DNA of 64,000 nucleotides from Povalibacter uvarum (GTDB lineage: Bacteria > Pseudomonadota > Gammaproteobacteria > Steroidobacterales > Steroidobacteraceae). The notes beneath the pieces are model-generated. The model did not search any database, had not been told where the DNA came from, and was given only the letters and a program-made list of their open reading frames with translations. Shown piece by piece: positions 1-64,000 of this stretch. Each line of letters opens with the position of its first letter. Within the stretch, counting starts at the first letter, position 1. The stretch lies in contig NZ_JACHHZ010000003.1 of NCBI RefSeq assembly GCF_014202975.1, positions 248,001 to 312,000 of the forward strand. Direction: 5' to 3'. Both the position numbers and the translations under genes were made by a program.

Positions 1-12
1 GTTGAGGCAGCT

Positions 13-1638
13 ATGTTCATCATCAAGTCTCAAAAGAAGCGCGCGCTGAAGCTGGATGAGCCGCTCAAGCACGGATCGCACAAGCGTCCCGTGACCCGGC
101 GCGACTTCCTGGCGCAGGGATTCTTCACCGGTTCGGCAACTCTGCTCGCGCCGACGATGCTCGGCTCGGTGCTGAGCCAGCGTGCCCAGGCGGCACTCTC
201 GCCGGACATGCAGAACGTCGCGACGCAGATCTGCCAGATCACGGCAGGCCGCGGCAAGATCCCCTTCATCTGCTTCGACCTCGCGGGCGGCGCCAACATC
301 GTCGGCTCCAACGTGCTGGTCGGCAAGGAAGGAGGTCAGATGGACTTCCTGTCCACGCAGGGTTACGTGAAGCAGGGTCTCGCACCGACCATGCTGCCGA
401 ACAATGCGACGACCAACTTCGTCAACACCGAACTCGGCCTCGCTTTCCATTCGGACAGCGCGTTCCTGCGCGGCATTCTCGAGAAGACCTCGCCGGCCAC
501 TCGCGCCAACATCAACGGCGCCGTGATCGCAGCCCGTTCCGAGAACGACACCGGCAACAACCCGCACAACCCGATGTACGGCCTGGCGAAGGCCGGCCCG
601 GGCAGCCTGGGCGTGAAGGGCGAACTGCTCACGCTGATCGGCTCGCAGAACTCGGAGTCGGGCGGCAACTCGATGGCCCCGGCCATGCTGATGGATCCGT
701 CACTGCGTCCGACCAAGATCGACCGCACGAGCGACGTCACGGGCCTCGTCGACACCGGCGAACTCGCGAACCTCCTGAGCCCCGCCGACACGGTGGCGGT
801 GATGGAATCGATGGCTCGCGTCAGCCAGTCGAAGCTCCAGCTCGTGAACACGCAGGTGACCGAAGACACCGAGATCAAGACCCGCGTGCGCTGCGGCTAC
901 GTGAAAACAGCCGACACGATCGACAAGTTCTCGAGCCCCGCCGCACTCAACCCCGCCGCCGACCCGGAAATCACCGGCGCGAACGGCGTGTTCGGCACCA
1001 GCTTCGCCAACGGCCGCTTCACCGACGGTGAGTTCGAAAAGACCGCCGCCGTCATGAAACTCGTCGTCGAAGGCTACGCCGGCGCCGGCACCATCTCGAT
1101 GGGCGGCTTCGACTACCACACCGGCGAACGCGCCACCGGCGAAAACCGCGACCTCCGCGCCGGCCGCGCCATGGGCGCCGCCCTGGAATTCGCCGCCCGC
1201 CGCGGCAAGCCGCTGATGCTCTACGTGTTCAGCGACGGGTCGCTGTCATCGAACGGCCGGCTGGATATGTCGGCGGATGGGCGTGGCAAGGGTGAGTGGA
1301 CGGGGGATAACCAGCAGGTGGCTGCGGCGTTCTTCCTGGTTTATAGCCCGGTGGGGAGGCCGACGTTGTTGAATGAGGCAGGCATCCCGCCGACACGTCG
1401 TCAGCAGCTAGGCTACTTCAACGCTAACGGGGATGTCGTCACTGCCAGCTCCCCTGCAGCCAACAACGTAAATCTTCTCGTGCAGACTGTGCTCCTCAAT
1501 TACATGGCATTGCACGGTGAGAGAACGAGCTTCGCTAGCGCATTCCCGGGTCAGAGCTTGGGTGGTGCAGCTGACGCGATGATCGCGATGAATCCAATCG
1601 TGCAGGCGAATGGAAACGGAGGCTACACCCCCATTTAG
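13..1638 (+). CDS. Tat-exported DUF1501-like protein
   Basis: The 541-residue product has a twin-arginine signal near residues 27-58 (RRDFLAQG followed by a hydrophobic stretch and an AQA cleavage region), so it is probably folded in the cytoplasm and exported by Tat. The mature part resembles the DUF1501 group of Tat-exported proteins: it opens with a 'FICFDLAGGANIVGSN' type block and later has GGFDYHTGE and YVFSDGS, which recall phosphatase/sulfatase-like folds. No catalytic function can be assigned. The start at 13 has a GAGG element a few bases upstream. Codon use changes within the gene: up to about base 1230 third positions are strongly C-biased, while the last 400 bases use many T/G-ending codons. 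It is followed by a strong terminator, so it ends its transcript. The family call is by general resemblance only. Confidence 0.6.
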   Translation: MFIIKSQKKRALKLDEPLKHGSHKRPVTRRDFLAQGFFTGSATLLAPTMLGSVLSQRAQAALSPDMQNVATQICQITAGRGKIPFICFDLAGGANIVGSNVLVGKEGGQMDFLSTQGYVKQGLAPTMLPNNATTNFVNTELGLAFHSDSAFLRGILEKTSPATRANINGAVIAARSENDTGNNPHNPMYGLAKAGPGSLGVKGELLTLIGSQNSESGGNSMAPAMLMDPSLRPTKIDRTSDVTGLVDTGELANLLSPADTVAVMESMARVSQSKLQLVNTQVTEDTEIKTRVRCGYVKTADTIDKFSSPAALNPAADPEITGANGVFGTSFANGRFTDGEFEKTAAVMKLVVEGYAGAGTISMGGFDYHTGERATGENRDLRAGRAMGAALEFAARRGKPLMLYVFSDGSLSSNGRLDMSADGRGKGEWTGDNQQVAAAFFLVYSPVGRPTLLNEAGIPPTRRQQLGYFNANGDVVTASSPAANNVNLLVQTVLLNYMALHGERTSFASAFPGQSLGGAADAMIAMNPIVQANGNGGYTPI

Positions 1639-1665
1639 CCGCTGAGTACTTGAGCCAAGCGTATC

Positions 1666-1698
1666 GAAAGGCCCGGTTCATCCGGGCCTTTCTTTTTT
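1666..1698 (+). terminator. Rho-independent terminator
   Basis: Perfect 11-bp stem GAAAGGCCCGG (1666-1676) with its complement at 1682-1692, a 5-base loop, then six T residues (1693-1698). It lies 28 bases after the stop of the DUF1501-like gene and separates it from the sigma factor gene. Confidence 0.93.
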
Positions 1699-1820
1699 CG
1701 CGCTACATCGCGTGCGTTGACCATAATCCGTCTGCTGTTTGCGTGTCTGTCCGGAGCCGATAGACTTCGGCCGACCCGCGTTACAAACGTTCCTTTCGGG
1801 GACGTCAGGGAGAAGCAGAA

Positions 1821-2357
1821 ATGTCGGACAAGGAGAGTACCGATCTTTTTTCGTTGGCCTACGGCGAACTGCGCAGGATTGCAGCAGCTCAGATTGCACG
1901 GATGCCCCCAGCAGGTTCAACGCTTCAACCGACCGCATTGGTGCATGAGGCATGGATACGTTTTGCCAACCAGGCATCTGACTGGGAGAGTCGCGCCCAC
2001 CTTCTCTCAGCAGCAGCTGAAGCGATGCGTCATATCCTGATAGATCGAGCGCGCAAGCGACACTCCGCGCGTCATGGCGGCGGCCAGCAAAGAATCAGCG
2101 TCGATGAGATGGACATTCCGGTGAATCTGGACAATGACGATGCGGTTCTCGCGATCAACGACGCCATTGCCGATCTAGGAGTCGAGTACCCCGATGCGGC
2201 ATTGCTTGCGAAGCTTCGGTGTTTTGGTGGCTTTGAAGTCAACGAGGCGGCCCAAGCGCTAGGCATCCCGAGGGCGACAGCCTTTAGACGATGGCGTTTC
2301 GCGCGCGCTTGGCTTCACGGGTATCTACGGAAGAGCACAGAAACTCCGCAAGAATAA
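1821..2357 (+). CDS. ECF-like RNA polymerase sigma factor
   Basis: The 178-residue protein matches the ECF-type sigma factors (sigma70_ECF family) that are typically encoded next to large Ser/Thr kinases. Visible family signatures are LQPTALVHEAWIRF around residues 35-48 and AEAMRHILIDRARKR around residues 66-80 (region 2). The C-terminal part (residues 115-170) has a helix-turn-helix-like region 4, EAAQALGIPRATAFRRWRFA. The ATG has an AGGGAG ribosome site eight bases upstream. The kinase gene begins 38 bases downstream, so the two are very probably one operon, with the kinase likely tuning the sigma factor by phosphorylation. That last step is inferred from known sigma-kinase pairs. Confidence 0.88.
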   Translation: MSDKESTDLFSLAYGELRRIAAAQIARMPPAGSTLQPTALVHEAWIRFANQASDWESRAHLLSAAAEAMRHILIDRARKRHSARHGGGQQRISVDEMDIPVNLDNDDAVLAINDAIADLGVEYPDAALLAKLRCFGGFEVNEAAQALGIPRATAFRRWRFARAWLHGYLRKSTETPQE

Positions 2358-2395
2358 AGAATAAGAGCCCTTCGCGAACCTCCAGGGAGTTGGAA

Positions 2396-5338
2396 GTGCA
2401 GAAGTCATCGGTTGTCATCGAGCAGGTTCTCGACGCGGCACAGATGCTGCCGCCGGCGGAACGTGACTCCTATCTAGGTCGTGTTTGCGCGGGAGATCGC
2501 GAGCTATCGACTACGGTCCGAAGACTGCTGAACTCCGTCGACGAGGTTGACCTGTTTCTAAGGGAAACATCGGAGTCGGCCCAGTTCCAGCAGTTCGTCG
2601 ATGAGATCCCCGGCTTCAAAGTCGTTCGCCTCTTGGGAGAAGGAGGCGGCGGTTCTGTGCTGCTCGCTCAACAGTTGGTCCCCATCAAGAGGGACGTTGC
2701 GATCAAGGTCGTGAAGTTGGGCATGGATACGAAGGCGGTGGTGCGGCGCTTTGAAGCGGAACAACAGGCGCTGGGTCTGATGGATCACCCAAACATCGCC
2801 AGAGTTTTTGGTGCCGGTGCGACGGGAGATGGGCGACCGTACTTCGTCATGGAGTTAGTTAGAGGCATTCGCATTACGGATTACTGCAATCAATGTCGGC
2901 TGTCAGTGCCAGAGAGGCTGGCAGTGTTCTCGCAGGTCTGTCACGCGATCCAGCATGCACATCACAAGGGAATCATTCATCGCGACATCAAGCCTTCCAA
3001 CGTGCTGGTGACTTTGCATGACGGTATGGCAGTGGCGAAAGTCATCGACTTCGGAATCGCAAAGGCGGTTCACGGCCGATTGCTGGAGGAGACTCTCCAC
3101 ACAAACGCGGAGCACGTTGTCGGGACGCCGGCATATATGAGCCCGGAGCAGCTAATTGCCGGAATTAGCCAGGTCGACACGCGCGCAGACGTCTACAGTT
3201 TGGGAGTCTTGCTGCACGAACTCCTTGTGGGATGCACTCCTCTTGATGAGGAGAGATTGGAATGCGCCGGCTCTGAGGTGATGCGACAGAGATTGCTTAC
3301 TGAGGAGCCACTGACTCCATCGAAGCGCATCTTGGCCATGAGCTACGACGAGTCAGAGCGTGTTTGTCAGTGGAGGCAGACGGATGTCGCCCGGATCGTG
3401 CGCAGTCTGCGTGGCGATCTCGATTGGATCGTGATGCGCTGTCTCGAGAAGGAGCGCGCACGGCGCTATCAGTCGGCGAGCGAGTTGGTCCAAGACATTG
3501 ACCGGTTCATTCTCAAGTCGCCCGTACTCGCTCGCCCGCCGAGTATGGGCTACGTGGTTTCAAAGTTTGTTCGTCGCCATAAGCTCGCTGTCGCGGCATC
3601 TTCATTCAGCATGTGTGCAGTGTTCGCAGGTGCGGCCTTGGCTTCTTATCACGCAATTCGTGCGGTTGAGGCACAGGGAGTTGCGCAGCAAGTTGTGGGC
3701 TTCCTACGGGATGATCTTCTCTCGCCGGCTTCGCCAGAGTTTGAGCCGGACAGAGACATCAAGATGAGAACTGTACTGGACCGCGCAGCCGCAAAGGTGG
3801 ACACGCGATTCGTCGATCAACCGCTTGTGGAAGCGTTAGTTCGCAAGACACTCGGGCAGGCCTACGAAGCCTTGGGCGATGCAGGGCAGGCTGCTAGGCA
3901 TTTGGAGCGATCGGTTGCACTCCGTGAGCAACTGTTTGGCCCTGACGATGCTTCATTGCTTGAGACGAAGAGTTTGTTGCTGGATGTGCTCGGCCAGCAG
4001 TCGAAGTATACAAGCGCTGCTGCACTGGGCTTGAGCGTGCTTGAAGCGCAGCGGCGAATCGTCGGACCAGACCATCCCGATGCGCTCCAGACTATGGTGC
4101 GACTGGGTCGGATCTACCGTCTAACTGCAAGATATGCAGAGGCCGAGGTTCTGCATCGAGAGGCGTATGCGTCGTACCGTCGCAGACTAGGAGAGGATAA
4201 CCAGCAAACGATGGAAGCTCTACACGCCCTTGCGGCGACGCAGCTTTATCGGGGTAACTACAAAGAGGCCCAACCGTTGTTGGAGCGCGTCGTAGCATTC
4301 TCAGTTAGTTCGCTGGGTCGTCAGCATCCAGACACGATGAGTGCTCAAAGCAATTTGGCGGTTTCATACTCATATCAGGGAAAGCTTCCTCAGGCAGAAG
4401 CGATTCAACGAGAGCTGCTTGAAATACACGAGCGAGTTCTCGGAGTGGACCATCCGGAGACCCTCGTGACCCTGGAGAACTTAGCCAATACTTACGCAGA
4501 GCAAGGGAATCCGGAGGCCGCTTCATTGTTGCAACTCCGTGTGTTGGCCGCGTCGAGGAAAGTCAGGGGTGCAGAGCATCCATACACGCTGCTCACAATG
4601 GGTAGCCTGGCTGCCTCATACGAGGACATGGGACGTTTCAACGAAGCAGTGGCGCTTCGGAGCGAGGCAATATCCGTTGAGAGACGCACGCTCGGTGCTC
4701 GGCATCCGAGCACGCTGCTTTCGATGAACAACCTCGCATTCGACTATCGGATACTGGGGCGCCTACCTGAAGCCGAATCGCTACTCTTGCAAGCGACGCA
4801 GACTAGTCCCGAGGTTCTGGGGCCAGAGCACCCGGACACACTCGGCTTCCGACGAAGTCTCGCGGCCGTATACCAAGCTCAAGGCAGATTGTCAGAAGCG
4901 GCGGCGATTCTCTCAGACGTTGGTCCAACGACAAAACGAGTTCTGGGCATCAACCATCGCGATACGCTCGATTCCGCGCGAGAGCTTGCCGGCGTTTTGC
5001 TTTTGCAGCGAAAACCGAGCGAAGCAGAAGCGTTGCTCAGTGCTTCTATTCGAGAAACCCCTCTGACGGGATGGCGACTGGCTCTTGCTCGGAGTTACCT
5101 AGGTGAAGCCCTGCTGGATTTGAATCGTTTCGCAACTGCCGAGGAGCATTTATTGGCGGGGTATGCGGGTCTACTTGATTCCTCAAAGTTGATGCCGGCC
5201 CATCGGCGGCAGGAGATCGGCATGGCGGCTGCCCGTGTCGCGAGTCTATACAGACGCTGGAACAAGCCCGAAGCGGCTGCGCGATGGGAGCGGGCGATGA
5301 AAGACCACCCGATCGTCGCTTCTTCTTCGCAACCGTGA
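2396..5338 (+). CDS. Membrane Ser/Thr protein kinase with TPR array
   Basis: I start this 980-residue protein at GTG 2396, which has AGGGAG six bases before it; a longer frame runs upstream into the sigma gene but lacks a good ribosome site. Domains in order: short N-terminal region; kinase domain about residues 75-370 with glycine loop GEGGGGSV (80-87), the ATP-binding lysine in VAIKVVK (104), HRDIKPSN (from 195), DFG (218-220) and GTPAYMSPEQ; one membrane helix near 396-419; then a long array of tetratricopeptide repeats of the TPR_10/12 type, with recurring HP(D/E)T and EAE elements, to the C terminus. The topology suggests a cytoplasmic kinase and a periplasmic TPR sensor. All catalytic motifs are present. 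Codon use is less C/G-biased than in most of the window. Confidence 0.9.
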   Translation: MQKSSVVIEQVLDAAQMLPPAERDSYLGRVCAGDRELSTTVRRLLNSVDEVDLFLRETSESAQFQQFVDEIPGFKVVRLLGEGGGGSVLLAQQLVPIKRDVAIKVVKLGMDTKAVVRRFEAEQQALGLMDHPNIARVFGAGATGDGRPYFVMELVRGIRITDYCNQCRLSVPERLAVFSQVCHAIQHAHHKGIIHRDIKPSNVLVTLHDGMAVAKVIDFGIAKAVHGRLLEETLHTNAEHVVGTPAYMSPEQLIAGISQVDTRADVYSLGVLLHELLVGCTPLDEERLECAGSEVMRQRLLTEEPLTPSKRILAMSYDESERVCQWRQTDVARIVRSLRGDLDWIVMRCLEKERARRYQSASELVQDIDRFILKSPVLARPPSMGYVVSKFVRRHKLAVAASSFSMCAVFAGAALASYHAIRAVEAQGVAQQVVGFLRDDLLSPASPEFEPDRDIKMRTVLDRAAAKVDTRFVDQPLVEALVRKTLGQAYEALGDAGQAARHLERSVALREQLFGPDDASLLETKSLLLDVLGQQSKYTSAAALGLSVLEAQRRIVGPDHPDALQTMVRLGRIYRLTARYAEAEVLHREAYASYRRRLGEDNQQTMEALHALAATQLYRGNYKEAQPLLERVVAFSVSSLGRQHPDTMSAQSNLAVSYSYQGKLPQAEAIQRELLEIHERVLGVDHPETLVTLENLANTYAEQGNPEAASLLQLRVLAASRKVRGAEHPYTLLTMGSLAASYEDMGRFNEAVALRSEAISVERRTLGARHPSTLLSMNNLAFDYRILGRLPEAESLLLQATQTSPEVLGPEHPDTLGFRRSLAAVYQAQGRLSEAAAILSDVGPTTKRVLGINHRDTLDSARELAGVLLLQRKPSEAEALLSASIRETPLTGWRLALARSYLGEALLDLNRFATAEEHLLAGYAGLLDSSKLMPAHRRQEIGMAAARVASLYRRWNKPEAAARWERAMKDHPIVASSSQP

Positions 5339-5500
5339 GACTCCCGACTCCCAAACTTCGTATCTAGTATCGGGAGCGCGAAAAGTCGGCACTCGCTGGC
5401 TGGGCCCGCGTTCCCAAGGCCAGTGCATGGCGAGAGATCGCTCATGAAATGGCTCCCAAGGATGGGTTTGGGGAGGGAGTTCCATGGACGGAACGGGGAT

Positions 5501-5529
5501 CGGCCCGGCGCAAGTCGGGCCGTTCTTTC
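5501..5529 (+). terminator. Possible terminator after the kinase gene
   Basis: CGGCCCG (5501-5507) pairs perfectly with CGGGCCG (5516-5522) and is followed by TTCTTTC. It sits 160 bases after the kinase stop in a stretch (5339-5543) where I see no gene. The T tract is interrupted, so this is only a candidate. Confidence 0.45.
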
Positions 5530-5543
5530 GCTCTGACGATGGG

Positions 5544-5745
5544 CCTACTCCGCCGCCGCCAGGTCATCTGGATCGAGGTACGGAATGCCACGTCGACGAT
5601 GCCTTCGAGCCACTTGCGGAACCGATTGCCCGCCGCAGCGGCGATCGCGACGTAGAAGGCGATGTCGGCTTCGAGACCGCAGTCTTTGTCCGGAGCCAAG
5701 GCTTCCATGCACTCGATCGCGTTCCTGACAGCCGCGACTTCGAGA
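5544..5745 (-). pseudogene. Relic of a GntR/FadR-type regulator (FCD domain fragment)
   Basis: On the minus strand this stretch encodes a fragment (for example ECMEAL, LEADIAFYVAI, GNRFRKWLEGIVD, FRTSIQMT) that aligns with the FCD ligand domain of the intact regulator at 8487-9221 (ERMEAS, LEADIAFHVAI, GNRFYRRLEGIVD, LRTSIQMT). The homology is also visible in DNA: TCATCTGGATCGAGGTACG occurs at 5564-5582 and 8669-8687, and AAGGCGATGTCGGCTTCGAG occurs in both. There is no winged-helix half, no proper start, and the reading runs into unrelated sequence on both sides. It is therefore a decayed partial copy, not a working gene. Confidence 0.85.
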
Positions 5746-5797
5746 AACACTGCAACCACCCCCATTTCTCTCCGCACCCAGATCCAGCACGCACGTA

Positions 5798-5817
5798 TAC
5801 TGTTTATATCAACAGTA
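5798..5817. promoter_or_regulatory. LexA (SOS) box upstream of the DUF222-HNH gene
   Basis: TACTGTTTATATCAACAGTA fits the gammaproteobacterial LexA consensus CTGT-N8-ACAG, with the outer TA/TA also conserved. One base further out on each side, ATACTGTT (5797-5804) and AACAGTAT (5811-5818) form a perfect 8-bp inverted repeat around a 6-base AT-rich centre. A possible -10 element, TATACT (5796-5801), overlaps the box, as expected for LexA repression. The ATG of the HNH gene is 15 bases downstream. Confidence 0.8.
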
Positions 5818-5832
5818 TCGGGACAACCGCTC

Positions 5833-7221
5833 ATGGACGCCGCCGTTTCCCTTGTTCCCACCGAACGCCCGCTCACCGACCTCGCCGCCGAAATCACCGA
5901 ACTCACCGGCCACCTGAACGCCGCGAATCATCGCTGGCTCATGCTCATCGCCGAGTTCGATCGCCGCGAAGGATGGTCGGACTGGGCGACGCAGTCGTGT
6001 GCGCATTGGTTGAACTGGAAGTGCGGCGTCGATCTCGGCGCGGCGCGCGAGAAGGTTCGTGTGGCGCATGCGTTGCAGGAGTTGCCGAAGATTTCGGAGG
6101 CCATGCAGAAAGGTCAGCTCAGTTACTCGAAGGTCCGCGCGCTCACTCGCGTCGCAGACCGGAACACAGAGGAATACCTGCTGCAGATCGCCATGCACGG
6201 CACGGCAGGTCATGTCGAGAAACTGGTGCGGCATTTCCGTCGCGCCACCGAGGCGGAGGAACTGTCGCGTGAGGTTGCGCAACAGGTCAACCGATCCTGC
6301 ACCTATCAGTGGGATGACGATGGCTCGCTGGTCTTGAAGGCACGTCTGCCGGCTGAGGCGGGTGCTCTGGTGCTGAAAGCGCTGGAAGCCGCGCTCGGCG
6401 AAATCCCGATCGAAGCAGATGATCCTGCTGCTGAGCCCGTGGACGTTTCCGCAGAAACGGAACGCTGCGCAGTCACGCCGGCTTTCAGGCTCTCACCGAG
6501 TGTTCGCCGTGCCGATGCGCTTGCGTTGGTTGCGGAAAGCTTCATCGCCAACGGACCGGCGGCCCTGACCGGCGGCGACAAGCATCAGATCGTCGTGCAC
6601 GTTTCTGCGGAAACGTTGCGCGACAGGCAAGCTGGCCGATGTGAGATCGAAGACGGGGCCGGCGTTTCCGCTGAAACGTGTCGTCGCCTGGCCTGCGATT
6701 GCAGCCTCGTGCACATCCTTGAAGACGAGCGCGGATCCGTGCTCGATGTCGGCAGGAAGACACGATCCATTCCGCCCGCCTTGCGGCGCGCCCTGAATGC
6801 ACGCGATCAGGGCTGCCGGTTCCCCGGCTGCTGCAACGGTAAGTATCTGGATGGCCATCACATCGAACATTGGGCCAACGGCGGCGCGACGAAGCTGAGC
6901 AACCTGGTCAGTCTCTGTCACTTCCATCACCGGCAGGTCCACGAAGGCGGCGTGCTTGTGCAGATTCTCGACGACGGTGCCCTGCGATTTTTCAAACCCG
7001 ATGGCGAGTCGCTCGACAGCGTCGCGCCGGGTTACTCGCAGCCGTTAGGGGATTGGAGACAGCTGCCGGCTCATAACGAGCGCAGCCACATTCGTATCAA
7101 CGCGAGTACTGCGGTGACGAAGTGGCAGGGCGAGTCGATGGACTATGGGCTGGGCGTGCAGGTGTTGATGGAGAGGGGGAGGCGGGAGCGGTTGAGGGAT
7201 GGGCGAGGCGAAGCTTGCTGA
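5833..7221 (+). CDS. DUF222 / 13E12-type protein with HNH endonuclease domain
   Basis: The 462-residue protein has an N-terminal DUF222 region (about 10-190, helical, with the conserved HWLNWKCGVDLGAAREKVRVA-like block) and a C-terminal HNH nuclease domain: C328, C333, the H342-H343 pair, N357, C362 and H365-H366. All expected HNH and zinc ligands are there. HNH proteins of this type are presumed metal-dependent DNA endonucleases; the role of the DUF222 family is unknown. I start at ATG 5833, directly behind a LexA box, rather than at upstream ATGs inside the regulator relic. Three near-palindromic 16-mers in the linker between the domains each encode VSAET (from residues 205, 257 and 278). 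It stands alone, flanked by decayed genes, in an accessory patch. Confidence 0.88.
   Translation: MDAAVSLVPTERPLTDLAAEITELTGHLNAANHRWLMLIAEFDRREGWSDWATQSCAHWLNWKCGVDLGAAREKVRVAHALQELPKISEAMQKGQLSYSKVRALTRVADRNTEEYLLQIAMHGTAGHVEKLVRHFRRATEAEELSREVAQQVNRSCTYQWDDDGSLVLKARLPAEAGALVLKALEAALGEIPIEADDPAAEPVDVSAETERCAVTPAFRLSPSVRRADALALVAESFIANGPAALTGGDKHQIVVHVSAETLRDRQAGRCEIEDGAGVSAETCRRLACDCSLVHILEDERGSVLDVGRKTRSIPPALRRALNARDQGCRFPGCCNGKYLDGHHIEHWANGGATKLSNLVSLCHFHHRQVHEGGVLVQILDDGALRFFKPDGESLDSVAPGYSQPLGDWRQLPAHNERSHIRINASTAVTKWQGESMDYGLGVQVLMERGRRERLRDGRGEAC
6444..6459. repeat. In-gene near-palindrome, copy 1
   Basis: CGTTTCCGCAGAAACG: 6-bp arms CGTTTC/GAAACG around CGCA. It reads GTT TCC GCA GAA ACG, VSAET, in the HNH gene. 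It differs from the perfect palindrome CGTTTCCGCGGAAACG at one base. Confidence 0.85.
6600..6615. repeat. In-gene near-palindrome, copy 2
   Basis: CGTTTCTGCGGAAACG, same arms, centre TGCG; again codes VSAET in the same frame. The difference from copy 1 is confined to third codon positions of Ser and Ala. Confidence 0.85.
6663..6678. repeat. In-gene near-palindrome, copy 3
   Basis: CGTTTCCGCTGAAACG, same arms, centre CGCT; codes VSAET for the third time. Copies 2 and 3 start 63 bases apart, copies 1 and 2 start 156 bases apart. Confidence 0.85.
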
Positions 7222-7253
7222 ACCGCGTCGGCAGCGGTGATACAGCGAATTAC

Positions 7254-7340
7254 ATGAAGCCCGTTCGCCTGTCCGACGTCCTCGAACTTCCCGTCGCCGG
7301 GCGACTGAAGCTCGTCGAGGCGTCAAAGAACGGATTCTGA
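7254..7340 (+). pseudogene. Truncated addiction-module antitoxin
   Basis: From ATG 7254 the frame reads MKPVRLSDVLELPVAGRLK and LVEA, the hallmark N terminus of the putative addiction-module component family (PF09720/TIGR02574), normally about 70-80 residues. Here it stops after 28 codons, with SKNGF replacing the rest. An IS element begins a few bases after the stop and the start of a RelE/ParE-type toxin lies on the far side of that IS. The antitoxin therefore lost its C-terminal two thirds, presumably with the IS event. Confidence 0.75.
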
Positions 7341-7343
7341 AGA

Positions 7344-8364
7344 CGACGTCCCCCCACTTTTCAGTAGCACGGTGATTTAGAGTCCGACCCCATGTGAGGA
7401 GGTTGGACGTGAAGAAGAAGCGATACACCGAGGAGCAGATCATCGGCTTTCTGCGCGAGGCCGATGCCGGCGTGCCGGTGAAGGATCTGTGCCGCAAGCA
7501 CGGATTTTCGGAAGCCAGCTACTACCTGTGGCGCAGCAAGTTCGGCGGGATGGATGTGTCGGACGCGAAGCGGCTGAAGGCGCTGGAGGCGGAGAACGCG
7601 AAGCTGAAGAAGCTGCTGGCCGAGGCGATGCTGGAGAACGAGGTGCGCGTGAAGCGCTCCGAAAAAAGTGGTGAGCGCACCGGCCCGACGGGAGCTGGTG
7701 CGCTGGATGACACCGTGAACCACAAGCGGGTGGATCGGCTCTACGCGCTGGAGAAGCTGCAGATCAAGCGCCGGCGACGCAAGAAGGTGCCGGTGGCCGA
7801 TCGCCAGCCGCTGATCCGACCCGAGGCGGCCAACGAAGTGTGGTCGATGGATTTCGTGTTCGATCGCGTCGCGGGTGGACGTGCCATCAAGAACCTGGTG
7901 ATCGTGGACGATGCGACGCACGAAGCGGTGGCGATTGTGCCGGCCCACAGCATCAGCGGTCAGCAGGTCGTGCGCATTCTCGAACGGATCGGTGCCGATC
8001 GTGGTCTGCCGAGGATCATCCGCACAGACAATGGCAAGGAGTTCTGTGGCAAGGCGATGCTGACCTGGGCGCACGAGCGAGGCATCGCGCTACGACTCAT
8101 CGAACCAGGCAAGCCGAATCAGAACGCGTATGTCGAATCGTTCAATGGCCGATTCCGCGACGAGTGCCTCAACGAACACTGGTTCACTTCTCTCGCGCAC
8201 GCTCAGGTTGTGATCGAGACCTGGCGACGTGAGTACAACGAGGAACGACCGAAGAAGGCGCTCGGCGGGCTGACGCCGGCTGCCTACGCGAAGCAATTGG
8301 CAACGAAGACGGTTACAGTAACGCCGGACTCTAATTCAACCGCTACTGAAGGCGGGGGGACGTC
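7344..8364 (+). mobile_element. IS3-family element with internal deletion
   Basis: The ends form an inverted repeat: GACGTCCCCCC at 7345-7355 against its complement at 8354-8364. Similarity continues inward for about 40 bases, including TTCAGTAGC and TTAGAGTCCG on both sides. GAAGA occurs immediately outside both ends (7339-7343 and 8365-8369) if the element is taken as 7344-8364, a possible 5-bp target duplication. At about 1.02 kb it is shorter than the roughly 1.2 kb usual for IS3-family members, consistent with the deletion seen in the transposase gene. It sits between the two halves of a broken toxin-antitoxin module. Confidence 0.8.
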
Positions 8365-8377
8365 GAAGAGGAGCTGA
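7409..8377 (+). pseudogene. Fused, internally deleted IS3-type transposase (OrfA-OrfB)
   Basis: I start at GTG 7409, preceded by AGGAGG (7397-7402). The first ~85 residues are a normal OrfA: HTH (YTEEQIIGFLREADAG, DLCRKHGFSEASYYLWR) and leucine zipper (LKALEAENAKLKKLLAEAM). OrfB of related elements starts with a ~60-residue HTH_21 segment; here the frame passes over a short garbled stretch (VRVKRSEKSGERTGP) straight to VNHKRVDRLY. The rve/DDE domain is complete: D in WSMDFV, D in RTDNGKEF, E in NAYVESF. The A6G slippery site CGAAAAAAG survives but is now read through in one frame, owing to a small deletion before it and a large one after it. The protein continues past the IS end to 8377. Probably inactive, though the catalytic triad is intact. 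Confidence 0.8.
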
Positions 8378-8378
8378 T

Positions 8379-8456
8379 TTGCATCTCATCCTCCGCAAGG
8401 ATGCGGAAGCCGATATCGCCGCTGCCTACGACTGGTACGAAGAGCGGCAGGAAGGC
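8379..8456 (+). pseudogene. Truncated RelE/ParE-type toxin start
   Basis: From TTG 8379, with GAGGAG six to eleven bases before it, the frame reads LILRKDAEADIAAAYDWYEE and RQEG, typical for the first ~26 residues of RelE/ParE-superfamily toxins. After that the homology ends and the frame runs into the 3' end of the convergent GntR gene. With the antitoxin start at 7254-7340 this is what remains of one toxin-antitoxin operon. Confidence 0.7.
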
Positions 8457-8486
8457 TCGGAAGGCAGTTCAGCCTTATTCTTCTCT

Positions 8487-9221
8487 CTAGCGTGCCTTAG
8501 CAGCTACCGCCGTCTTCTCCGCCTGCTCCGCCGCCACCAGATCAATCACTTCCTGAATCAGCTCCTGCATCCGCTTCCCGGCAAGCGATGCGTTCCCCTG
8601 TTCAATGGCTTCGAACACCGCGCGATGCGCGTCGACGTCGGCCTGTGGGACGCCCTTGGCACGGTTGGTCATCTGGATCGAGGTACGCAAGGCGGCATCG
8701 ACGATGCCCTCGAGGCGCCTGTAGAAGCGGTTGCCGGTCGCATCGAGGATCGCGACGTGAAAGGCGATGTCGGCTTCGAGTGAATCCTCTTCACCGCGGG
8801 TCGAGGCTTCCATGCGCTCGATCGCGTGCCTGATGGGGGCGACGGTTTCCGGCGTGGCGCGCATTGCGGCGAGTCGTGAGGCTGTCGGTTCGATGGCGAG
8901 GCGGACTTCGCTGAACTGGGCCAGGAGCTCGAGCGAGAACTTGCGTTCGAGCAGCCAGCGCAGCACGTCGGGATCGAGGAGGTTCCACTGCGCTTCGGGC
9001 AGGATCGAGGTGCCGTGGCGCGGGCGGGAGGAGATCAGGCCCTTCGCCGTGAGCATCTTCACCGCTTCGCGCACGATGCTGCGGCTCGAGCCGAACTGCT
9101 TGCACAGTTCGGCTTCGATGGGGAAGGGATTGCGGGTGCTGTACTTGCCCGTGACGATGGCGACGCCAAGGCTGTTCACGATGCCCGTCGTGACATTGTG
9201 GCCCTGGCGGGTTTTCGTCAT
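8487..9221 (-). CDS. dgoR: GntR-family FCD regulator, probably of the galactonate operon
   Basis: The 244-residue protein has an N-terminal GntR winged helix (residues ~10-80: FPIEAELCKQFGSSRSIVREAVKML, RPRHGTSI) and a C-terminal FCD ligand domain (95-230) with the metal-site pattern of the FadR subfamily (DIAFHVAI, GNRF, HRAVFEAI). It is the last gene of a minus-strand operon with dgoK, dgoA and a sodium symporter; its start overlaps the symporter stop (TAATG at 9221). By position it is probably the repressor of this operon, responding to a sugar acid such as galactonate or 2-keto-3-deoxygalactonate. The symbol rests on context. A decayed fragment of a paralogue lies at 5544-5745. Confidence 0.82.
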   Translation of the reverse strand: MTKTRQGHNVTTGIVNSLGVAIVTGKYSTRNPFPIEAELCKQFGSSRSIVREAVKMLTAKGLISSRPRHGTSILPEAQWNLLDPDVLRWLLERKFSLELLAQFSEVRLAIEPTASRLAAMRATPETVAPIRHAIERMEASTRGEEDSLEADIAFHVAILDATGNRFYRRLEGIVDAALRTSIQMTNRAKGVPQADVDAHRAVFEAIEQGNASLAGKRMQELIQEVIDLVAAEQAEKTAVAAKAR

Positions 9222-10783
9222 TACCAGAATCTCCAGTACAGGAAGGTCAGGATCACGATCACGAGGACGGCCGCGATATTGAAGCCTGTTGTCGTGGAGT
9301 AGTCGATGCCCTTCAGCTCGACGCGCAGCTCGGCCGTGCGGCGCGGGGAGGCGAGCGAGATGACGATGGCGAGGGCGAAGCAGATCAGGAACACGTAGCC
9401 GACGCGGTTCATGAACGGCATCAGCGGCATCGCGAGTTTGAAGACCAGCGACAGCACGGCCGAGGCGACGGCCGCGACGAGTGCGGCAGCGGCGGTGGTG
9501 CGTTCCCAGAACATGCCGAGCAGGAAGATCACGCAGATGCCTGGCGTGAAGAAGCCGGTGAACTCCTGGATGTACTGGAAGGCCTGGTCGAAGCTGCCGA
9601 GCAGCGGCCTCGCGCTCAGGATCGCGACGATGAGGCCGACGCTGGCGGCGATGCGGCCGATCTTGACCAGGTCGCGCTCGGAGGTCTGCGGCTTCATGGA
9701 GCGATACAGGTCCATCGTGAAGATCGTGGCGATCGAGTTGATCTTCGAACCGAGCGAGGCGATGACGGCGGCGACGAGTGCCGCGAACACGAGGCCGAGG
9801 ATGCCGGTGGGCAGCAGGGCCATCAGGTGCGGATACGCTTCATCGGGACGGGCGAGATCCGGCGCGAGCACGAGGGCCGCGATGCCGGGGAGCACGATGA
9901 TCACCGGCATGAGCAGCTTCAGGAACGCGGCAAGCACGATGCCCTTCTGCGCTTCCTGCACGCTCTTCGCCGCGAGTGCGCGCTGGATGATGTACTGGTT
10001 GAAGCCCCAGTAAGAGACGTTCATGACCCACAGGCCGCCGAGCAGCACCGACAGGCCTGGCAGGTCTTTGTAGTTCGGGTTGTCCTGCGACAGGATCATG
10101 TCGAACTTCTCGGGGAAGGTCGTGAACAGCGTGTTGAAGCCGGCCACGACACCCTGGCCTTCGGAGATGCGGTCGAGCGCGATGTAGCTGATCAGCAATC
10201 CACCCAGCACCAGCAGCGACACCTGGATCACGTCGGTGAGTGCGACGGCCTTCAATCCGCCGTACAGCGCGTATGCGCCGGCGAAGATGCCGATGGCGAT
10301 GAGGGCGGTCTGAACGTCGATGCCCGTCACTGTGTGCACGGCCGTTGCGCCGAGCCAGAGGATCGAGGTGAGGTTCACGAAGACGTAGACGCCGAGCCAG
10401 AACACCGCCATCACGTTGCGTACGGCCGGGCTGTAACGTTTCTCGAGGAACTCGGGCATCGTGTAGATGCCGTTCTTCAGGAAGATCGGGAGGAAGTACT
10501 TGCCGACGATGATCAGCGTGAGCGCCGCCATCCATTCATAGGAAGCGATGCCGAGGCCGATGACGTAGCCGGAGCCCGACATGCCGATGATCTGTTCGGC
10601 GGAGATGTTTGCGGCGATCAGCGAGGTGCCGATGGCCCACCAGGGCAGCGAGCGGCTGGCGAGGAAGTAATCCTGCGCGTTCTTCTCGTGCGAGCCTTTC
10701 TCGCGCGAGACCCACTGGGCCAGGATGAAAATGCCCACCGCGTAAATGGCCACGATGGCGATGTCTAGCGTCGTCAGCGTCAC
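9221..10783 (-). CDS. Sodium:solute symporter (SSS family, SglT-like)
   Basis: The 520-residue, strongly hydrophobic protein has the SSS-family length and pattern of about 14 helices. Family-type motifs include YFLASRSLPWWAIGTSLIAANISAEQ in the first third (loop after helix 1 into helix 2), the GGLKAVALTDVIQ block (about 180-195), and SLGSKINSIATIFTMDLY (about 345-365), typical of SglT-like sugar carriers. It probably brings galactose, galactonate or a related sugar into the cell with Na+. It begins 23 bases after dgoA and overlaps the regulator start by one base, so it is in the same operon. The exact substrate cannot be read from the sequence. Confidence 0.88.
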   Translation of the reverse strand: MTLTTLDIAIVAIYAVGIFILAQWVSREKGSHEKNAQDYFLASRSLPWWAIGTSLIAANISAEQIIGMSGSGYVIGLGIASYEWMAALTLIIVGKYFLPIFLKNGIYTMPEFLEKRYSPAVRNVMAVFWLGVYVFVNLTSILWLGATAVHTVTGIDVQTALIAIGIFAGAYALYGGLKAVALTDVIQVSLLVLGGLLISYIALDRISEGQGVVAGFNTLFTTFPEKFDMILSQDNPNYKDLPGLSVLLGGLWVMNVSYWGFNQYIIQRALAAKSVQEAQKGIVLAAFLKLLMPVIIVLPGIAALVLAPDLARPDEAYPHLMALLPTGILGLVFAALVAAVIASLGSKINSIATIFTMDLYRSMKPQTSERDLVKIGRIAASVGLIVAILSARPLLGSFDQAFQYIQEFTGFFTPGICVIFLLGMFWERTTAAAALVAAVASAVLSLVFKLAMPLMPFMNRVGYVFLICFALAIVISLASPRRTAELRVELKGIDYSTTTGFNIAAVLVIVILTFLYWRFW

Positions 10784-10806
10784 GAACGTCCCCTCAAGTT
10801 ATGGAG

Positions 10807-11442
10807 TTATGCGTTGCGGCCGGCGGCGGCGTTGTATCGTTCTACGACACGCCGGGCGCGCTGCGAGATCTCTTGCGTCGAATACGTCGGACGGAACAGC
10901 TCGGACCCGAATCCGAACCCTGCTGCCCCGGCCTGGAGCCACTCTGCGATGTCGTCGGCGCCAACCCCGCCGACAGGATAAACGCGAACGTGCTTCGGCA
11001 GCACGTCGTTCAATGCCTTGAGATGGCGAGCGCCATAAGTTGCCCCCGGAAAGAGCTTCAGGTGGCGGGCGCCGGCCTTGATCGCGCTGAAGGCCTCCGT
11101 TGCGGTGGCAATGCCGGGGAAGTCGACCATGCCGAGCTTCACAGCCGCGCGGATGACGTCCGGGTCGCTGTTGGGGGAGACGATCAGCCGGCCGCCGGCG
11201 TCATGCGTCTGTTGAACCTGTTCAATCGTGAGCACGGTTCCGGAGCCGCAAAGGCAGGTGTCGCGGAACTTGTCGCTCAGCAGCCGGATGCTCTCGAGCG
11301 GCTGCGGTGAGTTGAAGGGGACTTCGATCGCCCGGATACCGGCATCGAAGAGGGCGTTCCCGACTTCGATGGCGCGTTCAGGCTGCAATCCACGCAGGAT
11401 CGCAACCAGTGGGACTTTCTCGAGCAGCGATTCAAGCGACAT
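10807..11442 (-). CDS. dgoA: 2-dehydro-3-deoxy-6-phosphogalactonate aldolase
   Basis: A 211-residue class I aldolase of the KDPG/KDPGal family. Visible features: LVAILRG (residues ~11-17) with the catalytic-base region, IEVPFNSP (38-45), GSGTVLTIEQV (66-76), and the Schiff-base lysine region HLKLFPG (about 130-136). The product splits KDPGal into pyruvate and glyceraldehyde-3-phosphate, the last step of the De Ley-Doudoroff pathway. The start ATG at 11442 overlaps the 3' end of dgoK by 11 bases, showing translational coupling. The combination with dgoK favours the KDPGal enzyme over the glucose-pathway KDPG aldolase. Confidence 0.9.
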   Translation of the reverse strand: MSLESLLEKVPLVAILRGLQPERAIEVGNALFDAGIRAIEVPFNSPQPLESIRLLSDKFRDTCLCGSGTVLTIEQVQQTHDAGGRLIVSPNSDPDVIRAAVKLGMVDFPGIATATEAFSAIKAGARHLKLFPGATYGARHLKALNDVLPKHVRVYPVGGVGADDIAEWLQAGAAGFGFGSELFRPTYSTQEISQRARRVVERYNAAAGRNA

Positions 11443-12358
11443 TGACCCGTCCCGTTCGCAGTGAGTGAAGCAGGGTGAGCCCCGCCAGCGATGCTTTCGA
11501 TCCGTCGACCGCATTCATTGAGACGTTCAGCACGGCGCAGGCACGACGATAAAGTGCCGTCAGTTGCGCGCTTGCGAGGACGGTGATGCCGCCCACGTCC
11601 GCAAACGTGCGGCGTGCGGCGAGGATGTCCTGGCCGATGATCAATCCCGAGAGGAAGGCCGGCGCCTGCTCGCGAGTCAGTTCGCCGAGGACCTGGCGGC
11701 TGCGGCATTCGAACAGCAGTTGCGAGAGTGCGGCGTCGGGGAAGCGCTGCACGTGGGCGATCGCTGTTCCGAACGTTTCGCTTATATCGCCCGCCGGTGT
11801 GTCGGAGCGGACGAGGACGCTGTGATCGTTGATGACGGCGAAGAGCTCGCCGGTCACGGAGGTGAGGAACTCTTTCACCACGCCGTCCTCGAGCACGACC
11901 CACTTGGTATGAGTGCCTGGCAGGCAGAGCAGGTGATGGCCTTTCTGCAACTCTGGAGCCAGTCGCAGCGCGCCGAGAATCTGGGTCTCTTCGCCGCGCA
12001 TGACATCGGGCGCATCGAAGCGATTGCGGCACGAGAGTCCGGGTGCGATGAAGATGTTGCGCGTGTTTACGCGAGTCATCGAGCCGGCGATTCGATCCGG
12101 TGGCGCGGGGCAGGGCACGTAAGGAACGTTGATCCAGCCGATGGTCGACCCGACCATGCCGCAGAGAATCGCAGGGAGCGATCCGTGTTCGCGGATCCAC
12201 GGGGCCGTCAGCTCATCGAACACAGCTTCGAATCGCGACTGCGATTGCGCGGCGCCTGGCCCATTGGTCGTTGCCAGCGCGGTGCCATCGGCGTCGGCAA
12301 GCACGAGACGCAGGTTCGTCGTGCCCCAATCGCCGGCGATGAAAGCGGGTGCCCCCAT
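11432..12358 (-). CDS. dgoK: 2-dehydro-3-deoxygalactonokinase
   Basis: The 308-residue protein has the DgoK signature start FIAGDWGTTNLRL (phosphate-binding loop of the ASKHA sugar kinases), then GMVGSTIGW near residue 80, LPGTHTKWVVL near 155-165 and GLIIGQDI near 230. It phosphorylates 2-keto-3-deoxygalactonate at C6 with ATP, giving the substrate of DgoA encoded just downstream. I chose ATG 12358 because the family motif starts nine residues later; earlier starts would add unrelated sequence. It is the first gene of the operon; a galactonate dehydratase (dgoD) is not in this window. Confidence 0.9.
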   Translation of the reverse strand: MGAPAFIAGDWGTTNLRLVLADADGTALATTNGPGAAQSQSRFEAVFDELTAPWIREHGSLPAILCGMVGSTIGWINVPYVPCPAPPDRIAGSMTRVNTRNIFIAPGLSCRNRFDAPDVMRGEETQILGALRLAPELQKGHHLLCLPGTHTKWVVLEDGVVKEFLTSVTGELFAVINDHSVLVRSDTPAGDISETFGTAIAHVQRFPDAALSQLLFECRSRQVLGELTREQAPAFLSGLIIGQDILAARRTFADVGGITVLASAQLTALYRRACAVLNVSMNAVDGSKASLAGLTLLHSLRTGRVNVA

Positions 12359-12490
12359 GAGATCTCTTGGTTTGTCCGTCCGGAGTCGTGTTTCGTATAA
12401 ATATGATAAATAGCCGGGCCGTGGCAAGCCAAGAGATGACCGACGCCCGCGGCTCGGGTTTTTCCCCATGCGTTCAGGGATTCCCTCATG

Positions 12491-12520
12491 ACCTCCATTG
12501 TTATACCCAACATGGGAGGT
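12491..12520. promoter_or_regulatory. 30-bp inverted repeat between dgoK and a lipoprotein gene
   Basis: ACCTCCATTGTT (12491-12502) and AACATGGGAGGT (12509-12520) pair at 10 of 12 positions around ATACCC. The core TTGTTATACC resembles half of the TNGTNNNACNA consensus of FadR-subfamily GntR operators. It lies in the 248-base divergent region, 133 bases before dgoK and 87 bases before the lipoprotein gene. It could be an operator for the GntR protein of the operon or simply a hairpin. An AT-rich patch (TATTTATCATATTTATACG on the minus strand, ~12395-12415) is a plausible dgoK promoter. Confidence 0.4.
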
Positions 12521-12606
12521 TTCGGGCTAAATTGCTGCACCGGGCCACGTGCAAAACCTCAGCATTTTCAGGCTCGAACCCCGTTACCAGTCCAGGGAGT
12601 CTTCTG

Positions 12607-12996
12607 ATGCGAGTCCTTTGTCTATTTGCGCTGGCGACCCTCGCCGCGTGTTCTTCGCAGTCGCCCAAAGATGCAGCGGCGCCTGCTGCCGTTCTCGCCG
12701 AATCCGCTGCTCCGGCTGCTACTGCCGCGCCGGCAGCTACGCCCGCCGCCGCGACTGCTGCAGTCAGCGATGACTTCGAAGAGTTCAAGCCACCCGCTGG
12801 TTACAAGCGCAAGGTCGAAGACGGTCGGATTCTTTACTGCACCAAGGTCGTGGTGCTCGGCTCGCGATTCCCGAAGGACGAATGCCGCACCCAGGCTGAA
12901 CTGGAAGACATGGCAGTGCAGGGCGCCAGCATGCGCGGCGAGATGGGACAGAGAGGAGCGATTTGTTCGGGCGCCGCAGGCTGCGCGAGCAACTGA
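12607..12996 (+). CDS. Small Ala/Pro-rich lipoprotein, unknown function
   Basis: A 129-residue protein starting at ATG 12607, with AGGGAG ten bases upstream. A short signal ends in a lipobox LAAC (residues 12-15), so it is predicted to be lipid-anchored. It is followed by a low-complexity Ala/Pro linker (~20-55) and a small domain with two cysteines (LYCTKVVVLGSRFPKDEC), then a Met/Gly tail with two more cysteines. The spaced cysteines could form disulphides in the periplasm. I do not recognise a family. Confidence 0.75.
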   Translation: MRVLCLFALATLAACSSQSPKDAAAPAAVLAESAAPAATAAPAATPAAATAAVSDDFEEFKPPAGYKRKVEDGRILYCTKVVVLGSRFPKDECRTQAELEDMAVQGASMRGEMGQRGAICSGAAGCASN

Positions 12997-13008
12997 TCGG
13001 CTATCGTC

Positions 13009-13034
13009 GTCATCCCCGCTTTCGCGGGGATGAC
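13009..13034. repeat. Palindromic intergenic repeat (GTCATCCCCGC type)
   Basis: GTCATCCCCGC (13009-13019) and GCGGGGATGAC (13024-13034) are perfect 11-bp arms around TTTC. It belongs to the same class as the ATTCCCGC...GCGGGAAT element at 13448-13467 and is in the short gap between two convergent genes, where it can form a hairpin on both transcripts. Confidence 0.85.
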
Positions 13035-13045
13035 CTCGCGCTTCT

Positions 13046-13234
13046 TCAGCGCATCATCACAGCGATCACGAGCAGGGCGAGCGTCAGGGCCTGGAAGCCC
13101 ACGCGCGTCCACATCAACGGCGTGCTGAACTCGCGATCAGCAGAGCCGCCTCCCGACATCGCCAGCAGTCCCATGAACATCGTTGCGACCGTGGCACCGA
13201 TCGCGAGGACGATGAGAATCGTCAGCATATCCAT
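13046..13234 (-). CDS. Small HIG1-type twin-helix membrane protein
   Basis: The 62-residue protein consists of two membrane helices (about 4-26 and 44-61) joined by a short loop GGGSADREFSTPLMWTRVG. The loop-plus-second-helix pattern (LM-x3-VGFQAL) resembles bacterial HIG_1_N (hypoxia-induced) domain proteins, which associate with respiratory complexes. The assignment is by pattern and is moderate. It is convergent with the lipoprotein gene and divergent from the large exported enzyme at 13378. Confidence 0.65.
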   Translation of the reverse strand: MDMLTILIVLAIGATVATMFMGLLAMSGGGSADREFSTPLMWTRVGFQALTLALLVIAVMMR

Positions 13235-13300
13235 GATCGAAATCCCCCGAGCCGTTGTGTTGTCTACGGGCTGACTATAGCAACAAGCGCGGGACGGGGT

Positions 13301-13340
13301 GTGATCGATAATGATCGATAGTGATTGATAATGATCGTTG
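13301..13340. repeat. Four 10-bp tandem repeats (GTGATCGATA type)
   Basis: Consecutive decamers GTGATCGATA, ATGATCGATA, GTGATTGATA, ATGATCGTTG. The period equals one DNA helical turn, placing all copies on one face. It is directly upstream (38 bases) of the PcRGLX-like gene, in a region whose AT content is well above the surroundings. It could be a multi-site operator or bend. Confidence 0.8.
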
Positions 13341-13377
13341 AAGCATGCTAAATCTCGGGCACCAGCCTGGGGGATAC

Positions 13378-16119
13378 ATGCAAAAAAAGCTTTCGCGCCG
13401 TCAGTTCATGGCGGTCAGCGCCTTGGCCGCCACCGCCGCCACCAGTCATTCCCGCGAAAGCGGGAATTCATCCTCATCTCTGACCCCCGCCAATCCCGGC
13501 CCCGGCGCCTGGTTCAACTGGCTGGACGGCGACGCGCCAAAAGTCGCGACCGGCCAGACCTGGGGCATGCCGTGGCCGCGCGGCAAACATCGCGCTTCAA
13601 CCCGCTTCTCAGTACGCGACGCCTCAGGCTCGCGAGTCGCCGTTCAGACCTGGCCTATCGCGTACTGGCCTGATGGTTCACTCAAGTGGACTGCGCACGC
13701 GACTTCGGCAACAGCGTCGCTCGGCGCGGGGCCTTTCGAAGTTGTACCGCAGGCCGCGAAGAGCCCGGATTCCAGTTCGCTGAGTGTTCGTGAGACGGAT
13801 GCTTCGATCGAGATCGATACCGGGGTGCTGCGTTGTCGATTGCGGCGCACGGGGAAGGTGTTCATCGAAACGATAGCGCGTGGCGATCGCAATGTTCTTC
13901 GCGATGCGCAGCTCGTGGTGCTGCGACAGGATCGTCCAGAGACTGATGCGCTCGGCGCCATCGCGCGCGAATCCTTCGATAGTGAGATCGAGCGCGTGAC
14001 GGTCGAACAGCGCGGCCCGATTCGCGCTGTCGTGAAGATCGAAGGCAAGCACGCGAGCGCGAATGGTCGGCGCTGGCTGCCGTTTGTTGTCCGGCTCTAC
14101 TTCTATGCGGGCAGCGACGCGGTGCGGGTCATTCATACGTTCATTTTCGATGGCGATGAGGCGAAGGACTTCATCAGCGGCGTCGGTCTGCGTTTCGCGG
14201 TGCCGATGAGCGACGTGCTGCACGATCGTCACGTTCGATTTGCCGGCGAAGGCGACGGCGTATTCGGTGAGGCAGTGCGCGGACTCACAGGTCTACGACG
14301 CGATCCCGGCGCTGCCGTGCGCGCGGCGCAGATTGCAGGGACCGCGACGCCAGCCGTCGAAGCATTTCCGCCCTACGTGGCGCAGCGTCTCGATCTGATT
14401 CCCTGTTTTGGTGACTGGACGCTGTTGCAGGCGAGCGCGGATTCCTTCTCGATTCGCAAGCGCACGGCGGAAGGTCATGCGTGGCTCGACAGCGATCGGG
14501 GTCGGCGCTCATCTGGACTTGGCTACGTCGGCGGTCCGAGCGGCGGCGTTGCCTTCGGCCTGCGCAATTTCTGGCAGAGTCATCCTGCACAGCTCGATAT
14601 TCGTAACGCCGTGAGCGACGCAGCGCAGGTCACGATGTGGATGTGGGCGCCGCAGGCGGGCGCGATGGATTTGCGCTTCTATCACGACGGGCTTGGGCAG
14701 GACACATACGAGAAGCAGCTCGAAGCGCTGGAGATCACGTACGAAGACTACGAGCCCGGGTTCGGAACTGCGCAGGGCGTTGCGCGAACCAGCGAAGTCA
14801 TGTTGTGGGCGCTCGCGGCAACGCCTGAGCGCAGGCGATTCGTCGAGTTGGCGGCAGCGCTTCGCCAGCCGGCCGCATTCGTCGCGAGTCCTCAGACGCT
14901 GTTCGAATCGGATGCGTTCGGCGGAACGTTCTCGCTGCCGGATCGCTCGACGCCGAAACGAGCGGTGATCGAGGAACGACTCGACTGGCAGTTCGACTTC
15001 TACGCGAAGCAGCAGGATCAGCACGGCTGGTACGGCTTCTGGAACTACGGCGATGTGATGCACACGTACGATGCCGATCGTCACGTATGGCGCTACGACA
15101 TCGGCGGCTACGCGTGGGACAACTCCGAGCTGTCGACGGACATCTGGTTGTGGCTCTACTTCATGCGGACAGGTCGCGCGGATGTTTTCCGATTTGCCGA
15201 AGCGATGACGCGCCATACGGGCGAAGTCGACGTGCATCATCTCGGCCGCTTCGCGCCACTCGGTTCGCGTCACAACGTCATGCATTGGGGCTGCAGTGCG
15301 AAGCAGTTGCGCATCAGCACGGTGCTGAATCGCCGGTACTACTACTACCTCACGGCCGACGAGCGCGTCGGCGATCTCATGCGCGAGCAGATCGAGGCCG
15401 CGCAGGCATTGCGAGCGATTCAGCCCGGTCGCAAGTTGCCAGGCGAGCGTGCGAGCAAGCGGCCGCCGCCTGATGCAGATCATGCGTGGCTGGGTTTCGG
15501 GACGGACTGGGGCTCGATCGCGGGTGCATGGCTCACCGAATGGGAGCGCACCGGCGACGCGAAGATGAGCAACAGGCTTCTCGCCAGCATGCGCACGATC
15601 GGCGGTCAGCCGAAGGGATTCTTCACGGGCGCCCAGCGCCTGAATCTCAACACTGGCGCGTTCGACATCAGCAAGGAATCGAACGTGAGCATCTCGCATC
15701 TGAGTGCGGCATTCGGTTTGCCGGAAGTGTGCGCAGAGCTCGTGCAGCTACTCGATGTGCCCGAGTTCGAGCGAGCGTGGGTTCAGTACTGCGAGTTGTT
15801 CAATGCGCCTGCGGCAGAGAAGCAGAGGGCTCTCGGCGGAGGCGGCGATCCGCCGAATCTGGTGCAGGGCCATTCACGACTGACGGCGTTCGCTGCGCAT
15901 CGCAGGAATGATCCTGCGTTGGCCCAACGTGCGTGGCGGGAGTTTCTCGGCGGATCGGCTGGCTATCCGGCTACACGCGAGTTTGAGTCGACTCGCATCG
16001 TAGGGCCTGCGGTGCTCAATCCGGTCGATGAAGCGGCATGGGTGTCGACGAATTCGACGGCGCAGTGGGGGCTCGCGGCGATCGAGTGTCTTGCGTTCGC
16101 GGGGGAGGGGCTCGAATAG
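13378..16119 (+). CDS. Exported exo-rhamnogalacturonan-lyase-like protein (PcRGLX/YetA-like)
   Basis: The 913-residue protein begins with a Tat-type signal (SRRQFMAVSALAATAAT, residues 5-21). The mature N terminus has the features of PcRGLX/YetA-like proteins: GMPWPRGKHRASTRFSVRD and YWPDGSLKWTAHA around residues 60-115, followed by beta-rich domains and, from about residue 530, an alpha/alpha-barrel-like helical region (GWYGFWNYGDVMHTYD, GYAWDNSELSTDIWLW, HHLGRFAPLGSRHNVMHWG). Such enzymes act on rhamnogalacturonan or related plant/gum polysaccharides; the actual substrate is unknown. Residues 23-31 (SHSRESGNS) are encoded by an inserted palindromic repeat right after the signal peptide. Start ATG 13378 puts the Tat motif at the N terminus; GGGG lies just upstream. 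The nearby galactonate genes would fit a sugar-acid use role. Confidence 0.72.
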   Translation: MQKKLSRRQFMAVSALAATAATSHSRESGNSSSSLTPANPGPGAWFNWLDGDAPKVATGQTWGMPWPRGKHRASTRFSVRDASGSRVAVQTWPIAYWPDGSLKWTAHATSATASLGAGPFEVVPQAAKSPDSSSLSVRETDASIEIDTGVLRCRLRRTGKVFIETIARGDRNVLRDAQLVVLRQDRPETDALGAIARESFDSEIERVTVEQRGPIRAVVKIEGKHASANGRRWLPFVVRLYFYAGSDAVRVIHTFIFDGDEAKDFISGVGLRFAVPMSDVLHDRHVRFAGEGDGVFGEAVRGLTGLRRDPGAAVRAAQIAGTATPAVEAFPPYVAQRLDLIPCFGDWTLLQASADSFSIRKRTAEGHAWLDSDRGRRSSGLGYVGGPSGGVAFGLRNFWQSHPAQLDIRNAVSDAAQVTMWMWAPQAGAMDLRFYHDGLGQDTYEKQLEALEITYEDYEPGFGTAQGVARTSEVMLWALAATPERRRFVELAAALRQPAAFVASPQTLFESDAFGGTFSLPDRSTPKRAVIEERLDWQFDFYAKQQDQHGWYGFWNYGDVMHTYDADRHVWRYDIGGYAWDNSELSTDIWLWLYFMRTGRADVFRFAEAMTRHTGEVDVHHLGRFAPLGSRHNVMHWGCSAKQLRISTVLNRRYYYYLTADERVGDLMREQIEAAQALRAIQPGRKLPGERASKRPPPDADHAWLGFGTDWGSIAGAWLTEWERTGDAKMSNRLLASMRTIGGQPKGFFTGAQRLNLNTGAFDISKESNVSISHLSAAFGLPEVCAELVQLLDVPEFERAWVQYCELFNAPAAEKQRALGGGGDPPNLVQGHSRLTAFAAHRRNDPALAQRAWREFLGGSAGYPATREFESTRIVGPAVLNPVDEAAWVSTNSTAQWGLAAIECLAFAGEGLE
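13448..13467. repeat. Palindromic repeat inserted in coding sequence (ATTCCCGC type)
   Basis: ATTCCCGC (13448-13455), loop GAAA, GCGGGAAT (13460-13467): perfect 8-bp arms. Translated in frame it gives the well-known signature SHSRESGN. It lies at the signal peptide/mature junction of the PcRGLX-like protein. It is related to the intergenic copy at 13009-13034. Confidence 0.88.
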
Positions 16120-16135
16120 CGCTTGCTCTGTCATC

Positions 16136-16861
16136 CTATGACCCGAACATCGTGCGCGCCAGCCGCGCGACCTGTTCTCCGATCGGAAAATACCAATCGC
16201 TGCGTCCGATCATGAGTCGCACCGGCCACGACGCGATGATCGCGATGCCGCCGACCACGTAGACAGGATGTACCACCCGGTGCCTGCGCCAGTCGTGCAC
16301 GAGGCAGGCGGCGACGAACAGCCCTGCGCATAGCGGGATCAGAAGGTCCCGATGCGGCTGCAGGTCGACCATCCGCAGGATGCGCGCAGTCGCCGGGCTG
16401 ATCGACGCGATGAAGCCCAGGATCATGAATCGCCGATGGAGCGCCGGCCGACGGCGGTAGGCGATACCGAGCGCGATGAACACCGCGAACAGCCCGATCG
16501 AGGTGAACCCGATGATGGAGAACTGCGGCGGCGCCAGTCCTGATGGACTGACGTGGTTCGAGATGGCCGTCTTGAAGACCGACAGCACGCCGACGGTCAC
16601 GACGATGCCGGCAAACACCGCACTCGCGATTCCCAGCTTGCGGTGCAGGTCAACGCGATGGGCGGCGACCAGACCCACCTGTCCGAGAAAGAGTGCCATC
16701 CAGAGGGTGAACACGACGGCGTGTACATGCAGCAACGTCGTCAGCGGCGGCGGGGCGGTCAGGATGCGGAGGTAGTAGCTGGGTGCAAAGCCCACGACGA
16801 CGAATGCTACGAGTGCCAGCACGATCAATAGGTGGAACCGGGGACGGCGGACGGCTGCCAT
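16136..16861 (-). CDS. Integral membrane protein, unknown function
   Basis: The 241-residue protein has seven predicted membrane helices, starting with LLIVLALVAFVVVGFAPSYY (residues 10-29) and HVHAVVFTLWMALFLGQVGL (46-65). Histidines recur at helix ends (HVHAVV, HRVDLHRKLG, HRRFMILG), which would suit haem or quinone contact as in small cytochrome-like membrane proteins, but I cannot name a family. The ATG at 16861 was chosen because the first helix follows directly. It is divergent from the winged-helix/TPR regulator gene, 102 bases away. Confidence 0.7.
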   Translation of the reverse strand: MAAVRRPRFHLLIVLALVAFVVVGFAPSYYLRILTAPPPLTTLLHVHAVVFTLWMALFLGQVGLVAAHRVDLHRKLGIASAVFAGIVVTVGVLSVFKTAISNHVSPSGLAPPQFSIIGFTSIGLFAVFIALGIAYRRRPALHRRFMILGFIASISPATARILRMVDLQPHRDLLIPLCAGLFVAACLVHDWRRHRVVHPVYVVGGIAIIASWPVRLMIGRSDWYFPIGEQVARLARTMFGS

Positions 16862-16907
16862 GGAGCAACTCCTCTTGGGACGGACGTCCAAATTGGCCTT
16901 CGGAACA

Positions 16908-16927
16908 CCCGTTAAGCCATTAGCGGG
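16908..16927. promoter_or_regulatory. Inverted repeat in a divergent promoter region
   Basis: CCCGTTA (16908-16914) and TAGCGGG (16921-16927) pair at six of seven positions around AGCCAT. The direct repeat ATTGGCCTT occurs on both sides of it. It sits between the membrane protein gene and the winged-helix regulator at 16964, so it is a candidate autoregulatory site. Confidence 0.35.
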
Positions 16928-16963
16928 CGCTTGGATTGGCCTTACTTCTTTATTATTCGGCCA

Positions 16964-18364
16964 ATGGAACGGGGAGCTCTGCAATTCGACGGCTGGACGG
17001 TGGATCGCGTCTCGGGCGAGATCTCGCGCGACGGCCACATGAATCGGCTGCCGCAGCAGCCCCTGCGCGTTCTGATCGAGCTCACCGACCGGGCGGGCGA
17101 GGTCGTCACGCGCGAACAACTCGTCAAAGCGCTGTGGCCGAACGGAGTCGTCGACTTCGACAACGGTCTCAATGTCGCAGTGCGCAAGTTGCGCGTCGCG
17201 CTCGGTGACGTCGGCGAAGAATCGCGGTACGTCGAGACTTTGCCGCGCGTCGGCTATCGGTTCATCGGCAAGCTGGGCGCGGCCGCGCCGCCAGTCGCGA
17301 TCGAGTCGACGCAGGCTCGGTCCGGGCGCCGCATGTGGATTCTCGCGGCGTTCGCGTTGGTTGCGTTGACTGCATGTTTTCTCTGGTTTTTCTGGCGAAG
17401 CTCTGACGGAGCCCGCCACGTGCCGAGCGCCCGCGCGGAGGAGCTATACGTCGAGGGCATGCATCAACGCTCGCGGCGCGACGTCGACGCGACCGCGCTC
17501 GCACTTGCCAAGCTCGAAGAGGCGATCAAGGAAGATCCCGAATACGCTGAGGCGTGGGCGGGCTACAGTCGCACGCTCTCGGGCGCAGTCGTGCGCCAGC
17601 TGATGACGCCGATGGAGGGGCTGCCAAAGGCCCGCGCCGCCGCTGAGCGTGCGCTCACGCTCGATCCCGAGGTTGCAGATGCGCATGTGACCTTGCTTCA
17701 CATCCATATGGACTTCGACAAGGACTTCGCCGCGGCGACAAAGGATCTGGAGCAGGCACGCCAGCTCGGCCTCAGCACCGCCAGCCTCTGGCACTACTCC
17801 GCGATGTGGCATGCCCAGCAAGGGCGGGTCGAGGAGGGGCTCGCGGACATGCGTCGTGCCCGGGGCATGGAACCGATGACCTTGCTGCTGTCATCCAATT
17901 ACGCGCTGATCCTGTTCAACGCGCGCCGCTACGATGAGGTGATCGCACTACTTGCGCCGATTATCGAGGCCAATCCGGGGTTTGACACGGGTCGCAGCGT
18001 GCTCGCGCGAGCGTTCACGGCTACAGGTCGCTTTGACGAGGCACTTGCGCAGCTACAGGCACGCAAGGATATTGGTGCGTGGCAGGGCGATCTCGGCGTG
18101 CTCTACGCGAAGACGGGCCGGCGCGAAGATGCGCTGCGCGAAATCGCGCGGCTCGAGACGCTGCAGAGTCGCGGCTTCGGCGAGTCGTACGAACTGGCGA
18201 CCATCTGGGCGACACTTGGGGAACTGGATTCGGGGTGTGAGTCGTTGGCACGCGCGCTGACCGACGGGTCGTTTCTCGTGAACTGGATGAGGCTCGACCC
18301 GCGCATGGATCCTCTGCGCGGGCGCAAGTGCTTCACGGATGTCGAGAAGAAGCTCTACGAATAG
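16964..18364 (+). CDS. Membrane-anchored winged-helix regulator with TPR domain (CadC/ToxR-like)
   Basis: The 466-residue protein has an N-terminal OmpR/PhoB-type winged helix (residues ~5-100: LPQQPLRVLIELTDRAGEVV, VDFDNGLNVAVRKLRVALGD, YVETLPRVGYRFIG), then a single membrane helix near residues 122-144 (WILAAFALVALTACFLWFFW), then a C-terminal part with several tetratricopeptide repeats (about 155-450). This is the CadC/ToxR arrangement: a DNA-binding domain in the cytoplasm, with TPR repeats outside that could sense a protein or peptide. There is no receiver domain. ATG 16964 sits at the start of the winged-helix fold. Target genes are unknown; the divergent membrane protein gene is the nearest candidate. 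Confidence 0.85.
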   Translation: MERGALQFDGWTVDRVSGEISRDGHMNRLPQQPLRVLIELTDRAGEVVTREQLVKALWPNGVVDFDNGLNVAVRKLRVALGDVGEESRYVETLPRVGYRFIGKLGAAAPPVAIESTQARSGRRMWILAAFALVALTACFLWFFWRSSDGARHVPSARAEELYVEGMHQRSRRDVDATALALAKLEEAIKEDPEYAEAWAGYSRTLSGAVVRQLMTPMEGLPKARAAAERALTLDPEVADAHVTLLHIHMDFDKDFAAATKDLEQARQLGLSTASLWHYSAMWHAQQGRVEEGLADMRRARGMEPMTLLLSSNYALILFNARRYDEVIALLAPIIEANPGFDTGRSVLARAFTATGRFDEALAQLQARKDIGAWQGDLGVLYAKTGRREDALREIARLETLQSRGFGESYELATIWATLGELDSGCESLARALTDGSFLVNWMRLDPRMDPLRGRKCFTDVEKKLYE

Positions 18365-18466
18365 CCGGGCCCCCTCAGGCCGGCAGGCCAGATCGGAGAA
18401 TTACGGACTTGCCTGCGCGAGGCGGCCGCTCTAGCTTCTGGCCACTTGCCCCGTGGGAGAAAAGCC

Positions 18467-18691
18467 ATGAGCCAGAAGGCTGCTCATATTGCGCAAGTCA
18501 TTCACCGAACTTGCGCCGGCTGCGGCCACGTAACTCACTACGACGGCTCCGCCCTGACACCGGAACAGCTTGGGGTGCTGCAATCGCTCAGCTGTGAAAT
18601 GTGTGGCCATTCGGAAGCCGTCATCATGATGACGGATCACGAGCCAGCCGTATTGTTTACGTTTGCTCCGCTGCCTGCCGATTCGCGTTGA
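18467..18691 (+). CDS. Small CxxC protein, zinc-ribbon-like
   Basis: A 74-residue protein with two CxxC knuckles, CAGC and CEMC, about 28 residues apart, as in zinc ribbons. GGAGA precedes the ATG at 18467. The rest is unremarkable (ALTPEQLGVLQSL linker). No partner is obvious; the next gene is convergent. Function unknown. Confidence 0.6.
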   Translation: MSQKAAHIAQVIHRTCAGCGHVTHYDGSALTPEQLGVLQSLSCEMCGHSEAVIMMTDHEPAVLFTFAPLPADSR

Positions 18692-18765
18692 CTGCTGGCC
18701 AAGGGGACGGGCGCCAGACACTGGCTCACATCCGCATGAGTGGTTGATGCGGTAGGTTTGTATCC

Positions 18766-19479
18766 CTACTTCAACGCATACACCCTGAACTTCTCCAGCC
18801 GCAGATGACTCTGTGTCGTGCGCAGCGCGAACCAGCCTTCGCGATAGGGTTCATCGTCGGTGAACTGAATCAGCCGTTCGTTGTTGCGCCAGTACTCGAT
18901 CTGCGTCCCGCGCGCGATGACCGTGATCGTCTGCCAGCGATTCGCCTTGAGCAGTGTCTCGGGCGACGAGAGGTCGTGCTCGGGCAGCAGCGGGCGAGTC
19001 ACCGGATCGCCGATGTAGCGGCGAAAGCGCGTCGTCGTGTTGCTGTTGCCGCCGAGGCCGACATAGTAGGTCAGCAGATTGTTGTAGTCGTCGAACTTGC
19101 CGCTGCGCTTGCGGGCGTACACGGGTGAGACGCCGTCGCGATTGCGCGCCATCCAGAAGCAGTTGAGATCGCTGACGCGATCGTTGCGGCCGCCGGCCGA
19201 CACGGCCATGGCCTCGAAGACGATCGCCACCGGGCCGCGCAACGCAGGCTTGAACCACAACGTCGCGCCCGCGGGTACGTCGACGTTCAGCATGCCGATG
19301 TTCGCCGCAACGACGCCGGGCTTCTCGAGCTCGACATGCCACTGTCCCAGACCTTCGCGAAAATCATCCTTGAACAGCAACTGGCCGAACTGCGCCGAGG
19401 GGTGTTCCGGCGCGGATTCAGCCGCGACAGCCATTCGCGCGAAGCTCAGGACGATCGCCAGCAGTATTCGCGAAGCCAT
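18766..19479 (-). CDS. Secreted DUF6250-like protein
   Basis: The 237-residue protein starts with a signal peptide (ASRILLAIVLSFARMAVAA). The body is a beta-sandwich type sequence with the pattern FKDDFREGLGQWHVE, VPAGATLWFKP, NDRVSDLNCFWMA, YYVGLGGNSNTTTRFRRYIG, RPLLPEHDL and TTQSHLRLEKFRVY, which I associate with DUF6250 proteins found with polysaccharide-degrading genes. It could bind or process a plant-type glycan, in line with the PcRGLX-like enzyme nearby. Longer upstream starts exist, but the signal peptide supports 19479. Confidence 0.68.
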   Translation of the reverse strand: MASRILLAIVLSFARMAVAAESAPEHPSAQFGQLLFKDDFREGLGQWHVELEKPGVVAANIGMLNVDVPAGATLWFKPALRGPVAIVFEAMAVSAGGRNDRVSDLNCFWMARNRDGVSPVYARKRSGKFDDYNNLLTYYVGLGGNSNTTTRFRRYIGDPVTRPLLPEHDLSSPETLLKANRWQTITVIARGTQIEYWRNNERLIQFTDDEPYREGWFALRTTQSHLRLEKFRVYALK

Positions 19480-19513
19480 AGCCGATTCTAACGTCGGGCC
19501 GTAACATTCCTCC

Positions 19514-20323
19514 ATGCCACGACGACCTGCCGCAAAACGTTCGACCCGTTCCCGCAAGCGCGGACGGCGTTGGGACAAGAAGTGGCTCAACCTGTGGCGC
19601 GGCGCTCCTTTCGAAGTGCAGCTCGTAACGGCCGTCGTCGCCATCGGCATCGTCTGGCTCGTGACGAACGTGTTGTATCAGGTCATCCGGAAGCCGTCAG
19701 AGCTCTTCTTCCCCGTCAGCGGCACGTTGTACAAGTCGCCTGGAGAAACCTGGGATTCGTATTCGACGATCTTCAAGCGTCATTCGACGGCGACGATCTC
19801 GGCGGAGTTTCTTGCCTCCCTGGCGCAGGTCGAAGGCTCGGGCAACCCGATCGTCCGCACTTACTGGCGCTGGTCGTGGACGCACAAGCCGTTCGAGGTC
19901 TACCGGCCCGCGTCGAGCGCGGTCGGGATGTACCAGATCACCGACGGAACGTTCGAGGAATCGCGCCAGTACTGCATTCATGACCATCGGGTCGTCGAGG
20001 ACGGTCCCTGGAATGACTGGAAGTCCTGCTGGTTCAACTGGCTCTACATGCGCGTCGTTCCGAGCCACGCTGTCGAGTTGACATCGGCTTATCTCGATAC
20101 GCGCGTCGCGATGGCTTTGCGGAAGGCGGGTATTCGCAACGCGACGGTGGCGCAGAAGCAGGATCTGGCAGCTGTGATTCACTTGTGCGGTGCTGGCGCA
20201 GGGGCCAGGCATGCAGCGCGTGGATTGCGCATCACGCCGGGTCAGCGCTGCGGCGATCACGATGTGCGCGGCTACGTATCGCGCGTGAATCGAATGAAGA
20301 GAGTCTTTGCCGGCTTCGGCTGA
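19514..20323 (+). CDS. Membrane-anchored lytic-transglycosylase-like protein
   Basis: The 269-residue protein has a very basic N terminus (RRPAAKRSTRSRKRGRR), a membrane helix at about 36-58 (LVTAVVAIGIVWLVTNVLYQVI), and an SLT/lysozyme-like domain: AQVEGSGNP with the presumed catalytic Glu near residue 106, then SAVGMYQITDGTF near 135-147. Such enzymes cleave peptidoglycan glycan strands. The tail has several cysteines (YCIHDH, KSCWFNW, HLCGAG, RCGDHD). It is followed 14 bases later by an MFS transporter on the same strand, so the two may share a transcript. Confidence 0.7.
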   Translation: MPRRPAAKRSTRSRKRGRRWDKKWLNLWRGAPFEVQLVTAVVAIGIVWLVTNVLYQVIRKPSELFFPVSGTLYKSPGETWDSYSTIFKRHSTATISAEFLASLAQVEGSGNPIVRTYWRWSWTHKPFEVYRPASSAVGMYQITDGTFEESRQYCIHDHRVVEDGPWNDWKSCWFNWLYMRVVPSHAVELTSAYLDTRVAMALRKAGIRNATVAQKQDLAAVIHLCGAGAGARHAARGLRITPGQRCGDHDVRGYVSRVNRMKRVFAGFG

Positions 20324-20336
20324 AGGGACAACAACA

Positions 20337-21605
20337 ATGAGCAACTCGCCGCGGCAGATCCTGTTCGCCAGCCTGATCGGCACGACGATCGAGTACTTCG
20401 ATTTCTATATCTACGCGACGGCGGCGGTGCTCGTCTTTCCGCACCTGTTCTTTCCCAACAGCGATCCCGCGTCGGCGACGCTGCAATCGTTCGGGACGTT
20501 CGCACTCGCGTTCTTTGCGCGTCCGATCGGTTCGGCGTTGTTCGGGCACTTCGGTGATCGCGTCGGGCGGAAGGCGACACTGGTCGCGGCGTTGCTGACG
20601 ATGGGGCTCTCGACGGTCTTCATCGGCATGCTGCCGACGTACGAATCCATCGGGATCGCAGCGCCGCTGTTGTTGTCGCTGTGTCGTCTCGGACAGGGAT
20701 TGGGTCTGGGTGGAGAGTGGGGCGGAGCTGTGCTGCTCGCGACCGAGAATGCGCCGCCGGGGAAGCGCGCCTGGTACGGCATGTTCCCGCAGCTCGGTGC
20801 ACCGATCGGTTTCATCTGCTCGACAAGTGTGTTTCTGTTGCTCACGCATTTTCTCAGTGACGCAGAATTCTTCGCCTGGGGCTGGCGCGTGCCTTTCCTC
20901 GCGAGTGCGGTACTCGTCTTCGTCGGGCTGTATGTTCGTTTGCGTCTCACTGAGACGCCGGCGTTCCAGGCTGCCATCGATCGCAATGAACGAGTACGCC
21001 TGCCGATGCTGACGCTGCTGCAGCAACATCCGCGGGAACTGGTGCTGGGCACGTTCGCCGCAGCCGCGACGTTCGTCATCTTCTATCTGATGACCGTGTT
21101 CACGCTGAGCTGGGGAACGACAGCGCTCGGTTATTCGCGGCAGTCATTCCTGCTGCTGCAGATCGTCGGTGTGCTGTTCTTCGCGCTGACGATTCCGCTG
21201 TCGGCAGTGGTCGCCGACAGGGTCGGGCGGCGAACGATGCTCATCGCGGCGACGATCGGAATCATCCTGTTCGGGTTGACGTTCGAGCCGTTCTTCGGGC
21301 CGGGCAGCGCATGGCGCGTTGCGGCATTCCTTTCCATTGGCCTGGGATTGATGGGGTTGACGTACGGGCCGCTCGGCACAGCCCTGGCGGAGCGGTTTCC
21401 AACGTCGGTCCGCTATACCGGCGCGTCGGTCACCTTCAACCTGGCCGGCATCGTGGGCGCGTCGCTCGCTCCCTATGCCGCGACCTGGCTCGCGACGCAT
21501 TACGGCCTGGCGTACGTCGGCTACTACCTCTCGGTCGCCGGGCTGGTCACGCTGGTGGCCCTGCTCCTGATGCGACCTGCCGCGCACGACTCGGGGATTC
21601 CCTGA
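20337..21605 (+). CDS. MFS transporter, metabolite:H+ symporter (MHS) type
   Basis: A 422-residue, 12-helix carrier. MHS-family signatures: SLIGTTIEYFDFYIYATAA at the N terminus, FGHFGDRVGRKATL in the loop between helices 2 and 3, and GEWGGAVLLATENAP near residue 130; a second loop copy ADRVGRRTML follows. This family imports shikimate, alpha-ketoglutarate, citrate, proline/betaine and similar compounds with protons. The ATG at 20337 has GAAGGGA about ten bases before it. Substrate not predictable. Confidence 0.88.
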   Translation: MSNSPRQILFASLIGTTIEYFDFYIYATAAVLVFPHLFFPNSDPASATLQSFGTFALAFFARPIGSALFGHFGDRVGRKATLVAALLTMGLSTVFIGMLPTYESIGIAAPLLLSLCRLGQGLGLGGEWGGAVLLATENAPPGKRAWYGMFPQLGAPIGFICSTSVFLLLTHFLSDAEFFAWGWRVPFLASAVLVFVGLYVRLRLTETPAFQAAIDRNERVRLPMLTLLQQHPRELVLGTFAAAATFVIFYLMTVFTLSWGTTALGYSRQSFLLLQIVGVLFFALTIPLSAVVADRVGRRTMLIAATIGIILFGLTFEPFFGPGSAWRVAAFLSIGLGLMGLTYGPLGTALAERFPTSVRYTGASVTFNLAGIVGASLAPYAATWLATHYGLAYVGYYLSVAGLVTLVALLLMRPAAHDSGIP

Positions 21606-21728
21606 GCCGGCGATTACGGCACACTCTGAAACTAATGGGTTTGGGCGCTCCTTTGGCACTTTGCTGCCGATGACAGAACAAGCGACGCGCACGCACCGTG
21701 CGGGCGCCGTCGCGGACAGGAGAATCAG

Positions 21729-23054
21729 ATGTCGAAGATCATGAGAACGATGATGCTGGCCTTTGCGGTGCCCTTTGCGTTGCTTTGCGCAGCGCCTGGA
21801 GTGAACGCGGCTTCCGATCCGGACGCGCTGGCACGCGCGCTGGAGCAGGTGAACCGTCGCCTCGACCAGCTGGAACAGCAGAATCAGCAGCTGTCAGCCC
21901 GCGTGGACGAGCTGACGAAACAGAACGACTCGCTGCGGGCCGGGAATGCAAGCCAGCCAGCGGTCGCCCCGGCCGCCGCACCGGCACCTGCTGCTCAGGT
22001 CGCCAAGGCGGATCCGAAGGCCGTGCCCGCTGACGAATGGGCATCGCGCATCAGGTGGGGTGGCGACTTCCGCTTCCGCGAGGACTACACGGACAACAGT
22101 CTCAACCCGCACACCCGTGCTCGCGAAACGGTGCGTGCCCGCATGAGCGCGGCTATCACGATCAACGATCAGTTCAAGGGCGAAGTCGGTATCGGCACCG
22201 GCAATGATCCTCGTGGCGGCAGCCTGACGCTGGGCGAAGCTTCTTCGCGCAAGTACGTCGGTCTCGACCTGGCCTACATGAGCTGGCGTCCGATCGAAGA
22301 GGTCACGCTCACTGGCGGCAAGATGCGCGAACCCTATGTTCGCCCGGGCCGCAGCGCGTTCTTCGACAATGAAATCCGTCCGGAAGGCCTCGCGGTCAAC
22401 TACCGCGACAGCCGCGGCATCTTCGGCAACGCGTTCAACTTCTGGCTCGAAGAGCGTGCCGCGATGGACGACTCGAAGCTGCGCGGCGGCCAGGTCGGCT
22501 GGGACGGTGCGCTCGGTGCCACCAAGGTCAAGTTCGGTGCGGGTTACTGGGATTATCACAACGTGCAGAACCGCTTCCCCGGTTTTGCGAACAGCCTCGT
22601 TTCCGAGTTCGGCAACACGATCTACGGGACGGGTGCGGGTGCGCGCTTCGCGTATGACTACGACATCGGCCAGCTCTTCGCCGAGGCGACGTTCCCGGTC
22701 GGCGGCATCCCGCTGAACCTGTTCGCTGACTACGGCCACAACTTCGAAGCCGACAACGGCCTCGACACCGCGTACTCGATCGGCTTCCTCCTCGGCAAGG
22801 CGAGCAGTCCCGGTAAGTGGGAAGCCGGCGTGTTCACGCAGAAGGTCGAGAAGGACGCGCTGTTCGCGCAGTGGACGGACTCCGATTACGGCAACGGCCT
22901 GACCGACAACGACGGCTACGCCTGGCGCGTCGCGTACATGGCCATGAAGAACGTGCTGCTCAACGTGACGTATTACGACACGCAGTTCGCCGTCGATGTG
23001 GGCAACGAAGCCGACTACGACCGCTGGCAGCTGGATTTCAACTTCACGTTCTGA
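21729..23054 (+). CDS. Putative outer-membrane porin with coiled-coil N terminus
   Basis: The 441-residue protein has a signal peptide (residues ~6-32, ending VNAA). Next comes a heptad-rich coiled coil (LARALEQVNRRLDQLEQQ, LSARVDELTKQ; 35-70), an Ala/Pro linker, and a long beta-rich barrel ending in WQLDFNFTF, with the C-terminal aromatic residue needed for barrel assembly. This matches the 'putative porin' family of proteobacteria, in which the coiled coil trimerises at the periplasmic side. AGGAGA precedes the ATG at 21729. Followed by a GC hairpin. Confidence 0.82.
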   Translation: MSKIMRTMMLAFAVPFALLCAAPGVNAASDPDALARALEQVNRRLDQLEQQNQQLSARVDELTKQNDSLRAGNASQPAVAPAAAPAPAAQVAKADPKAVPADEWASRIRWGGDFRFREDYTDNSLNPHTRARETVRARMSAAITINDQFKGEVGIGTGNDPRGGSLTLGEASSRKYVGLDLAYMSWRPIEEVTLTGGKMREPYVRPGRSAFFDNEIRPEGLAVNYRDSRGIFGNAFNFWLEERAAMDDSKLRGGQVGWDGALGATKVKFGAGYWDYHNVQNRFPGFANSLVSEFGNTIYGTGAGARFAYDYDIGQLFAEATFPVGGIPLNLFADYGHNFEADNGLDTAYSIGFLLGKASSPGKWEAGVFTQKVEKDALFAQWTDSDYGNGLTDNDGYAWRVAYMAMKNVLLNVTYYDTQFAVDVGNEADYDRWQLDFNFTF

Positions 23055-23069
23055 TTTGCACCGCCAAAA

Positions 23070-23088
23070 GGGGCCTCCGGGAGGCCCC
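23070..23088 (+). terminator. GC hairpin after the porin gene
   Basis: GGGGCCTC (23070-23077) and GAGGCCCC (23081-23088) around CGG, a perfect 8-bp stem, 16 bases after the porin stop. No T tract follows, so it may stabilise the mRNA end rather than terminate. Confidence 0.55.
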
Positions 23089-23143
23089 GATTCCCCACTT
23101 CGGGCATACTTCGCCCCCCGACGAAGATGACCGAAGCAGGCCG

Positions 23144-25456
23144 ATGAGTCAGGACAGTTCCCCCGTCAATACGCGCGAAGATCTGCGGCAGGCCGCGCTC
23201 GTCTATCACGAGACTCCAACCCCCGGAAAGCTGTCGGTCACCCCGACCAAGCAGATCACGAACCAGCGGGATCTGGCCCTGGCGTACTCGCCCGGAGTCG
23301 CGGCGGCGTGCGAGGAAATCGTCGCCGATCCGATCAATGCATTCCGTTACACCGCCCGCGGCAACCTCGTGGGAGTGATCACCAACGGCACGGCCGTCCT
23401 GGGTCTCGGTGCGATCGGTGGACTCGCCGCGAAGCCGGTGATGGAAGGCAAGGCGGTGCTGTTCAAGAAGTTCGCCGGCATCGACGTCTTCGACATCGAG
23501 ATCAACGAGAACGATCCGGATCGTCTCGTCGACATCATCGCGGCGCTCGAGCCGACCTTCGGCGGCATCAATCTCGAAGACATCAAGGCGCCGGAATGCT
23601 TCACGGTCGAGCGCAAGCTGCGCGACCGGATGAAGATTCCGGTGTTCCATGACGACCAGCACGGCACGGCGATCATCGTGTCGGCGGCAGTGCTCAATGG
23701 TCTTGCCGTCGTCGGCAAACGCATCGACGAAGTGAAACTCGTCGTCAGCGGCGCCGGTGCAGCGGCACTCGCCTGCGTCGATCTGCTGGTCGATGTCGGA
23801 TTGCCGGTTCGCAACATCTGGCTGACGGATCTCGCCGGCGTCGTCTATCAGGGCCGTGCCGAGCTGATGGACCCGGAGAAGGAACGCTTCGCACAGCCGA
23901 CGCAGTTGCGCACGCTTTCAGAAGTCATTGCTGGCGCGGACGTATTCCTCGGGCTGTCGGCGGGCGGCGTGCTGAAGCCGGAAATGCTGACTCACATGAA
24001 GTCGCGTCCGCTGATCCTCGCGCTCGCGAATCCGACGCCGGAGATCCTGCCGGAGATCGCGAAGGCAGCGCGACCGGACGCGATCATCGCGACGGGTCGC
24101 AGCGACTATCCGAACCAGGTCAACAACGTTCTCTGCTTCCCTTACATCTTCCGCGGCGCGCTCGACGTCGGCGCGACGACGATTACACGCGCGATGGAAA
24201 TCGCCGCCGTTCACGCGATCGCCGATCTCGCGCGTCAGGAACAGAGCGATATCGTTGCGAGCGCCTACGACACTGAAGAGCTGTCTTTCGGCCCTGACTA
24301 CCTGATTCCGAAGCCGTTCGATCCGCGGCTCATCATCAAGATCGCGCCAGCGGTTGCGCGAGCGGCCGTGGAGAGCGGCGTGGCGACGCGTCCGATCACG
24401 GACATGGATGCGTACCTGTTGCGGCTGCAGCAATTTGTCTATCACAGCGGCACGTTCATGAAGCCCGTGTTCGCGGCCGCGCGCAAAGTGCCGCCGGAGC
24501 GCTCGCGCATCATCTATGCGGAAGGCGAAGAGGAGCGCGTGTTGCGCGCCGCGCAGATCGTGATCGATGAAGGCATCGCGCGACCGACGCTCATCGGTCG
24601 TCCCGCCATCATCGAGAACCGTATTCAGCGCTACGGCTTGCGCCTGAAGCCCGGCAAGGATTTCACGATCGTGAATCCCGAGCACGACGAGCGTTATCGC
24701 GAGTACTGGCAGGAGTACCGGCGCATCATGGCGCGTCGTGGCATCACGGCTCAGTACGCGAAGCTCGAGATGCGCCGTCGCACGACGCTGATCGCTTCGA
24801 TGCTGCTGCGCATGGGCGAGGGCGACGGAATGATCTGCGGCACGATCAGCACGACCGTGCGCCATCTGCGTTACATCGACGATGTGATCGGTCGCGCGCC
24901 GGACGTCAGTGTGTATGCGGCGATGAACGCGCTGCTGCTGCCGAATCGGCAGATCTTCCTCGTCGACACGCACGTGAATCTCGATCCAACGGCTGAGCAG
25001 CTTGCCGAGATCACGCTGATGGCGGCAACGGCCGTTCGCCGCTTCGGCATCGAGCCCAAAGCAGCTCTGCTCTCGCATTCGAATTTCGGTACCAGCGATT
25101 CGCCCTCGGCGCAGAAGATGCGTCGCGTGCGTGAGTTGCTCGAAGCGCGCTCACCGGATTTCGAGTTTGACGGTGAAATGCACGGTGACAGCGCGCTGAA
25201 CGAAACGCTGCGCAAGGCTGCATTGCCGGAGTCGACGCTGACCGGGTCGGCGAACCTGCTGGTCCTGCCGAATCTCGATTCCGCGAACATCGCCTACAAC
25301 CTGCTCAAGACCGCGGCGGGCAACAACGTTGCGATTGGTCCGATCCTTTTGGGTTGCGCTGCGCCGGTGAACATCCTGACGGCATCGGCAACGGTACGCC
25401 GCATCGTGAACATGACGGCGCTGACCGTTGCGTCCGCCAACGCAGCTCGCGGATGA
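23144..25456 (+). CDS. maeB: NADP-dependent malic enzyme, MaeB type
   Basis: The 770-residue protein has the two-part layout of bacterial MaeB. Residues ~1-430 are malic enzyme ([91 protein letters not shown]). Residues ~440-770 are a phosphotransacetylase-like domain ([26 protein letters not shown]) that usually acts in regulation. It oxidatively decarboxylates malate to pyruvate with NADP. ATG 23144 gives the family N terminus. Its stop overlaps the next gene's start (ATGA at 25453). Confidence 0.93.
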
Positions 25457-27408
25457 GCGAACAGAGTTTCTCGGAATCGATGGAACGCGGCCTCGCGGCA
25501 CATCGCGAAGGCCGGATGGCTGATGCGCTCGTCGAGTATCGCGCCGCGCTCTCGATCAAGCCGCAGGATGCCGAAGCGCTGAGCCTGATGGGGCTGGCGC
25601 TGATGCATGGCGGACGAACCAACGAGGCACTGATCCTGCTCGGGCGTGCTGTCGATATCGAGCCGCGCACGGCGGGGTTCCGCGTGAATCTCGCCGAAGG
25701 TTTTGCGCGTGCGGGGCAGAACAGCCGGGCGTTGCAGGAGTTTCGTGCGGTTACCGAACTGCAACCCGACCACGTCCACGCATGGGATCGCAGCGGCGAT
25801 CTTGCCGCTTTGCTCGGCGATCAGGCGGCAGCTGTCGACGGCTGGGGCCGGGCGTACCTGGTCGACTATCGCAGCATCGAGTCGGCTCTCAAGATTGCGC
25901 GTCTCGAGATTGCCCGCGGTCGCGTAGATGTGGCGTCGAACCTGATCGATTCCGTTCTGTCGCGCTCTCCCACGGAGCCGCGCACGCTCGCAATCAAGTG
26001 TCAGCTCCTCGAGAGCCGTCGGGATTGGCAGGCGCTCGCGGATGTCTCTGCGACCTGGACCCGGGCACGACCCGAAGACGCCGAGGGCTGGCGCAGCGCC
26101 GCGCGGGCGGCGTTCGAGCGCGGGCGTCATGTCGAAGCGGTCACGGCGTTCAAACGCTCGCTTGCGTTGAGTCAGCCGACGGCGGCCGACTGGTACGCGC
26201 TATCTGGCCTTTGCATGCACGCGATGGATCTGGCCTCTGCAGCGGAAGCGCTGGACAAGGCGGAAACGCTCGCGGCGCCCACGTCTGAAACGCTGGCCCG
26301 TCGGGCGATGCTGTTGATGTACGACGGCCAGTTCGCGAGGGCGGAGGAGCATTGTCGTCGCGCGCTGGCTCTCGATGCAGGCAACGTGTCGGCGATCACG
26401 ACGCTGAGTCGCTTGCGCAGCGGGCGTATGTCCGATGCCGAACTGCAGATGGTGGCGAGCCTGAGCCGCCGGCCAGACCTGGATGCGGAGACGCGAATTG
26501 CGGCTTCGGTCGCCGTTGCGCACGCGCATGATGCGCGTGGTGAGATCGACGCGGCATTTCGCGCATACAGCGATACGCATGAGATCGCACTGAACCGGGA
26601 CCAGGCTGTGGGACGCGCGTACGACCGTGTCTTCGTTGAGAAGCGCGCGGAGCGGATCATCGAACTGTCGAGAATCACGCTTCCATCCATGACGCCGCTC
26701 GACGGCGCGATGCGACCGATCTTCGTCGTGGGGATGCCGAGATCGGGCACGACGCTGATCGAAAGCGTCCTGTCCGTCCATTCGCGCGTCTTCGCAGTGG
26801 GCGAAAGATCGACGATGCAGCAGATCCTGCGTGCCTGTCTGGAGCTGGACGTCAGAGGTGCGGTGCCGGATGCGGAGATCCTGCGTTCCTGGATCCAGGC
26901 GTACCTCACCGGATTCCCGGTGACGGCGGCGAAGGATCATCTGACCGACAAGCATCCGCTCAACTTCGAGGCTGTCGGGATCATCGCCGCGCTTTTTCCG
27001 GAAGCGCGCATCGTTCACGTGCGTCGCAATCCGCTGGAGACAGGCCTGGCGATCTTCCGCCAGGAGTCAGAGAAGCCCTGGAGTTTCGCGCATCGCCTGG
27101 AAGACATTGGTCATTTCTACGGCGTCTATGCGCGGCTGGCCACGCACTGGGAGCAGCACCTGCCCGGGCGATTCGTGACCTTGCAGTACGAGCAGTTCGT
27201 CGCTGACTTCGAAACCGAGGCCCGGCGGCTCGTCGAAGGATGCGGGCTGGGATGGGAAACGGCTTGCCTGGATTTCCAGGATGTGTCCCGGCAGATCGCA
27301 ACGGGCAGCGGCGTCGCGCGTTACGCTCAGTACCTCGATCCATTGGTTGGCGAGCTGAAGCGCGCCCGTGTGAATCTGGAAACAGGCGCGCTCGATCCTC
27401 TGCCTTAA
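25453..27408 (+). CDS. TPR-sulfotransferase fusion protein
   Basis: A 651-residue protein. Residues ~1-400 are tetratricopeptide repeats (first copy: MERGLAAHREGRMADALVEY). The C-terminal ~240 residues are a sulfotransferase domain (Sulfotransfer_3-like) with the PAPS phosphate loop VGMPRSGTTLIESVL and the second cofactor element ARIVHVRRNPLETGLAIF. Such TPR fusions probably sulfate a peptide, sugar or lipid and use the TPR part to hold the acceptor. Translationally coupled to maeB through ATGA, an unusual neighbour with no obvious functional link. Its 3' end overlaps the convergent monooxygenase by 4 bases. Confidence 0.88.
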   Translation: MSEQSFSESMERGLAAHREGRMADALVEYRAALSIKPQDAEALSLMGLALMHGGRTNEALILLGRAVDIEPRTAGFRVNLAEGFARAGQNSRALQEFRAVTELQPDHVHAWDRSGDLAALLGDQAAAVDGWGRAYLVDYRSIESALKIARLEIARGRVDVASNLIDSVLSRSPTEPRTLAIKCQLLESRRDWQALADVSATWTRARPEDAEGWRSAARAAFERGRHVEAVTAFKRSLALSQPTAADWYALSGLCMHAMDLASAAEALDKAETLAAPTSETLARRAMLLMYDGQFARAEEHCRRALALDAGNVSAITTLSRLRSGRMSDAELQMVASLSRRPDLDAETRIAASVAVAHAHDARGEIDAAFRAYSDTHEIALNRDQAVGRAYDRVFVEKRAERIIELSRITLPSMTPLDGAMRPIFVVGMPRSGTTLIESVLSVHSRVFAVGERSTMQQILRACLELDVRGAVPDAEILRSWIQAYLTGFPVTAAKDHLTDKHPLNFEAVGIIAALFPEARIVHVRRNPLETGLAIFRQESEKPWSFAHRLEDIGHFYGVYARLATHWEQHLPGRFVTLQYEQFVADFETEARRLVEGCGLGWETACLDFQDVSRQIATGSGVARYAQYLDPLVGELKRARVNLETGALDPLP

Positions 27409-28865
27409 CTCGCCGGCTTCGAGAACTCCATCGTTCCATCGTCGACGCGCCCGAGTCGCAGCGCAAGGATGTCCAGCGCGTAGTTCTGATAGAGGCGCCA
27501 CGGAGTCTTCGAGCCCTGCTTCGGAAACTTGTCGAGCGTTCGCTGCACGTAGCCCGAAGAGAAATCCACCCACGGCATCTCGGTGATCGACGGATCGTTG
27601 CGACGCGGCGTGCATTGGCGATAGCCGCGGCGATCCATGTAGTTCAGCAAGCGGCACACGTACAGGCAGGTGAGGTCGCACTTCAGCGTCCACGAGGCAT
27701 TCGTGTACCCGAACGACGACGCCAGGTTCGGCAGGTCGCTGTACATCATTCCCTTGTAGCTCATCTTCTTCGACATATCGACGGCCGCGCCGTCGACCGT
27801 CATCTGCATGCCGCCGAGCACCACGAGATTCAGGCCAGTCGCGGTGACGATGACATCAGCGTCGAGATGCTTGCCGGATCGCAACTGGATGCCGTTCTCG
27901 GTGAACGACTCGATGTGATCGGTGACGACGGATGCGCTGCCGGCCTTGATGGACGCGAACAGATCGCTGTCGGGCACGAGACACAGGCGTTGATCCCACG
28001 GGTTGTAGCGCGGGGTGAAATGCGTCGCGATGTCGTACTCCGCTCCGAGCTCCTTCTCCACGCCTTTACGGATCAGCTTCTTCATCGCGTCCGGCGTGTG
28101 ACGGGTCAGCTGATAGAACAGCATGCCCATCAGCACGTTCTTCCAGCGCACGAGTCCGTAGGCTATTTTCGACGGCAGGAAACGTCGCAGCCCATTCGCG
28201 ATCGCATCTTCCGCCGGTCGCGCGATGACATAGGTGGGCGACCGTTGCAGCATCGTCACGTGCGCCGCCGTCTTTGCCATCTCAGGAACGAGCGTCACGG
28301 CTGTCGCGCCGCTGCCGATCACGATGACGCGCTTGCCCGCGTAGTCGATGTCCGGCGTCCACTTCTGCGGATGAACGATGCGGCCCTTGAAGCTGGCGGC
28401 GCCGGGAAAGTCAGGTGTGTAGCCGCTTGCGTAGCTGTAGTAGCCGCTGCACATGAACAGGAAGTTGCATGTGAAGCGCACGGTCTCGCCAGTCGCTTTC
28501 TCTGCTTCGACGGTCCATCGTGCATCCGGTGTCGACCAGGATGCGCGTTTGACCATGTGATTGAAGCGGATCTTGCTCTCGACGTCGTTCTCTCGCGCTG
28601 TCTCGCGGACGTAGCTCAGAATGGACGGTCCGTCGGCGATGGCCTTGGCGTGCGTCCACGGCTTGAACGAGTAGCCCAGCGTGTACATGTCCGAATCGGA
28701 GCGGATGCCGGGATAGCGGAACAGGTCCCATGTCCCGCCGATGCTGTCGCGTCCCTCGAGGATGACGTAGCTCTTGCCGGGAGATTCCGCGTGCAGGTGA
28801 CAACCCGCACCGATCCCCGACAGGCCAGCGCCCACGATCACCACGTCAAAGTGTTCGATCGACAT
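27405..28865 (-). CDS. Flavin-containing monooxygenase, Baeyer-Villiger type
   Basis: The 486-residue protein has an N-terminal FAD loop (VIVGAGLSGIGAGCHL, residues 8-23), a second dinucleotide loop for NADPH (VIVIGSGATAVTLVPEM, about 180), and between them FKGRIVHPQKW, which fits the Baeyer-Villiger fingerprint FxGxxxHxxxW. Members of this group insert oxygen into ketones or oxidise heteroatoms, often in steroid, terpenoid or alicyclic ketone breakdown. Substrate unknown. The start at 28865 is followed at once by the FAD-binding strand. Divergent from the thermonuclease gene. Confidence 0.88.
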   Translation of the reverse strand: MSIEHFDVVIVGAGLSGIGAGCHLHAESPGKSYVILEGRDSIGGTWDLFRYPGIRSDSDMYTLGYSFKPWTHAKAIADGPSILSYVRETARENDVESKIRFNHMVKRASWSTPDARWTVEAEKATGETVRFTCNFLFMCSGYYSYASGYTPDFPGAASFKGRIVHPQKWTPDIDYAGKRVIVIGSGATAVTLVPEMAKTAAHVTMLQRSPTYVIARPAEDAIANGLRRFLPSKIAYGLVRWKNVLMGMLFYQLTRHTPDAMKKLIRKGVEKELGAEYDIATHFTPRYNPWDQRLCLVPDSDLFASIKAGSASVVTDHIESFTENGIQLRSGKHLDADVIVTATGLNLVVLGGMQMTVDGAAVDMSKKMSYKGMMYSDLPNLASSFGYTNASWTLKCDLTCLYVCRLLNYMDRRGYRQCTPRRNDPSITEMPWVDFSSGYVQRTLDKFPKQGSKTPWRLYQNYALDILALRLGRVDDGTMEFSKPAS

Positions 28866-28948
28866 AAGCTGCGATTCCCCCGGTGCAGCATCTTACTGGT
28901 TCGAACGAGTGGGTGGCCAGCGACAGGGTGATTCGCGCATGATGGGTC

Positions 28949-29473
28949 ATGCCGTCGATCGCCTTCCGCCGAACCCTCCTTGTCCTGGCCCTCTGCTTCA
29001 GTGCAGCGACGACCCTCCCGGTCCACGCAAAGCAGCCGCCACGCCCCGGCGATGAGGGTGTGTTCTACGGGCCGCTGATTTCAGTCGCGGACGGCGATTC
29101 ATTCCGGGCCCGGATCCAGGGCGTCGGGATGGAGTTCCGGCTCTATGCCATCGATGCGCCTGAGCGCGATCAGGCCTACGCGAAGCAATCCAGGGAGGCG
29201 CTGCAATCGCTGCTCGGCAAGCACGAGCTGGTGATGGTGTTCATCGACATGGACCGCTACGGCCGCGTCATCGCCGACGTCTGGGCGAACGGAGTCCATG
29301 TGAATCGCGAGCTCGTTGCGCGCGGAGCAGCGCACTTCTATCCCGAGTACGCACGCGACAACACATTGTATGAAGTCGAGCAGGAAGCCCGCGACGCCAA
29401 GCGTGGTTTGTGGAGCCTTCCGCTCGCACAGCGCGAACCACCGTGGGTCTGGCGGGAAAGGAAGCGGAAATGA
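28949..29473 (+). CDS. Secreted thermonuclease-like (SNase) protein
   Basis: A 174-residue protein with signal peptide (FRRTLLVLALCFSAATTLPVHA) and an SNase/OB-fold domain. Motifs: SVADGDSFRARIQG, FRLYAIDAPERDQAYAKQ (the catalytic Arg and Asp region), DMDRYGRVIADVWANG, VNRELVARGAAHFY, and KRGLW near the end. It would degrade DNA and RNA outside the cytoplasm with Ca2+. Coupled by ATGA (29470-29473) to the next gene. Confidence 0.88.
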   Translation: MPSIAFRRTLLVLALCFSAATTLPVHAKQPPRPGDEGVFYGPLISVADGDSFRARIQGVGMEFRLYAIDAPERDQAYAKQSREALQSLLGKHELVMVFIDMDRYGRVIADVWANGVHVNRELVARGAAHFYPEYARDNTLYEVEQEARDAKRGLWSLPLAQREPPWVWRERKRK

Positions 29474-30033
29474 CCCGCCCGCAACGAAATCTCCTGCTGA
29501 TCCTGAGTCCACCCGCAGTGCTGTGGCTGGTGTTGCGCTCCATGCCGTGGGCCGTCGGGCGCTGGATAGGTGTCGCGTTCCTCGTCGTTGCGCTGGTGCT
29601 GATGTTCTTCGCGCGCGATTTCCTCATCGGACGCTATCGCATGAGGAAACGGAACTGGGAGCGCGCGATCGAGAGTTTCCAGCGCTTCGAGCGGCGACTC
29701 GAGTCGCCGACGTGGGCCACGCTGCTGCTGCCTTTCTACCTGAGCCTCTACTCATTCGACGGCATCGCTGTCGCCCGCAACAACGTCGCCGTCTCGCTCA
29801 TGAACCTGCGGCGGCTGGAAGAAGCGGAAGGGTGGCTGCGATCCGCGTTGCGTCGCGATCCGCTGTACGCGCTCGCCTATGTGAATCTCGGGACGATCGC
29901 GGCATTGCGCAACGACGAACCCGGGGCGCGTCGCGAACTCAAGCGGGCAGTGGACCTCGGGTTCAGCGCTGCCGATGCCCAGCTGCTGATGCGCAAGGCG
30001 CTGGCCGAGGCGAACCAGGCCCCGGACAAGTAA
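29470..30033 (+). CDS. Membrane-anchored TPR protein, unknown function
   Basis: The 187-residue protein has two N-terminal membrane helices (about 7-45, LLLILSPPAVLWLVLRSM and WIGVAFLVVALVLMFFA) and a cytoplasmic tail with two or three TPR units (VARNNVAVSLMNLRRLEEAE, LAYVNLGTIAALRNDEPGA). Start overlaps the thermonuclease stop, so the two are translationally coupled. No specific family recognised. Confidence 0.75.
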   Translation: MTRPQRNLLLILSPPAVLWLVLRSMPWAVGRWIGVAFLVVALVLMFFARDFLIGRYRMRKRNWERAIESFQRFERRLESPTWATLLLPFYLSLYSFDGIAVARNNVAVSLMNLRRLEEAEGWLRSALRRDPLYALAYVNLGTIAALRNDEPGARRELKRAVDLGFSAADAQLLMRKALAEANQAPDK

Positions 30034-30161
30034 CCCGAGAAACGGCTCGAACAGATTTCTTCACCCTTCCGGCATGCAGATGCAGCCGGATGAGTTGTCC
30101 ACGGTCGGGACAATTCCTCTATGCTCACGCCATTAGAACAACTTCATGTCAGGGGTCGACT

Positions 30162-31673
30162 TTGGCTACTACGACTGCTGCCTCGCCCATCGGCTCCGCG
30201 ACCGAGGCTGTGAGCTACGGCACGCCGGCTTACCGGTTCTACGTGCTGTTCATGCTGACGCTGGTCTACACGCTCAATTTCATCGACCGGAATCTCGTGA
30301 ACGTGATCGCGCAGCCGATCATCACCGAGTTCCATCTCTCCGACAGCCAGTACGGATTCCTGAACGGCCCGCCCTTCGCGATCTTCTATGCGGTGATGGG
30401 CATCCCCATCGCCATGGCGGCCGACCGGTACAACCGCGTCGTCATCATCGCGATCTGCATCTCGATCTGGTCCGTCATGACCGCGCTGTGCGGCTTCGCG
30501 ACATCGTTCCTGTTCCTGCTCATGGCACGCATCGGCGTTGCAATCGGTGAGGCGGGCAGCACGCCGCCGTCGAACTCGATCCTGGCTGACTACTACAAGC
30601 CGCGCAACCGTGCGGCTGCACTCGCAGTCTTCGCGATGGGTGTGACGATCGGCTCGGCGCTCGCCAACTATTTCGGCGGACCGATTGCGCGCAACCTGAA
30701 CGGGCCGGCATTGCAGAAGTTGTTCGAGGCGTGGGACTGGAGTTGGGCGCTCGGCGTCACTGACTGGTCGCAGGTCGCCGGCTGGCGCGCTGCTTTCGTC
30801 GTCATCGGTGCACCCGGCATCATCATCGGACTCATCACGCTGTTCACGGTGAAGGAGCCACCGCGCGGCTATTCGGATCCTCCAGGCACCGCGCCGCAGA
30901 AGCGGGCGGGCATGCTCGAAACACTGAAGGATCTCGCGGGCAAGCCCACGTTCTGGACGATGGCTCTCGGCGCGGCGACGGTCGGTCTCGTCGGATACGG
31001 GCTCGTCGGCTTTCAAGCGCCGATGGCTCAGCGCATTCACGGTGTCGATCCGGGCACGTTCGCGCTTCAGTTCGGCGGGCCGCTCGCGCTCGCGGCTGCC
31101 TTCGGTACTTTCATGGGCGGCATGATCGTCGACCGTGTGTCGCATAAATACCAGGCCGCCGTCGCTGTCGTGCCCGCGATTGGAATGATCGTCGCGATTC
31201 CTCTCTACTTCTACGCGTTCACGCGGCCGACGGAAGATCTTTACTCAGTCGCGCGTCCCGTGTGGTGTATCGCGATCCTCGCGCACTACATGTATCTCGG
31301 TTCGCAATACACGATCGGCCAGGGCGTAGTGCACCAGCGCTCACGCGCGTCGGCGATTGCGATCCTGCTGCTGCTCATCGCGCTGATCGGCAACGGCCTC
31401 GGACCGCAGATCGTCGGCTGGATGAGCGACATGTTCATGAGCATGGAGCTCGGCAAGGCCAGCTTCGGCGGCGTGCTGTCGACCGAGTTGTGCCGCAATG
31501 CCGCCGAAGTCGCGAAGCTGCCCCTGGAGCAGCAGGCTGTTTGCAAGGCGGCATACGGCGAAGGTCTGCGCACATCCATGATGGCCACCGTGCTGTTCCT
31601 GATCCCGGCAGCGGTGTTCTTCTATCTCTCGTCGCTGACGTTGAAGAAGGACATGGTCGCGAAGCACGTCTGA
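30162..31673 (+). CDS. MFS transporter
   Basis: A 503-residue, 12-helix carrier with YVLFMLTLVYTLNFIDRNLVN at helix 1, DRYNRVV in the 2-3 loop and RIGVAIGEAGSTPPSNSILADYY near residue 130, as in spinster-like/sugar-phosphate-type MFS permeases of proteobacterial degradation clusters. I start at TTG 30162 because AGGGG stands six bases before it and no ATG fits; the open frame continues far upstream without a ribosome site. It is followed 17 bases later by a P450 gene, suggesting uptake of the P450 substrate. Confidence 0.82.
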   Translation: MATTTAASPIGSATEAVSYGTPAYRFYVLFMLTLVYTLNFIDRNLVNVIAQPIITEFHLSDSQYGFLNGPPFAIFYAVMGIPIAMAADRYNRVVIIAICISIWSVMTALCGFATSFLFLLMARIGVAIGEAGSTPPSNSILADYYKPRNRAAALAVFAMGVTIGSALANYFGGPIARNLNGPALQKLFEAWDWSWALGVTDWSQVAGWRAAFVVIGAPGIIIGLITLFTVKEPPRGYSDPPGTAPQKRAGMLETLKDLAGKPTFWTMALGAATVGLVGYGLVGFQAPMAQRIHGVDPGTFALQFGGPLALAAAFGTFMGGMIVDRVSHKYQAAVAVVPAIGMIVAIPLYFYAFTRPTEDLYSVARPVWCIAILAHYMYLGSQYTIGQGVVHQRSRASAIAILLLLIALIGNGLGPQIVGWMSDMFMSMELGKASFGGVLSTELCRNAAEVAKLPLEQQAVCKAAYGEGLRTSMMATVLFLIPAAVFFYLSSLTLKKDMVAKHV

Positions 31674-31690
31674 GGAGGAAGGGAGGAACG

Positions 31691-33043
31691 ATGGCGAACG
31701 TGGAAGCGCTGGCTCAGTCCGGTGCATCGTCGAAGACGATTCCGGTTCAACAGAACTGGTCGCTGATCCGTCATGCGCTGGCGCTGCGTTATAACCTGCT
31801 GCCGCACGTCATCGAGCTCGAGAAGCGCTACGGCCGCGTCTGGTACACGCCAATGGGGCCGGCGGGAATGATCAGCCTGCTCGGGCCGGATGCGCTCGAG
31901 CTCGTCCTCAAGAATCGCGACGGCGCGTTTTCCAGTGCAAAGGGATGGGAGTTCTTCATCGGTCGCGTGTTTCCCGGCGCGATCATGGCGATGGATGGCG
32001 ATCAGCATCGCTATCAGCGCCGCATCATGCAGGTTGCGTTCCGCCGCTCCGCGCTGCATGCGTACCTGCAACAGATGGCACCCGCCATCGATACCGGCAT
32101 CGATGCCTGGCTCCCGCCGAACACTGAAGCGACACGACGTTTCTTCCCGCTGATCAAACAGCTGACGCTCGATCTTGCAGCTTCAGTGTTCATGGGCGTC
32201 GAATTGGGCGCGGATGCGACGCGGCTCAATCGCGCTTTCGTCGACACTGTCGCGGCTTCGATGGCGATCGTGCGCAAGCCGATCCCTGGTCTCGGTATGT
32301 GGCGCGGTGTGCGCGGCCGTCAGGTGCTGGTCGAACGCTTCCGTTCACTGATACCGGAGAAGCGCGCCCGGCACACCAGCGATTTCTTCAGCGAGTTCTG
32401 TCACGCCGAGAGCGAGCAGGGCGAGAAGTTCACGGACCAGGAAATCATCGATCACATGATCTTCCTGATGATGGCGGCGCACGACACGACGACCAGCACT
32501 CTGACGACGATGATGTATCTGCTGGCGCGTCATCCGCAGTGGCAGCATCGCCTGCGCGAGAGCGCGAAAGCGCTTGGCAAGGAGCATCTCGACTACGACG
32601 ATCTCGACAAAGTCGATGAGCTCGGCTGGGTCATGCGCGAGGCGCTCAGGATGTATCCGCCGCTCACATCGATGCCGCGCGGTGTCGTTGCGGACGTGGA
32701 ATTCCAGGGCTTCCGCATTCCCGCGGGCTCGATGGTCGGCATCTATCCGATCCACACGCACTACATGCCGGAGCTGTGGACCGATCCCTATCGGTTCGAC
32801 CCGGAGCGCTTCAGTCCTTCGCGTCAGGAAGATCGTCGCCACTCATTTGCGTGGACGCCCTTCGGCGGTGGCGCGCACATGTGCATCGGTCAGCATTTCG
32901 CGACGCTGCAAGTGAAGGCGATCATGCATCGGCTCCTGCTCCGCTATCGCTGGAGTACGGCCGAAGGCTACGAGATGCCGTACCAGATGGTGCCGATCGC
33001 GAAGCCGCGAGATGGGCTGCCTCTGCGGTTCGGGCGTCTTTAA
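31691..33043 (+). CDS. Cytochrome P450
   Basis: The 450-residue protein carries all P450 landmarks: oxygen-activation I-helix AHDTTT (263-268), ExxR as EALR (317-320), PERF (371-374), and the haem loop FGGGAHMCIG (391-400) with the ligand Cys398. The haem loop and I-helix resemble class E/CYP51-CYP102-like rather than typical bacterial class B enzymes. GGGAGG precedes ATG 31691. In an operon with the MFS carrier. It overlaps the convergent FAD enzyme by 4 bases. Redox partner not adjacent. Substrate unknown, probably hydrophobic. Confidence 0.9.
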   Translation: MANVEALAQSGASSKTIPVQQNWSLIRHALALRYNLLPHVIELEKRYGRVWYTPMGPAGMISLLGPDALELVLKNRDGAFSSAKGWEFFIGRVFPGAIMAMDGDQHRYQRRIMQVAFRRSALHAYLQQMAPAIDTGIDAWLPPNTEATRRFFPLIKQLTLDLAASVFMGVELGADATRLNRAFVDTVAASMAIVRKPIPGLGMWRGVRGRQVLVERFRSLIPEKRARHTSDFFSEFCHAESEQGEKFTDQEIIDHMIFLMMAAHDTTTSTLTTMMYLLARHPQWQHRLRESAKALGKEHLDYDDLDKVDELGWVMREALRMYPPLTSMPRGVVADVEFQGFRIPAGSMVGIYPIHTHYMPELWTDPYRFDPERFSPSRQEDRRHSFAWTPFGGGAHMCIGQHFATLQVKAIMHRLLLRYRWSTAEGYEMPYQMVPIAKPRDGLPLRFGRL

Positions 33044-34662
33044 CCGGCCCGCTGCAACCGCCGCTTGCTGAAGTCCGCGATCACCTCGCGAGCTGCATTG
33101 TGTCCCGGCGCGCCGGTCACTCCGCCTCCTGGGTGCGTTCCTGATCCGCACATGTACAAGCCGGGCAACGGGCCGCGATAGTTGCCGTGCCCGAGCGTCG
33201 GGCGTGCCGAGAACATTTGATCGAGGCTCAGCGCGCCGTGGAAGATATCGCCGCCGATGAGTCCGAACGTTCGTTCGAGATCGAGCGGGCTGTTGATCTG
33301 GCGACCCAGGACCGAGGCCTTGAAGTTCGGTGCGTGCGCGTTGACGGTGTCGATCATGAGGTCCGCGACGGTTTCGCGATGCGTGTCCCACGACTCGCCA
33401 TTCGGCAACTGCGGCGCGACGTGCTGGCAGAAGAGGCTGGCGACGTGCTGGCCTTGCGGCGCAAGGCTGTCGTCGAGCGTCGAAGGAATGAGCACCTCGA
33501 CGATAGGCTGCTTCGACCAGCCATGTGAGCGTGCATCGAAGTACGCGCGTTCCATATAAGCAAGGCTCGGAGCGATGATGATGCCCGCGGTGTGATGCGG
33601 CGCTCGCACTTTGCCAGGCAAGCAAGTGAAGTCAGGCAGTTCGGAGAGAGCGACATTCATCCGGAACGTTCCCGAACCGCAGCGGTAGCGCTCGATCTTG
33701 TCGCGGAACGGAGCGGGCAATACGGCCGGATCGATCAGCCGCTCATACAGCAGTTTGGGATTGAGATTCGAGACGACGGCGGAAGCATGGAAGGTTTCGC
33801 CCGATTCAGTGACGGCGCCGATCGCACGGCCTTCCTTCACGAGGATTTCCTTGACGCCTGAGCTGACGTGGATGTCGACGCCACGCGATGCGGCGCACTT
33901 TGCCATCGCCTGAGTGATGGCGCCCATGCCGCCGATCGCATGGCCCCACGCGCCCTTCTTGCCGTTCACTTCACCGAACACGTGATGCAGCAGAACGTAC
34001 GCAGAGCCGGGCGAGTAGGGGCTCGCGTAGTTGCCGACGATGCCATCGAAACCGTACAGCGCCTTGATCGGGTCGCTCTCGAACCAGCGGTCGAGATAGT
34101 CGCCTGCTGAAGCCGAAAGCAGAGTGAGCAATTCCTGCCGCATCGACAGATCGAGCTTCTTCAGCCTCGCAGCGACATGTCCCGCGTGCATGATCTCCGG
34201 CAGCGCGGCGCCCCACGATCCAGACGTCACATTCGGCGGCGTCTCCAGAACCAGATCGCGCAGCACGTCAGCGATGACATCGAGATTCTCGCCGTAGGCA
34301 TCCAGCTTCTGGGCATCGCGCCGCGAGAACTTCGCGACTTCGTCGAAGGTCCTGCCGCCACCGCTGCACAGGTAGCGACCGTCTTCGGTCGGCAGGAAGT
34401 TCGAGATTTCCCGTTCGACGACCTTCAGCCCGTGCTTGTGCAGTTCGAGATCGCGGATGACCTTCGGATTGAGCAGCGACACCGTGTAGGACGCCACGGA
34501 GTTGCGGAAGCCGGGATGGAATTCCTCCGTAACCGCTGCGCCGCCGACGACATGGCGCCGTTCGAGCACAGTGACTTTGAGACCTTTCGCCGCGAGGTAG
34601 GCGGAGCAGACCAGGCCATTGTGGCCGCCGCCGACGATCAGGACATCGCTAGATTGCGCCAT
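33040..34662 (-). CDS. Phytoene-dehydrogenase-like FAD oxidoreductase
   Basis: The 540-residue protein begins with a classic FAD loop (VLIVGGGHNGLVCSAYLAAKG, residues 7-27) and ERRHVVGGAAVTEEF, typical of the CrtI/NAD(P)-oxidoreductase family. The C-terminal end has YMCGSGTHPGGGVTGAPGHNAA, the usual second FAD block. It probably desaturates, isomerises or oxidises a hydrophobic compound; carotenoid synthesis genes are not nearby, so a carotenoid role is not supported. Its start overlaps the 3' end of the Rieske gene by 14 bases (34649-34662), so both are in one transcript. Confidence 0.85.
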   Translation of the reverse strand: MAQSSDVLIVGGGHNGLVCSAYLAAKGLKVTVLERRHVVGGAAVTEEFHPGFRNSVASYTVSLLNPKVIRDLELHKHGLKVVEREISNFLPTEDGRYLCSGGGRTFDEVAKFSRRDAQKLDAYGENLDVIADVLRDLVLETPPNVTSGSWGAALPEIMHAGHVAARLKKLDLSMRQELLTLLSASAGDYLDRWFESDPIKALYGFDGIVGNYASPYSPGSAYVLLHHVFGEVNGKKGAWGHAIGGMGAITQAMAKCAASRGVDIHVSSGVKEILVKEGRAIGAVTESGETFHASAVVSNLNPKLLYERLIDPAVLPAPFRDKIERYRCGSGTFRMNVALSELPDFTCLPGKVRAPHHTAGIIIAPSLAYMERAYFDARSHGWSKQPIVEVLIPSTLDDSLAPQGQHVASLFCQHVAPQLPNGESWDTHRETVADLMIDTVNAHAPNFKASVLGRQINSPLDLERTFGLIGGDIFHGALSLDQMFSARPTLGHGNYRGPLPGLYMCGSGTHPGGGVTGAPGHNAAREVIADFSKRRLQRAG

Positions 34663-35809
34663 GAGGCTTCCGGGGGTGACGACTTTCGGGAATGATGCTG
34701 TGCATGCGCCGCGTGAAGCTGCGCAGACACACTTCGGATTCGCTCAACGGCCCGACGGTGTAGCTGCTCGACGCCATGCCTGCCTGCACGCGTTCGATCA
34801 GCGCTTTGTCCTCGACGTTGACCTGGCGATTGATGCGCCAGTTGAGGTAGCGCGCCGCCCGCATTTCGCGGCGACTGTCGGGATGCACATACGCGATCTC
34901 GCGGATCATCGTCTCGGTCGGTGAGACGGGCAGGAACTGCATGAAGTCGATCTGATCGGGATAGATGTCGAAGGCGACATTCGGCCAGAGCTTGAAGTAA
35001 GTCCACAGCCGCTGGCGTTCGGGCGGCAGGAAATCCACATTCGGCAGCAACTTCTGATAACGCCGCTCCGACCAGTTGCGCGAAGGTTCATCGCGCAGCA
35101 CGCCCCACATCTTGTCCGCCCAGTCCTGTGCTTCGATGCCGTAGCTCTTTCCGAACAGTCGCGTGAGCCCCGGGTGCGCGACGTTGATGTGCATCGCGTC
35201 CGAATAATTGTCCGCGACGTTCTTCCAGTTCACCGAGCGGGGACGCAGCGTCACGCGGCCTTGCGGGATCAGTTCCTCCATCCGGTAAGCGGCCATTTCA
35301 TCGGCGTAGGGACCGAACTGCTCGCGCACGCCGGGCAGCCCGGGCTCGAAACGGATGAAGATGAAGCCGAGGAAAATGTCCTGTTCGAGCTGGACGAGGC
35401 CGTGTCTGTCCTGCTCGAAATCCCGGAAGGTATTGCGATGAGGGACAGCGACCAGGTGCCCATCGAGCGCGTATGTCCATGCGTGATAGGGACAGGTGAT
35501 CCGGCCGGCGCAGTGACCCTTCGGTCCATCCAGCAACCGGGCGGCACGGTGCCGGCAAACGTTATGGAAACTGCGGATGCGATCGCCTTCGCCACGCACG
35601 ACCACGACGGATTCGCCGAGCAGGTCGAGGCAGTGGTAGTCGCCGATTCGCGGGATGTCGCTGGTGTGGCAGACCAGCTGCCAGCTGGTGCGGAAGATCG
35701 TTCGCTTCTCCAGTTCGAAGAAGTCGCGATCCGAGTAGATCCATCCGGGCAGGCCGACGGCGGTGTCGTCCTGCGCGAACGAATGCGATGGCTGGGCGGC
35801 GGCGTTCAT
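34649..35809 (-). CDS. Rieske ring-hydroxylating oxygenase, alpha subunit
   Basis: A 386-residue protein with N-terminal Rieske [2Fe-2S] site: CRHRAARLLDG then CPYHAW (Cys-x-His and Cys-x2-His, residues ~86-112), and a C-terminal catalytic domain with an iron-site block NYSDAMHINVAHPG (Asp/His ligands, ~200-213). It would hydroxylate or demethylate an aromatic or similar ring using an external reductase. No beta subunit or reductase is adjacent, which points to an alpha-only (alpha3) oxygenase such as O-demethylase or choline-type enzymes. Overlaps the FAD oxidoreductase downstream. Confidence 0.88.
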   Translation of the reverse strand: MNAAAQPSHSFAQDDTAVGLPGWIYSDRDFFELEKRTIFRTSWQLVCHTSDIPRIGDYHCLDLLGESVVVVRGEGDRIRSFHNVCRHRAARLLDGPKGHCAGRITCPYHAWTYALDGHLVAVPHRNTFRDFEQDRHGLVQLEQDIFLGFIFIRFEPGLPGVREQFGPYADEMAAYRMEELIPQGRVTLRPRSVNWKNVADNYSDAMHINVAHPGLTRLFGKSYGIEAQDWADKMWGVLRDEPSRNWSERRYQKLLPNVDFLPPERQRLWTYFKLWPNVAFDIYPDQIDFMQFLPVSPTETMIREIAYVHPDSRREMRAARYLNWRINRQVNVEDKALIERVQAGMASSSYTVGPLSESEVCLRSFTRRMHSIIPESRHPRKPHGAI

Positions 35810-35857
35810 GGCGAGCCTCCTCCGGGCGGCGGGTCGCCCCGACGATAGCGCATCGGC

Positions 35858-36682
35858 TCAGCCCGGTGCGAGTTTCAGGCAGCGGGCCAGCAGGCGGGGA
35901 TTGTCGAATTCGACTGTCAGAGCGCGGAACGCGTCGGTTGGGCCACGCCACCGCAGTTCCTCGACGTCAGCAAAAAGCGGGGCATCCGTCCGCAGGGTCG
36001 CAAGCTTCTTGAAGAGCAGGGCCTGTTCCTGGTTGTCGCCGAGCACGTTTGGAGGAAAGCTTTCAATCGGGCCGTACTTGCTGATCATCCGCGCCGCCCC
36101 GACCTTGCCGATGCCCTCGATGCCGGGATAGCCGTCCGCGGTGTCGCCGACGAGCCCGAGGAAGTCCGGGATCAGCCGCGGTTCGACGCCGAACTTCTTG
36201 ACGACCCCGTCGGCGTTGCGGATCTCCTTCGCACGCCGGTCGACCTGCACGATGCGATCGCCATCGACGCACTGGGCGAGATCCTTGTCGGTCGTCCAGA
36301 TGCTGATCTTTTCGACTCGCTTGTCTTTGCCCGCGAGATGCGCGGCTGACGCGAGCGCATCGTCCGCTTCGAGGTCCGTCATGGGCCACACCACGACGCC
36401 CATCGCAGCGATTGCGCGTTCGAGCGGATGAAACTGGGCGAGCAGGGCAGGCTCGATGCCTTCGCCCGTCTTGTAGCCCGGCCACATCGAGTTCCGGAAC
36501 GATTCGATCACGTGGTCGGTCGCGACACCGATGTGCGTCGCGCCGCCTTCGATCATCTCGAGCAGCGTGTTGAGCACGCCGACGGTCGCGCCGAACGGGG
36601 CATCCTTGCCTTTGTTGAACCGTCGCAGTCCGTAGAAGTGCCGGAACAGCTCGTACGTGCCGTCGACGAGATGGACGATCAT
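35858..36682 (-). CDS. Stand-alone 5'-3' exonuclease / flap endonuclease
   Basis: The 274-residue protein matches the N-terminal exonuclease domain of DNA polymerase I without the polymerase. It starts VHLVDGTYELFRHFYG (first catalytic Asp), has TDLEADDALAS (acidic metal residues, ~107-117), TTDKDLAQCV (~134-143), and FLGLVGDTADGYPGIEGIGKVGAARM, the helix-hairpin-helix with its metal-binding Asp. It would remove 5' flaps or RNA primers. It lies between a Rieske gene and a peptidase gene on the same strand, with 10 bases to the latter, without functional relation. Confidence 0.9.
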   Translation of the reverse strand: MIVHLVDGTYELFRHFYGLRRFNKGKDAPFGATVGVLNTLLEMIEGGATHIGVATDHVIESFRNSMWPGYKTGEGIEPALLAQFHPLERAIAAMGVVVWPMTDLEADDALASAAHLAGKDKRVEKISIWTTDKDLAQCVDGDRIVQVDRRAKEIRNADGVVKKFGVEPRLIPDFLGLVGDTADGYPGIEGIGKVGAARMISKYGPIESFPPNVLGDNQEQALLFKKLATLRTDAPLFADVEELRWRGPTDAFRALTVEFDNPRLLARCLKLAPG

Positions 36683-36692
36683 GGTTGGCTGG

Positions 36693-38132
36693 TCACTTCC
36701 CGCCCGCGTACATCTTCGTCAACCGGTGCAGGAACTCGCGTCCCTCGAGCAGCGACTGCTTGCGCATGCGCTCGTTCAGACCGTGGGCATTCGTCGTCGC
36801 GCCGTCGGAGAAGATGCCGGAGACGCCGTAGGTCGGAATGCCGATCGGTGTGAGGAAGCGGCCATCGGTCGCGCCCGATGCCTGCGCGGGAACGACCGGA
36901 ACGCCAGGGAACATCTCAGCCGTGAGCTTCTCTATCGGCGCCATGATTTCCTTCGTCAGGGTCGGCGGCGGTCCGGCCTTCTCCGGTTCTGCCTGGAACT
37001 TCACTTTCACGCCCGGATCGTCGATCACCTTGATGAGTGCCTGGCGAATTTCTTCGGCCGGATGGCCGGGGAAGATGCGGCAATTCACGTTCGCGGTGAC
37101 GTGCTGCGGCAACGCGTTGGGCGCGTGGCCGCCATCGATCATCGTGGCGACGCACGTGGTGTGCAGCATGCTGTTGATACTGGGGTCCTGCTTCAACCGG
37201 CCGATCGCTGCGGCATCGCCGTTCGCTGCTGCTTTCATGTCCGCGCCGCGCTCGCCGCCGACGATGGCGCCGAATTTCTGGAAGTAACCGCGCGTGGCGT
37301 CGTTGAACTCGATCGGGAATTCATGCGCCTGCACTTTCTCCATCGCCCGCATCATCTGGTAGATCGCGTTGTCCGATGTCGGACGCGAAGAGTGGCCGCC
37401 GGCGTTCACGGTCTCGATCGTGTAGTCCTGATAGAGCTTCTCGCCCGCCTGGATGCCGTTGTACAGGTAAGCGCCCGTCTTGCGGTCGAGACGGCCGCCG
37501 CCACCTTCGTTGAGAGCGAACGCAGCGTCGATCAGGTCGCGATGCTTTTCGACGAGATAGCTCACGCCGTTGAACGTGTTCGGGGATTCCTCGCCGCACG
37601 TCAACGCGAGCTTGATCGTGCGCTTGGGCTTGTAGCCTTCCTGTTTGAAACGAACCATCGAGTCGGTGAAGATCGCGGCCATCGCCTTGTCGTCAGAGGC
37701 GCCGCGTGCGTAAAAATAGCCGCCTTCCTCCGTCAGCTTGAACGGATCGCGTTCCCAGTCTTCCCGGTTCGCTTCGACGACGTCGATGTGCGCGAGGAGC
37801 ATGATCGCCTTCAGGCTCGGGTCGCTGCCCGGCAGCACGGCGATCAGGTTGCCGTCCTTTGGACGATCGGGCGGGACAATGACGTGCAGATCGCCCGCCG
37901 GAAAGCCGGCCCGCACCAGATGTGCCTTCATTGCCTCGGAGGCCTGCGTGCACGAGCCGACGGACAGCGTCGTGTTGATCTCCACCAGTTCCTTGTAGAG
38001 ATCGAGGAATGCAGGCTCGCCTTCGCGCGCCTGCTTGGACGCGCCCGACAGCTTGCTTCCAGTGATGTTCGCGGCGTGGCTCATGCCGGCCATCACGCAC
38101 AGGCCGGCGAGTAGGGTGGTACGCAGGAGCAT
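36693..38132 (-). CDS. Secreted M20-family metallopeptidase
   Basis: A 479-residue protein with signal peptide (LRTTLLAGLCVMAGMSHAA). Zinc-site motifs of M20: LLAHIDVV (His/Asp, ~111-118), YARGASDDK (Asp, ~140-148), CGEESPN (Glu pair, ~175) and a C-terminal region with a late His (TNAHGLNE). A dimerisation insert lies in the middle (~220-340). It hydrolyses small peptides or acyl amino acids in the periplasm. First of a short run of genes read toward the exonuclease. Confidence 0.9.
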   Translation of the reverse strand: MLLRTTLLAGLCVMAGMSHAANITGSKLSGASKQAREGEPAFLDLYKELVEINTTLSVGSCTQASEAMKAHLVRAGFPAGDLHVIVPPDRPKDGNLIAVLPGSDPSLKAIMLLAHIDVVEANREDWERDPFKLTEEGGYFYARGASDDKAMAAIFTDSMVRFKQEGYKPKRTIKLALTCGEESPNTFNGVSYLVEKHRDLIDAAFALNEGGGGRLDRKTGAYLYNGIQAGEKLYQDYTIETVNAGGHSSRPTSDNAIYQMMRAMEKVQAHEFPIEFNDATRGYFQKFGAIVGGERGADMKAAANGDAAAIGRLKQDPSINSMLHTTCVATMIDGGHAPNALPQHVTANVNCRIFPGHPAEEIRQALIKVIDDPGVKVKFQAEPEKAGPPPTLTKEIMAPIEKLTAEMFPGVPVVPAQASGATDGRFLTPIGIPTYGVSGIFSDGATTNAHGLNERMRKQSLLEGREFLHRLTKMYAGGK

Positions 38133-38173
38133 GGATCACCTGATGGGAGGAGGTGATCCGGAGGATAGACGGA

Positions 38174-39490
38174 TCAGTGCTTCTTCGGAATCCTCACCGG
38201 CAGCGTCCGGTAGCCGCGCACGAACGTCGAATACACCCGCTCAGGTTCACCCGTAACCTCGATCACGGGGAAACGCTTCATGATCTCTTCCCAGATGATC
38301 TGCAGCTGCAGTTCGGCCAGTCGATTGCCGACGCAGCGATGGATGCCGTAGCCGAAGGAAATGTGCTGGCGCGGGCGGGCGCGGTCGATCAGATAACTCT
38401 CGGGATGCTCGATCATCGAGGCATCGCGATTGCCCGAGATGTACCACATGATCACTTTGTCGCCCTTGCGGATCGTCTTGCCGCCGAACTCGACGTCTTC
38501 AACCGCTGTGCGACGCATGTGCGCCAGCGGGGTCTGCCAGCGAATCGTCTCCGACACCATGCTCGGAATGAGATCCGGGCGTTCGCGCAGCTTGGCGTAC
38601 TGGTCGGGATTCTGATTCAGCGCCAGCACGCTGCCGGTGATGGTGTTGCGCGTCGTGTCATTGCCGCCGACGATCAGCAGGATCACGTTGCCCTGGAATT
38701 CGAACGGCGGCATGTTTCGCGTCTCGGGTCCGTGCGCGAGCATCGATACGAGATCGTTGCCCGGCTCCCGCGCGCGTTCATGCCAGAGCGCCTGGAACGT
38801 CGTGAAGCATTCACCCATTTCCTCGACCCACTGTTCGGGTGTGTCGATCACGCCGCCGCCGGGTACCGCGGTTGCGACGTCCGACCAGCGTGTCAGCTTG
38901 CGCCGATGTTCCTGCGGAAACTCGAACAGCGTCGCAAGCGTCATCGCCGTCAGTTCCATCGAAACCTTGTCGACCCAGTCGAACTCCACGCCGATCGGCA
39001 GGCTGTCGAGGATCGCTGCCGCGCGAGTGCGGATCAGCGGCTCGAGTATCTTCAGATTGCCGGGCGCAACGATCGGCTGGACCGTCTTGCGCTGCACGTC
39101 GTGCTTCGGCGGATCCATCGCGATGAACATCGGCAGCGGCGCGCGATCCTGGCCGTTGCCGAACAGCGTGATCCCGCCCAGCGACGCTTCGGACGAGAAC
39201 TGCTTGTGGTTCGTGTCGACCGCCATGATGTCGCTGTAGCGGGTGATCGACCAGTACGTGCCGTACATCGGGCTGTCGAAGCGATGCACCGGATCCTCGT
39301 TGCGCAGGCGCTCGAAGTACGGGCCGATGACGTCGTTGTGGAACAGCTTTGGATTCGCGACATCGATGTCCTCGATGCGCTTCGAATACGCGTCCGCGCG
39401 CGCTTCCTCGATGGTGCGCGGCGCTTCGGGGAATTGGCTCAGGTTATAGGAAACCGGAGGACCGGCTTTCGATGCCAGCGTCTCAGTCAT
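38174..39490 (-). CDS. Cytochrome P450, CYP153-like
   Basis: The 438-residue protein has an I-helix GGNDTTRNTITG (275-286), ExxR as ETIR (314-317), QTPLAHMRRTA just after, and haem loop FGYGIHRCVGNRLAELQLQ with Cys386. This combination is what I know from CYP153 enzymes, which hydroxylate alkanes, fatty acids and limonene-type compounds at terminal positions; some steroid P450s (CYP125/142) share parts of it. The ferredoxin gene lies 22 bases upstream on the same strand, giving it a redox partner. GGGG sits just before the ATG. Confidence 0.85.
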   Translation of the reverse strand: MTETLASKAGPPVSYNLSQFPEAPRTIEEARADAYSKRIEDIDVANPKLFHNDVIGPYFERLRNEDPVHRFDSPMYGTYWSITRYSDIMAVDTNHKQFSSEASLGGITLFGNGQDRAPLPMFIAMDPPKHDVQRKTVQPIVAPGNLKILEPLIRTRAAAILDSLPIGVEFDWVDKVSMELTAMTLATLFEFPQEHRRKLTRWSDVATAVPGGGVIDTPEQWVEEMGECFTTFQALWHERAREPGNDLVSMLAHGPETRNMPPFEFQGNVILLIVGGNDTTRNTITGSVLALNQNPDQYAKLRERPDLIPSMVSETIRWQTPLAHMRRTAVEDVEFGGKTIRKGDKVIMWYISGNRDASMIEHPESYLIDRARPRQHISFGYGIHRCVGNRLAELQLQIIWEEIMKRFPVIEVTGEPERVYSTFVRGYRTLPVRIPKKH

Positions 39491-39512
39491 TGGAACCCCC
39501 TTGAAGAAAGCT

Positions 39513-39833
39513 TCAGTGCTGCGCTTCGGGCAGATGAACGATCAGGCCGTCCAGTTCCTTGCGCATCCTAATCTGGCACGACAGGCGCGAGTCCTCCGCA
39601 ACTTCCGCACTGAACTGCAGCATGTCGGCCTCCTCGGGCGAGATCGGACCGACGGCGGCGCGCCATTGCGGATCAACGTGCACGTGGCACGTTCCGCACG
39701 CCAGACATCCACCGCAATCCCCGTCGATGCCGGGAATTTCGTTGTTGATGGCGCCCTGCATGACGGTCGATCCGTCGTCGAGCTCGACCGTGTGCCTGTT
39801 GCCGTCGTGAGTGATGTACGTGACGCGTCCCAT
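39513..39833 (-). CDS. [2Fe-2S] ferredoxin, putidaredoxin type
   Basis: A 106-residue protein with the adrenodoxin/putidaredoxin cluster pattern: CGGCLACGTC (Cys-x5-Cys-x2-Cys) near residues 40-49 and a fourth Cys in RLSCQIR near 86. An acidic stretch (SPEEADML) suits docking to P450 and reductase. It is the first gene of a pair with the CYP153-like P450 and should pass it electrons. A ferredoxin reductase gene is not in the window. I take ATG 39833, since upstream codons add unrelated sequence. The 208 bases to the divergent oxidase gene are the shared promoter region. Confidence 0.92.
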   Translation of the reverse strand: MGRVTYITHDGNRHTVELDDGSTVMQGAINNEIPGIDGDCGGCLACGTCHVHVDPQWRAAVGPISPEEADMLQFSAEVAEDSRLSCQIRMRKELDGLIVHLPEAQH

Positions 39834-40041
39834 TCGATCGATCCGTTCTTTACTGACAGCAATGAAAGTAACGAATGCACCGCGCGATGACAAGCCAACG
39901 GAAGGAGTAAGTTCGGTCGCATTGTCGGACAGTTGTGCGATGCAGGCCTGTCTTTCCTCAGGGCCGCTCGCTGACTTTAGGCGCATCCGCGATCCGCCTC
40001 GGCTCCCTATGGTGGATTTCCATCCAATATTCGGAGTCATC

Positions 40042-41526
40042 ATGAAGAGACGCGCCTTCCTGCAGGCATCGGCCGGTGTCGCTGCGCTTTGGCCGATGAA
40101 GATGGTGATGGCCGATGCGACGGGTGCTTCGCTGCCGGACATCATCGGTACGACGCTGATCGATGGGCAGGTGACACTGCGAAGTGCGGCGATCCGCGAT
40201 CTGGCAAGCAGCCTGCGCGGCGCCGTTCTGGTGTCGGGCCACGCGGGATACGATCAGGCCAGGCAAGTGTGGAACGGCATGTTCGATCGCCATCCCGCTC
40301 TGATCGTGCAATGCGCATCCACATCCGACGTGATGCGGGCAGTGTCCTTCGCGCGCGAACACGAATTGCTCACCGCGATTCGCTGTGGCGGGCACAGCCT
40401 GTCCGGCAAATCCACTTGCGACGGGGGCATCGTCATCGACCTGTCTTCCATGCAATCGGTGCGCGTGGATCCGAACGCGCTCACTGCGCGGGTCGAAGGC
40501 GGCACGTTGCTGCGACACCTCGATCGCGAAACGCGTGCGTTCGGTCTCGTAACGACTGCGGGCACCGTCTCTCACACCGGCGTGGGCGGGCTCACGCTCG
40601 GCGGAGGTTTTGGGCGCGTAGCGAGGCGTTTCGGGCTGGCTTGCGACAACGTGCGTGCCGTCGATGTCGTCACGGCCGACGGCAAGTTGGTGACTGCGGA
40701 CGCTGTCCAGAATCCCGACCTCCTCTGGGCGGTGCGCGGTGGCGGCGGAAACTTCGGCGTCGTCACATCGTTCGAATTCCAGTTGCACCCGATGGATGCG
40801 ACGGTTCTCGGCGGCAGGATCGCGTGGCCTTATGCGCAGATCCGCGACGTGCTGGAGTTCTATGCGGAGTTCAGCGCACGTGCGCCCGATGAACTCAATT
40901 GCGATCCCGCGATCCTGCCTGGCGGCCCTGACGGCAAAGGAATGGTGGTCGTCGAGACCTGCTGGTCGGCCGACAAGAATGCCGGCGAGCGCGTGCTGCA
41001 GCCGTTGCGTGCGCTGGGCAAGCCGTTGTTCGATCAGATCGGTGCGAAGTCGTACGTGGCGCTGCAATCCCAGTCGGACGAGGCCAACGCGTTCGGGCGT
41101 CGCTTCTACGGCAAGTCGGGATTCCTCGGCGAACTGCGGCAGGCGGATATCGACACATTGATCGAGGTTTCCGCCTCGACGGTCCCGGCCGGCGTAGCTC
41201 TTGTCATGCAGCAGGGTGGGGGCGCCATTGGTCGCGCCCCGATCGATTCGGCAGCATTCGCGAATCGCAACGCCCGGTACTGGACCATGGTGGCGAAGGG
41301 CTGGACGGACCCATCAGAGGATGCCCGGCACATTGGCAATGTTCGTATGGCGTGGAAGCAAGTCGAGCCGCGGACCGACGGCTTCTACGTGAACGCGATG
41401 GCGGACGACGAGTTCAAGCGCGTCGCCGGCAACTACGGCAGCAACTATCCCCGGCTTGCGAAGATCAAGCGCCGTTACGATCCCGGGAATCTGTTCCGCT
41501 TGAACGCGAACATCCTCCCCGCGTGA
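40042..41526 (+). CDS. Tat-exported FAD-linked oxidase (BBE-like)
   Basis: The 494-residue protein opens with a Tat-type signal KRRAFLQASAGVAAL. It has the FAD_binding_4 fold: IRCGGHSLSGKSTCDGGIVIDLS (~115-135, with the histidine that binds FAD covalently in this family), TGVGGLTLGGGFG (~176-188), and a C-terminal BBE segment with YGSNYPRLAKIKRRYDPGNLF. The cysteine that makes a second FAD bond in berberine-bridge-type enzymes is not visible before GVGG, so single covalent attachment is likely. Such enzymes oxidise sugars or alcohols with O2. Divergent from the ferredoxin gene. Confidence 0.85.
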   Translation: MKRRAFLQASAGVAALWPMKMVMADATGASLPDIIGTTLIDGQVTLRSAAIRDLASSLRGAVLVSGHAGYDQARQVWNGMFDRHPALIVQCASTSDVMRAVSFAREHELLTAIRCGGHSLSGKSTCDGGIVIDLSSMQSVRVDPNALTARVEGGTLLRHLDRETRAFGLVTTAGTVSHTGVGGLTLGGGFGRVARRFGLACDNVRAVDVVTADGKLVTADAVQNPDLLWAVRGGGGNFGVVTSFEFQLHPMDATVLGGRIAWPYAQIRDVLEFYAEFSARAPDELNCDPAILPGGPDGKGMVVVETCWSADKNAGERVLQPLRALGKPLFDQIGAKSYVALQSQSDEANAFGRRFYGKSGFLGELRQADIDTLIEVSASTVPAGVALVMQQGGGAIGRAPIDSAAFANRNARYWTMVAKGWTDPSEDARHIGNVRMAWKQVEPRTDGFYVNAMADDEFKRVAGNYGSNYPRLAKIKRRYDPGNLFRLNANILPA

Positions 41527-41659
41527 GTTGCGGCTGCAGGAGGCGCTACAATGGCGCGGGTTTCTGACTATGCTGGAACCCGCTGGCACCATCATGCGTT
41601 GACGGGCTTGCGGGTTTCCATGCCTGGGGTGAGCCTGGGGGTGAAGATTTAGCAGGGCA

Positions 41660-41686
41660 CCGGTCGGCGCATCAAGCGTCGACCGG
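41660..41686 (+). promoter_or_regulatory. Stem-loop in the leader of the hybrid kinase gene
   Basis: CCGGTCGGCGC (41660-41670) and GCGTCGACCGG (41676-41686) pair with one mismatch around ATCAA. It lies 36 bases before the kinase ATG. The 196-base gap (41527-41722) also holds GCGGGTT...AACCCGC; I see no gene in it. Confidence 0.4.
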
Positions 41687-41722
41687 CACGTATGAGAACG
41701 CAGCCTGTCGCTCTAACGCAGA

Positions 41723-43414
41723 ATGTCCGAAAGGGATTCAACAGAGGATGATTCGCCGGATCACGGCGATGTTGCCCGATTGCGTGAGCAACTGGACGCG
41801 CAGGCGCGAAAGATCGATGAGCTTTCGCGACAGCTGAGCGAGCTGGACGAGTCCTTCGAACGGCGTCTCGATGAACGAACCGAAGCGATGCGTGGCAACG
41901 AGCTCCAGTTCCAGCAGCTCGTCGCCGGCGTGGCGGACTACGCCATCTACATGCTCGACCGCAATGGCTACGTCGCGAGCTGGAATCCAGGGGCCGAGCG
42001 CATCAAGGGTTATACGGCGGCCGAGATCATCGGCCAGCACTTTTCCGCGTTCTACACGGATGATGATCGCGAGATCAACAAGCCGCAGAAGGCACTGGCG
42101 ATAGCGGCGAGCGAAGGCAAGTACGAAGCGGAAGCCTGGCGCGTCCGCAAGGACGGCACGCGCTTCTGGGCGAGCGTACTGATCGATGCCATCCGCAACA
42201 AAGCGGGCGACATCGTGGGTTTCGCGAAAGTCACGCGCGACATGACCGAGAAGCGCGCAATGCAGGAGCAGCTGCATCAGTCGCAGAAAATGGAAGCGAT
42301 CGGTCAGCTGACCGGCGGCGTCGCCCACGACTTCAATAATCTCCTGACCGTCATTCTGGGAAATCTCGACACGATTTCGCGGCGAATGTCGGGCACGGAT
42401 CAGCGCCTGCTGCGTGCGGTCGACCATGCGATGCAGGGTGCGGAGCGAGCTGCGACGCTGACCCGGCAACTGCTCGCATTCGCGCGGCGCCAGCCGCTCA
42501 ATCCCAAGCCGACCGACCTCAACCGCTTGGTCATCAGCATGGGCGATCTTCTGCATCGCATGTTGCGCGAAGACATCGTCGTCGACAGGCAGCTGGACAA
42601 GGACTTGTGGTTCGTCGAAGTCGACACGCACCAGCTCGAGAGCGCGCTGCTGAACCTGGCGGTGAACGCGCGCGACGCCATGATTCAGGGCGGCAAGCTG
42701 ACGATCGAGACGACGAACCTGCATCTCGCCGAGCGGCGTGGGGAGATCCCCGCGGGTGACTACGTGCTGATCTGTGTCACGGACACGGGCTGCGGCATGA
42801 CGAGCGAAGTGATGGAGCGCGCATTCGACCCCTTCTTCACGACCAAGCCTATCGGCGAGGGCACCGGTCTCGGGCTCAGCCAGGTTTTTGGTTTCATGAG
42901 GCAGTCGGGCGGCCACGTGCGTCTCCATAGCGAAGCAGGACAGGGGACGACGGTCCGGCTGTATCTGCCGCGGCTGATGGGAGGCGCGCCTGTCGTGGAT
43001 CCGCAGCCGGCGAACGTCGCCGTACCTGCACAGGCCAACGAGACAGTGCTTGTGGTGGAAGACGACGACGATGTGCGCACCTACAGCGCCGACACATTGC
43101 GTGAGCTTGGCTACAGGGTGCTCGAAGCACACGACGGTACCTCCGCGCTCAAGGTGCTCGAGCACCATCCGGAGATCCGCCTGCTGTTTACCGACGTCGG
43201 GTTGCCGGGGATCAACGGTCGCGAGCTCGTCAATGCGGCCAGGCGCAAGCGACCGGATCTGCGCGTGCTCTTCGCGAGCGGCTACGAACGCAGCACCCTG
43301 ATGCACGACGGGCGGCTCGACCCCGGCGTCGAGCTGCTCACGAAGCCTTTCTCCCGTTCCCAGCTCGCGAGCCGGATCCGCGCCGTGCTCGATGCGCCGG
43401 TCATTCCGGTTTGA
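41723..43414 (+). CDS. PAS-histidine kinase-receiver hybrid
   Basis: A 563-residue cytoplasmic protein. In order: coiled coil (1-55, LREQLDAQARKIDELSRQ); PAS domain (~65-180, DYAIYMLDRNGYVASWNPGAERIKGY); histidine kinase with phospho-acceptor GGVAHDFNNLL (H near 202) and ATPase boxes NLAVNARDA, VTDTGCGM, GTGLGLSQVFG; C-terminal receiver (~440-560) with VVEDDDD, the phospho-acceptor LLFTDVGLPG and Lys in LLTKPFS. No membrane helix, so it senses a cytoplasmic signal, perhaps through PAS-bound cofactor. No cognate regulator is adjacent. Its 3' end overlaps the esterase gene by 14 bases. Confidence 0.92.
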   Translation: MSERDSTEDDSPDHGDVARLREQLDAQARKIDELSRQLSELDESFERRLDERTEAMRGNELQFQQLVAGVADYAIYMLDRNGYVASWNPGAERIKGYTAAEIIGQHFSAFYTDDDREINKPQKALAIAASEGKYEAEAWRVRKDGTRFWASVLIDAIRNKAGDIVGFAKVTRDMTEKRAMQEQLHQSQKMEAIGQLTGGVAHDFNNLLTVILGNLDTISRRMSGTDQRLLRAVDHAMQGAERAATLTRQLLAFARRQPLNPKPTDLNRLVISMGDLLHRMLREDIVVDRQLDKDLWFVEVDTHQLESALLNLAVNARDAMIQGGKLTIETTNLHLAERRGEIPAGDYVLICVTDTGCGMTSEVMERAFDPFFTTKPIGEGTGLGLSQVFGFMRQSGGHVRLHSEAGQGTTVRLYLPRLMGGAPVVDPQPANVAVPAQANETVLVVEDDDDVRTYSADTLRELGYRVLEAHDGTSALKVLEHHPEIRLLFTDVGLPGINGRELVNAARRKRPDLRVLFASGYERSTLMHDGRLDPGVELLTKPFSRSQLASRIRAVLDAPVIPV

Positions 43415-44672
43415 GCCGCAACTCCTGCACGCCACCGCCGTTCAGCAGAATCTTCAGCCACTCGCCGGATCGCTTCGTGTAAGGCGCCTGCTGTTCCGCC
43501 GTCGCCTCGTGATTGTGCGGCGAATCCGCCAGCGGAATGACTTCCTTGTAGCCGCGAATCCGGTTGAAGGCGGCGTAGATGCCGACCGGCGGCGAAACCG
43601 TGTCGAGAAATCCCATCGAGACCAGCGTCGGTGCGCGAATCCGTGCGGCGCAGTTCACCGTGTCGAAGTACAACGCCGTCTGATACATCCGCGGTGAAGT
43701 CGCGTTCCAGAACGGATAACCCGAGGCGCGGCCATGGAGCGGGCCATTCGAGTCGGCGCCCGACGGCACGTGCACGATCAGCGCTGTGACCTTCGGATTC
43801 AAAGCAGTCGCGCAGAGTCCCTGCTGGCCTCCCATGCTCGTGCCCATCACTACGAGCGTCTTTCCGTCCCAGTCCGGGCGGCTCGCGAGATACTCGATCG
43901 CGCGATAGTCGGCGAGATACATCTGCAGGAAATAATTCCGGTCGCGATCGTCGCGGCCGATGTTGCTGTACTCCTTCAGTTCCTTCGGCAGGGCGTCGTA
44001 GTACGACTGCGGCTGATCGGGCAGCACATCGTGCGGTTCGATGTTCACGGTCAGCCATCCTTGGGCCGCGCGATCCGTCACCCACGACTGCTGCAGCGGG
44101 TAGGGCGGGCTCGCCCATTGAAACAGCACGAGCCCGGGGAATTTGCCCTTGCGCGCAGGCTTCGCGACCTGCCCGTGAATGTGCCGGCCCTCGATGTGAT
44201 CCATTCGCAGCAGCGCGTACTCGACGCCGGACTTGTCGCTCTCCTTCGGGGTCAGCACCGGGTTCGCGGGTGTTTTTTTCAGCAGCCGGAGCTTGCGTGC
44301 CCAGAACCTGTCGAAGTCACGCGGTTCGGGAACAGAGGGTTTCAGCAGCTGCGGTGCGATCGCGGCTCCGAGTGCGATGTCCTTTGTCGCGGGATCATCG
44401 TCCTCGATCCGGACATACAGCATTGCCGGTTCGTCGAGCGTCGCTTCGATGCGGGCGGGCTGGCGCGGATCGAGAGTGCCGCTGCCGATGACCGTGAGAT
44501 TGTTCTTGAGAAGGGTGTAGCGGTATGCGGTTGCCACCGAATCCGCCTCGATGTCCCATCCGGCCTTCTCGCCGAGCGAGTAGATGCCGCTGGGTTTGAA
44601 GGGCTTGGCGGCGAGATCGGCGGCTGCCGCGAAGGGGATCAGCAGGCAGGCGAAGGCGATTCGTTCGATCAT
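43401..44672 (-). CDS. Secreted acetylxylan-esterase-like hydrolase (AXE1/CE7)
   Basis: A 423-residue protein with signal peptide (IERIAFACLLIPFAAAADLAA). After an N-terminal beta domain comes an alpha/beta hydrolase of the AXE1 type: PGLVLFQWASPPYP, nucleophile GTSMGGQQG (Ser ~272), acid MGFLDTVSPP and catalytic His in DSPHNHEA. CE7 enzymes remove acetyl groups from xylo-oligosaccharides or cephalosporin. An outer-cell deacetylase role agrees with other polysaccharide-related genes in the window. Confidence 0.85.
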   Translation of the reverse strand: MIERIAFACLLIPFAAAADLAAKPFKPSGIYSLGEKAGWDIEADSVATAYRYTLLKNNLTVIGSGTLDPRQPARIEATLDEPAMLYVRIEDDDPATKDIALGAAIAPQLLKPSVPEPRDFDRFWARKLRLLKKTPANPVLTPKESDKSGVEYALLRMDHIEGRHIHGQVAKPARKGKFPGLVLFQWASPPYPLQQSWVTDRAAQGWLTVNIEPHDVLPDQPQSYYDALPKELKEYSNIGRDDRDRNYFLQMYLADYRAIEYLASRPDWDGKTLVVMGTSMGGQQGLCATALNPKVTALIVHVPSGADSNGPLHGRASGYPFWNATSPRMYQTALYFDTVNCAARIRAPTLVSMGFLDTVSPPVGIYAAFNRIRGYKEVIPLADSPHNHEATAEQQAPYTKRSGEWLKILLNGGGVQELRLKPE

Positions 44673-44785
44673 GGCCCAGCCTGATGCCCGGCGGTTGCAG
44701 CCGTCAAGGCGAATGGCCTATCGTTGGATTCGAAGCGGCTAGCGGGCATGCGCCAGATAAAGAAAAATCCGGCCGCCGGACAACA

Positions 44786-45598
44786 ATGGAACAACACGAA
44801 ACATTCCCGAATGTCTTCGAGGCGCTGCTGCTCGTCGGTGTGCTGATCATCATCCAGATGGTGGTCGGTGCCGCGGTCATCGAGAGCGATCTGCTCGGCG
44901 ACGTGAACTTCGGTGATCTCGCCGGTGTGGTCACCGTGATGGGCAACGGTGTCCTGTTCGTGGGCCTGATGGCCTACAAGCAGATCGGCTACCGGACGCT
45001 TTTCCACCCGGCCCGCACTTCGGCGATCTCGACGATGAGCGTCGTGACGGTGCCGATCCTGCTGCTCGTGCCGGGGCTCATGATCTTCGCGGGCACGATC
45101 AACTCGATTGTGATCTGGCTGTTCCCGATGTCCCCGGATGAGCAGGCAATGTTCGCGGAGATGATGGCGCCGGGCTTCATTCCCGTGCTGTTCGCCTGCG
45201 TGGCCGCGCCGCTACTGGAGGAGATGCTGTTTCGCGGCGTGATCCTTCGCAGCTTCCTGCGCCAGTATTCGCGCACGAAGGCGATCCTCTGTTCGTCGCT
45301 CGTCTTCGGCATCGCGCATCTGAACGTCTATCAGCTCGCGTCGGCATTCGCGATCGGCATCGTCGCCGGGTGGTTGTACGAGCGTTGCCGTTCGCTGTGG
45401 CCGTGTATCCTCCTGCACGCCGCCTACAACGCGTTCGTGACCGCGTCCTACATCCGCGCCGTCGAGGGCGAGATCATCAACTCGACTTCGTACACTGCGA
45501 TCGCCTTCGTCGCCGCAATCGCCGCCGGCCTGTTCCTGTTGCGCGTCCTGCACGGCGCTGCGCAACGGGCCGACGCAACGATCACGAAGAGGGATTGA
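44786..45598 (+). CDS. CPBP-family intramembrane metalloprotease
   Basis: The 270-residue protein has about eight membrane helices and the CPBP/Abi motifs: EEMLFRG (EExxxR, ~146-152), FGIAHLN (FxxxH, ~174-180) and a third LHAAYNAF (HxxxN, ~211-217). These residues are the presumed catalytic zinc or acid site of CAAX-type proteases. Upstream ATG options add an unlikely N-terminal tail. Closely followed by a thioredoxin-like gene. Confidence 0.9.
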   Translation: MEQHETFPNVFEALLLVGVLIIIQMVVGAAVIESDLLGDVNFGDLAGVVTVMGNGVLFVGLMAYKQIGYRTLFHPARTSAISTMSVVTVPILLLVPGLMIFAGTINSIVIWLFPMSPDEQAMFAEMMAPGFIPVLFACVAAPLLEEMLFRGVILRSFLRQYSRTKAILCSSLVFGIAHLNVYQLASAFAIGIVAGWLYERCRSLWPCILLHAAYNAFVTASYIRAVEGEIINSTSYTAIAFVAAIAAGLFLLRVLHGAAQRADATITKRD

Positions 45599-45642
45599 GG
45601 TTTCGCGCGGAACAGAAGTCCGACGCCTGCAGTTCTGCCTTC

Positions 45643-45951
45643 GTGAACGCCGACCCCGATCCGACCCGCACCGATATCGACAGCACTCCAGGCGCTGTAT
45701 TGCTGGAGTTCGGCGCGTGGTGGTGCGGTTACTGCCAGTCCGCGAAGCCCCTGATCGAAGCTGCCCTCCAACAGTTTCCGCAAGCCCGGCACATCAAGGT
45801 AGAGGACGGGAAGGGTCGGCCGCTCGGTCGGTCTTTTTCGGTCAAGTTGTGGCCGACACTGATTTTTCTCACCGACGGCGAGGAGAAATCCCGCCTGGTG
45901 CGCCCCTCGGACCGCACGCAGATCGAAGCGGGGTTGCGCTCGATTACCTGA
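45643..45951 (+). CDS. Thioredoxin-family protein
   Basis: A 102-residue protein with the thioredoxin active site WCGYC (residues ~27-31) in LEFGAWWCGYCQSAKPL and the cis-proline in LWPTLIFLTDG. No signal peptide, so it works in the cytoplasm as a disulphide reductant. I favour GTG 45643; TTG 45595, overlapping the CPBP stop, is an alternative that would couple the two genes and add 16 residues. Confidence 0.85.
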   Translation: MNADPDPTRTDIDSTPGAVLLEFGAWWCGYCQSAKPLIEAALQQFPQARHIKVEDGKGRPLGRSFSVKLWPTLIFLTDGEEKSRLVRPSDRTQIEAGLRSIT

Positions 45952-46013
45952 AGGGGAACTGCCGCGGCGCGCGGGGGATTCCTCCAGCATCACTTCATGC
46001 GAGTGCTGCCGTC

Positions 46014-46601
46014 ATGAATCGCATCGTTCCCTGTCTCACTGCCTGCGCTGTGTTTGCCTTTGCGGGTGCTGCCTGGACGCAGGCCCAGCAGAAAGAAGTC
46101 CCGGATCCGACGCCGCCGCCTCTGGGCACGGCGTCCTTCGTTCCGCCGCCGAAGACGCAGAACGAGCCTCTCACTTCCGAATCGTTCGTCGTCGACGCCG
46201 CCGTGGCGAGCATGACGGAGATCGAGATCGGCACGATCGCGATCGAGAAATCCGCGACGCCGGAAGTAAAGCAGCTGGCCCGTGAGATGGTGGCTGATCA
46301 CAAGGCCGCGTTGGGCAAGCTCAAGGAGGTTGCCGCGGCCGCCAAGATCGCATTGCCCGGCACGCTGGATGTCGATCGTCAGAAGCAGAAGGATGAACTG
46401 GCGCGTCACAGCGGACCCGCGTTCGATCAGAAGTTCGTCGACTCGGTCAAGCAGGCGCACCACGAGACGGTTGCGCTCTTCGAGGCCGCGGAGAAGTCGT
46501 CGGAGCTGACGCCGGCGCTACGTGAGTACGCAGCAAGCTCCTTGCCGACGCTGCGTGAACACGAGCGGATGGCGAAATCGATCGAGACGGCGGGACGGTA
46601 G
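46014..46601 (+). CDS. Secreted DUF4142 protein
   Basis: A 195-residue protein with signal peptide (PCLTACAVFAFAGAAWTQA). The mature domain is all-helical with the DUF4142 (ferritin-like four-helix) pattern: FVVDAAVASMTEIEIGTIAI, EVKQLAREMVADHKAALGKL, FDQKFVDSVKQAHHETVALF, and LREYAASSLPTLREHERMA. The family is common in stress-related operons; the function is unknown. Confidence 0.88.
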   Translation: MNRIVPCLTACAVFAFAGAAWTQAQQKEVPDPTPPPLGTASFVPPPKTQNEPLTSESFVVDAAVASMTEIEIGTIAIEKSATPEVKQLAREMVADHKAALGKLKEVAAAAKIALPGTLDVDRQKQKDELARHSGPAFDQKFVDSVKQAHHETVALFEAAEKSSELTPALREYAASSLPTLREHERMAKSIETAGR

Positions 46602-46612
46602 ATTGCCGGCAG

Positions 46613-47629
46613 CTACTTGCCCTTCGAAGCCGCGGTTTTCTTCTCCGCTTCGCGCGCACCGGCCAGGATGCCGGGGAGGGCGTAGTTGCCTTCGTGGCAG
46701 GCGTATTCGTAGATCAGATCGTTGGTTTTGATGAAGGGCACTTCACCCTTCCACGGCTGCGTGTAGGTTTTCGCGTCTTCCACGGTGAACTGATAAAGGA
46801 TCTGGTCGTCGGCCACCCGCGTGAAGCGCTCGACCACTTTCGCCGTCGGCGGCAGATAGAACCGCTGCTTGATGCCGTAGTGGGCCTTCTGTTCCGGGTT
46901 CAGCTTCGTCGTTTCGACGACGAGGGTGTCGCCGTCCCAGCGCCCGACCGAGTCGCCGAGCCACGGATAGATGTTGGCCGGCATCGGGGTGCCGTTCATG
47001 CGAACGATGCGCGCGTCGTGAACCATCTCGACGAGGATCACCACTGTGTCCTTCGACTGCACGATCTGATAGTTGTTGTTGTACACGTCGGGGAGCATCG
47101 GCGGACCGCCGGTCGATCCGAACCCCATGAGGCAGCGCTCGCCCAGCGGACGGCGTTCCGGTCCATCGAAATTCATCGAGGCACGCGCTGCACCGAATGC
47201 CTTCAGGCCGTCCGGTGTGTACGGCACTTTGCCGTTGGCCGGATCGACGATGAACGAGGTGCGCGCTTCACCCTTCACGACCGCAAGCCGGGTGCCGGGG
47301 TCCAGCCAGAATGCGTTGTAGCCGCCCGGGTCGGCGGCAGCCGTGGCCTTCTGATTCGGATCCGTGGGCTTCGCGTCGGCTTCGGCGAACTGCGCAAACA
47401 GGTTGGTCCGTTCGAACTCGGCCGCTTCGGCCGCGGTCATCGTCGCCTTGCCCTTGAACATGTCGTCGCGTTCGAGGGAAGTGAGGGACCCGTTGGTCCA
47501 GGTGCCCTGCAGATCCGGCGTTCCCCAGGCTGTCCGGGGTGCGCGGTACTCAGGTGCCGCCAGGGCGGAAGTCGCACAGGCAAGCGTCAGAAAGGCGAGC
47601 GTCGAGTATGTGCGCCGTTGCATCGTCAA
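46613..47629 (-). CDS. Secreted protein of unknown function
   Basis: A 338-residue protein with signal peptide (RTYSTLAFLTLACATSALA). The mature start PRTAWGTPDLQGTWTNGSLT and later blocks PLGERCLMGFGSTGGPPMLP, VEMVHDARIVRMNG, GRWDGDTLVVETT and YQFTVEDAKTYTQPWKGE recur in many secreted proteins of acidobacteria and proteobacteria that I cannot assign a function. The repeated Trp/Gly pattern suggests a beta-rich fold. Eight bases separate it from the DUF3667 gene upstream, so they probably share a transcript. Confidence 0.75.
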   Translation of the reverse strand: MTMQRRTYSTLAFLTLACATSALAAPEYRAPRTAWGTPDLQGTWTNGSLTSLERDDMFKGKATMTAAEAAEFERTNLFAQFAEADAKPTDPNQKATAAADPGGYNAFWLDPGTRLAVVKGEARTSFIVDPANGKVPYTPDGLKAFGAARASMNFDGPERRPLGERCLMGFGSTGGPPMLPDVYNNNYQIVQSKDTVVILVEMVHDARIVRMNGTPMPANIYPWLGDSVGRWDGDTLVVETTKLNPEQKAHYGIKQRFYLPPTAKVVERFTRVADDQILYQFTVEDAKTYTQPWKGEVPFIKTNDLIYEYACHEGNYALPGILAGAREAEKKTAASKGK

Positions 47630-47636
47630 TCCCCCT

Positions 47637-48770
47637 TTATGAAGCCACGCCGATCAGGACGAGCAGCACCGAGAAGAACGTCAGCACGATGCACGTTGCG
47701 ATCAGCAGCAGGAACAGCCGTACGAAAGCACCGAAGCGCGACAGGCCATAAGCGCCCCGCAGCTGCTTGTACATGTGAATGGGAGGGATGAAGGCGATCG
47801 CGCTTCCCCAGATCGCCGCGGGCAGGCCGAACGTGGCGACGATCGAGACGAGGATCAGCAGCATCATCATGAACGTCAGGGAGTACGTGACGAAGATGGC
47901 GTGGTCGTACATGTGCACGTTGCGACGCCAGAAGAACAGGATCCACATGAACGGCAGGCTCAGGGGAATCAGCGCCCACGAGTACTTGTAGCCCGCGGTC
48001 TTCAGCTTGTAGATCAGGAATCGGGGGTTCTCGTTGATGTCGCGCAGGGCCTGCGTCATCCGCTGATCGAACGCCGGCACACCGAAGTCGACCTTGGTGT
48101 TCTCCGCGGACGACTTGCGCTTCTGTTCGTCGGCGAAGTCGGCGAGCCCTTTGAAATTGCCTGCCGACAGCGACTCCATGACCCTGATCGACGCTTCCAT
48201 GCCGGTGATCTCGTCCTGCAGGTCCTTGCGCTGGTCGTCACTCAGGTTCGGCTCGGCGAGCTGCCGCCGCAGTTGCTCGATCTGCTTGCGGCTCTCTTCG
48301 ATGACGGACTGATTGCCCTCTTTGAAGTTGCTGGTGACGACATTGGCGTTCGTCACCTCGCCGGTGTTGAAGTTCGTGCTGGTGAAGGAGAACACCGCGA
48401 ACATCAGGAACACGGTGAACAGGTACAGCGCCATCGGCGAGACGAACTTGGCGCGCTCGCCGTCGATGTAACGGCGTGTGAGTCGGCCCGGGCGGAAGAA
48501 CAGCTCGGGCAGCGTGTGCCAGACCTTGCCTTCGAAATGGAAGACGCCGTGCAGGATGTCGTGGCCGATGGACAGCAGGCTGCGGTGCAAATGGGCTCTC
48601 TGGCCGCAGTTGCTGCAATAGGCACCGGTAACTGTTGCGCCGCAATTCAGGCATGCGCCTGATGCACCGGCATGCGCCTGCTTGCCGGCGGCATTCGTTG
48701 CGCCCTCGACCGTGCCTCCAATGACTGCCCCGGTAAGGACGTCACCCGCTGCTTCGCCTTCCGCTCCCAT
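47637..48770 (-). CDS. DUF3667 membrane protein with zinc ribbon
   Basis: A 377-residue protein. Residues ~35-55 form a zinc ribbon, CLNCGATVTGAYCSNCGQR. It is followed by the DUF3667 block ILHGVFHFEGKVWHTLPELFFRPG and RYIDGERAKFVSPMALYLFT, then two groups of membrane helices (~110-130 and 265-375) around a cytoplasmic charged coiled region (EESRKQIEQLRRQLAEPN). Function unknown. The first ~30 residues (GAEGEAAGDVLTGAVIGG) look less conserved and a later start is possible. Confidence 0.82.
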   Translation of the reverse strand: MGAEGEAAGDVLTGAVIGGTVEGATNAAGKQAHAGASGACLNCGATVTGAYCSNCGQRAHLHRSLLSIGHDILHGVFHFEGKVWHTLPELFFRPGRLTRRYIDGERAKFVSPMALYLFTVFLMFAVFSFTSTNFNTGEVTNANVVTSNFKEGNQSVIEESRKQIEQLRRQLAEPNLSDDQRKDLQDEITGMEASIRVMESLSAGNFKGLADFADEQKRKSSAENTKVDFGVPAFDQRMTQALRDINENPRFLIYKLKTAGYKYSWALIPLSLPFMWILFFWRRNVHMYDHAIFVTYSLTFMMMLLILVSIVATFGLPAAIWGSAIAFIPPIHMYKQLRGAYGLSRFGAFVRLFLLLIATCIVLTFFSVLLVLIGVAS

Positions 48771-48782
48771 GCTGCCTCCGGC

Positions 48783-49736
48783 CTAGATCCGTTCCGCGAT
48801 CAGGCGATGCAGCTTGCGCAGGTCGGCGGCGAACGACCGGATGCCCTCGCTCAGCTTCTCCGTTGCCATCGCATCTTCGTTCATGAGCCAGCGGAAGCTT
48901 TGCTCGTTGATATCAGGAAGTGTCGGCGGTGTACCGGGATTCTCGGGCGACAGCCGTCGGGCGAGCGTTCCCTGATCCTTCGCGAGCTCATCGAGCAGGG
49001 CCGGCGAGATCGTCAGGCGATCGCATCCCGCAAGCGCCTCGACTTCCCCGGCGGAGCGGAAGGAGGCGCCCATCACGATCGTCTTGACGCCTCGGGTCTT
49101 GTAAGCGGCGTAGATGCCGCGCACCGATCGAACGCCTGGATCTTCTTCGGGAGTGAAGGTCCGGCCCTCATTCTTCACGTGCCAGTCGAGAATGCGGCCG
49201 ACGAAAGGTGAGATGAGGAATGCGCCGGCGTCGGCGCACGCCAGCGCCTGTACGAGCGAGAACAGCAGTGTGAGATTGCAGTCGATCGATTCCTTCTGCA
49301 GTTCACGCGCCGCCTGAATGCCCTCCCAGGTGGAAGCGATCTTGATGAGAATTCTTTCCCGGGAAATGCCACGGGCCTCGTAAGCAGCAATGATGGCCCG
49401 CGCTTTGGCCAGCGTCGCTCGCGTGTCGAACGACTCGCTGGCATCGACTTCCGTCGAAACGCGGCCCGGTACGAGCTTCGTGAGCTCGGTGCCGACGGAA
49501 ACGGCCAGGCGGTCGGCAATCTGTGAAACGACCGCTTCGCGCGATCCGGTCTGCTGGCGTCCCCACGCGAGCGCTTCGTCCAGGATGTGCGACAGGCCCG
49601 GCAGCGCGACAGCCTTCAGCAGCAGCGTCGGATTCGTCGTGCAATCGACGGGTCGCAAGGCGCGAATCGCGTCGAGATCGCCTGTGTCCGCGACGACCAC
49701 GGTCATCGCACGCAGTTGATCGAGTTTCGAGGTCAT
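48783..49736 (-). CDS. tal: Transaldolase
   Basis: A 317-residue enzyme of the TalB type. Marker blocks: [26 protein letters not shown] (~14-39), [13 protein letters not shown] (~93-105), [15 protein letters not shown] with the Schiff-base Lys (~130-144), [19 protein letters not shown] (~154-172) and [20 protein letters not shown] (~221-240). It moves a three-carbon unit between sugar phosphates in the pentose phosphate pathway. Same strand as DUF3667, 12 bases upstream of it. Confidence 0.95.
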
Positions 49737-49821
49737 CGGGGCTCCGGCAGGGAAGGCGTTTCGGAAGGCGAGACATTAACATGCCCCAAGCCCCCCTTAC
49801 CCGGGCGCTCCAGGGACTAGA

Positions 49822-50745
49822 ATGCTTCTCATGAAGAAACTCATGTTCGGCGGCAACGTCCTCGGCTGGACGGCTGACGAGGCCACGTCCTTCGCGCTGC
49901 TCGACGATTTCGTCGGTGCGGGGTTCGACGCGATCGACACTGCCGACGTCTACAGCCGTTGGGCGCCGGGGCACGTCGGTGGCGAGTCCGAGGCGCTGAT
50001 CGGTCGCTGGCTGCGTCGTCGTGGCCGCCGGGACGACGTCATCATCGCGACCAAATGCGGTATGGACATGGGAGACGATCGCAAGGGACTGTCGGCCCGC
50101 TGGATTCGCACCGCCGTGAACGATTCGCTGCGCCGCCTGCGGACGGACTACATCGATCTGTACCAGGCGCACCAGGACGATCCCGCGACGCCGCTCGAGG
50201 AAACGCTGCACGAGCTCGCAGCTCTCGTGCGCGAGGGTAAGGTTCGTGCGATCGGTGCATCCAACTATTCGGGAGCGCGATTGAGCGAGGCCTTGCGGCT
50301 GTCGCGTGAGCTGGGCTTGCCGCGATTCGAAACGTTGCAGCCACATTACAACCTGTACGAGCGTGCGGATTTCGAGCGCGATCTGCAGCCGGTGTGCGAA
50401 CGAGAGAACCTGGCTGTCATCACGTACTACTCACTGGCCAGCGGCTTTCTTACCGGCAAGTACCGGTCGGAAGCGGATTTCGGCAAGAGTCCCCGCGGCC
50501 GGCGCATGTCGAGCTTCCTGAACGCTCGCGGCCTGAGAATTCTCGGCGCATTGGACCAGGTCGCGGCGAGTGTCGGCGCGACACCGTCACAAGTGGCGCT
50601 TGCCTGGCTGATGAGCCGGCCCACCGTGGCGGCGCCAATCGTCAGCGCGACTTCCTTGCCTCAGCTGCGCGAGATCATGAAATCCGCGACGCTGAAGCTC
50701 GATGCAGACTCGCTCTCGGCGCTCGACCGCGCCAGCGCGCCCTGA
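49822..50745 (+). CDS. Aldo/keto reductase
   Basis: A 307-residue TIM-barrel oxidoreductase: FDAIDTADVYSRW (catalytic Asp/Tyr, ~35-47), IIATKCGMDM with the catalytic Lys (~75), YIDLYQAHQDD with the active-site His (~110-120), VRAIGASNYSGA (~138-150), and VAAPIVSATS near the C terminus for NADPH binding. AGGGA stands five bases before ATG 49822; ATG 49831 is an alternative. Substrate unknown. Confidence 0.92.
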   Translation: MLLMKKLMFGGNVLGWTADEATSFALLDDFVGAGFDAIDTADVYSRWAPGHVGGESEALIGRWLRRRGRRDDVIIATKCGMDMGDDRKGLSARWIRTAVNDSLRRLRTDYIDLYQAHQDDPATPLEETLHELAALVREGKVRAIGASNYSGARLSEALRLSRELGLPRFETLQPHYNLYERADFERDLQPVCERENLAVITYYSLASGFLTGKYRSEADFGKSPRGRRMSSFLNARGLRILGALDQVAASVGATPSQVALAWLMSRPTVAAPIVSATSLPQLREIMKSATLKLDADSLSALDRASAP

Positions 50746-51248
50746 GCGGGTCGGGAAAAGCACGGGCGCGACTCCAACACTTGTCGAAAAACGAAAGCCG
50801 TTCCAGCGATTAGCGGGTGGTTCGGCCGCGACACGATCGTCCGGATCGACCGTTGCCGTGCTGTCGACTTCCTTGACGCTTTCTTCCGCAAGCGCCTCGC
50901 CGGTGCACGACGCTTCGTGCATGCGCATTGTTGCAGCACGCTATACGTATGGCTGGCTGGGAAAGCGCGCCGGAGAATGCTTTCGCCCACGACTGTTCGA
51001 GTCCACACGCGAACTTGTGCCGCTGGCCGATCTGGCGCGGTTGTTGCTTGTGCAATAGCAGGGCCGGAACACTTCGCGCCTGCCGACGTTTGTTCGATTG
51101 TCGGTGACGGTTGCGAAAGCGCATTGTCGGTCCAACGCAGGGACGCGGGTAAACAGACAGGCAGAAGTGATGTAGTGGCTATCGTCGCAGGCATGTCGAT
51201 CTAGGGGGAGCTGCTGAACGAAGCGTGACCGATCCTGGAGTGACGCGA
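50746..51248. other. Gene-free stretch of about 500 bases
   Basis: Several short open frames exist on both strands, but none has a ribosome site, recognisable motif or natural amino-acid composition. I see no hairpin with T tract, tRNA or repeat. The promoter of the lipoprotein-like gene at 51249 must lie in its last part. Confidence 0.5.
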
Positions 51249-52154
51249 ATGCGAAAAGGGTGGATAGCGATTGCAGCTCTGCTGTGCCCCTTTGTGGCTG
51301 CCGCCTGCAACTCGACCGATCGACATCGGTGCAAAGAACTCGTCGGGCAGCTCATCGCCTACCGCAGTGAAGCGATCGAGTACGCCTTCGGCGCCGTCTT
51401 CGGATCGCTGCCCTCGCGGGTGGAAGTGAAATTCGTCAGCTCCCGCGATCCCCAGTATGCGAAGTACTCCGGCCGCGTTGCCTACGACCAGGCGGAGCGC
51501 ATGCTGATCGTGCCGCGCCGCTACATCGACGCCGAGATGCCGATGCCCCTGCGCTGGGCAGCATCGTACTGGCCCTACTATCGCAACCCGCAGTATCGCG
51601 AAACCTTTCCGCTCATCGCCGCCATCGACAGTGCTTTGTGGGGTGCCGTGTTGCAGGAGACCGCGCATGCGCGCGGCCTGTCGTGGCCGCACGCGGAGTG
51701 CGGATCGATCGACGTGCACAAGCGCTTGCCTTGCGAAATGCTGATCGCGGGCGTCGGTGCCATGCTCACCGAAGCGCAGACCTCGATCTTCAATGCCAAT
51801 CGCGTCGACCGCCTGTGGCCCGAGAACTTCAATGTCTTCGAGCAGCGCTCGTGGCGCAGTGATCGCGAGTATGTCGAGGTGCAGCGCTACGGCGGCATCC
51901 TGCTGCTGAAGCCATTGTTCAGCGAGTTCGGCGTACCGTCGGCTCTTGCGTACGTCGCGCAGACACCGTTCCTCGTCGAGCAGGGCAACATGCGGGTCTC
52001 GGCATTGCGTTACCAGGAACGGGCGCGTGAAGTCCTGCAGAGCCGTCCGGTGATCATGACGACGGGCGAACCGCGCAACGATAACGATCCGATCCTGCTG
52101 CCCGGCAGCCGCGACCGCCGGTTCATTGCTTTCGGGAGCCGGGACGGCGCCTAA
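51249..52154 (+). CDS. Secreted or lipid-anchored protein, unknown function
   Basis: A 301-residue protein starting MRKGWIAIAALLCPFVAAAC, a signal with a possible lipobox at AAAC (weak, since position -3 is Ala). The body contains ALWGAVLQETAHARGLSWPHAECGS, with closely spaced His/Glu residues that recall metal sites, and many aromatic residues (YWPYYRNPQYRETFP). The rest is not recognised. Eight bases before the FAD oxidase gene, so probably co-transcribed. Confidence 0.68.
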   Translation: MRKGWIAIAALLCPFVAAACNSTDRHRCKELVGQLIAYRSEAIEYAFGAVFGSLPSRVEVKFVSSRDPQYAKYSGRVAYDQAERMLIVPRRYIDAEMPMPLRWAASYWPYYRNPQYRETFPLIAAIDSALWGAVLQETAHARGLSWPHAECGSIDVHKRLPCEMLIAGVGAMLTEAQTSIFNANRVDRLWPENFNVFEQRSWRSDREYVEVQRYGGILLLKPLFSEFGVPSALAYVAQTPFLVEQGNMRVSALRYQERAREVLQSRPVIMTTGEPRNDNDPILLPGSRDRRFIAFGSRDGA

Positions 52155-52162
52155 TTGGGCGC

Positions 52163-53425
52163 ATGAAGAGTTCTCTCCCGTTCTCCCGCCGCGCAATGCT
52201 GGCGGGGATGGCCGGCGCGGCTGGCGTTTCCGTTCTCACTCAATCAGGGGCCGCGGCCCAGTCGGGTGGCGCGCGTCCAGAGGTGATCGTCATCGGAGCC
52301 GGTGTATTCGGCGCATGGACGGCGTGGCACCTGCTCAAGAGCGGCAAGCGAGTTCTGCTGGTAGATGCGTGGGGCCCGGCTCACGCGCGTGCGTCATCCG
52401 GCGGCGAGTCGCGAATGACTCGGACTGCTTACGGTCGTGATGACGTCTACTCTCGCTTTGCCTGGGAATCACTCGAGGACTGGCGCTGGCTGTCGGAGCG
52501 CGCCGCGCTGCCGGTCTTTCATCCGATCGGTGTCCTGTTCTTCTTCCCGCGCATCGAGCCCTACGTCACGCAATCGATCGAAGTCCATCGCCAGCTGCGC
52601 ATCCCCCTGGAGACGCTCGATCGCCCGGCGTTGCAGAAGCGCTTTCCGCAGTTCGAGTGGCAGGGCGTCGAGGTTGCGCTGTATGAACCTGATCGCGGTG
52701 CGTTGATGGCGCGTCGCGCTGTACAGACGCTGGTGAAGGAGTTCGTTGCGGCAGGCGGAGAGTACAAGCAGGTCGCCATTCAGCCGCCGCGCGCTGAGTC
52801 GACGCTGACCGGTATCGTCACATCGACTGGCGAAACGCTGAGGGCATCACAATACGTGTTTGCGTGCGGACCGTGGTTACCGAAACTGTTTCCGGAGTTG
52901 TTGGGTGGACGGATCGTGCCGACCCGCCAGGAAGTGTTCTTCTTCGCGACCGGACCCGGCGACGTGAGCTTCTCGCCGTCGCACCTGCCGGGATGGGCGG
53001 ACTTCAACGAAGGCGATATCTACTACGGCTTTCCGGATCTCGAGTCACGCGGATTCAAGATCGCGCACGACCAGCATGGCGATGAGATGGATCCGGATGT
53101 CGGCGATCGCACGCCATCGGCCGAGGGATTGCGCGACGTCCGGGCGTTCATGCAGCGTCGCATTCCTGCGCTCGCATCGAGGCCTTTATCAGAGGCGCGC
53201 GTATGCCAGTACGAGAACAGCTCGAATGGCGATCTGCTGATCGATCGCCATCCCTCGTGGGAGAACGCGTGGCTGGTCGGTGCGGGCTCCGGCCATGGCT
53301 TCAAGCATGGCCCGGCGGTCGGTCGCTATGCAGCCGCCATCGTCACGGGATCCGCGGGTGTGAAAGTCGAGCCGCGGTTCAGCTTGCGGACGAAGTCGGT
53401 GCGCCAGCAGCGTGAGGTGCATTGA
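52163..53425 (+). CDS. FAD-dependent amine/amino-acid oxidase (sarcosine-oxidase-like)
   Basis: A 420-residue protein with Tat-like signal (FSRRAMLAGMAGAAGVSVL). The DAO domain begins VIVIGAGVFGAWTAWHLL (~37-54), then ASSGGESRMTRTAYG (~83-97), typical of monomeric sarcosine oxidases. The C terminus has NAWLVGAGSGHGFKHGPAVG (~370-390), the second FAD segment. Oxidises a secondary amine or amino acid in the periplasm, releasing peroxide. The 3' end overlaps the next, convergent gene by 47 bases. Confidence 0.88.
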   Translation: MKSSLPFSRRAMLAGMAGAAGVSVLTQSGAAAQSGGARPEVIVIGAGVFGAWTAWHLLKSGKRVLLVDAWGPAHARASSGGESRMTRTAYGRDDVYSRFAWESLEDWRWLSERAALPVFHPIGVLFFFPRIEPYVTQSIEVHRQLRIPLETLDRPALQKRFPQFEWQGVEVALYEPDRGALMARRAVQTLVKEFVAAGGEYKQVAIQPPRAESTLTGIVTSTGETLRASQYVFACGPWLPKLFPELLGGRIVPTRQEVFFFATGPGDVSFSPSHLPGWADFNEGDIYYGFPDLESRGFKIAHDQHGDEMDPDVGDRTPSAEGLRDVRAFMQRRIPALASRPLSEARVCQYENSSNGDLLIDRHPSWENAWLVGAGSGHGFKHGPAVGRYAAAIVTGSAGVKVEPRFSLRTKSVRQQREVH

Positions 53426-54014
53426 TCGCCTGGTTCCTGCGCTTGAACCAGAACGCGATACGCAACCCGATCGCAATGATCAGCGCCAGCGCATAGGGCG
53501 TATACGACACATCCATCACCGCTCGCGAAACATAGCTGTTCAGAAAAATCAGCCAGATGTAGTACAAGCCCGTGGTGTGGAGGATCGACCAGCCGCGCTC
53601 GCCGATCAGGCGCCGCGGTCCGGCGAACGATGTGATCGTCATCAGCGTCAGGAAGACGTACGCAAGGCCGCCGCCGATCAGCGTGACAACGTTGAGATCA
53701 TCCACGAAGGGATGCGGAAACCAGATGCCGAGCGTGAACAGCGCAGCCAGGTGAGTGAAGTGCGACAGTGCGAACGACACGCCGAGATAGCGGCGGTTTC
53801 CCCGCAACCATCGCGTCATGGCGGAAGGGAAGAGCGCATTCAGGCTCGCGGCGGTGAATGCGAGCAGAAACAGCACAACGGAAATTCTTGCCGTTGCACG
53901 AATGACGACGCGCACGAACTCTTCGCTGAATCCCCACAGGAGCAGGCCTGAGCCCGTCACCGCCAGCAGGATGATCGCGACGCATCCTGTGATCCGCCAG
54001 CCCTTGATCTGCAT
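53379..54014 (-). CDS. Ferric-reductase-like haem membrane protein
   Basis: A 211-residue protein with six membrane helices and conserved helix histidines (FALSHFTHLAALFTLG around residue 85, GWSILHTTGLYYIWL around 150) as in the ferric reductase-like transmembrane domain and MsrQ. These positions would hold haem b. No flavin domain is fused. The start is MQIKGWRITGCVAIIL at 54014. Convergent and overlapping with the FAD oxidase by 47 bases. Confidence 0.72.
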   Translation of the reverse strand: MQIKGWRITGCVAIILLAVTGSGLLLWGFSEEFVRVVIRATARISVVLFLLAFTAASLNALFPSAMTRWLRGNRRYLGVSFALSHFTHLAALFTLGIWFPHPFVDDLNVVTLIGGGLAYVFLTLMTITSFAGPRRLIGERGWSILHTTGLYYIWLIFLNSYVSRAVMDVSYTPYALALIIAIGLRIAFWFKRRNQAINAPHAAGAPTSSAS

Positions 54015-54089
54015 TCGGGTGCCCCTTGAGCTGTTCCTTGCGCTGCGGGATCGTAGCATCGAACGACTAAAGGTAAGAGGAGATCGGAA

Positions 54090-54521
54090 ATGTTTGCCTA
54101 CGTCTGCCTGGGTGCGAACGATCTGGCGAGAGCGGCTGCGTTCTACGATGCCACGCTCGCAACGCTCGGCCTGTCACGCTGCGATACGGGCGATGAGCCC
54201 AACTGGGAGGACTGGGCGGGATGGGGTACCTACGAAGACGGAGGCCGCAAGCAGGACGCCCTGTGGGTGTGCGTTCCCTTCGATCGCGCGCCCGCGACCG
54301 CCGGCAACGGCACGATGATCGCGCTCAAGGCGAAGTCGTGGAAACAGGTGGATGATTTCCATGCGGCGGCTCTCGCGCATGGCGGTGCATCGGAAGGTGC
54401 GCCGGGACTTCGCCTGCAATACAACCCGGACTTCTACGCTGCCTACGTGCGCGACCCGGATGGCAACAAGCTCGCGGTCGTTTGTCGCGGCTTCACATCG
54501 CCTCAGCTGCCGAAGTCGTAA
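54090..54521 (+). CDS. VOC-family (glyoxalase/bleomycin-resistance-like) protein
   Basis: A 143-residue protein of two beta-alpha-beta-beta-beta modules: VCLGANDLARAAAFYDATLATLG at the start and YAAYVRDPDGNKLAVVCRG at the end. VOC proteins bind a metal and act as lyases, dioxygenases or binding proteins; the role here is open. Its 3' end overlaps the DUF4382 gene by 19 bases. Confidence 0.88.
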   Translation: MFAYVCLGANDLARAAAFYDATLATLGLSRCDTGDEPNWEDWAGWGTYEDGGRKQDALWVCVPFDRAPATAGNGTMIALKAKSWKQVDDFHAAALAHGGASEGAPGLRLQYNPDFYAAYVRDPDGNKLAVVCRGFTSPQLPKS

Positions 54522-55357
54522 GTGACGCTGTCTTCGTCGACCGTCACGTTTGCCGTGCTGACGAAGCTGACGTCTTCGTCGCTGCCGGGTTCATCGATTT
54601 CGCCATTGCAGGTGAGGGCGACGGTGTAGTCGCCCGGCGGAAGCAGTCGCAATGAATACGTCGCCTGGGTGCCGAAGTTGAAACTCACGGCTGTCGTGGC
54701 GAACGGCTGCGTGCCGCCGCTGCCGACGTCGTCGGGATCGATGTCTTCGCCCTGATAGAGATAGACCGCGCCGCCTTCCGCCAGCGAGGAGCCGAACGGG
54801 CACGTCGCCACCACCGTGCCGCTGATCTGTCCCGCTTCGGCTGTGCGCACCGCGCGCAGCGAGGGCGTCAGCGTGTACTCGTCGTCATCGTCATTGAAGG
54901 TGAGCGATCGACGCAGATCCATCATGAGCGAGATGCTTTCGTTCGTGCGGTCGTCTTCGGCGACCGTGAAATCCACATCCGCGAAATCACCCTCGGCGTA
55001 GAGCAGCGGGAACTCGCCGTCGGTCGCATGGAACACAGTCGCATCGATGTCTTCATCGAACAGCAGCCGGACACCCGTGTAGGTCCCGTCAGGCAGCGAC
55101 TCGTCGGTGAAGAGGCGCAGGTCGTCCGTGTCGAGGACATCGATCAGGTCCGTCGGCAGGCTCGATGTGAACTCGAGCTTCTCCGTGCTGCCGTCGCTGC
55201 GTTCGAACTCGAGCCCGGCCACATCGACCGCAACACTCGTGATCTGCCGGTCGGCCGGCGCGGCGGCCGACATGTCCACAGTCACGGCGCCTTCGCACCC
55301 CGCAAGCAATGCGGCCGCGGACAGATAGATGGCTAATTTGAACAGCTGAAGCTTCAT
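54503..55357 (-). CDS. DUF4382 lipoprotein
   Basis: A 284-residue, very acidic protein. Signal with lipobox LLAGC (residues ~17-21). DUF4382 covers ~30-180 (DRQITSVAVDVAGLEFERSDG, LIDVLDTDDLRLFTDESLPDGTYTGVRLLF). The C-terminal third looks like a carboxypeptidase-regulatory/Ig-type beta domain (YSLRLLPPGDYTVALTC). Located at the outer or inner membrane; function unknown. Confidence 0.85.
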   Translation of the reverse strand: MKLQLFKLAIYLSAAALLAGCEGAVTVDMSAAAPADRQITSVAVDVAGLEFERSDGSTEKLEFTSSLPTDLIDVLDTDDLRLFTDESLPDGTYTGVRLLFDEDIDATVFHATDGEFPLLYAEGDFADVDFTVAEDDRTNESISLMMDLRRSLTFNDDDDEYTLTPSLRAVRTAEAGQISGTVVATCPFGSSLAEGGAVYLYQGEDIDPDDVGSGGTQPFATTAVSFNFGTQATYSLRLLPPGDYTVALTCNGEIDEPGSDEDVSFVSTANVTVDEDSVTYDFGS

Positions 55358-55409
55358 CGCCGGACATCCGTTGTTTGGGCGATTCTGCGCGATTCGCGGC
55401 TGGCAAGCT

Positions 55410-55440
55410 AGCCAGCTGGCTGGCTGTGGGGTTTTACCCC
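55410..55440. repeat. Two small palindromes at the 3' end of the SDR gene
   Basis: AGCCAGCTGGCT (55410-55421) is a perfect 12-bp palindrome, and GGGG-TTTTA-CCCC (55428-55440) folds around the SDR stop codon. They could end the SDR transcript, but there is no T tract. Confidence 0.3.
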
Positions 55441-56195
55441 CTCCCCACATACGGCATCTTCGTCGCCGTGACCGTCATGAACTGCACGTTGGCTTCGAGC
55501 GGCAGGCTGGCCATATAGAGAACCGCATCCGCAACATGCCTGACATCGAAGGTCGGTTCGACTTTCACGCTCATGTCGGCCTGCAATGTTCCTGTCACCA
55601 TCGCCGTGGCCATGTCGGTCGCCGTGTTGCCGATGTCGATCTGGCCGCAGGCGATGTCGTAACGGCGACCTTCGAGCGATGTCGATCTGGTCAATCCGCT
55701 GACCGCGTGTTTGGAGGCGGTGTAGGCGATCATCATCGGCCGGGGCACGTGCGCCGAGATCGAGCCGTTGTTGATGATGCGGCCGCCGCGGGGTGTCTGT
55801 TCTTTCATGATCCTGAACGCAGCCTGCGTGCACAGGAATACACCGGTCACGTTGGTGTCGATCACTTTGCGCCAGTGTTCGATCGGCATTTCTTCGAGCG
55901 ACTGGGGCGGGGCGCCCGTGCCGGCATTGTTGAACAGCAGGTCGAGGCGGCCGAACTCCATTCCGATGCGCGCGAACAGGGTCGTGACGGAATGAGGGTC
56001 ACAGACGTCCGCGGAAATGGCATGGCAGTCGCGTCCGCCTTCCTGAGCGACTTGGTCGAGGCGTTCCCGCCGCCGGCCGGTAAGAATGACCCGATACCCG
56101 TTCTGGGCGAGCTTCAGCGCAACGGCCCGGCCAATGCCTGAACCCGCGCCTGTAACCAGCGCAACCTTGCCGCCCATCTCTTCTCCGGAGTTCAT
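55434..56195 (-). CDS. Short-chain dehydrogenase/reductase
   Basis: A 253-residue Rossmann enzyme with TGAGSGIG (~15-22), NNAGTG (~89), NGSIS (~143) and the catalytic YTASK (~157-161). TGRRRER after the second strand has the basic residues that favour NADP(H). Catalyses alcohol/ketone interconversion; the substrate is not predictable. ATG 56195 or 56177. Confidence 0.93.
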
Positions 56196-56272
56196 TTGGG
56201 GAGTCTAACGGGTGTTATGACGCGCGCGGGGGCGAGAACGTTTGAATTGCTGTTCAACCGACAGGTGACTTG

Positions 56273-57148
56273 ATGACTTTCGACAGATCGACGCTGGCCA
56301 CGTACGGTTCGACGGCGTTGTTCGTGCTCCTCTGGAGCAGCGGTGCCATCTTTTCCCGACTTGGCCTCGATCACGCCACGGCGTTCGCATTCCTGCTGCT
56401 GAGGTTTGCGCTTGCACTCGGCGTGCTGCTTTTTCTATGTGGATGGCGACGCGTGTGGCTGCCGGTTCCCGGCACGCGCGTACGCGTGGCGATTGCCGGA
56501 CTGCTGATGATCGGCGGCTATTCGAGCTGCTATTTCCTGGCGCTCGAGCAGGGCATCACACCGGGTGTGCTTGCGACCGTGCTGGGCGTCCAGCCGATCC
56601 TGACACTTCTGTTCGTGGAACGGCGTTTCTCTGCGATGCGACTCGCAGGCCTTGCCCTCGCGTTGTGCGGGCTGATCCTGATCGTCTATCGCGGTATCGC
56701 AGGTGCGCAGTTCTCGGTAGCAGGAATCACATTCGCGCTGGGTTCGCTTGCATGCGTGACTTCGGGAGCCATTCTGCAGAAGACGATCACACAGGCGCCG
56801 ATCCACGTGCTGCCGCTGCAGTATGCGATCAGCCTGCTGCTGTGCGCGTGTTTCGTGCCGTTCCAGCCCATCGGGGCCGACTTCACGACGGAGTTCGTGA
56901 TCGCGTGGTTGTGGCTGGGCCTGGTGATTTCGGTGGCGGCGCAGTTGCTGCTGTATCGACTGATCCGCGTCGGCAATCTCGTCAACGTCACGAGCCTGTT
57001 CTATCTGGTGCCCGTGGTCACGGCGCTGATGGACGAAGCGTTCCTCGGCAATCGGCTGCCGGCATCGGGCTGGGTCGGCATGGTCGGCATCATCGCCGGC
57101 CTCGTGCTGGTGTTCCGATCGTCTCGCTTGGTCATCGCCCGTAAGTGA
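56273..57148 (+). CDS. EamA/DMT-type drug-metabolite transporter
   Basis: A 291-residue carrier of ten helices in two EamA repeats: FVLLWSSGAIFSRLGLDHA and LEQGITPGVLATVLGVQPIL in the first, YLVPVVTALMDEAFLGNRLP in the second. Exports amino acids or other metabolites. AGGTGA precedes ATG 56273. Its 3' end overlaps the YbhB-like gene by 17 bases. Confidence 0.9.
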   Translation: MTFDRSTLATYGSTALFVLLWSSGAIFSRLGLDHATAFAFLLLRFALALGVLLFLCGWRRVWLPVPGTRVRVAIAGLLMIGGYSSCYFLALEQGITPGVLATVLGVQPILTLLFVERRFSAMRLAGLALALCGLILIVYRGIAGAQFSVAGITFALGSLACVTSGAILQKTITQAPIHVLPLQYAISLLLCACFVPFQPIGADFTTEFVIAWLWLGLVISVAAQLLLYRLIRVGNLVNVTSLFYLVPVVTALMDEAFLGNRLPASGWVGMVGIIAGLVLVFRSSRLVIARK

Positions 57149-57683
57149 ACGTGAAGGTGGCTTTCGCCAGGGTGTTCGCGTTCACCATGAAGCCTGCGAG
57201 CGCTGCAGTGGCATCAGCGGGAACCTCCAGCTTCGGCACCTTCAGAGCGTGCACCGTCACGATGTATCGATGCGGCTTGTCGCCCTGCGGCGGGCACGGA
57301 CCGCCGTAACCCTTCGCGCCGAAATCCGTGCGGATCTGCTGAGTACCCGCTGGCAGCTTGGAACCGTCCGCAACGCCAGCGCCCTGCGGAAGAGACGTGG
57401 TGGTCGCAGGCAAATTGATCACGACCCAATGCCACCACCCGCTGCCGGTCGGCGCGTCCGGATCGTAGATGTTGACGGCAAAGCTCTGCGTGCCGGCCGG
57501 CGCGCCGCTCCAGTGCAATTCGGGCGAGAGATTCTTACCGGTGCAGCCGAAGCCACCGAAGATGAAGTCCTGCGCCACGGTATTGCCGGGTGCCACGTCC
57601 TTACTCGCGACGGTGAAATCAGCGGCTCCCGCCGTGGAGCCGAGAACGAGCATCAGGGTGGCGGCGGCTGATCGATGGTTCAT
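57132..57683 (-). CDS. YbhB/YbcL-family (PEBP-like) periplasmic protein
   Basis: A 183-residue protein with signal peptide (RSAAATLMLVLGSTAGAA). PEBP fold signatures: GCTGKNLSPELHWSGAPAGTQSF, NIYDPDAPTGSGWWHWVVINLP (ligand-pocket Asp/His) and GYGGPCPPQGDKPHRYIVTVHAL. Members bind small ligands; physiological role in bacteria is uncertain. Confidence 0.92.
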   Translation of the reverse strand: MNHRSAAATLMLVLGSTAGAADFTVASKDVAPGNTVAQDFIFGGFGCTGKNLSPELHWSGAPAGTQSFAVNIYDPDAPTGSGWWHWVVINLPATTTSLPQGAGVADGSKLPAGTQQIRTDFGAKGYGGPCPPQGDKPHRYIVTVHALKVPKLEVPADATAALAGFMVNANTLAKATFTFTYGR

Positions 57684-57778
57684 GCAGGATCTCCAGAGGA
57701 CTGTTCGCGCCGAAGCGTATGCCATCAGCGGGACTAGGAGAAGAATTTCCACGGGGTACAGGGCATGGTTCTATGCCG

Positions 57779-58810
57779 TTATACCGGTGGCGGATTGCGA
57801 CTCTTGAACCCGCGCTGATGCCAGTACGGGTACGCGAGCTGGGTGCTGCTCGCGGCATCGAGTCGCGCGATCTGTTGCGGAGTGAGTTTCCAGTCGACCG
57901 CGCCGAGGTTCTGGCGCAACTGCTCTTCATTGCGGGCGCCGATGATCACGCTCGTCACCGTCGGTCGCTGCAGCAGCCAGTTGAGCGCGATCTGGGGCAC
58001 GGTCTTGCCGGTTTCCTTCGCGATTTCATCGATCGCATCGACCACTTTGTACAGGTGCTCCTCCGGCACCTGCGGTCCGCCTTCGACGGTCGCTTTGGAT
58101 TGCAGGCGGCTCGTTTCCGGCAGCGGCTGGCCGCGGCGGATCTTGCCCGTGAGACGTCCCCAGCCGAGCGGACTCCATACGATCGTGCCGATGCCCTGGT
58201 CGAGGGCGAGCGGCATCAGTTCCCACTCGTAGTCGCGGCCGACGAGCGAGTAGTAAGCCTGGTGGGCGACATGGCGCGCCCAGCCGTAACGTTCGGAGAT
58301 GCCGATCGATTTCATCACGTGCCAGCCGGAGAAATTCGAGGCGCCGATGTAGCGGATCTTGCCGGCGCGCACGAGATCATCGAGCGTGCTCAGCGTTTCC
58401 TCGATCGGCGTAGTCGCATCGAATCCGTGCAGTTGGTACAGGTCGATGTAGTCGGTGCCGAGCCGCCGCAGGCTCGCATCGACGGCGCGGATCAGTGCGA
58501 AGCGCGATGACCCCACATCGTTCGGGCCCGGACCGACGGTGAACGTGCCCTTCGTGGAAATGATGACTTTGTCGCGACGTCCGCGAATCGCGGCACCGAG
58601 AATTTCCTCGGCGACGCCCGCCGAGTAGACATCGGCCGAGTCGAACATGTTGAGTCCGGACTCGAGCGCGACGTCGACGAGCCGCGTCGCTTCCTTCACG
58701 TCGGTTTCGCCGAACCCGCGGAAGAAATCGCCGCGTCCGCCGAAAGTGCCGGTGCCAAGACTCAGTACGGGGACCTTGAATCCCGATCGACCCAGTTGTC
58801 TGAATTCCAC
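57779..58810 (-). CDS. Aldo/keto reductase
   Basis: A 343-residue enzyme of the YajO/general stress AKR group: MFDSADVYSAG (Asp/Tyr ~55-65), IISTKGTFTVG (catalytic Lys ~86), YIDLYQLHGFD (~125-135), IRYIGASNFSGWH (~157-169), VIIGARNEEQL (NADPH site ~297-307). I start at GTG 58810 because GGAGA stands upstream and the family N terminus (EFRQLGRSGFKV) follows at once. Second AKR in the window besides 49822-50745. Confidence 0.9.
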   Translation of the reverse strand: MEFRQLGRSGFKVPVLSLGTGTFGGRGDFFRGFGETDVKEATRLVDVALESGLNMFDSADVYSAGVAEEILGAAIRGRRDKVIISTKGTFTVGPGPNDVGSSRFALIRAVDASLRRLGTDYIDLYQLHGFDATTPIEETLSTLDDLVRAGKIRYIGASNFSGWHVMKSIGISERYGWARHVAHQAYYSLVGRDYEWELMPLALDQGIGTIVWSPLGWGRLTGKIRRGQPLPETSRLQSKATVEGGPQVPEEHLYKVVDAIDEIAKETGKTVPQIALNWLLQRPTVTSVIIGARNEEQLRQNLGAVDWKLTPQQIARLDAASSTQLAYPYWHQRGFKSRNPPPV

Positions 58811-58949
58811 GATCGTCTCCGCAGGGCATGCATTGAGGGCGGCGTCGCAGCGTAGCAGCGACTGCCGGTCCGGGCACGGGTTATGACACATTGACGGTAG
58901 GCCACCGAAGGCGCTTTGCAATCGCCGTCCTTCGCACGACAATCCCAGC

Positions 58950-60140
58950 ATGCTGGCCACGGCCTCTTCGACCGAAATCGCGTTCCTGATGGTCGCGCTG
59001 ATACAGGGAGTATTCGCAATCGTCTGGGGGATCGGTGCGTACGCGGTCGCTACCCAGCGCAACGCCGTACTCCACTGGGTCGCATGGTCGGCGCTCAGCG
59101 CCTTCACCTGGATCGTCCTGGCGAACCAGTTCCAGCAGCCGCCGTTCATTGCCGTCCTGGCGGGCGTCATTGCCGTGATGGCGCTGCAGAGAGGCATCCG
59201 CCTCTTCATCGGCGAGAAGCCGCCGCAGCGCGCGCACCTCGTTCTGCTGGTTGTGGAACTGCTCGCACTGTGGGTCGGCAACGCGCCTGAGAGCCGGCCG
59301 TTGCAGGCCGCGCTGAACTACAGCGTTCTCTCGTCGCTCTACTTCTATACGGCGTGGGACCTGTATCGCCACGCGAGGGATCGATTGCAGTTCCGATTGC
59401 CCGTGATCCTCGCGCTGCCAGTGCTGTTCGGCGGTCTTGCGTATGGATCGCGTGTCGTACGCGCCATCGTCGATCCGCAGTCTGTGCTTACGCAGATGGC
59501 AGCGGACAGCTCGCTCAACGTGCACGGTGCATTGATCTTCGTAGTACTGGTGCTGTCATTGCACGCGACACTGATGGTGCTCGTCGTGGCCCGCCTCGTG
59601 AACGAACTGCGACGCCTGTCGCGGCATGACGGCCTGACCGGCCTGCTCAATCGCCGTGCAATGGAGGAATTGCTCGATGCGCAGGTGGAACGCAGCCGGC
59701 GTGCGGAAGAGGCGTTCGCGGTGATGATGCTCGACCTCGATCACTTCAAGCGCATCAATGATCAGCACGGACACCCTGTCGGCGACTTGGCCCTCAAGCA
59801 CGTTGCGTCACTGCTCGCAGAAGGAATGCCGACGAGCGCGTCGCTCGCACGATTCGGCGGTGAGGAATTCGTCGTGCTGCTGCGAGGCGCGAGCGCGTCG
59901 CAAGCGAGTCAGGTGGCGGAACGACTGCGTGAGTCGCTTGCGTCGCGTCCGCTTTCGCACCAGGGCAACCTGCTCGCTTTGTCCGTCAGCATCGGCGTTG
60001 CTCAATGGCGCGGTCGCACGGATGAGCTCGCGCAATTGTTTCTACGGGCGGACGGCGCGCTGTTCCAGGCCAAGGTGCAGGGTCGCAACCGCGTGGTGCT
60101 TTCGATCGAGACTCGGGCTCCGCAGCCGGCGATGGCCTAG
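58950..60140 (+). CDS. Membrane diguanylate cyclase (GGDEF)
   Basis: A 396-residue protein. The first ~210 residues contain about seven membrane helices (sensor). The GGDEF domain spans ~225-385: HDGLTGLLNRRAMEEL, MMLDLDHFKRINDQHGHPVGD, and the active site as FGGEEF, with LSVSIGVAQW after it. No inhibitory RxxD is obvious before GGEEF, so feedback inhibition may be absent. It makes cyclic di-GMP. Confidence 0.93.
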   Translation: MLATASSTEIAFLMVALIQGVFAIVWGIGAYAVATQRNAVLHWVAWSALSAFTWIVLANQFQQPPFIAVLAGVIAVMALQRGIRLFIGEKPPQRAHLVLLVVELLALWVGNAPESRPLQAALNYSVLSSLYFYTAWDLYRHARDRLQFRLPVILALPVLFGGLAYGSRVVRAIVDPQSVLTQMAADSSLNVHGALIFVVLVLSLHATLMVLVVARLVNELRRLSRHDGLTGLLNRRAMEELLDAQVERSRRAEEAFAVMMLDLDHFKRINDQHGHPVGDLALKHVASLLAEGMPTSASLARFGGEEFVVLLRGASASQASQVAERLRESLASRPLSHQGNLLALSVSIGVAQWRGRTDELAQLFLRADGALFQAKVQGRNRVVLSIETRAPQPAMA

Positions 60141-60164
60141 GCGTCCGATCCCTCGCGACGGACT

Positions 60165-61208
60165 CTACTGCTCCCCGATCAGCGGAAACTCGATCGCTAC
60201 GTGCTGCTCGTTGATGCTCAGGTTGCCTTCGAGCTGCAGCGACAGATTCTCGATGAGTTGCAGACCGAGCGCGCTCAGGTTGCTGCGGTCGAGGACGCTG
60301 GGTCCGTCGATCACGAGTCGCACGCGATTGTCGACGCTGCGAAGCGTCAGGTGCAGGTGGCACTGGTGGCCATTGCCTGACGCTTGCCGCACCACGTTCG
60401 CGATCAGTTCGTTGATCAGCAGTCCGCAGGAGATGGCTCGATCCACCGGGAGCCACACCGGATCGCTGTCGATCTGAAGTTCGATGTTGCAGCCGGAACC
60501 CGCGATCTGCAGCGTGTTGCTGGTGAGAATGCGCACGTAGTCCGAGAAGGGAACGCGTGCGTAGTTGCGGGATTGATAGAGCGTCTGGTGGATCAGGCTG
60601 ATCGCCTCCACACGCTGCCGGCATTCCGCCAGTGCTTCACGTGGCCCGCCTGATTCGAGTCGCCGCATCTGCATGTTGATGAGACTGGAAATGAGCTGCA
60701 GGTTGTTCTTCACACGGTGATGGACTTCCTGCAGCAGCGCGTCGCGTTCCCGGACGCTCGCGGTCAGTTCGGCCGTTCGCTCCCGCAGTTGTTCGATCGT
60801 CCGGCGGCGTTCGCTGACATCGACGATCGCGCTCAGGACGAAATTGCCTTCGCGTGTGCGCACCGGTGTGAGGCCGATCTCGATCGATACTTCGCTGCCG
60901 TCCTTGCGCAGGCCGAAGAGCTCCCCGCTGCCCATCGATCGCGTCCGGGGCTCGCGGAAGAATTCGGCGCGGTGGCCGGGGTGCGCGGCGCGGAAACGCT
61001 CGGGAACCAGTATTTCGACCGACTGGCCGATGAGCTCGCTGCGGTCGTAGCCGAACAGTCGTTCGACCTGCGCGTTCACGAGCATGATGAAGCCGCTGCT
61101 GTCGATCATCAGCATGCCTGTGGGCGCGGCCTCGAGCGCAACGCGGAAGAGCTCATCGCCGTTGCCGGATGATGAGCCTTCAGGCAATGAAGGCGGCTCC
61201 TTGTTCAC
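60165..61208 (-). CDS. PAS sensor histidine kinase of the HisKA_2 type
   Basis: A 347-residue soluble kinase. PAS domain ~20-135 (FRVALEAAPTGMLMIDSSGFIM, VERLFGYDRSELIGQSVEIL). The HisKA_2/LytS-like phosphoacceptor is EVHHRVKNNLQLISSLINMQ (H ~163-164), then an ATPase domain with LLINELIANVVRQA. This type often works in general stress or light responses. It begins four bases after the stop of the receiver-kinase gene upstream (61212-62756), clearly one operon. Confidence 0.92.
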   Translation of the reverse strand: MNKEPPSLPEGSSSGNGDELFRVALEAAPTGMLMIDSSGFIMLVNAQVERLFGYDRSELIGQSVEILVPERFRAAHPGHRAEFFREPRTRSMGSGELFGLRKDGSEVSIEIGLTPVRTREGNFVLSAIVDVSERRRTIEQLRERTAELTASVRERDALLQEVHHRVKNNLQLISSLINMQMRRLESGGPREALAECRQRVEAISLIHQTLYQSRNYARVPFSDYVRILTSNTLQIAGSGCNIELQIDSDPVWLPVDRAISCGLLINELIANVVRQASGNGHQCHLHLTLRSVDNRVRLVIDGPSVLDRSNLSALGLQLIENLSLQLEGNLSINEQHVAIEFPLIGEQ

Positions 61209-61211
61209 GGC

Positions 61212-62756
61212 TCAGTGCATGGCAGGCGGGAGCGTGAAGAAGAACGTGGCGCCGTGACCGAGCTGCGACGTCGCCCAGATCTTGCCGCCGTGGCGCGCCA
61301 TGATCCGTTGCACGATCGCCAGTCCGATACCGGTGCCGGGAAACTCGCTTTCGGTGTGGAGCCGCTCGAAAGCGCCGAACAGCTTGTTCGAGTAGCTCGG
61401 ATCGAAACCCGCGCCGTTGTCGCGGACGAAATACGTCAGCGCCGAGCCGGGCAGGGCACCGACCGCGACTTCCGCGGCGGGTTGATGCACGGTGAACTTC
61501 CAGGCGTTGTCGAGGAGATTGCCCAGAGCGATGCGCAGCATGCGCGGATCACCGCGCACCCGCATGCCCGGTTCGACGGTCACCCGGACCTTGCGGTCGG
61601 GGTGCGCATGGAGCAGATCGTCGACGAGCGTCTGCGCCAGCCGCGACAGGTCGATCTCCATGAGTTGCAGTTCGCTGCGCCCGACGCGCGCCAGGGCGAG
61701 CAAGGCATCGATGAGCTGAGACATGCGTTCGGCGGCGCTGCAGACGCGGCCGAGGTAGTGCATGCCTTCTTCATCGAGCCGGCCGGCGTAGCGTTCCAGG
61801 AGCAGACGGCTGAATCCGTCGATACCCCGCAGGGGGGCGCGCAGGTCGTGCGCGACGGAATAGCTGAAGGCTTCGAGCTCCTGGTTCGCGGCCTCGAGCT
61901 CCGCGGTGCGCTGGCGGACGCGTTGCTCGAGCTCCGCGTTCAGCTTGTGAATTTCCTGCAGCTGCTGGCGACGCTCGGTCACGTCGCGCAGAACGAGTAC
62001 GCCGCCGAGGAGATTGCCGTAAGTGTCGACGATCGGTGCGGCGGACTCTTCCACCGCGACGGTCTGGCCGGTTCGCGAAACGAGCGTCGAGCCTTCCGTG
62101 ATCGTGACGGGCTCGCGAAGTTCGAGCGCCTTGTTGAAGATGTTTTCCGCGGGTGTGCCGGTGCGCTCGTCGACGAGCGCCAGCACCTCATCCACGGTGT
62201 GGTCGGTTGCTTCAGCGCGCGGCCAGCCCGTCAGCTCTTCGGCTATGCGATTGAAGAATCGCACGCGGCCTTCCTGGTCGGTGGCGATTACGGCTTCTGC
62301 GATGGACTGCAGTGTCGTCGACAGCCATTGTTCGCTCTCGCGCAGCCGCATGTCGACCATGTGCTTGTGAAGCGCGATCTCGATTGCGCAGCGCAGCTCG
62401 GGAGAGCGGAACGGTTTGACGAGGTACCCGGAGGCTTCGGAATTCGCGGCGCGGCGCAGCGTATCGCTGTCGGCATGCGCGGTGAGGTAGACGACGGGCA
62501 CGTCCTGCTGTTCGCGGATCGTCTGCGCGGCCTGGATGCCGTCGATTTTGCCGGCAAGCCGCACGTCCATGAGGATGAGGTGGGGATTGAGCTGTTGCGC
62601 CTTCTCGATCGCTTCTTCGCCACGGCTCGCCATGCCCGCGACGGAATAGCCCAGCTCCGTCAGCGTCCCGGCGAGGTCCATCGCAACGATGCGTTCGTCT
62701 TCGACGATCAATATCCGTGGTGCCGATTCGGCTGGCGCAGCACTCGACCCTTTCAT
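61212..62756 (-). CDS. Receiver-PAS-histidine kinase protein
   Basis: A 514-residue soluble protein. In order: receiver (~12-125; ILIVEDERIVAMDLAGTL, phospho-Asp in HLILMDVRLAG, YLTAHADSD, YLVKPF), PAS (~140-260; SIAEAVIATDQEGRVRFFN), coiled coil (LNAELEQRVRQRTAELEAAN), HisKA with FSYSVAHDLRAPLRGIDGF (phosphate-accepting His) and a phytochrome-like HATPase (NLLDNAWKF, GTGIGLAIVQRI). The start at 62756 has AGGGAGG just before it. As it carries both an input receiver and a kinase, it can relay phosphate from another kinase, probably its operon partner. Confidence 0.92.
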   Translation of the reverse strand: MKGSSAAPAESAPRILIVEDERIVAMDLAGTLTELGYSVAGMASRGEEAIEKAQQLNPHLILMDVRLAGKIDGIQAAQTIREQQDVPVVYLTAHADSDTLRRAANSEASGYLVKPFRSPELRCAIEIALHKHMVDMRLRESEQWLSTTLQSIAEAVIATDQEGRVRFFNRIAEELTGWPRAEATDHTVDEVLALVDERTGTPAENIFNKALELREPVTITEGSTLVSRTGQTVAVEESAAPIVDTYGNLLGGVLVLRDVTERRQQLQEIHKLNAELEQRVRQRTAELEAANQELEAFSYSVAHDLRAPLRGIDGFSRLLLERYAGRLDEEGMHYLGRVCSAAERMSQLIDALLALARVGRSELQLMEIDLSRLAQTLVDDLLHAHPDRKVRVTVEPGMRVRGDPRMLRIALGNLLDNAWKFTVHQPAAEVAVGALPGSALTYFVRDNGAGFDPSYSNKLFGAFERLHTESEFPGTGIGLAIVQRIMARHGGKIWATSQLGHGATFFFTLPPAMH

Positions 62757-62902
62757 TCCCACCTCCCTGGAGGGCAAAACAGGTCACGTGGCGGTATTGT
62801 TCCCATGGATTGCCGGTAAATGATGTCGGGGCGACCCTGACTGCGCCGTCCTTGCGATGAGGCCACAGTTCTTGCGCTGCAAAGAGATCCGGAGGGCAGA
62901 GG

Positions 62903-63286
62903 ATGAAGAGGCAAGCCATCGCGGAAGACATCGACGGCTACATTGCCGCCTTCCCCACCGATGTTCGCGCATCGTTGCAGAAGCTGCGTCAGACGATCCA
63001 CAAGGCCGCGCCGAGGGCCACGGAGAAAATCAGCTATCAGATCCCGACGTTCGCGCTCGAAGGGAACCTGGTGCATTTTGCGGCGTACCAGAAGCATCTC
63101 GGGTTCTACCCCGGTGCATCGGCTATCAAGGAGTTCGGGGACGAACTGGACGGGTACGAGGTTTCGAAAGGGACCGTGCAGTTTCCGCTGGGCAAACCGG
63201 TGCCGGCGGGCTTGGTCACGCGGATGGTGAAGTTCAGGGTTCGCGAGAATCTGGCGCGGGCCGAAACGAAGAAGCGTAAGTCATAA
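62903..63286 (+). CDS. DUF1801 protein
   Basis: A 127-residue protein with DUF1801 (YdhG-like) features: YIAAFPTDVRASLQKLRQTIHKAAP, EKISYQIPTFALEG, VHFAAYQKHLGFYPG and TVQFPLGKPVPAGLVTRMVKFR. Small cytoplasmic protein; function unknown. The DUF1428 gene follows 13 bases later. Confidence 0.92.
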   Translation: MKRQAIAEDIDGYIAAFPTDVRASLQKLRQTIHKAAPRATEKISYQIPTFALEGNLVHFAAYQKHLGFYPGASAIKEFGDELDGYEVSKGTVQFPLGKPVPAGLVTRMVKFRVRENLARAETKKRKS

Positions 63287-63299
63287 GAGGAGAGAGCTC

Positions 63300-63659
63300 A
63301 TGCCGAAATACGTCGACGGATTTCTTCTGGCGGTGCCGAAGAAGAAGGTCGAGGCCTATCGCAAGATCGCGGCGAAGGCCGGAAAGATCTGGATGGAATA
63401 CGGAGCGCTTCAGTACGTGGAATGCGCAGCCGACGATGTTCCGTCCGGCAAGACCACTTCGTTCCCCAAGAGCGTGAAGCTGAAACCGAACGAAGTCGTC
63501 TGCTTCTCCTTCATCGTCTACAAGTCGCGCAAGCACCGCGACACAGTGAACAAGAAGGTGATGAGCGACCCGCGCCTCGCGAAGATGGGGCCGGAGCAGA
63601 TGCCGTTCGATATGAAGAGGATGATGTGGGGAGGGTTCAAGACGATCGTGGAGCTTTGA
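63300..63659 (+). CDS. DUF1428 protein
   Basis: A 119-residue protein with the DUF1428 pattern: YVDGFLLAVPKKKVEAYRKIA, EYGALQYVECAADDVP, SFPKSVKLKPNEVVCFSFIVY and PFDMKRMMWGGFKTIVEL. A ferredoxin-like (dimeric alpha-beta) fold is likely. Function unknown; often next to DUF1801-type genes. GAGGAGAGAG precedes ATG 63300. Confidence 0.92.
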   Translation: MPKYVDGFLLAVPKKKVEAYRKIAAKAGKIWMEYGALQYVECAADDVPSGKTTSFPKSVKLKPNEVVCFSFIVYKSRKHRDTVNKKVMSDPRLAKMGPEQMPFDMKRMMWGGFKTIVEL

Positions 63660-63666
63660 GGGGAGG

Positions 63667-63738
63667 CGACGAGCGGTGAGCCGCGAGCCGGGAGGTGAGA
63701 GGTCTCCCTCTGGCTCACAGCTCGTCGCTCGCGGCTCA
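63667..63738. repeat. Interleaved inverted repeats between convergent genes
   Basis: GCGACGAGC (63666-63674) pairs with GCTCGTCGC (63720-63728), and TGAGCCGCGAGC (63677-63688) pairs with GCTCGCGGCTCA (63727-63738). The arms run A-B-A'-B', so the two stems cannot nest. Confidence 0.7.
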
Positions 63739-63744
63739 TGGCCT

Positions 63745-64000
63745 CTAATGTCCCCCTCCCGCGCTCACCAGCAACCACCCAATGCCCGCTGTCACCGCAA
63801 TGCCGACTGACTTCTGCACCGTCGACCATCCAGCGATCGTTCCGTCCAGCAGCGCGATACCGATGATCGTCATGGCGAACCAGAACAGGGTCTGCAGCGT
63901 CGCTGAGTTGACGCCGAGCTTGTGCTGGATACCGATCGTGCCGATGTAGACCGACACGCCGCCGACGAAGTAGAGGAGCGCAAGGAGCGCGATCGAGAGA
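63745..64000 (-). CDS. Small membrane protein, partial (runs off the window)
   Basis: The minus-strand frame is open to the end of the window. The visible C-terminal 84 residues have three membrane helices: ALLALLYFVGGVSVYIGTIG, LQTLFWFAMTIIGIALLDGTIAG and SVGIAVTAGIGWLLVSAG. The start lies beyond base 64000. No family recognised. Confidence 0.6.
   Translation of the reverse strand, partial: LSIALLALLYFVGGVSVYIGTIGIQHKLGVNSATLQTLFWFAMTIIGIALLDGTIAGWSTVQKSVGIAVTAGIGWLLVSAGGGH

Follow-up and report, generated by a model that had tools for sequence, protein, structure and literature searches.

Palindromes inside a DUF222-HNH gene as candidate binding sites of its own product, with a predicted ParB/Noc-like domain

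The DUF222-HNH gene and its three dyads

The stretch of DNA analysed here (the window) comprises 64,000 nucleotides of Povalibacter uvarum (contig NZ_JACHHZ010000003.1, positions 248,001 to 312,000). At its centre of interest lies a gene whose product matches the Pfam families DUF222 (E=8.1e-26) and HNH (E=7.7e-05), both above the cut-off. We placed the start of the gene at position 5833, the ATG at which its homologues begin (the mechanical list of open reading frames gives 5662), and it is the single DUF222 match in the genome of 6,321,800 bases. The gene and the elements in and before it are:

5800..5815, plus strand: LexA-type SOS box CTGTTTATATCAACAG, 17 bases before the ATG
5833..7221, plus strand: DUF222-HNH gene, 462 aa, Pfam DUF222 and HNH
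6444..6459, no strand assigned: dyad 1, CGTTTCCGCAGAAACG, read VSAET (residues 205-209), where the structural model has low confidence
6600..6615, no strand assigned: dyad 2, CGTTTCTGCGGAAACG, read VSAET (residues 257-261), after VVVH
6663..6678, no strand assigned: dyad 3, CGTTTCCGCTGAAACG, read VSAET (residues 278-282), before RRLAC
6832..6942, plus strand: HNH nuclease motif (residues 334-370), Pfam HNH

The HNH region has His, Asn and Cys residues that are invariant among 67 aligned proteins, and in Foldseek a model of the whole protein weakly resembles EcoKMcrA (probability 0.92) and the Gme HNH nicking enzyme (0.77), with E > 0.3.

As to the neighbourhood, a protein kinase with TPR repeats is encoded upstream at 2291-5338, and a transposase with HTH_Tnp_1 and rve domains, which we take to be of the IS3 type, lies directly 3' of the gene at 7394-8377. 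A repeat of about 167 bases (79% identical) occurs at 5562-5728, just upstream of the DUF222 gene, and again at 8667-8833, where it overlaps a minus-strand gene (8487-9221) that reads as GntR-type from its sequence.

An earlier note on this DNA had described three copies of CGTTTCNGCNGAAACG in one frame, all encoding VSAET, varying only at bases 7 and 10 and accompanied by no further copy in the window. We confirmed each of these points in the frame of the ORF ending at 7221: the window holds exactly three copies of the 16-mer pattern CGTTTCNNNNGAAACG, a count reached by 0 of 100 dinucleotide shuffles (mean 0.00). Allowing up to two mismatches raises the window count to five, the two additional matches being at chance level (shuffle mean 3.32). 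The 14-base core GTTTCNGCNGAAAC has three copies in the whole genome, all of them in the window gene, and its backwards control has none.

Selection on the dyads at the DNA level

To place the dyads among relatives, one scan of genome contigs was used, which brought up 124 relatives, and the best 80 loci were retained. In these best 80 of the 124, the core TTTCNGCNGAAA occurs 87 times within the DUF222 ORFs (115.8 kb) against 4 times in their flanks (321.8 kb); two of the four flank copies follow the ORF at a distance of no more than 150 bases, and one follows the broken ORF of locus L111. When synonymous codons were permuted within 81 genes, the 90 observed cores fell to a mean of 6.3 (maximum 12), and the 158 perfect palindromes with six-base arms and a four-base centre to a mean of 54 (maximum 75). 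The suggestion of the earlier note that the motif is maintained as one unit of DNA is thus borne out, since synonymous shuffles remove it, and we regard selection at the DNA level on the dyad as shown by computation.

In the protein alignment the dyads occupy many positions: some lie in the linker, others follow VVVH, precede RRLAC or come after HNH. They are also read in several frames, giving VSAET, RFRGN (behind HNH) or FPRK (L096). Both arms co-vary across lineages, as in CGTTCC with VPAGT, CGATTC with DSAES, CGTTAC with VTAVT and GTCTTC with SSAED, and also in CGTCTC. Because the dyad occurs in several frames, changes on both sides of its arms and disappears in synonymous shuffles, it is not an effect of the peptide. 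The site before RRLAC, readable in 70 of 89 genes, has perfectly matching arms in 26 of these 70, compared with a mean of 14.4 and a maximum of 22 when arms were re-paired among genes.

At this same site the dyad fills ordinary aligned codons, the column existing with and without a dyad; the linker sites fall in a gap-rich part of the alignment. Decayed repeat copies display substitutions and one-base gaps, and no loss of 16 bases was seen among them. Together, the ordinary codons before RRLAC and the decayed copies without a 16-base loss make a mobile insert unnecessary, and the earlier note's proposal of a mobile palindrome tolerated in the linker appears improbable. Another proposal of the same note, a recognition site of the encoded protein, stands as the best explanation, but not its restriction to the linker, given the dyads before RRLAC, after VVVH, behind HNH and in other frames.

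Counts in whole genomes extend the picture. The pattern GTTTCNGCNGAAAC is present in 45 of 49 relatives' genomes, with 206 occurrences against 29 for the backwards pattern; among 274 evenly drawn Gammaproteobacteria, this loose pattern is found in 63 and DUF222 in 7. For CGTTTCNGCNGAAACG, ten relatives' genomes contain 65 copies and the control has 0, so that the motif stands far above its control there; occurrence at chance level would have spoken against the earlier reading. DUF222 ORFs account for 30 of these copies, and the 35 others include 12 in genome G278. Chance as the origin of the dyads is ruled out by the shuffles, by the genome-wide count and by the comparison of relatives' genomes with the control.

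Arm classes, solo sites and gene copies

The 89 genes hold 110 perfect dyads, which fall into eight arm classes, CGTTTC (79) and CGTTCC (15) being the largest. At least one perfect dyad of a known class is present in 69 of the 89 genes; most of the other 20 have one with a single mismatch. Genes with several sites tend to keep to one class (29 of 32; shuffled mean 17.2, maximum 24), and on a quick tree of 87 proteins, in which 'none' and mixed classes count as states, class needs at least 25 changes.

The class of the solo sites, those outside DUF222 genes, mostly matches that of the resident gene, with exceptions. Three Burkholderiales genomes with CGTTCC-class DUF222 genes, which are close relatives and thus not three independent cases, carry 18, 16 and 9 copies of CGTTCCNGCNGGAACG, against 5 in 21 other genomes, and CGTTTCCGCGGAAACG was not found in these three. 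Genome G286 has six CGATTC dyads, every one of them within a DUF222 gene: three such genes carry a pair each, spaced by 654 bases (the third gene, near a contig end, appears as two ORFs). The CGTTTC sites of G286 are found in other DUF222 genes (L059, L150) and at solo places; one genome thus holds two DUF222 subfamilies, each with its own dyad. Beyond G286, CGATTC dyads occur in only one of 15 other genomes (G327), one in gene L051 and one solo. Both CGTTTC and CGTTCC are present in G325, G304 and G307. Gene L086 of G304 itself holds both classes, and two further CGTTCC sites there are solo. G325 is a contrary case: its DUF222 genes are of the CGTTCC class, yet three of its four solo sites are CGTTTC.

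In three genes (L038, L044 and L111) the usual dyad is replaced by a 20-bp perfect palindrome, AATCCTCCACGTGGAGGATT, whose centre resembles parS. Of the genomes of L038 and L044, one has a single copy of its 18-base core and the other two copies; 8 other genomes have none.

The site extends beyond 16 bp. A purine precedes the 16-mer in 128 of 129 DUF222-gene sites and 78 of 82 solo sites, and a pyrimidine follows it in 122 of the 129 and 78 of the 82, counts that are partly dependent through overlapping loci and solo sites within repeat families. The consensus is R-CGTTTCNGCNGAAACG-Y. Within the window gene, dyads 2 and 3 fit on both sides, and dyad 1 has A before and G behind. Apart from R..Y, the solo sites as a set have little in common beyond the 16-mer.

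The first 36 regions, picked outside known DUF222 loci, contained 4 sites in DUF222 genes and 34 elsewhere, and the next 60 regions 20 and 59. Under crude gene calling, most solo sites fall outside called genes, in 23 convergent, 28 co-directional and 4 divergent intervals (convergent versus divergent, p = 0.0003 with each member of a repeat family counted). Solo sites are thus scarce between divergent genes (4, compared with 23 between convergent ones, again with crude calling), and a role as promoter operators was rejected. The idea that the dyads form hairpin tips, which came from attC-like and inverted-repeat contexts, also failed as a general rule, with extended pairing in 9 of 82 solo sites and 10 of 129 DUF222-gene sites.

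Some solo sites stand in distinctive surroundings. Locus L154 (3486-5026) holds a 98-base repeat three times, each copy with a dyad, between small genes in a cassette-like array; by reading, these genes look like HigA/HigB-type toxin-antitoxin genes. Attachment-like sites of the attC kind with a central dyad, one of the CGTTCC and three of the CGTTTC class, occur in L237 (3578 and 6278), L238 (4034) and L239 (3978), which by reading have the look of integron cassette arrays. Four contig starts of G322 (L189, L191, L194, L196) have a CGTTCC-class dyad within 23 bases, in the same sequence, so that the assembly appears to break at a repeat present in many copies.

Upstream of the genes, an exact CTGTN8ACAG lies between -250 and +100 relative to the match start at 38 of the 77 loci with enough upstream sequence, against 4 in 311 kb elsewhere; LexA would be expected to bind these boxes. 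Where gene copies lie in different surroundings, the block that they share begins at the box (L052/L062, L058/L065) or close to it (L112/L114), and in most pairs compared it ends near the stop. More of the upstream or downstream sequence is shared in L035/L036, L050/L052, L059/L060 and L080/L086. Several copies may reside in one genome, with seven DUF222 matches in G167 and several genes in G281.

Predicted fold, recognition helix and candidate function

Structural modelling and comparisons among the relatives point to two features of the DUF222 part:

5998..6237, plus strand: predicted ParB/Noc-like helix-turn-helix part of DUF222 (residues 56-135), from AlphaFold2, Foldseek and a sub-cut-off Pfam HTH_ParB match
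6034..6078, plus strand: predicted recognition helix (residues 68-82) with the class-marking G69 and R72, a helix in both models

AlphaFold2 modelled the whole protein with a mean pLDDT of 81.9, the three VSAET stretches lying in low-confidence blocks (means 51-63), and the N-terminal domain alone with 90.6. With the whole model, Foldseek returned a noisy list in which Noc has probability 0.90 (rank 21) and Spo0J-parS 0.63 (rank 45). The N-terminal model matched Noc 7ng0 with probability 1.00 (2.4 A over 108 columns), ParB 6sdk_A and 7bnr_B with 0.98 each and Spo0J 1vz0_E with 0.97; among its best 50 rows, all those with probability of at least 0.89 belong to the ParB/Noc family and all others have at most 0.44. 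The E-values for ParB/Noc are 0.13 or worse (0.13-0.24 for Noc and ParB), and by E-value an unrelated receptor comes first (0.091, with a probability of 0.44); the fold likeness therefore rests on the probability scale. In the model, the N-terminal domain of DUF222 has a predicted ParB/Noc-like fold.

Any homology in sequence between DUF222 and ParB appears weak. The Pfam model HTH_ParB matches the window protein with E=0.014 and 16.0 bits (cut-off 22.6), and matches of any kind to it occur in 4 of 40 DUF222 members. Profile-profile alignment against ParB with hhalign gave a probability of 1% and an E of 0.053. A model built from 11 ParB sequences of relatives had a best E of 0.14 for DUF222 and 0.21 for shuffles, and up to E 1.2 it matched nine of the 73 DUF222 proteins and three of the 365 shuffled sequences. 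At E<=0.001 the whole protein gave no hit to the ParB nucleotide-binding (CTPase) domain.

The helix at residues 68-82 is the second helix of the predicted helix-turn-helix. Across 73 genes with a class and 436 alignment columns, we looked for residues common to a whole class and absent from all others. For the CGATTC class the sole such column is 69, with valine in 3 of 3 genes and 0 of 70 others, and the three genes occupy two separate places of the tree. For GTCTTC/CTCTTC it is again a single column of the 436, with H72 in 2 of 2 genes, which form one small clade, and in 0 of 71 others. The CGTCTC class (3 genes, one clade) is marked outside the helix, by K136 and H276, and many of the 25 columns richest in class information also lie outside it. 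Tests of independent pairs on the tree mostly agree in direction but, at 2-4 pairs and p of 0.25-1, are much too small. Three Granulosicoccus genes (L110, L112, L114) have V69, yet no dyad of a known class; L038 and L044, with the 20-bp palindrome, have cysteine at position 69. A code at residue 79 (H, R and N with T, C and A at base 5) was discarded, with L042, L088, L105 and L107 among the exceptions; this residue does not rank top once lineages are collapsed.

A further relation concerns residue 72. In ParB, R173 bonds guanine 1 of parS (PMC7383237). In the local match of L100 to the ParB model, R72 aligns with the second arginine of GRSR in ParB; the local match of the window protein begins later, so the equivalence there would follow from homology among DUF222 proteins. 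Base 2 of the 16-mer, taken as parS guanine 1 and a base at which parS and NBS differ, is T in both genes with H72. R72 would thus be lost exactly where the guanine is lost, a relation sought after the data had been seen and hence a strong lead rather than a test. Dyad and recognition helix seem to have changed together in evolution.

Like the DUF222 dyad, parS (TGTTTCACGTGAAACA) and NBS (TATTTCCCGGGAAATA) are 16-bp dyads (PMC7383237), and the arms GTTTC/TTTC are common to all three; the outer base and the centre differ. ParB/Noc and DUF222 would further share the helix-turn-helix fold (in the model), a specificity apparently set by few recognition-helix residues, and sites that may be scattered. 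Unlike ParB/Noc, the DUF222 gene has an HNH nuclease, a LexA-type box and several sites inside its own ORF. In B. subtilis, a parS site lies within spo0J. The host parS, TGTTYCACGTGRAACA, has two copies in the Povalibacter genome and is present in 13 of 16 genomes overall; being a separate sequence, it rules out the dyads as the host centromere site. A reported fusion of a ParB-related domain to HNH (PMC12704722) parallels the architecture proposed here, with the difference that it involves the CTPase fold, whereas in DUF222 it would be the helix-turn-helix part; DUF222 is absent from the main text of that article. The mycobacterial 13E12/REP13E12 family bears the Pfam name DUF222/HNH (PMC10589994), and its members have been reported as belonging to the LexA regulon and as resembling mobile elements (PMC5005354, citing Davis et al. 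2002); in domains, repeated genes and LexA-regulon reports it is like the family of the window gene. Two actinobacterial plasmid genes (L244, L245), which make up the sample of Actinobacteria here, carry no such dyads. Our literature search, beyond whose coverage most subscription journals lie, returned no description of such dyads in DUF222 genes.

Taken globally, these observations lead to the explanation that the palindromes are candidate binding sites of the gene's own product, a protein with a ParB/Noc-like domain and an HNH effector, to which we assign a probability of about 0.72. DUF222 would be a helix-turn-helix domain reading a parS/NBS-like dyad, R-CGTTTCNGCNGAAACG-Y, with HNH as the effector. 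Upon DNA damage, LexA repression would be lifted and the protein made; it would then load on the gene that encodes it and, in certain genomes, on solo sites as well. Brought to its own gene in this way, the nuclease would limit its own production, whether by occupying the gene or by nicking or cutting it. Binding, LexA control and the effect of loading are steps that we infer. That the dyads are recognised by their own protein is, for a case built purely by computation, well supported and quite probable; that self-limitation is the main use of the internal sites is a tentative proposal, with chances slightly below even. As to the consequence of loading, we favour self-limitation first and self-targeted recombination second. 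More broadly, and with odds just above even, DUF222 would form a third ParB/Noc-type branch with its own dyad code, and its genes would be self-addressed, SOS-driven mobile genes with copies of a centromere-like site of their own within the coding sequence, in any frame, site and helix coevolving and nucleases kept to their own genes.

DUF222 is currently a domain of unknown function, and the explanation, if true, would give it a fold, a DNA code, a testable target and natural specificity variants. Coding DNA would then double as several sites for its own product, with a DNA constraint overriding the peptide, and the evolution of ParB/Noc specificity would reach nucleases.

Self-targeting could alternatively serve spread, an SOS-induced nuclease cutting dyads both within the gene that encodes it and at solo places, and recombinational repair then homogenising or moving the gene in a homing-like manner. 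Gene copies in different surroundings share little beyond the gene and the LexA box, genomes such as G167 and G281 hold several copies, and the agreement of class within a gene fits conversion. On the other hand, a homing gene destroys its site by its presence, whereas the DUF222 gene carries its own sites, and solo sites of its own class exist and are not avoided. We consider this account rather unlikely, and a role of the dyads in recombination possible.

Short palindromes can also be mobile in their own right. REP elements with RAYT transposases are such palindromes, often 3' extragenic and tied to one gene family, and Rickettsia has in-frame palindromic elements. A palindrome of either kind, spreading by itself and merely tolerated in the gene, would agree with the solo copies in many DUF222-bearing genomes and with the excess of convergent over divergent extragenic sites (23 versus 4), some within repeat families. 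We hold it to be improbable: the window's own genome lacks a solo copy, class follows the DUF222 subfamily even inside one genome, the decayed repeats display no 16-base indel, and the solo sites share little past the 16-mer but R..Y. In contrast to REP/RAYT, the DUF222 dyads lie inside the gene, with few solo copies, and a Y1 transposase domain was not found in the window protein, whose only matches at E<=0.001 are DUF222 and HNH.

An RNA hairpin in the mRNA, for translation control or stability, would use the capacity of the 16-mer to fold into a stem of 6 bp closed by a loop of 4 bases. RNA pairing is disfavoured by the small share of G-U types among the one-mismatch sites (7 of 51, with A.A and C.A together at 28 of 51), and most solo sites lie outside called genes; this reading seems very improbable. 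Selection on the peptide, with VSAET conserved and the DNA repeating through codon bias, could appeal to three identical pentapeptides in one gene, and is refuted as sole cause by dyads kept with other peptides and frames and by the synonymous shuffles, which leaves it hardly any likelihood.

Cargo of phages or plasmids was rejected as a general setting: a single match came from 50,697 phage records and three from 72,556 plasmid records, and a scan of viral contigs confirmed no relative. One DUF222 gene, 39% identical to the window gene and with R at the place of H79, lies on a scaffold labelled Bacteriophage sp. (L246), where a 22-bp palindrome at 3722 holds CGTTCCCGCGGGAACG and is read VPAGT.
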